Origin: Treponema sp.
Lineage (GTDB): Bacteria > Spirochaetota > Spirochaetia > Treponematales > Breznakiellaceae
Direction: 5' to 3'
Assembly (NCBI GenBank): GCA_031256115.1
Contig: JAIRRF010000229.1
Span: 1-14,643, forward strand
Length of the DNA: 14,643 nucleotides
A model generated the notes under the pieces. The model saw nothing but the letters and a program-made list of their open reading frames with translations. It had not been told where the DNA came from and did not search any database. A program made the translations under genes and the position numbers. Shown here one piece after another: positions 1 to 14,643 of this stretch (position 1 is the first letter of the stretch; each line of letters starts with the position of its first letter).

Positions 1-2
1 AT

Positions 3-422
3 GATGTAAAAAAAGAAGAATTTATCGAATTTGGCTATTTAGTTTTTGAAGGACCATTGAATTTAACTATAGAATTTAATAAGTACAATAATATAGATAT
101 TTGGGACCCATCTTATTTATATAGTTTATGGTATCAATATGGAAGTGATCTTCAAAATGAATGGAGAAAATATTTTTATACAGTGGTACATTGTTTTGGT
201 GGTGACAGAGTAATATATATACCAGAAGCATTTTCATCTTCAGCAATATCGACAAAATATGAATATTATGAAGGTACTTTTGATGAATTAGAAAATGAAT
301 TAAAAAAAGATTTCGGGGATTCAAAAAAAAGATTATCAGAATTATCATATGAGCAATATGATGATTATTTTATTGATATGCTGGATGATATTGATTGGGA
401 TTATAATGCTCCAATGGATTGA
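3..422 (+). CDS. Hypothetical acidic protein, 5' end outside window
   Basis: The reading frame is open from base 3, the first complete codon, to a TGA at 420-422, so the true start lies upstream of the window; a TTG at 57 is only an internal possibility. The visible part is about 139 residues, acidic, rich in Tyr, Trp, Asp and Glu, with no signal peptide, membrane segment or recognised catalytic motif. The C-terminal third is charged and helical-looking (LENELKKDFGDSKKRL) and ends in a very acidic tail. Base composition is far more AT-rich than the rnf genes downstream, which suggests horizontal acquisition. Small acidic Tyr/Trp-rich proteins in AT-rich patches are often immunity proteins of polymorphic toxin systems, but nothing here proves that. 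Function unknown. Confidence 0.6.
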   Translation, partial: DVKKEEFIEFGYLVFEGPLNLTIEFNKYNNIDIWDPSYLYSLWYQYGSDLQNEWRKYFYTVVHCFGGDRVIYIPEAFSSSAISTKYEYYEGTFDELENELKKDFGDSKKRLSELSYEQYDDYFIDMLDDIDWDYNAPMD

Positions 423-460
423 TGAGATTAATATAACAATGGATATATTTTTCTTTATAC

Positions 461-488
461 CCTCAGCGCCTTTGCGTGCTCTGCGTGA
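461..488. repeat. Short GCG-rich motif resembling a dispersed intergenic repeat
   Basis: The core GCGCCTTTGCGTGCTCTGCG carries three spaced TGCG/AGCG units and stands out sharply from the AT-rich DNA on both sides. From memory, near-identical CTCTGCG-type strings recur in intergenic DNA of many unrelated bacteria and give rise to spurious small ORFs with LRxLR-like peptides. Only one copy is present in this window, so its repeat status rests on recollection, not on the sequence here. Confidence 0.35.
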
Positions 489-543
489 TAAACTTCAAGA
501 AAATGTCTTGTACTCAATTATTCAATATAGTAAACTGGAGTAG

Positions 544-657
544 CGGAAACCGGTAACCGAACCGGCAAACCCAAAGGAAAGAGCCATGATTGAAAAGCGG
601 GTAAAGGAATATGAAAAAAATCCCACCAGCTTTGTGCCGCGAAAAAAAAGCAGATGA
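544..657 (+). pseudogene. Possible tail remnant of an addiction-module antitoxin
   Basis: After an in-frame TAG at 541-543 the frame stays open to TGA at 655-657. From an ATG at 586, preceded by a purine-rich AAAGGAAAG, it encodes 23 residues, IEKRVKEYEKNPTSFVP plus a basic end. This resembles the end of the putative addiction-module component family (TIGR02574-like), whose C-terminus typically reads like R-L-x-x-Y-x-x-N-P followed by a WEEV-type ending. Here the conserved ending is replaced by a lysine-rich string over an A-run, as a frameshift would produce, and the N-terminal part is missing. No partner toxin is seen. Could equally be a chance similarity. Confidence 0.3.
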
Positions 658-821
658 AAGCTATTTCCTTATATTAAAACAAATTTGGATATTTTTCTGA
701 CAGGCAGAGGATCTCAGCAAATGTTGTTAATACTATCTTATCTTTTTTAACTGTATAAATGATACATTACCGGAAACAGTGTTCAATGGTGATTTCGGTC
801 AATTAACCTTCTCTAGTACGC

Positions 822-849
822 TTGACTTATGGCAGTGTAATTATATAAT
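822..849 (+). promoter_or_regulatory. Sigma70-type promoter of rnfGEAB
   Basis: TTGACT (822-827) and TATAAT (844-849) are separated by 16 bp, matching the sigma70 consensus 5/6 and 6/6. Predicted transcription start is near 856, leaving a leader of about 20 nt before the TTG start at 876. It makes rnfG the first gene of its transcript rather than an internal gene of a longer rnfCDGEAB operon. Confidence 0.75.
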
Positions 850-875
850 AAGATACAGAAAACAGAGGCTGCCCA

Positions 876-1496
876 TTGAAGTCCAAAAATATTAAACCGT
901 GGGAAATAGTAAAACTGGGATTGATCCTGATGGTCTATACCGCCGCAGCCTGTGTGGGTCTTGCGTTTGTATATGCCAAGACCAAGGCGGTCATTGATAA
1001 GCAGGAAACAGCCAATCTGGAAGCTGCCATAAAGGAACTCTTTCCCGATGCGGACGGCTTTTCGGATATAAAAGGAACCATCCCTAACCATGATTCGGGA
1101 GTTATTTTTGAAAACGAATACCGTATTACCCTGAAGAATAAATTAATCGGTGCCGCAATCCAGGCTTCCGGGGGAGGCTACGGCGGCCCCATCAAAGTGC
1201 TGGTGGGGGTCAAAGCGGATGGAACAATCAGCCGGATTAAAATTATGAGCCATTCAGAAACGCCGGGTTTGGGAGCCAATGCGGAGAAGGCAAATTACTT
1301 TGTGGACAAGAGCGCTGGGATCACCTTTTATGATCAATTTGCCGGCAAGGTAGTTGCCGATCCTTTTGAGCCAAAGAACGATATTATTGCCATTACCGCC
1401 TCGACCATAACCAGCCGGGCTATTTCCGGCATTGTGCGGGTGGTGGGCCGGGCCGCAGCCCAGTGGCTTCTTAGCACAGAAGGGGCACAGCCTTGA
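876..1496 (+). CDS. rnfG: Rnf complex subunit G, covalent-FMN protein
   Basis: RnfG is the periplasmic-side flavin subunit of the Rnf ion-translocating ferredoxin:NAD+ oxidoreductase, passing electrons within the membrane complex. The 206-residue product has one N-terminal membrane helix (about 14-33) followed by an FMN-binding domain. The family motif SETPGLG is at 127-133. The flavinylation motif appears as TASTITS at 174-180, in which Thr177 would be joined to FMN through a phosphoester bond by ApbE. The start is TTG at 876, preceded by AGAGG at 864-868; no ATG fits. The TGA overlaps the TTG of rnfE. No apbE and no rnfC or rnfD are next to it. Length is normal for the family. Confidence 0.93.
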   Translation: MKSKNIKPWEIVKLGLILMVYTAAACVGLAFVYAKTKAVIDKQETANLEAAIKELFPDADGFSDIKGTIPNHDSGVIFENEYRITLKNKLIGAAIQASGGGYGGPIKVLVGVKADGTISRIKIMSHSETPGLGANAEKANYFVDKSAGITFYDQFAGKVVADPFEPKNDIIAITASTITSRAISGIVRVVGRAAAQWLLSTEGAQP

Positions 1497-2224
1497 GCCG
1501 GAAAAATAAAGCCGGTTCCCCAAACCTGGTCCGCATTTTTACCAACGGCATTTTCCGGGATAACCCCCTTCTGGTGTTGATGATAGGCCTTTGTTCAGCT
1601 CTGGCAGTAACAACGGAAGTAGTTAACGGCATAGGTATGGGTCTTTCAATGACCTTTGTGCTTCTTATGTCGGAACTGGTGATCAGCAGTTTCCGTAAAT
1701 TAATCCCCAATTCGATTAGGATCCCGATATTCATCATTGTTATTGCCGCATTTACCACGGTGATCGACTATATATTAAAGGCATATTTTCCGGATCTTTC
1801 CGAATCCCTGGGGGTTTTTATTCCTCTTATAGTTGTGAACTGTATAATAATGGGCCGGGTTGAATCATTCTCTTCCAAACAGCCTCCGCTCCATGTGATC
1901 CTCGATGCTCTGGGTATGGGTCTGGGCTATACCTGGGTTCTTGCAGGAATTGCCCTGATTCGGGAACTATTGGGAAACGGAACTATTTTGGGTTTTGAAA
2001 TAATAAAAGGATATGAGCCTATCCTGTTTTTTACCCTGCCGCCGGGGGGCTTTTTTGTGTTTGCTCTTTTTATCGCCCTGAATCTGGCTTTAAATAAGCG
2101 TTTAAGTTCCGATCAGAGTGGGTCAGACTGCACTTCCTGCCCGGCGCCGGGTTGCCTGGGTTGTATTACGGGAGAAAGACAGGTAGACAGGGCGTCCAGC
2201 AGCAAACCCAGGGAGGACTTATGA
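1493..2224 (+). CDS. rnfE: Rnf complex membrane subunit E
   Basis: Integral membrane subunit of the Rnf pump, homologous to NqrD. It has about six hydrophobic helices. Two conserved intramembrane cysteines are visible, Cys34 in GLCSALAVT and Cys117 in NCIIMGR; with the RnfA pair these hold an iron-sulfur centre in the related complexes. The start is TTG at 1493, overlapping the rnfG stop as TTGA, with AGGGG upstream, which suggests translational coupling. At 243 residues it is somewhat long because of a polar C-terminal extension (from about 204) carrying four cysteines, CTSCPAPGCLGC (213-224). That tail is not part of the core fold and may bind metal, or be a lineage-specific addition. Confidence 0.92.
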   Translation: MSRKNKAGSPNLVRIFTNGIFRDNPLLVLMIGLCSALAVTTEVVNGIGMGLSMTFVLLMSELVISSFRKLIPNSIRIPIFIIVIAAFTTVIDYILKAYFPDLSESLGVFIPLIVVNCIIMGRVESFSSKQPPLHVILDALGMGLGYTWVLAGIALIRELLGNGTILGFEIIKGYEPILFFTLPPGGFFVFALFIALNLALNKRLSSDQSGSDCTSCPAPGCLGCITGERQVDRASSSKPREDL

Positions 2225-2859
2225 TCCTCTTTAAAATATTTATATCAGCCTTTCTTATCGACAACGTGGTCCTTATGCGTTTTCTGGCTCTTTGCCCCTT
2301 TATCGGGATGAGTACCGACGAGGACAAATCAATCGGCATGGGGCTGGCGGTAACTTTTGTAACAGTTTTGGCTACAGCCGTTACCTGGCCTATCTACAAT
2401 TTTGTTCTTTCCAAAGACGGAATCTTCGGCGTCTTTATCATGCCCGGCGGGGTGGAGGGAAGCCTGGAATTTTTACAGATCCTGGTGTTTATTCTGGTGA
2501 TTGCTTCGCTGGTTCAACTGGTGGAATTTTTTCTTAAAAAAATGATACCCGGTCTTTACAGGGCAATGGGAATTTACCTGGCCCTGATTACCACCAACTG
2601 CGCCATTCTGGCAGTAACCCTGGATGCGGTGAACAATACCTGCCCCTTTACCGGAAAGGCATATACTTTTTCAGAAGCCCTTGTATACGCCATTGGGGTG
2701 GCTTTGGGTTTTTTGATTTCCCTTCTATTGCTGGCGGGAATCCGGCGGCGGATCAAAACCAGCCCGGTTCCGGCCTTTCTTAAAGGGACGCCGATCCTCT
2801 TTGTATGTTCTTCTCTCCTTTCCCTGGCTTTTATGGGTTTTGGAGGTTTAGTTAAGTGA
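2221..2859 (+). CDS. rnfA: Rnf complex membrane subunit A
   Basis: Integral membrane subunit of Rnf, homologous to NqrE and paired with RnfE in an inverted-topology heterodimer. The 212-residue product has about six hydrophobic helices. The conserved cysteines are Cys25 (ALCPFIG) and Cys127 (TTNCAIL). The start chosen is ATG at 2221, because GGGAGG at 2211-2216 lies 4 nt before it and it overlaps the rnfE stop as ATGA; an upstream in-frame start at 2152 would only read the rnfE tail in another frame. The protein is slightly longer than the usual 190 or so residues, the excess falling in a connecting loop (about 60-85). It ends by overlapping the rnfB start. Confidence 0.93.
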   Translation: MILFKIFISAFLIDNVVLMRFLALCPFIGMSTDEDKSIGMGLAVTFVTVLATAVTWPIYNFVLSKDGIFGVFIMPGGVEGSLEFLQILVFILVIASLVQLVEFFLKKMIPGLYRAMGIYLALITTNCAILAVTLDAVNNTCPFTGKAYTFSEALVYAIGVALGFLISLLLLAGIRRRIKTSPVPAFLKGTPILFVCSSLLSLAFMGFGGLVK

Positions 2860-3662
2860 TCATGATTATTTTGATCACTGCGGCGGTGGCTGCCTGTATT
2901 GCTTTGATCCTTGGGCTGGCCCTGGGTTTATTCAGGGAACTTTTTAAGGTAGAAGAAGACCCCCTTATTGAAACGATCCGGGAAGTCCTGCCGGGGGCAA
3001 ACTGCGGAGGCTGCGGTTTTCCCGGCTGCGACGGTTATGCCGCAGCGGTAGCTGCCGGGGGGGATATTAGCCAATGCAGCGCCGGGGGCAAAGCAACGAT
3101 TGACAGCCTGGCGGAGATTATGGGAGTCAGTGCTGCGGCGCATAAGCCCCTGGTTCCGGTATGTTGCTGTCTGGGAGACAGCGGCATTGCAGAAAAACGT
3201 GGATTATATACGGGCATTTCCACCTGCCAGGGGGCTAAACTTGCGGGGGGAACCAAGCTTTGTAATTGGGGCTGTATTGGCTTTGGAGACTGCGTTACTG
3301 TTTGTAAATTCGACGCCATCTCTATGGGAAGCGGCGGCCTGCCCGCGGTTAACTGGGGAAAATGTACCGGCTGCAAAGCCTGTGTAAATGAATGCCCCCA
3401 GGGGATACTCCGGATGATCCCCAAAGACAAAAAAATTGTTCTGGCCCTTTGTACCAACCGGAACCCAATCCGCTCCGCAATCAGAAAAACCTGCCGTCTT
3501 GGATGCATCAAATGCGGGATCTGCGTAAAGCAGTGCCCGGAACAGTGTATAATAATTAACAACGGAATTCCCCTGGTTGATTACAACAAGTGCAATGCCT
3601 GCGGAACCTGCGAACAAAAGTGCCCCACTAAAATTATGCGTGCCTTCGGCCCGCGAACGTAA
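2856..3662 (+). CDS. rnfB: Rnf complex polyferredoxin subunit B
   Basis: RnfB is the cytoplasmic iron-sulfur subunit thought to accept electrons from reduced ferredoxin. The 268-residue product has an N-terminal membrane anchor (about 3-26), then the Fe4 domain with Cys50, 53, 58 and 74 (NCGGCGFPGC). Ferredoxin-type groups follow: Cys136/140/146/150, Cys170/173/176/180, Cys217/220/223/227 and Cys246/249/252/256. An extra triple cysteine (103-105) lies between them. This predicts up to five 4Fe-4S clusters, more than the short gammaproteobacterial RsxB and closer to clostridial-type RnfB. The GTG start at 2856 overlaps the rnfA stop as GTGA, with GGAGG at 2841-2845; an ATG at 2862 is too far from that site. 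Last gene of the operon. Confidence 0.95.
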   Translation: MIMIILITAAVAACIALILGLALGLFRELFKVEEDPLIETIREVLPGANCGGCGFPGCDGYAAAVAAGGDISQCSAGGKATIDSLAEIMGVSAAAHKPLVPVCCCLGDSGIAEKRGLYTGISTCQGAKLAGGTKLCNWGCIGFGDCVTVCKFDAISMGSGGLPAVNWGKCTGCKACVNECPQGILRMIPKDKKIVLALCTNRNPIRSAIRKTCRLGCIKCGICVKQCPEQCIIINNGIPLVDYNKCNACGTCEQKCPTKIMRAFGPRT

Positions 3663-3669
3663 GGAATGA

Positions 3670-4884
3670 CTATTTAAGTTCGCCGCCAGGGCGGCGTGTG
3701 TATGCGTATTTTGTAAATAACTTCATTCTGTTCTTTAATACAAGCAGCAGGCAAATTAAGATTGCCGCAAACAGCAGACAGCTTCTGTATCCCCAGCCTG
3801 CGCCTGCCCATTGATTGATGTAGCCCATTACAAGCTGAATCCCCGCATTTAAAAGACCGGCAATGGCAATAATGGCACTGGTCATAATCGGAGCGTTATT
3901 TCCAAAATAGCCTATGGCAACAGCCATAAGGGTGGGCCAAAAGATGGCCAGAAAAAACCCAAGCAGGGGCAGTACATAGATCCCCGTTTCCCCCAGAGCA
4001 AAGCCGGTAATAAAAATTGCAGAACAAATCAAAACGGCTCCGATAAGGCTGTTCATGTACCCGATCTTTTCGATAATAAAACCGCTTGTTAAACGGGAAA
4101 GAGTAAATAAAATAAAAAAAACAGAAACAAAGTTTGCGCCTCTGGTGGTGGGATCCATGCCATACAGATCCTGGAAGTACAGCCCTCCCCAGTTAGGGGA
4201 AGCCATCTCCAGGCCAATCATAACACCCAGGGTAATGCCGAAGATCCAGACAGAAGGAGTTTTAAGGGCGCTGATATAACCAAGGTTCTTTTGTGCCGCT
4301 TCCCCTTTTGCGGCAGGAAATTTTGCAAAAATTAAGGGGATAAAGATGATCAATACCAGCGGTACAGAAAGAAGATATATCTGCCGCCATTGCATGCCCA
4401 ATCCCGCCGGGTCCGCAAGTATTCCCGCCGCCTTAGGACCCGCAATGGCCCCTGCGCCGTACATAAAATGAAGCAGACTCATCATCAGGGCTGCCTTTTT
4501 AATAAAAAGCTGGGTTGCCACGCCGTTCACTGCAATTTCGAAAATACCAAAGCCGGCAAACAGAAAAAATAACGAAGAGGCCGCTGTCCAAAAACCGGGC
4601 ATAAGATAAATCGATGACAGGGCCAGGAGCGAACAGGTTAAGCCGAAAAAATAAATTTTCTTTGCTCCAAAATGTCCCAGCATAAATCCTGCGGCAACCA
4701 CAAAGAGGGTATAGCTGATTGAAAGGATCGAAATCATCATGCCCTGGGTTTCATAGGAGACATCAAATTCATTTTTTATTAGTGGGTAAGAAACGCCTTT
4801 AATGTTTTCCAGGAATCCAAAGACAAACATGGTCCCGTAAAGAATGAACATTAAAAGTGTCCGGGATTTTTTTGTTTGCTCCAT
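3670..4884 (-). CDS. MFS transporter, FucP-like sugar permease family
   Basis: Twelve-helix major facilitator of 404 residues. The pattern resembles the fucose:H+ symporter (FHS/FucP) branch: loop LGHFGAKKI between helices 2 and 3, NGVATQLF, then HFMYGAGAIAGP in the middle of the N-terminal half, a position where FucP-type permeases carry a small-residue motif. A polar central loop (about 190-205) separates the halves. The C-terminus is short and basic. The substrate cannot be read from sequence; a sugar or related solute is the best guess. It converges on rnfB with only 7 bp between the stop codons and is divergent from the chemoreceptor gene. No clear ribosome-binding site precedes the ATG. 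Confidence 0.8.
   Translation of the reverse strand: MEQTKKSRTLLMFILYGTMFVFGFLENIKGVSYPLIKNEFDVSYETQGMMISILSISYTLFVVAAGFMLGHFGAKKIYFFGLTCSLLALSSIYLMPGFWTAASSLFFLFAGFGIFEIAVNGVATQLFIKKAALMMSLLHFMYGAGAIAGPKAAGILADPAGLGMQWRQIYLLSVPLVLIIFIPLIFAKFPAAKGEAAQKNLGYISALKTPSVWIFGITLGVMIGLEMASPNWGGLYFQDLYGMDPTTRGANFVSVFFILFTLSRLTSGFIIEKIGYMNSLIGAVLICSAIFITGFALGETGIYVLPLLGFFLAIFWPTLMAVAIGYFGNNAPIMTSAIIAIAGLLNAGIQLVMGYINQWAGAGWGYRSCLLFAAILICLLLVLKNRMKLFTKYAYTRRPGGELK
3681..3696. other. GC-rich hairpin in the convergent rnfB/MFS junction
   Basis: CGCCGC and GCGGCG form a 6-bp perfect stem around a CAGG loop. It lies inside the last codons of the MFS gene and 18 bp past the rnfB stop. There is no T-run on either side, so it is not a canonical intrinsic terminator, though it could slow polymerase arriving from rnfB. 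Confidence 0.3.
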
Positions 4885-4906
4885 AGAATGCCATCATAGC
4901 CGGATA

Positions 4907-4935
4907 TGGACTTTTATTCCACACAAAAGTATACT
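4907..4935 (+). promoter_or_regulatory. Putative sigma70 promoter of the chemoreceptor gene
   Basis: TGGACT (4907-4912) and TATACT (4930-4935) are 17 bp apart, giving 4/6 and 5/6 matches. The expected transcription start near 4942 falls just before the 30-nt palindrome, so that hairpin would lie at the very 5' end of the mRNA. The -10 is within AGTATACT, a self-complementary octamer, so a weak signal also exists on the other strand towards the MFS gene. Confidence 0.5.
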
Positions 4936-4943
4936 ACCGTTGG

Positions 4944-4973
4944 CATCTCTAAAAACTTCAGTTTTTAGAGATG
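4944..4973. repeat. 30-nt palindrome, copy 1, in chemoreceptor leader
   Basis: A 13-bp perfect inverted repeat surrounds a TTCA centre. The core CTAAAAACTTCAGTTTTTAG is shared with a second copy at 7906-7935 in the opposite orientation. The outer four bases differ between copies but remain self-complementary (CATC/GATG here, AACT/AGTT there). It sits between divergent genes, so it is not placed as a terminator. An operator, an RNA hairpin in the leader or a dispersed palindromic repeat all remain possible. Confidence 0.8.
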
Positions 4974-5008
4974 AACCTCTGTAAAATGCATGTTATTCAG
5001 GAGCAAAA

Positions 5009-7084
5009 ATGAAAAAACGTGTTTCTCTTTCACTTCAGGTTTCAGTCCTCTGTGTTCTTCTTGTAATAGTGGTAGCCGCCACAGTATCAACTATCTTCAT
5101 GGTCAGAATCAGCCGTCTTACCGAAGACGATCTAAAAACCCAGGCGGACATCACCATGCAGTATCTGAATGCCGATCTGCTCCAGGCTTTGACGCCCTTT
5201 ATCGACATGATAGAAAACAGCGCTGCAATTGTCAATAACCTTCCCTCCAATGAATTAATGGCAGACATAATGGGACGAATCACCAAATCGGTTCCGGATT
5301 CCTTCGATATGTACTATGGCTCGGTTGTTTCAAGACATGCTCCGGATGGTTTTTATGTTGATTCCGGGTATTGGGATCCTCCGCCGGAATGGGACCCCCC
5401 GAACCGCCCCTGGTATCAGGCGGCAATGGCAAAACCGGATAAGGTTGTGCTGGTTGATCCCTATGTGGATGAAGAAACAAATCAAACAGTTATTACCGTT
5501 TCCCGTACTGTCAGAAATGATGCCGGGATTATTACCGGCGTTATTGCTGTTGATGTAATGATGGAAAAAATTGCAGAAATTGTTACCGGGGAAAGAATTA
5601 CGGAAGACGGAACAACAGTTCTGGTTGATCGTGAGGGGCTTTTTATTTTCCATCCGGACCAATCTTTTGTACTGGAGAAAAATCTGTTTGTTGAAATGCC
5701 GTCAATCAGGAAAGAAACCGTGCTGGGCGATGATGTCACAGTGGTTTTTCAGGATAACAACTACATCTGCTCCGCTCCTGTGCGGGGGACCGAATGGTTC
5801 CTGCTTTCTACCGGTTCTTTGATTCCGCTTAAAAATGAAATCCGCCGGCTGTTGATTTTTGTTATTGCGGTAGTGCTGGGTATTGCGGCGCTGTCCGCCG
5901 TAGTAGCCCTGATCTTAAGCCAGAGACTTACCAAACCTTTTAAACAGCTTGCCGCCGGTTTTGATGTGATTGCCAAAGGGGATCTTACCGCCGTTTCACC
6001 TGATTATGCTTCCAAGGAGGCATCCTCTTTGTCCAATGGTTTTAATCAATTTTCCGGCGGGATCAGTTCCATGATAAAAGAAGTAAAAGACTCTTCGGGG
6101 AATATTAAAAAAGTAGCGGATGATCTTGCCTCTTCAATAGCCGAAGCCTCCAGGGCTACTGCCATGGTTAAGGAAGGAGTGGACTCCATCAGAAACGATG
6201 TGGGCAGGGAAAATGAATCAATTGCCCAAACCGAATCAGCCATTAACAGAGTAACGGAAGAAATAAACAGGCTTAACAGCAAGATTAGGGAACAAAGCAA
6301 CCAAATAAACGGATCTTCATCGGCCATAGAAGAGATGGTAGCCAGTATTCATTCAATCGAAAAAAGCATTGTAACGGTAAATACCCACATTGGCGAACTG
6401 GTGGAATCATCCCTGGAAGAAAAGAAACGTCTTTCCAAAGCGGCGGAGGCAGCCAAATTGGTGGGGCAGGAATCACAGGCCCTGGCGGAAATGAACGAGG
6501 TTATTTCCAATATTGCTACCCAGACAAATCTTCTTTCCATGAACGCCGCCATTGAAGCTGCCCATGCGGGAGAATCAGGCAAGGGCTTTGCGGTTGTTGC
6601 CCAGGAAATACGGAAACTTTCGGAGACCACGGCTCAGCAGGTTAAGGGTTCTGGAGAAGCCCTGCTTTCAATTCAGAAACAAATCCGCGGGATTGCCGAA
6701 TCTTCTGCCCATGTGGAACAGTCCTTTGACGGCATGATTGGGATTATCCGGGAAATTGAACAGCTTTCTGCAATCCTGAAAACCGCCGCGGAAGAACAGG
6801 GCCTGGGCTCCCGCCAGTTACTGGATTCAATTACCGCAATTAATACTATTACCACAGATGTTGAATCAGGAGCCGTTTCCATGCAATCCAGCGCGGGAGA
6901 GGCCGTGTCCGCCTGCCGGAGCCTGACAGAATTAAGCCGCAGTGTGGCGGAGTCAGTGGGCAAATGCTCCCAGGGAGTTTCCTCTCTTGCCGATGATACA
7001 CAGATGGTTAGTTTAGCTGCAGAAAATGCTGCTGTTGGCGTAGAAATGCTGGAAAAATCCGTGAATCATTTTATTACCAGATAA
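5009..7084 (+). CDS. Methyl-accepting chemotaxis protein with dCache sensor
   Basis: Transmembrane chemoreceptor of 691 residues. Helix 1 spans about 9-31, an extracytoplasmic dCache_1-type sensor about 35-275, helix 2 about 281-303, HAMP about 304-360, and a long cytoplasmic coiled coil follows. The sensor shows the RPWYQAA (133-139) and DPYVDEETNQ (150-159) signatures of small-molecule-binding dCache domains. The signalling tip is intact: NLLSMNAAIEAAHAGESGKG (507-526) followed by FAVVAQEIRKLSE, the CheA/CheW contact region. There is no C-terminal CheR-binding pentapeptide. ATG at 5009 has AGGAG 5 nt upstream. The gene is followed 31 nt later by an Aat-like gene. Ligand is not identifiable; amino acids or organic acids are common for this sensor type. 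Confidence 0.93.
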   Translation: MKKRVSLSLQVSVLCVLLVIVVAATVSTIFMVRISRLTEDDLKTQADITMQYLNADLLQALTPFIDMIENSAAIVNNLPSNELMADIMGRITKSVPDSFDMYYGSVVSRHAPDGFYVDSGYWDPPPEWDPPNRPWYQAAMAKPDKVVLVDPYVDEETNQTVITVSRTVRNDAGIITGVIAVDVMMEKIAEIVTGERITEDGTTVLVDREGLFIFHPDQSFVLEKNLFVEMPSIRKETVLGDDVTVVFQDNNYICSAPVRGTEWFLLSTGSLIPLKNEIRRLLIFVIAVVLGIAALSAVVALILSQRLTKPFKQLAAGFDVIAKGDLTAVSPDYASKEASSLSNGFNQFSGGISSMIKEVKDSSGNIKKVADDLASSIAEASRATAMVKEGVDSIRNDVGRENESIAQTESAINRVTEEINRLNSKIREQSNQINGSSSAIEEMVASIHSIEKSIVTVNTHIGELVESSLEEKKRLSKAAEAAKLVGQESQALAEMNEVISNIATQTNLLSMNAAIEAAHAGESGKGFAVVAQEIRKLSETTAQQVKGSGEALLSIQKQIRGIAESSAHVEQSFDGMIGIIREIEQLSAILKTAAEEQGLGSRQLLDSITAINTITTDVESGAVSMQSSAGEAVSACRSLTELSRSVAESVGKCSQGVSSLADDTQMVSLAAENAAVGVEMLEKSVNHFITR

Positions 7085-7115
7085 ATGACGGTTAATTACT
7101 CTGGATACATCTGCC

Positions 7116-7895
7116 GTGTTACATAAAGAAAGCTATTCCCTTCGGTATACCCAGTCGGGGATGATTTTTATGGGGCCGGAAGACGACTGTGATTCGGTTG
7201 TTGACATAATGCTTGCTACAAATTATTCAGAAGAATTCTGCATCGGCCTGGATTGGGATCCTGCCTTTATAAGCAGCCTGATTAAAGCGGGGTTTCTTGT
7301 CATGTCCGAAACGGTAAACGGTGAAGACGAAAACGGAAAACCCTGTACATTCGATATTATACTCCCAAAACTTCATTTGGTACGTTCCGCCCTGTTTTTC
7401 CGGAACCTTCATGTAAAAAAGAGCATTAAATCTCAATTATCAAAATATGAGATTCGCTTTGACACGGATTTTGAAACAATTGTAAAAAAATGTTTGGATA
7501 TACATGGAACCGGCTGGTTGACCCCCTCTTTGGTAAAAGCCCTTTTTATGTTAAGAGAAGAAAATCCGGCACATGCTTCTCCAGTTCCGGCGCCATTGGA
7601 GTTTCCCAGACCGGTGTCCTTTAGCCTGTACCGGGGCGGTGAATTAAAAGCAGGGGAATTTGGGGTAATTTGCGGAGGGGTTTACACCAGTTATTCAGGC
7701 TACAAAGAAGAAAATAATACCGGTACTATTCAAATGATTTTAATGGTCAGGGCTCTTGTAGAAGCGGGTTTTGCATTCCTGGACTTTGGCATGCCCCTGA
7801 CTTATAAAACAGATCTGGGGGCAATAGATATTAGCCCCGATGCTTTTGTCGGCCTTTTCAGGGAATCCCGGGTTTCCCGACGGAACATTCAGTAA
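7116..7895 (+). CDS. Divergent leucyl/phenylalanyl-tRNA-protein transferase (Aat) family protein
   Basis: The 259-residue product follows the order of Aat, a GNAT-fold enzyme that adds Leu or Phe from aminoacyl-tRNA to protein N-termini in the N-degron pathway. WLTPSLVKAL (about 138-147) corresponds to the family's WITPEM..AY, and LYRGGELKAGEFGVICGGVYTSY to its GELVGGLYGV.LGG.FFGESMFS. The segment ending in AGFAFLDFGMP corresponds to GF.LLDTQ. However, the highly conserved GESMFS is replaced by a YTSYSGY-type loop, and the N-terminal half is poorly conserved, so activity may differ. The start is uncertain: GTG at 7116 is the farthest standard start in the frame and has no good ribosome-binding site; a Met lies at 7161. 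Probably co-transcribed with the chemoreceptor. Confidence 0.65.
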   Translation: MLHKESYSLRYTQSGMIFMGPEDDCDSVVDIMLATNYSEEFCIGLDWDPAFISSLIKAGFLVMSETVNGEDENGKPCTFDIILPKLHLVRSALFFRNLHVKKSIKSQLSKYEIRFDTDFETIVKKCLDIHGTGWLTPSLVKALFMLREENPAHASPVPAPLEFPRPVSFSLYRGGELKAGEFGVICGGVYTSYSGYKEENNTGTIQMILMVRALVEAGFAFLDFGMPLTYKTDLGAIDISPDAFVGLFRESRVSRRNIQ

Positions 7896-7905
7896 TGGAT
7901 ACGAA

Positions 7906-7935
7906 AACTTCTAAAAACTGAAGTTTTTAGAAGTT
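7906..7935. repeat. 30-nt palindrome, copy 2, between convergent genes
   Basis: Inverted repeat of 13 bp around TGAA; its reverse complement shares the 22-nt core of the copy at 4944-4973. It lies 10 nt past the Aat-like stop and 7 nt before the stop of the TPR gene, so here it could help end transcription from both sides. There is no directly adjacent T-run, though the 3' arm carries TTTTT and ATTTATTTTTT follows a few bases later on the plus strand. Confidence 0.8.
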
Positions 7936-7942
7936 CCCTAAT

Positions 7943-9349
7943 TTATTTTTTGGCCGGGGACATGGATGCCTTGGCAGCCCTGGCATCCAATGTATTAAGG
8001 ACGGCGGTCAGCTTTTCTTTTGCAATAAGGTCGATAAGTCTTGCCTCGGTAAAACGTATGGCTTCTTCGGAAAAACCTCCGGGGGTTATACAAATTCCTT
8101 TGCCGGCTTTTACTTCCTTTATATGGGAATGGAAATCCCGGACAATAAGTTCTCCTACGGATCCTTGACTCCGGACAAAACGAAACATTACAATATCTGA
8201 CCATTTGGGTGTATCAATCTCGGCCAGGACGTCCGCCCAGTCGTTTTTATTTACAGAGATATTGGTAATCTTAACCTTTGCCCTGGCATAGTAATTCATA
8301 ACGATCTTCCGGCAGAGGGCGATAAAATCAGACTGGGGAGACATTAAATATATCTGGAGGTTTCTGTTTGCATTTAATTCCTGATAACGGCCAATTAAAG
8401 TATTTACATCCTTGTAGGCTGGATTAATCGCTCTTACATCATTAAATAAGGCAATGGCTTTGCCGATTTCATTTTGCCTGAGATATGCTGTACCAAGTTT
8501 GTATTTCAATTCCAGCATGATGTCGGGTTTAATGTTTTCGTGTCTCAGGCCAATCTCAAAATCTTCTATGGCTTTTTCGAATTGATGTGCATTCATGTTA
8601 ATGGTTCCGGCAGAAAGGCTGGCATTGGGACCCTGGACAGGATCCGCCCTAAGATGGGTAAAGATTTTTACGGCTTGATCAACCTGGTTTGCTTCAAAAT
8701 AACAGTCTGCCAGGATATATAGGGATTCTTTATCCTCCGGAGCCAGATCCATTGCCTTGCGGATAAATGCCAAAGCTTCCTTGTATTTTTTCATTTTAAA
8801 AAGAGAATGTCCCAGTCCCCGGAGGGTAGGAGCATGTTCCGGATCCCGTGCCTTGGCTTTTTGATAATGAAAAACAGCCTTTTCATAATTTTTCCGTTGG
8901 AATTCAATAGCCCCAAGATTATAATTTGCATCAAAGTCGCTTGAATTTATGGCCACAGCGGTACTTAGGGCTTTATGCGCTTCATTTGGCTGATTCATCT
9001 TTACCCCTGCTATGCCATAACGCAGGTTAATCAGGAATTCATTCATATTAGGATGACTGCCGGTCATTTCACTGAGAGTTTCATAGGTCCTATAGGCAAG
9101 ATCCCAGGTCCCTTCCTGGTAGTAGATGTCCCCAATGGCAAGAAGAGCATCAGGATCCCGGGGATTCTGTGCAAGTTTTTTGTTGGCATCCCGGATTATG
9201 GCATCCCGGCCCTTGACGCGTTTTCCGCCCCCCGCGCCGCCGCCGCCGCTTCCTCCTCCCTTGGACTTGCCCATAAGAGATACAACCAAAATAGCGCCCA
9301 AGCCCAAAACAAGGAACACTATGAGAATGGGAATTAACCCGGATAACAT
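7943..9349 (-). CDS. Membrane-anchored TPR protein with Mrr-like C-terminal domain
   Basis: A 468-residue protein with an N-terminal membrane helix (about 5-25), a glycine-rich linker (31-42), then TPR repeats from about 50 to 325; clear units include 141-172, 175-206, 209-239 and 283-314. The last 110 or so residues resemble the Mrr/PD-(D/E)XK restriction-endonuclease fold: DWADVLAEID (370-379), then a strand, SQGSVGELIVRDF, and KGICITPGGFSEEAIRFTE (417-435), the usual glycine and F-S-x-x-A segment of Mrr. At the strand where Mrr enzymes have the Q-x-K catalytic pair this protein reads FRFVRS, so nuclease activity is probably lost. It is likely a scaffold facing the cytoplasm. No clear ribosome-binding site; ATG at 9349 is chosen because it begins the anchor. 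Confidence 0.75.
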   Translation of the reverse strand: MLSGLIPILIVFLVLGLGAILVVSLMGKSKGGGSGGGGAGGGKRVKGRDAIIRDANKKLAQNPRDPDALLAIGDIYYQEGTWDLAYRTYETLSEMTGSHPNMNEFLINLRYGIAGVKMNQPNEAHKALSTAVAINSSDFDANYNLGAIEFQRKNYEKAVFHYQKAKARDPEHAPTLRGLGHSLFKMKKYKEALAFIRKAMDLAPEDKESLYILADCYFEANQVDQAVKIFTHLRADPVQGPNASLSAGTINMNAHQFEKAIEDFEIGLRHENIKPDIMLELKYKLGTAYLRQNEIGKAIALFNDVRAINPAYKDVNTLIGRYQELNANRNLQIYLMSPQSDFIALCRKIVMNYYARAKVKITNISVNKNDWADVLAEIDTPKWSDIVMFRFVRSQGSVGELIVRDFHSHIKEVKAGKGICITPGGFSEEAIRFTEARLIDLIAKEKLTAVLNTLDARAAKASMSPAKK

Positions 9350-9398
9350 GATCTTATTATCGGAAAAATATTGATTTTATTCAATAAAACGAATTGCT

Positions 9399-10187
9399 TT
9401 AATCATGACCCAGGATCCGTTCCCGGTAGGCCGCACCAATCCTTCTCAGGCTTTCCGCAAGGCCTTCACCGGGCCTGGCTTGCCGTTTTATGTCTATGGC
9501 AAACTGATTCATGGAAAAATGACGGAAGAAAAAGAGGCTGTTTTTAAATTCCGGGTCAGTACCGCAAAGGGATTTTAGGGTTTTCGTATATGTTTCAAAA
9601 ATACCGCCTTTCCTCATCTCCGAATAACCAATGATCCAGACTGGAATGACCGGTTGTTTTAAAGCTGCCCGGCGGCCTTCCGGTCTTTTTATTTTTCCGG
9701 AAAAAGCCTTCCAAAATTCATTTAGCAGTTCCGCCATATGCTGCTGGGAGGAAAGTACAGCGTTTTCCAGTTGTCTGCCGCCTAATTTGCAGAGATCCTT
9801 TAATTCCCCAGTCCTGGGTGTATGTATGGGGGTTTTGTTGAGTAAAAGTACATTTTTTCTGAAATTGATCCCCAGTTCGGGATTATTCAAAAAAAACTTT
9901 TCCGCTATTTTCCCCGAAGGGCCAACCAGGTAACGGCAGTCTTCCTGTTCACGGCGTCCCGGATTATCCCCGGCCAGGATCATTTTTATTTCACTTTCCG
10001 GACTAATGTCGTTCAGGGCAAGGTTGTATACTACCGGGGTTTTCACAGTATAGGATGGCCCCTCCCGGTTGCTTATTAATTGTTGGATTATTCCGCCAAG
10101 ATCCGGTACTGCGGCGCCGGTTGTGTCTATTGATGAACGGTAACGGTCAAGGGTTTTGCGGAAGGCAACCCAGGCGGTTTTTTTCAT
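9399..10187 (-). CDS. Uracil-DNA glycosylase superfamily protein, divergent
   Basis: 262 residues. The segment ILAGDNPGRREQEDCRYLVG (70-89) followed by PSGKIAEKFF matches the active-site region of uracil-DNA glycosylases (GEAPGxxED...GxPFVGxAGxLL in family 4). NVLLLNKTPIHTPRT (112-126) corresponds to the following N-x-x-K/C-x-x-P segment, and RHFSMNQF (222-229) sits where the leucine-loop H-P-S motif is expected. The four cysteines that hold the iron-sulfur cluster of families 4 and 5 are not present; only Cys84, 133 and 208 are. A repair role on uracil or a related damaged base is plausible, but the altered motifs leave substrate open. No ribosome-binding site precedes its ATG because the 160-bp repeat element abuts it. 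Confidence 0.65.
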   Translation of the reverse strand: MKKTAWVAFRKTLDRYRSSIDTTGAAVPDLGGIIQQLISNREGPSYTVKTPVVYNLALNDISPESEIKMILAGDNPGRREQEDCRYLVGPSGKIAEKFFLNNPELGINFRKNVLLLNKTPIHTPRTGELKDLCKLGGRQLENAVLSSQQHMAELLNEFWKAFSGKIKRPEGRRAALKQPVIPVWIIGYSEMRKGGIFETYTKTLKSLCGTDPEFKNSLFFFRHFSMNQFAIDIKRQARPGEGLAESLRRIGAAYRERILGHD

Positions 10188-10223
10188 GCTAGGAGTTTGT
10201 CGGGCTTAGCCCAAATTAATAGA

Positions 10224-10260
10224 AAAAAATGCGAGAAAATGCAGTTTTTAAGCATTTTTT
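10224..10260. other. Alternative AATGC/GCATT hairpins inside the element
   Basis: AAAAAATGC (10224-10232) and AAAATGC (10236-10242) can each pair with GCATTTTTT (10252-10260), giving mutually exclusive stems. The T-run at the end of the 3' arm gives a weak terminator-like look on the plus strand, and a similar one is read on the minus strand. The stem is AT-rich, so termination is uncertain. Confidence 0.4.
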
Positions 10261-10277
10261 ACCCTACAAACTCCTAA

Positions 10278-10344
10278 AGGAGCCCAAAAATCGTAGAATT
10301 TTGCGACTATTTGTCGTAAAATTCTACAAGTCCGACAGGCTCCT
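10278..10344 (+). other. Nested two-level hairpin in the element
   Basis: AGGAGCC (10278-10284) pairs with GGCTCCT (10338-10344), and inside it GTAGAATTTTGCGAC (10293-10307) pairs with GTCGTAAAATTCTAC (10313-10327) around TATTT. The only non-Watson-Crick pair in the inner stem is G10303 with T10317. That would be a G-U wobble in plus-strand RNA but an A-C mismatch in minus-strand RNA. Strong secondary structure is expected. Confidence 0.7.
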
Positions 10345-10348
10345 GGCC

Positions 10349-11017
10349 CTACAGTACCCTTGTTCCGTGGACCTGTTTTACACCCAGCTCTGCACAGATA
10401 TTCTTGTAATTGTCTTTGGTAACGCCGCCACCGGGAAGTATTTCTATACCGCCGATAGCAATATATTCTTTTATCTGCCTGTAGTTGTCCTGAATGGGGA
10501 CAACAAGGTCCGCCGAACCGTGGGTCAGAATCCGGGTAAAGCCATTATCCCGAAGCCAGCGGAGGCTTTCCATCTGTTCATCGTGATTGATATGATCGAA
10601 GGCCATATGGAAAACAATGTCAAACTTTTTTTGACCGGATTGGGCTGCCTTTGCAGTCCTCGCTGCCCTGGCAAGGAGAAGGTTTTTTTCCCTGTCCAAA
10701 CTGCCTGTGGAGTTAAGACAGCCGAAAACAATACCGCCGGTTCCCAGGTTGCATACTATTTCAATGTCTTTCAGCATTATGTTTATTTCGTCTTCGTTGT
10801 ATATAAAGTTACCGCCTCTTGGCCGGATCATGCTGATTACTTTGATGTCCGGACTCTTACACTGCTGAATTACATATTCGGCAACGCCGTAACTTACAGT
10901 TGTACCGCCTTCTGCAAGGTTATCGCAGAGTTCTACCCGGTCTGCCCCCCCGGTGGCAAGTTCCTTAATGCGGCTTCCGTTTTCAATACAGACTTCCATA
11001 GTAATGCCGTCTGTCAT
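10349..11017 (-). CDS. cutC: CutC family protein, short at the C-terminus
   Basis: CutC is a TIM-barrel protein named for copper tolerance; its molecular function is still debated. The 222-residue product has GADRVELCDNLAEGG, the signature MIRPRGGNFIYNEDE, HMAFDHI and the late ILPGGGVTKDN segment, in the normal order. ATG at 11017 has AAGGAG upstream with good spacing and lies 21 nt after the preceding small gene. The protein stops at VKQVHGTRVL, where the better-known enterobacterial form continues for about 30-40 residues. The stop lies one base from the 160-bp repeat element, so the tail may have been cut off by it; a naturally short lineage-specific form is the alternative. Confidence 0.85.
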   Translation of the reverse strand: MTDGITMEVCIENGSRIKELATGGADRVELCDNLAEGGTTVSYGVAEYVIQQCKSPDIKVISMIRPRGGNFIYNEDEINIMLKDIEIVCNLGTGGIVFGCLNSTGSLDREKNLLLARAARTAKAAQSGQKKFDIVFHMAFDHINHDEQMESLRWLRDNGFTRILTHGSADLVVPIQDNYRQIKEYIAIGGIEILPGGGVTKDNYKNICAELGVKQVHGTRVL

Positions 11018-11038
11018 TTTATGAACTCCTTCAACGGT

Positions 11039-11470
11039 TCATTCAAAATCATTGGGGACTTCGTATAAAGGGATCATCCCCAGGGGAAGGAACTGATAGG
11101 TCATGGTGCTGTAATCCCCTTCTTCGTAACTTTTGTCGATATAGACAGAAGTCATTACTGGCATGGGAAAACTTTCTTCCCACCAGAAACCGTCGGCATA
11201 TCCGGCGCGGATCGTATAAACATCGCCGCTAATTTGCTGATCAAAGGAATTGATATAACCTTCCTGGATCATTTGGAGTACGCTGTTACTGTTTATCAGT
11301 ATGTCGCCGGGTAAAAAAATCAGGAGCAGCGATATCGGTTCTCCGTCTTTCCCTTCCAGGATCGTCTGCCATTGGCCGTAAATCCAGGGAGGCGGGACGG
11401 GCAAATCCGCCCGGAGAGACATAAGGCCCAACAGGCAAAGAAAAAGAACGATACCGGTTTTTTTGTTCAT
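11039..11470 (-). CDS. Small exported protein of unknown function
   Basis: 143 residues starting with a clear Sec signal peptide: lysines at 3-4, a hydrophobic core to about 18, and likely cleavage after LRA at 19-21. The mature part begins with proline-rich PVPPPWIYGQW, then alternates hydrophobic strands with acidic turns, consistent with a small beta-rich periplasmic domain. No lipobox, cysteine pair or known motif is recognised. ATG at 11470 directly follows the lysS TAA without a gap, and GGAGGAG at the lysS end serves as ribosome-binding site, so the two are probably translated from one mRNA. The link to lysS is positional only. Confidence 0.75.
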   Translation of the reverse strand: MNKKTGIVLFLCLLGLMSLRADLPVPPPWIYGQWQTILEGKDGEPISLLLIFLPGDILINSNSVLQMIQEGYINSFDQQISGDVYTIRAGYADGFWWEESFPMPVMTSVYIDKSYEEGDYSTMTYQFLPLGMIPLYEVPNDFE

Positions 11471-13156
11471 TTACTCCTCCAAAATTGCCAGGATCCGTTC
11501 TTTGTCTATGCTTCTTAAAAAACCGGCCAGCCGCGGCCCCTGATCCTTGCCAATTAGGACCTGGTAGGCGGCCCTGAACAATTCCTTCCCTTCCAGGCCG
11601 GCTTCTTCGGCACAGCGGTAAATTGCCTCTGCACAGGATTTGTCGTCCCGGAAATTCTCTATGCCGGAAATTACCTTGTCCCGAAGCAGCCGTATTCCGG
11701 TAAGTTCTTTGTTGTTTAATTCCGTTTTTTCTCCCCCCGGACGGAGCCGGAACCGGAAATCATCCGGGGCGCATTCTTCTATCCAATATTTGGCACAACG
11801 GCAGCGGGCCAGCAGGGCCGGAAGCTGTTTTTCCTCCGGTACACTGTTTGTTCCGCCCGAAACGCCGCCAAGTTTTTCCGGGTTTTGTTTTATCCATTCA
11901 ATGGTCTTGTCAATGTTACAATCCGCAATTTGAATAAGATTACAAAGATGGCGGAAAGGAACCTGATAGGGTTTGGCCGCTGGCATGGCGCTTTTGCCTT
12001 CGTTGTCCATGCTTACCTGGGACAGTTCATAGATCCGCTTTTCACGGAGGAATGCCGCCTCGTCCCTGGCTTTCTCGTCCCCCCAGGCTATGCGTTCGGT
12101 TCTGTCATAGTCTTCGTAAATTTTGATCACATCCAAGTCAAAGGAAATGGTAAATTCCGTATTAGGTCTGGTACTAACGAAAAGATAGCGGACAATTTCC
12201 GGTGTATATACCCGTAACACATCCGGCAGATTTATCACTTTCCCTGTGGAACTGGACATTTTTCCCGGCGTTCCCTTGATCCCGATAAAATCATAACGAA
12301 ACGTAACAGGAGCATCCCAATTATAAACTTCCTTGCATACGTGCCGGGCTGTATCAAAAGACCCTCCCTGACTGTGGTGATCCTTGCCTGCCGGTTCAAA
12401 ATCAACCTGCTCATACGCCCAGCGCATGGGCCAATCCACTCTCCAGACAAGTTTTATTTCTTTGGCTTCCCGGATATCCGCCGCCGTCTGATGCCCGCAG
12501 GCATTGCAATGGTAGCGCAGAGACCACTGGCCGTCCCAGCCGTCTATGTCCGTTTCGTCTTTGCTGCAAACACCGCAGAAGGCGCTGACAGGCCACCATT
12601 CACCCTGAATCTTGTGATCTTCGTCCCGGAATTTATCCAGGGTTTGTTTTAACTCATCCCGGTGTTCAAGGGCTGTTCTAATGCTTTCTGCATATTTGGA
12701 TGCCCGGTAACTTTTGGACTGATAGATATATTCCGGAAAAATCCCCACCTGTGGGAGTACGGTTTCTACATCCGTTTCGTTATGCCGGGCATAGCTTTCA
12801 TCCCTATCCCAGGGATCGGGCACCATTGTAATGGGAAAACGCAGGTACTTTTGCAGTTCTTCCTGCCTGGGCATATTGGCCGGAACCTTGCGAAATACAT
12901 CATAATCATCCCATGAATAGATGAACCGTACTTTTTCTCCCCGGTCTCTCAGGGCGCGGACCACTAAATCCACGGATATTATCTCCCGGAAATTACCGAT
13001 ATGGACTGTCCCCGATGGAGTAATCCCCGATGCACAGGTGTAGTGATCCTTCGTTGGGCCCCCCTTGGATTGCGGACCCTTTTCACGAATAACTTTATCT
13101 GCATATTCATCGGCCCAGTGGGCTGCCCGCGAATCTGTTCTCCGGATTGAATTCAT
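11471..13156 (-). CDS. lysS: Lysyl-tRNA synthetase, class I (archaeal type)
   Basis: Charges tRNA-Lys with lysine in the cytoplasm. The 561-residue sequence belongs to the class I enzyme, which is found in archaea and a few bacteria including spirochaetes and is unrelated to the usual class II LysRS. The Rossmann-fold signatures are visible: GITPSGTVHIGN (44-55, HIGH-type) and GKMSSSTG (298-305, KMSKS-type). Cys194/197 and Cys217/220 form a likely zinc site in the inserted domain, and PAGKDHHSQGGSFDTA (256-271) is typical of the family. A helical C-terminal anticodon-binding region follows. The ATG at 13156 starts just before the family's HWADEYADK segment; no ribosome-binding site precedes it. 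First gene of an operon with the exported protein and cutC. Confidence 0.95.
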   Translation of the reverse strand: MNSIRRTDSRAAHWADEYADKVIREKGPQSKGGPTKDHYTCASGITPSGTVHIGNFREIISVDLVVRALRDRGEKVRFIYSWDDYDVFRKVPANMPRQEELQKYLRFPITMVPDPWDRDESYARHNETDVETVLPQVGIFPEYIYQSKSYRASKYAESIRTALEHRDELKQTLDKFRDEDHKIQGEWWPVSAFCGVCSKDETDIDGWDGQWSLRYHCNACGHQTAADIREAKEIKLVWRVDWPMRWAYEQVDFEPAGKDHHSQGGSFDTARHVCKEVYNWDAPVTFRYDFIGIKGTPGKMSSSTGKVINLPDVLRVYTPEIVRYLFVSTRPNTEFTISFDLDVIKIYEDYDRTERIAWGDEKARDEAAFLREKRIYELSQVSMDNEGKSAMPAAKPYQVPFRHLCNLIQIADCNIDKTIEWIKQNPEKLGGVSGGTNSVPEEKQLPALLARCRCAKYWIEECAPDDFRFRLRPGGEKTELNNKELTGIRLLRDKVISGIENFRDDKSCAEAIYRCAEEAGLEGKELFRAAYQVLIGKDQGPRLAGFLRSIDKERILAILEE

Positions 13157-13162
13157 AAAAAG

Positions 13163-13191
13163 AGTATAGGCAAAAAAAATATCTTTATCTA
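13163..13191 (-). promoter_or_regulatory. Putative lysS promoter giving a leaderless mRNA
   Basis: On the minus strand, TAGATA (-35, plus-strand 13186-13191) and TATACT (-10, 13163-13168) are 17 bp apart. The ATG of lysS begins 7 nt after the -10 hexamer, at the expected transcription start. Together with the missing ribosome-binding site this suggests a leaderless transcript. Confidence 0.5.
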
Positions 13192-13244
13192 TAATACTTA
13201 TATTTATTAATATGATCCCGCTTTACAGAGAACTATAATCTTAC

Positions 13245-14435
13245 TCACCGGGAAGTTATTTCGTCAAATTGTTCCTTAGTTATTACCCTTGATCCGAAAA
13301 CTTCCCGGGCTACATTGTTTAAATATGCAAGAGACATCTTTGGCTTGTAGTGTATTGATGCAAGCTCATTGGTATAATCCCAGAGGGGATACACAACAAA
13401 GGGATCCCTCCGTCCGTAGACATAGTGGCAGACCGTTGGGATAACCCCGGCAGTTTCTACGATGCAGCTTGTTTCATTGTTAGTGACTGTTTTTTTTACC
13501 CTGACATAAGCCAATGCGCCGGTAATGGTATCCGGTGTCAAGCTTGACTGGGTATGGGAAAGCAGATCCCCCAGAGAATAGTAAACAACAAGTTCCCCCC
13601 CCATGGGCCGCTGGATAACTTCCATGGGCCCCGTAACATGGGGGTGATGGCCCAGGATCAAGTCCACCTGGAGGCCGGCCAGATAACGGGCCAGTTCCTT
13701 TTGCTCATTACTTGCGGTATGCCGGAATTCATTACCCCAGTGCAAGGAAACAACCAGAAAATCACAATGGGGACGCAGGGCATTTATTTCCCTTCTCATC
13801 ACCTCTTTGTCGATGAGCCCCACCAGCCAGGGTTTGTCCCGGGGCAGGGGAAAACCGTTCAGACTGAAGGTATAAGCCAGAAATCCGGTTTTTATGCCGT
13901 TTTTTTCTATAATACGCTTTTCGGTATTGCGGATTTCCTCGTTACGGAAGATTCCCATGTAAAATATACCCAGGGATTCCCAGAAATCCATTGTAGCATA
14001 GACCGCCCCTTCGCCTCGGTCCATCGTATGATTGGAAGCTTGGTTTATTACATTAAAACCGGCATTGATAAGACCCAACCCCGCATCCTGGGGAGTATTA
14101 AAAACAGGGTACCCCGTATAACGGAATTCTTTCCCTCCCAGAACTGTTTCCTGATTTACAAAAGCCAGATCCGCCTTCGCTAATATTGATTTAATCGGAG
14201 CATAGCTGGGATAAAAATTAAAACGTTCCTCATTCCCGGTTAATCTGGCTCTGTTATAGATAATGTCATGGATAAGGTTATCTCCGGCGGCAATAATGGT
14301 TATATAGCTGGTTTTTGGGCCTTCGGCCTGTTTTTCCGTTTCCGGAGGATCAGGGGGCATCTCGGATTTTGTATAGGTACAATTGATAAAAAAAATAAAT
14401 AGTAAAGCGCCCAGCAGCTTTCGGGATAAATTCAT
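13245..14435 (-). CDS. CapA/PgsA-type metallophosphoesterase lipoprotein
   Basis: 396 residues of the bacterial capsule-synthesis (PGA_cap) family, with a calcineurin-like metallophosphoesterase fold. Metal-ligand motifs occur in order: AAGDNLIHD (49-57), VNQET (93-97), ASNHTMDRG (133-141), SLHWGNE (230-236) and GHHPHV (262-267). The N-terminus is a lipoprotein signal, KLLGALLFIFFINC, with Cys19 as the lipidated residue; the FINC box is looser than in E. coli but acceptable in spirochaetes. A proline-rich linker follows (about 26-40). No poly-gamma-glutamate ligase genes (capB, capC) are nearby, so a role in capsule export is unproven; it may process another envelope polymer or phosphoester. 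ATG at 14435 has AGGTG 5 nt before it. Confidence 0.85.
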   Translation of the reverse strand: MNLSRKLLGALLFIFFINCTYTKSEMPPDPPETEKQAEGPKTSYITIIAAGDNLIHDIIYNRARLTGNEERFNFYPSYAPIKSILAKADLAFVNQETVLGGKEFRYTGYPVFNTPQDAGLGLINAGFNVINQASNHTMDRGEGAVYATMDFWESLGIFYMGIFRNEEIRNTEKRIIEKNGIKTGFLAYTFSLNGFPLPRDKPWLVGLIDKEVMRREINALRPHCDFLVVSLHWGNEFRHTASNEQKELARYLAGLQVDLILGHHPHVTGPMEVIQRPMGGELVVYYSLGDLLSHTQSSLTPDTITGALAYVRVKKTVTNNETSCIVETAGVIPTVCHYVYGRRDPFVVYPLWDYTNELASIHYKPKMSLAYLNNVAREVFGSRVITKEQFDEITSR

Positions 14436-14467
14436 AAGTACACCTGTAGAATTAGTAACTTTTTTAA

Positions 14468-14496
14468 AGTATAAACCACATCTTGTATTATATTAA
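14468..14496 (-). promoter_or_regulatory. Putative promoter of the CapA-like gene
   Basis: On the minus strand, TTAATA (plus-strand 14491-14496) and TATACT (14468-14473) are 17 bp apart, 4/6 and 5/6 matches to sigma70. It would give a leader of about 25 nt. The surrounding 105 bp also has to hold the promoter of the divergent gene. Confidence 0.45.
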
Positions 14497-14540
14497 GCAT
14501 CCATATTGAATGCCGGGAGAATATATTTAAAAATATTAAT

Positions 14541-14643
14541 ATGGGGAAGCTGCTGGTTTTTATCCTGCTGGGATTATACAGCCTCCAGGGATGGGCCGAA
14601 GGAGCTGTTTCACAGGCGGGTGGCACCGGCGAAAACAAAGACA
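14541..14643 (+). CDS. Secreted protein, 5' end only
   Basis: From ATG at 14541 the frame is open to the window end, 34 residues. It starts with a typical signal peptide, GKLLVFILLGLYSLQGWA, with a likely cleavage after GWA; a small polar Gly/Ala/Gln-rich stretch follows. No lipobox cysteine is seen. The gene diverges from the CapA-like lipoprotein gene with about 105 bp between the starts. The ribosome-binding site is weak: GGGAG at 14515-14519 is too far from this ATG, and the frame upstream is open for some codons, so a different start is possible. Product type beyond export cannot be judged. Confidence 0.55.
   Translation, partial: MGKLLVFILLGLYSLQGWAEGAVSQAGGTGENKD

Follow-up and report, generated by a model that had tools for sequence, protein, structure and literature searches.

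A short repeat in Treponema and related genomes, probably a MITE of the IS1182 kind, in which each end co-varies with its own internal partner

The usual account of MITEs is that they fold by end-to-end pairing, and the published accounts consulted report stable stem-loop transcripts for Correia/NEMIS, ERIC, RUP and similar elements (PMC2229807, PMC10969869). Among full-length insertion sequences of the IS1182 family, ISPse1 is given in the source available to us as 1653 bp with 16/16 repeats and a 4 bp target duplication (PMC3281130). Here we report on a repeat in a Treponema sp. contig which, as we hold with considerable confidence, is a non-autonomous MITE of the IS1182 kind with two hairpin arms, the two ends being complementary to their own internal partners; in about 100 diverged copies the ends co-vary with these separate partners.

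The window, i.e. the whole stretch of DNA that was analysed, comprises 14,643 nucleotides (contig JAIRRF010000229.1 of assembly GCA_031256115.1, forward strand). The 160-bp element (10188..10347) has on one side a CutC family gene (10349..11017), the stop codon of which is 2 bp away, and on the other a 262-aa ORF (9399..10187) that abuts it with its start codon and has zero matches in Pfam or NCBIfam; both are read on the minus strand, as stated in a preliminary description made from the sequence alone. Its left end (10188-10207) reads GCTAGGAGTTTGTCGGGCTT and its right end, reversed (10347-10328), GCCAGGAGCCTGTCGGACTT, with four differences, each of which is T.G or G.T on the plus strand, and the hairpin 10293-10307/10313-10327 has a single G.T. 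The 20-bp terminal inverted repeats (TIRs) and nested 15-bp hairpin of the preliminary description, with four differences and one, all G/T on the plus strand, are thus confirmed. Next to the target copies lie the left TIR GAGTTTGTCGGGCTT (10193..10207, plus strand) and the right TIR GAGCCTGTCGGACTT (10328..10342, minus strand), and the same end type is present on IS1182-type elements.

The interior (all coordinates on the plus strand) consists of two adjacent arms. In domain 1, A (10192..10200) on the 5' side pairs with A' (10266..10274) on the 3' side and encloses hairpins hp1 (GGGC TTA GCCC, 10202..10212) and hp2 (10224..10260; A-run, stem and T-run); in domain 2, C (10278..10284) on the 5' side pairs with C' (10338..10344) on the 3' side and encloses hp3 (10293..10327). 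The left end pairs with A' and the right end with C. The bases of hp1 overlap segment B (GTCGGGCTT, 10199..10207), which is able to pair with B' (AAGTCCGAC, 10328..10336). Read directly from the sequence, 10190-10200 is perfectly complementary to 10266-10276 and a longer 15-nt pairing reaches 93 %. That the left end can pair with an internal 11-bp site had been pointed out in the preliminary description; the observation stands, and this is moreover the pairing that co-varies (see below).

A search of treponeme genomes for further copies, as the preliminary description had suggested, returned many. The element's own draft genome (G000) gave 47 matches at E up to 10; 13 of these, the window copy included, cover 150 or more of the 160 bases with identities of 76-100 %, and a further two extend over the left 85-87 bases. 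Among the 30 G000 matches listed, solo left-end fragments (7) are more numerous than solo right-end fragments (L025, with L016 lying at a contig edge), as seen in L016-L029. A DNA search of 39 genomes, the own genome included, gave matches at E up to 0.001 in 10; these include genomes from other genera and one from outside the host family. A covariance model made from 28 curated copies, with up to 20 candidates per genome being scored, matched in 83 of 145 host-family genomes, which represent 41 of the 56 genera. Named genomes were also scanned with a 19-base pattern, yielding at least 119 stretches; 72 of the 80 tabulated are titled Treponema or Spirochaetaceae, and their isolate codes are presumably those of termite-gut samples. 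Because a pattern this short is expected to hit outsiders by chance, only those having more than the pattern were counted (L254, L270, L289, L301 and L302). The last of these is a Mariprofundaceae contig, on the reverse strand of which a MITE of ~170 bp starts at 144; its TIR is the same but its interior differs. For the window's exact 25-base pattern there was no match in the named genomes, a search that may not have included the records of the window's own genome. One copy (L240 2502) lies on a contig binned as Bacteroidales (Cd354_bin6), the sample code of which is shared with Treponema MAGs; either mis-binning or transfer would explain it. No published description of the element was found among the open-licence papers searched.

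Three sets of copies were used. The A2 alignment has 28 rows, i.e. curated copies from 34 fuzzy end pairs, with L014, L046 and L051 added by hand. The wider copy search, covering 100 of 142 loci (L134-L142 being outside), gave 112 matches, from which 12 at ≤64 bits as well as L047, L048 and L070 were left out. A2 (28), 69 further matches and 8 copies from genome G040 together form a set of 105 unique copies from 32 genomes, all of them short (about 145-169 bp) and without a transposase gene.

Copies typically start and finish with CTAG, with decayed forms occurring as well, and where copies abut (L075, L098 and L115) they have a single CTAG in common. Beside a full copy in L098 (about 2230-2310) there are several tandem 18-bp repeats of the MITE right end. 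In the window the left target copy is CTAG (10189..10192) and the right one has decayed to CTGG (10343..10346). The corresponding site is empty in two congeneric genomes, where, as read by eye from the sequences, CTGC (G003) and CTAT (G004) correspond to CTAG-element-CTGG; most simply, the insertion in the window is younger than the split from these two genomes. Likewise, L044 has two CTAG where the unoccupied orthologous stretch in L012 has one CAGG. With a single 4-bp target in the empty orthologous sites at these two places, the element is an insertion accompanied by a 4-bp duplication.

In the search for a mobiliser, 81 of the 145 host-family genomes gave a match to the IS1182 transposase profile, 6 of them above the curated cut-off. 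One of 30 loci fetched (L377) contains a 1.6-kb element between two CTAG, with the ends GAGCCTGTCGGACTTT and GAGTCTGTCGGACTTT and a 465-aa ORF that scores 205 bits against the IS1182 transposase, i.e. under the NCBIfam cut-off of 270. Its IS1182-type end equals the window's right TIR across 15 bases, and it is the only element found with two well-matched IS ends. The ends adjoining other IS1182 matches read GAGCCTGTTGCGCTT (L363), CAGCCTGTTGCACTT (L366), GAGTCTGTGGGACTT (L369) and CAGTCTGTCGGACTT (L373, from the window's genus). L363 and its neighbours score above the IS1182 cut-off and the other three below it; L366 has two CTAG ends 1.8 kb apart that differ in subtype, and the match in L373 has two in-frame stops. 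The TIRs of the MITEs are of the type [G/C]AGYYTGTNSSRCTT and adjoin CTAG, and the end subtypes TCGG, TTGC and TGGG are common to IS1182-type elements and MITEs. On a Planctomycetota contig matched by the 19-base pattern, there is a short ORF behind a MITE-type end that we take to be IS1182-like. The own draft genome, 72 % complete, gave no IS1182 match, and the mobiliser was not seen there. Taken from these sequence likenesses, an IS1182-type transposase very probably moves the element; it would recognise both TIRs in trans and insert the element at CTAG. The designation "MITE-like" in the preliminary description is accordingly well founded in the copies, the TIRs, the 4-bp target duplication, the empty sites and an IS with matching ends.

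Mobilisation by an IS5-family (DUF4096, IS427-type) transposase we regard as improbable. Elements of this family in the host family carry ends such as GAGCCTGTTTAATATCT (L220) and GAGCCTGTTTAGAATCT (L221), one of them (L213) has CTAG flanks, and a second MITE subfamily with a similar two-armed plan (L106 2147-2283, L110 3361-3497 and L039 1497-1633) has ends like GAGCCTGTTCAAAAT; an IS5-family element with CTAG direct repeats has also been published, according to the part of that account available to us (PMC9241763). These IS5-family ends, however, diverge from the window TIR after GAGCCTGT, whereas the IS1182-type end in L377 is identical over 15 bases, and G000 has no DUF4096 match. Since the IS5-family ends are somewhat similar to those of the MITEs, a second mobiliser beside the IS1182-type transposase is possible. 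The CTAG-flanked element in L213 (about 954-1765) has a MITE right end on one side and a MITE left end on the other. Two other candidates were set aside. DDE_Tnp_1 was represented by 27 loci, in which an inverted-repeat scan gave no matching end pair; a motif scan found isolated MITE-type ends in some of them, e.g. L152, L153, L161 and L162. A REP/RAYT relationship had been considered because CTAC follows hp2 and hp3, but the GTAG on the 5' side of hp3 is not conserved between genera and the matching IS is of the IS1182 type. An isolated end in L192 is merely a right-end fragment between two host genes.

Co-variation was assessed at one diagnostic pair for each arm in the unfitted MAFFT alignment of the 105 copies from 32 genomes. 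The A5/A' pair is GC in 76 copies, CG in 25 and unpaired in 4, and the C/C' pair is GC in 56, CG in 43 and unpaired in 6, whereas the end-to-end pair of the preliminary description is, at the diagnostic place, unpaired in 34 of the 105. The four arm combinations were found in 50, 22, 19 and 5 copies, the other 9 having an unpaired arm. On a midpoint-rooted tree built without the diagnostic columns, one most-parsimonious reconstruction has six direct G-C/C-G flips for each diagnostic pair, of 11 and 12 changes, respectively. The left end and A' thus flip together, as do the right end and C, and the two do so independently, which argues for a two-armed MITE and provides no evidence for a plus-strand RNA.

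In the unfitted A2 alignment, four of five pair measures exceeded all 500 of 500 shuffles and the fifth, pair types, was reached by 34 of 500; all five were above the slid controls. In A3, an alignment of 112 rows, all five exceeded the shuffles and the proportion of paired cells is 93.2 % vs 38-50 % in the slid versions, but A3 was fitted to the model and so leans towards it. Over whole structures, the end-to-end fold comes close to the two-armed one (86.3 % vs 88.2 % paired) because hp2, hp3 and B-B' are common to both; in A2, however, 9 of 28 rows lack its outer end-to-end pair and its A'-C helix is without two-sided change. B-B' also co-varies; B and B' are, however, both part of the TIRs and the IS1182 subtypes alter the same bases, and so this co-variation can arise from TIR matching alone. 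To judge from the alignments, each end co-evolves with its own internal partner, giving two separate hairpins and not one end-to-end stem.

The preliminary description had instead considered a folded plus-strand RNA in which selection keeps all pairs G-U or Watson-Crick on that strand, an explanation that we consider very improbable. Folding of the plus-strand RNA gave -69.8 kcal/mol (z -10.2), which none of 200 shuffles matched, and the minus strand likewise folds far beyond chance, if less well (-60.2, z -7.7, 0 of 200). A bias towards G-U on the plus strand, put forward as a sign of RNA selection, does not hold across the 105 copies: with each genome and pair counted once and two T.G columns fixed family-wide omitted, the helices show 47 G.T vs 47 A.C events, and the hairpin helices alone 38 vs 30 (p = 0.40). 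The compensatory changes are hence free of strand bias, which the preliminary description itself had named, together with the lack of a transcript, as contrary to its proposal. All columns fixed across the family have G.T on the plus strand (pairs 16/183 and 12/79 and a TT/GG opposition), and hp3 alone leans the same way (15 G.T vs 6 A.C events), but A-A' pairs 1-8 lean in the opposite direction (3 vs 8), as does B-B' (9 vs 17), and the diagnostic end-to-end pair is broken in about a third of the copies, as given above. Moreover, Rfam covariance models gave 0 matches in the window at gathering score, both neighbouring genes read the minus strand, and contacts with stop codons are near equal at the two ends (see below), so that read-through RNA would come from either strand.

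Five of five wobbles in one direction have a chance of 1 in 16 if both directions are equally likely, and three of the five are fixed features of the family and not separate events. Specifically, the T.G oppositions at 10196-10197 arise because the family has TT at the left end and CC at the right as a fixed difference, and these bases pair Watson-Crick with A' and C; the G of the third opposition (10204) pairs with C at 10210 within hp1; and the outermost opposition reflects the decay, in the window copy, of CTAG to CTGG. We regard the G-U pattern of the plus strand as a by-product of the fixed difference between the left (TT) and right (CC) ends, while the fixed columns together with the lean of hp3 may reflect a weak plus-strand preference.

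Co-ordinated changes keep each end complementary to its own partner in the interior, without holding it strictly complementary to the opposite end. The arms may be kept up as an RNA fold, as hairpins in single-stranded DNA or by palindrome correction. As strand bias is absent overall (47 vs 47), a cause at the DNA level is favoured. Templated palindrome correction, or single-stranded hairpins formed in replication or transposition, in place of RNA selection, is in our view a quite possible reason for the upkeep of the arms, held tentatively. The diagnostic flips are mostly double transversions from G-C to C-G, few copies are unpaired (4 and 6 of 105) and G-U steps are unnecessary; in addition, two close copies from one genome (G132; L100 and L101, with ~nine differences counted by eye) are unlike in A as well as in A'. 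Against this, the spacing in the window (65 nt for A-A' and 53 for C-C') seems far for templated correction. Independent change of the two arms provides a natural setting in which to ask what keeps palindromes intact in mobile elements.

With regard to the origin of the two arms, shorter units with the same ends exist, both as half elements and as ends-only copies. Domain 1 alone is found in L011 (1501-1585) and L012 (844-928), in each case just upstream of an ATG, and L038 (about 1498-1550) has a piece resembling domain 2. Copies of about 36-52 bp consisting of the ends only are present in L178 (1484-1519; a perfect palindrome between CTAG), L198 (1497-1548), L021 (81-123), L312 (6200-6236) and L270 (272-309), the last being on a Betaproteobacteria contig. 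The junction A'-NAAA-C resembles the junction of abutting copies, which suggests a dimer origin, and the arms could be the relic of two abutting one-hairpin MITEs.

The position of the copies relative to genes was analysed for 210 element ends, of which 19 had too short a flank and 112 had no frame open for 150 codons. This leaves 79 long frames that extend to an element end: in 34 the stop codon is precisely the TAG within CTAG, in 28 it lies earlier by up to 45 bp, and 17 run into the element. The exact stops are divided between the left (16) and the right end (18), i.e. there is no preferred orientation, and in L116, L121 and L180 the two CTAG copies terminate frames that approach the element from either side. 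Simple cutting of genes would give half as many in-frame stops as run-ins, so most of the stops look native, by an arithmetic in which some long frames may be spurious. A rougher ORF call for the 105 copies placed 17 between converging, 11 between diverging and 40 between parallel ORFs, 13 inside an ORF and 24 undecided; the 13 inside indicate that gene avoidance is incomplete or that the ORF calls are rough. We suggest that the CTAG used is often a gene's own TAG stop codon, that each duplicated CTAG would keep a stop, and that selection would remove intragenic insertions, so that many of those left are at stop codons. By inserting at CTAG and duplicating it, the element would have a simple way onto a stop codon without losing the stop.

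Runs of at least 4 T occur in the 3' arm of hp2 in 88 of 105 copies, whereas in hp3 such a run is present in the 5' arm in 98 of 104 copies and in the 3' arm in 0 of 104, giving most copies a polarity opposite to that of hp2 (hp3 was not obtained in 1-2 of 105 copies, depending on the per-copy tally). From these T-runs hp2 looks like a terminator readable from both strands; a terminator scan of three stretches did not flag hp2, although the scan's rule may treat the T-run as part of the stem. If it is a two-way transcription terminator, hp2 could make insertions at gene ends harmless. A more far-reaching proposal, which we hold to be doubtful, is a mobile two-armed fold with the ends in separate hairpins selected in RNA or single-stranded DNA, hp1 and B-B' acting as an exclusive switch, and hp2 as a portable two-way terminator delivered to stop codons without destroying them. 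If the two-armed fold and the portable terminator are true, a MITE would domesticate gene ends across a whole bacterial family.

Finally, compared with known systems, the element is closest to the IS1182-family IS, with which it shares the CTAG-flanked ends GAG[C/T]CTGTCGGACTT in L377 and, going by the description available in part, a 4-bp target duplication (PMC3281130); it differs from them in having no transposase gene, a length of about 150 bp and a two-armed interior. MITEPsy1 of Pseudomonas syringae, as far as its description was accessible, has other ends and is attributed to ISPsy2, and a two-armed fold is absent from the accessible text. The CIRs of Caulobacter and Brucella, in the portion of the report on hand, are likewise built from two arms, each an inverted repeat, with a linker between them and no end-to-end pairing (PMC2229807); that report describes CIRs as carrying a GANTC motif and as only partly resembling MITEs, whereas the element here has TIRs, a target duplication and a related IS. 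Correia/NEMIS, ERIC, RUP and similar MITEs are, in the excerpts at hand, similar in size (about 100-200 bp) and occur in many copies (PMC2229807, PMC10969869), but are reported to fold from 5' end to 3' end, whereas the ends studied here co-vary with internal partners. SPRITE of Streptococcus pneumoniae, according to the section available, is a mobile repeat with a terminator-like hairpin (PMC10969869), a role that hp2 may play here.
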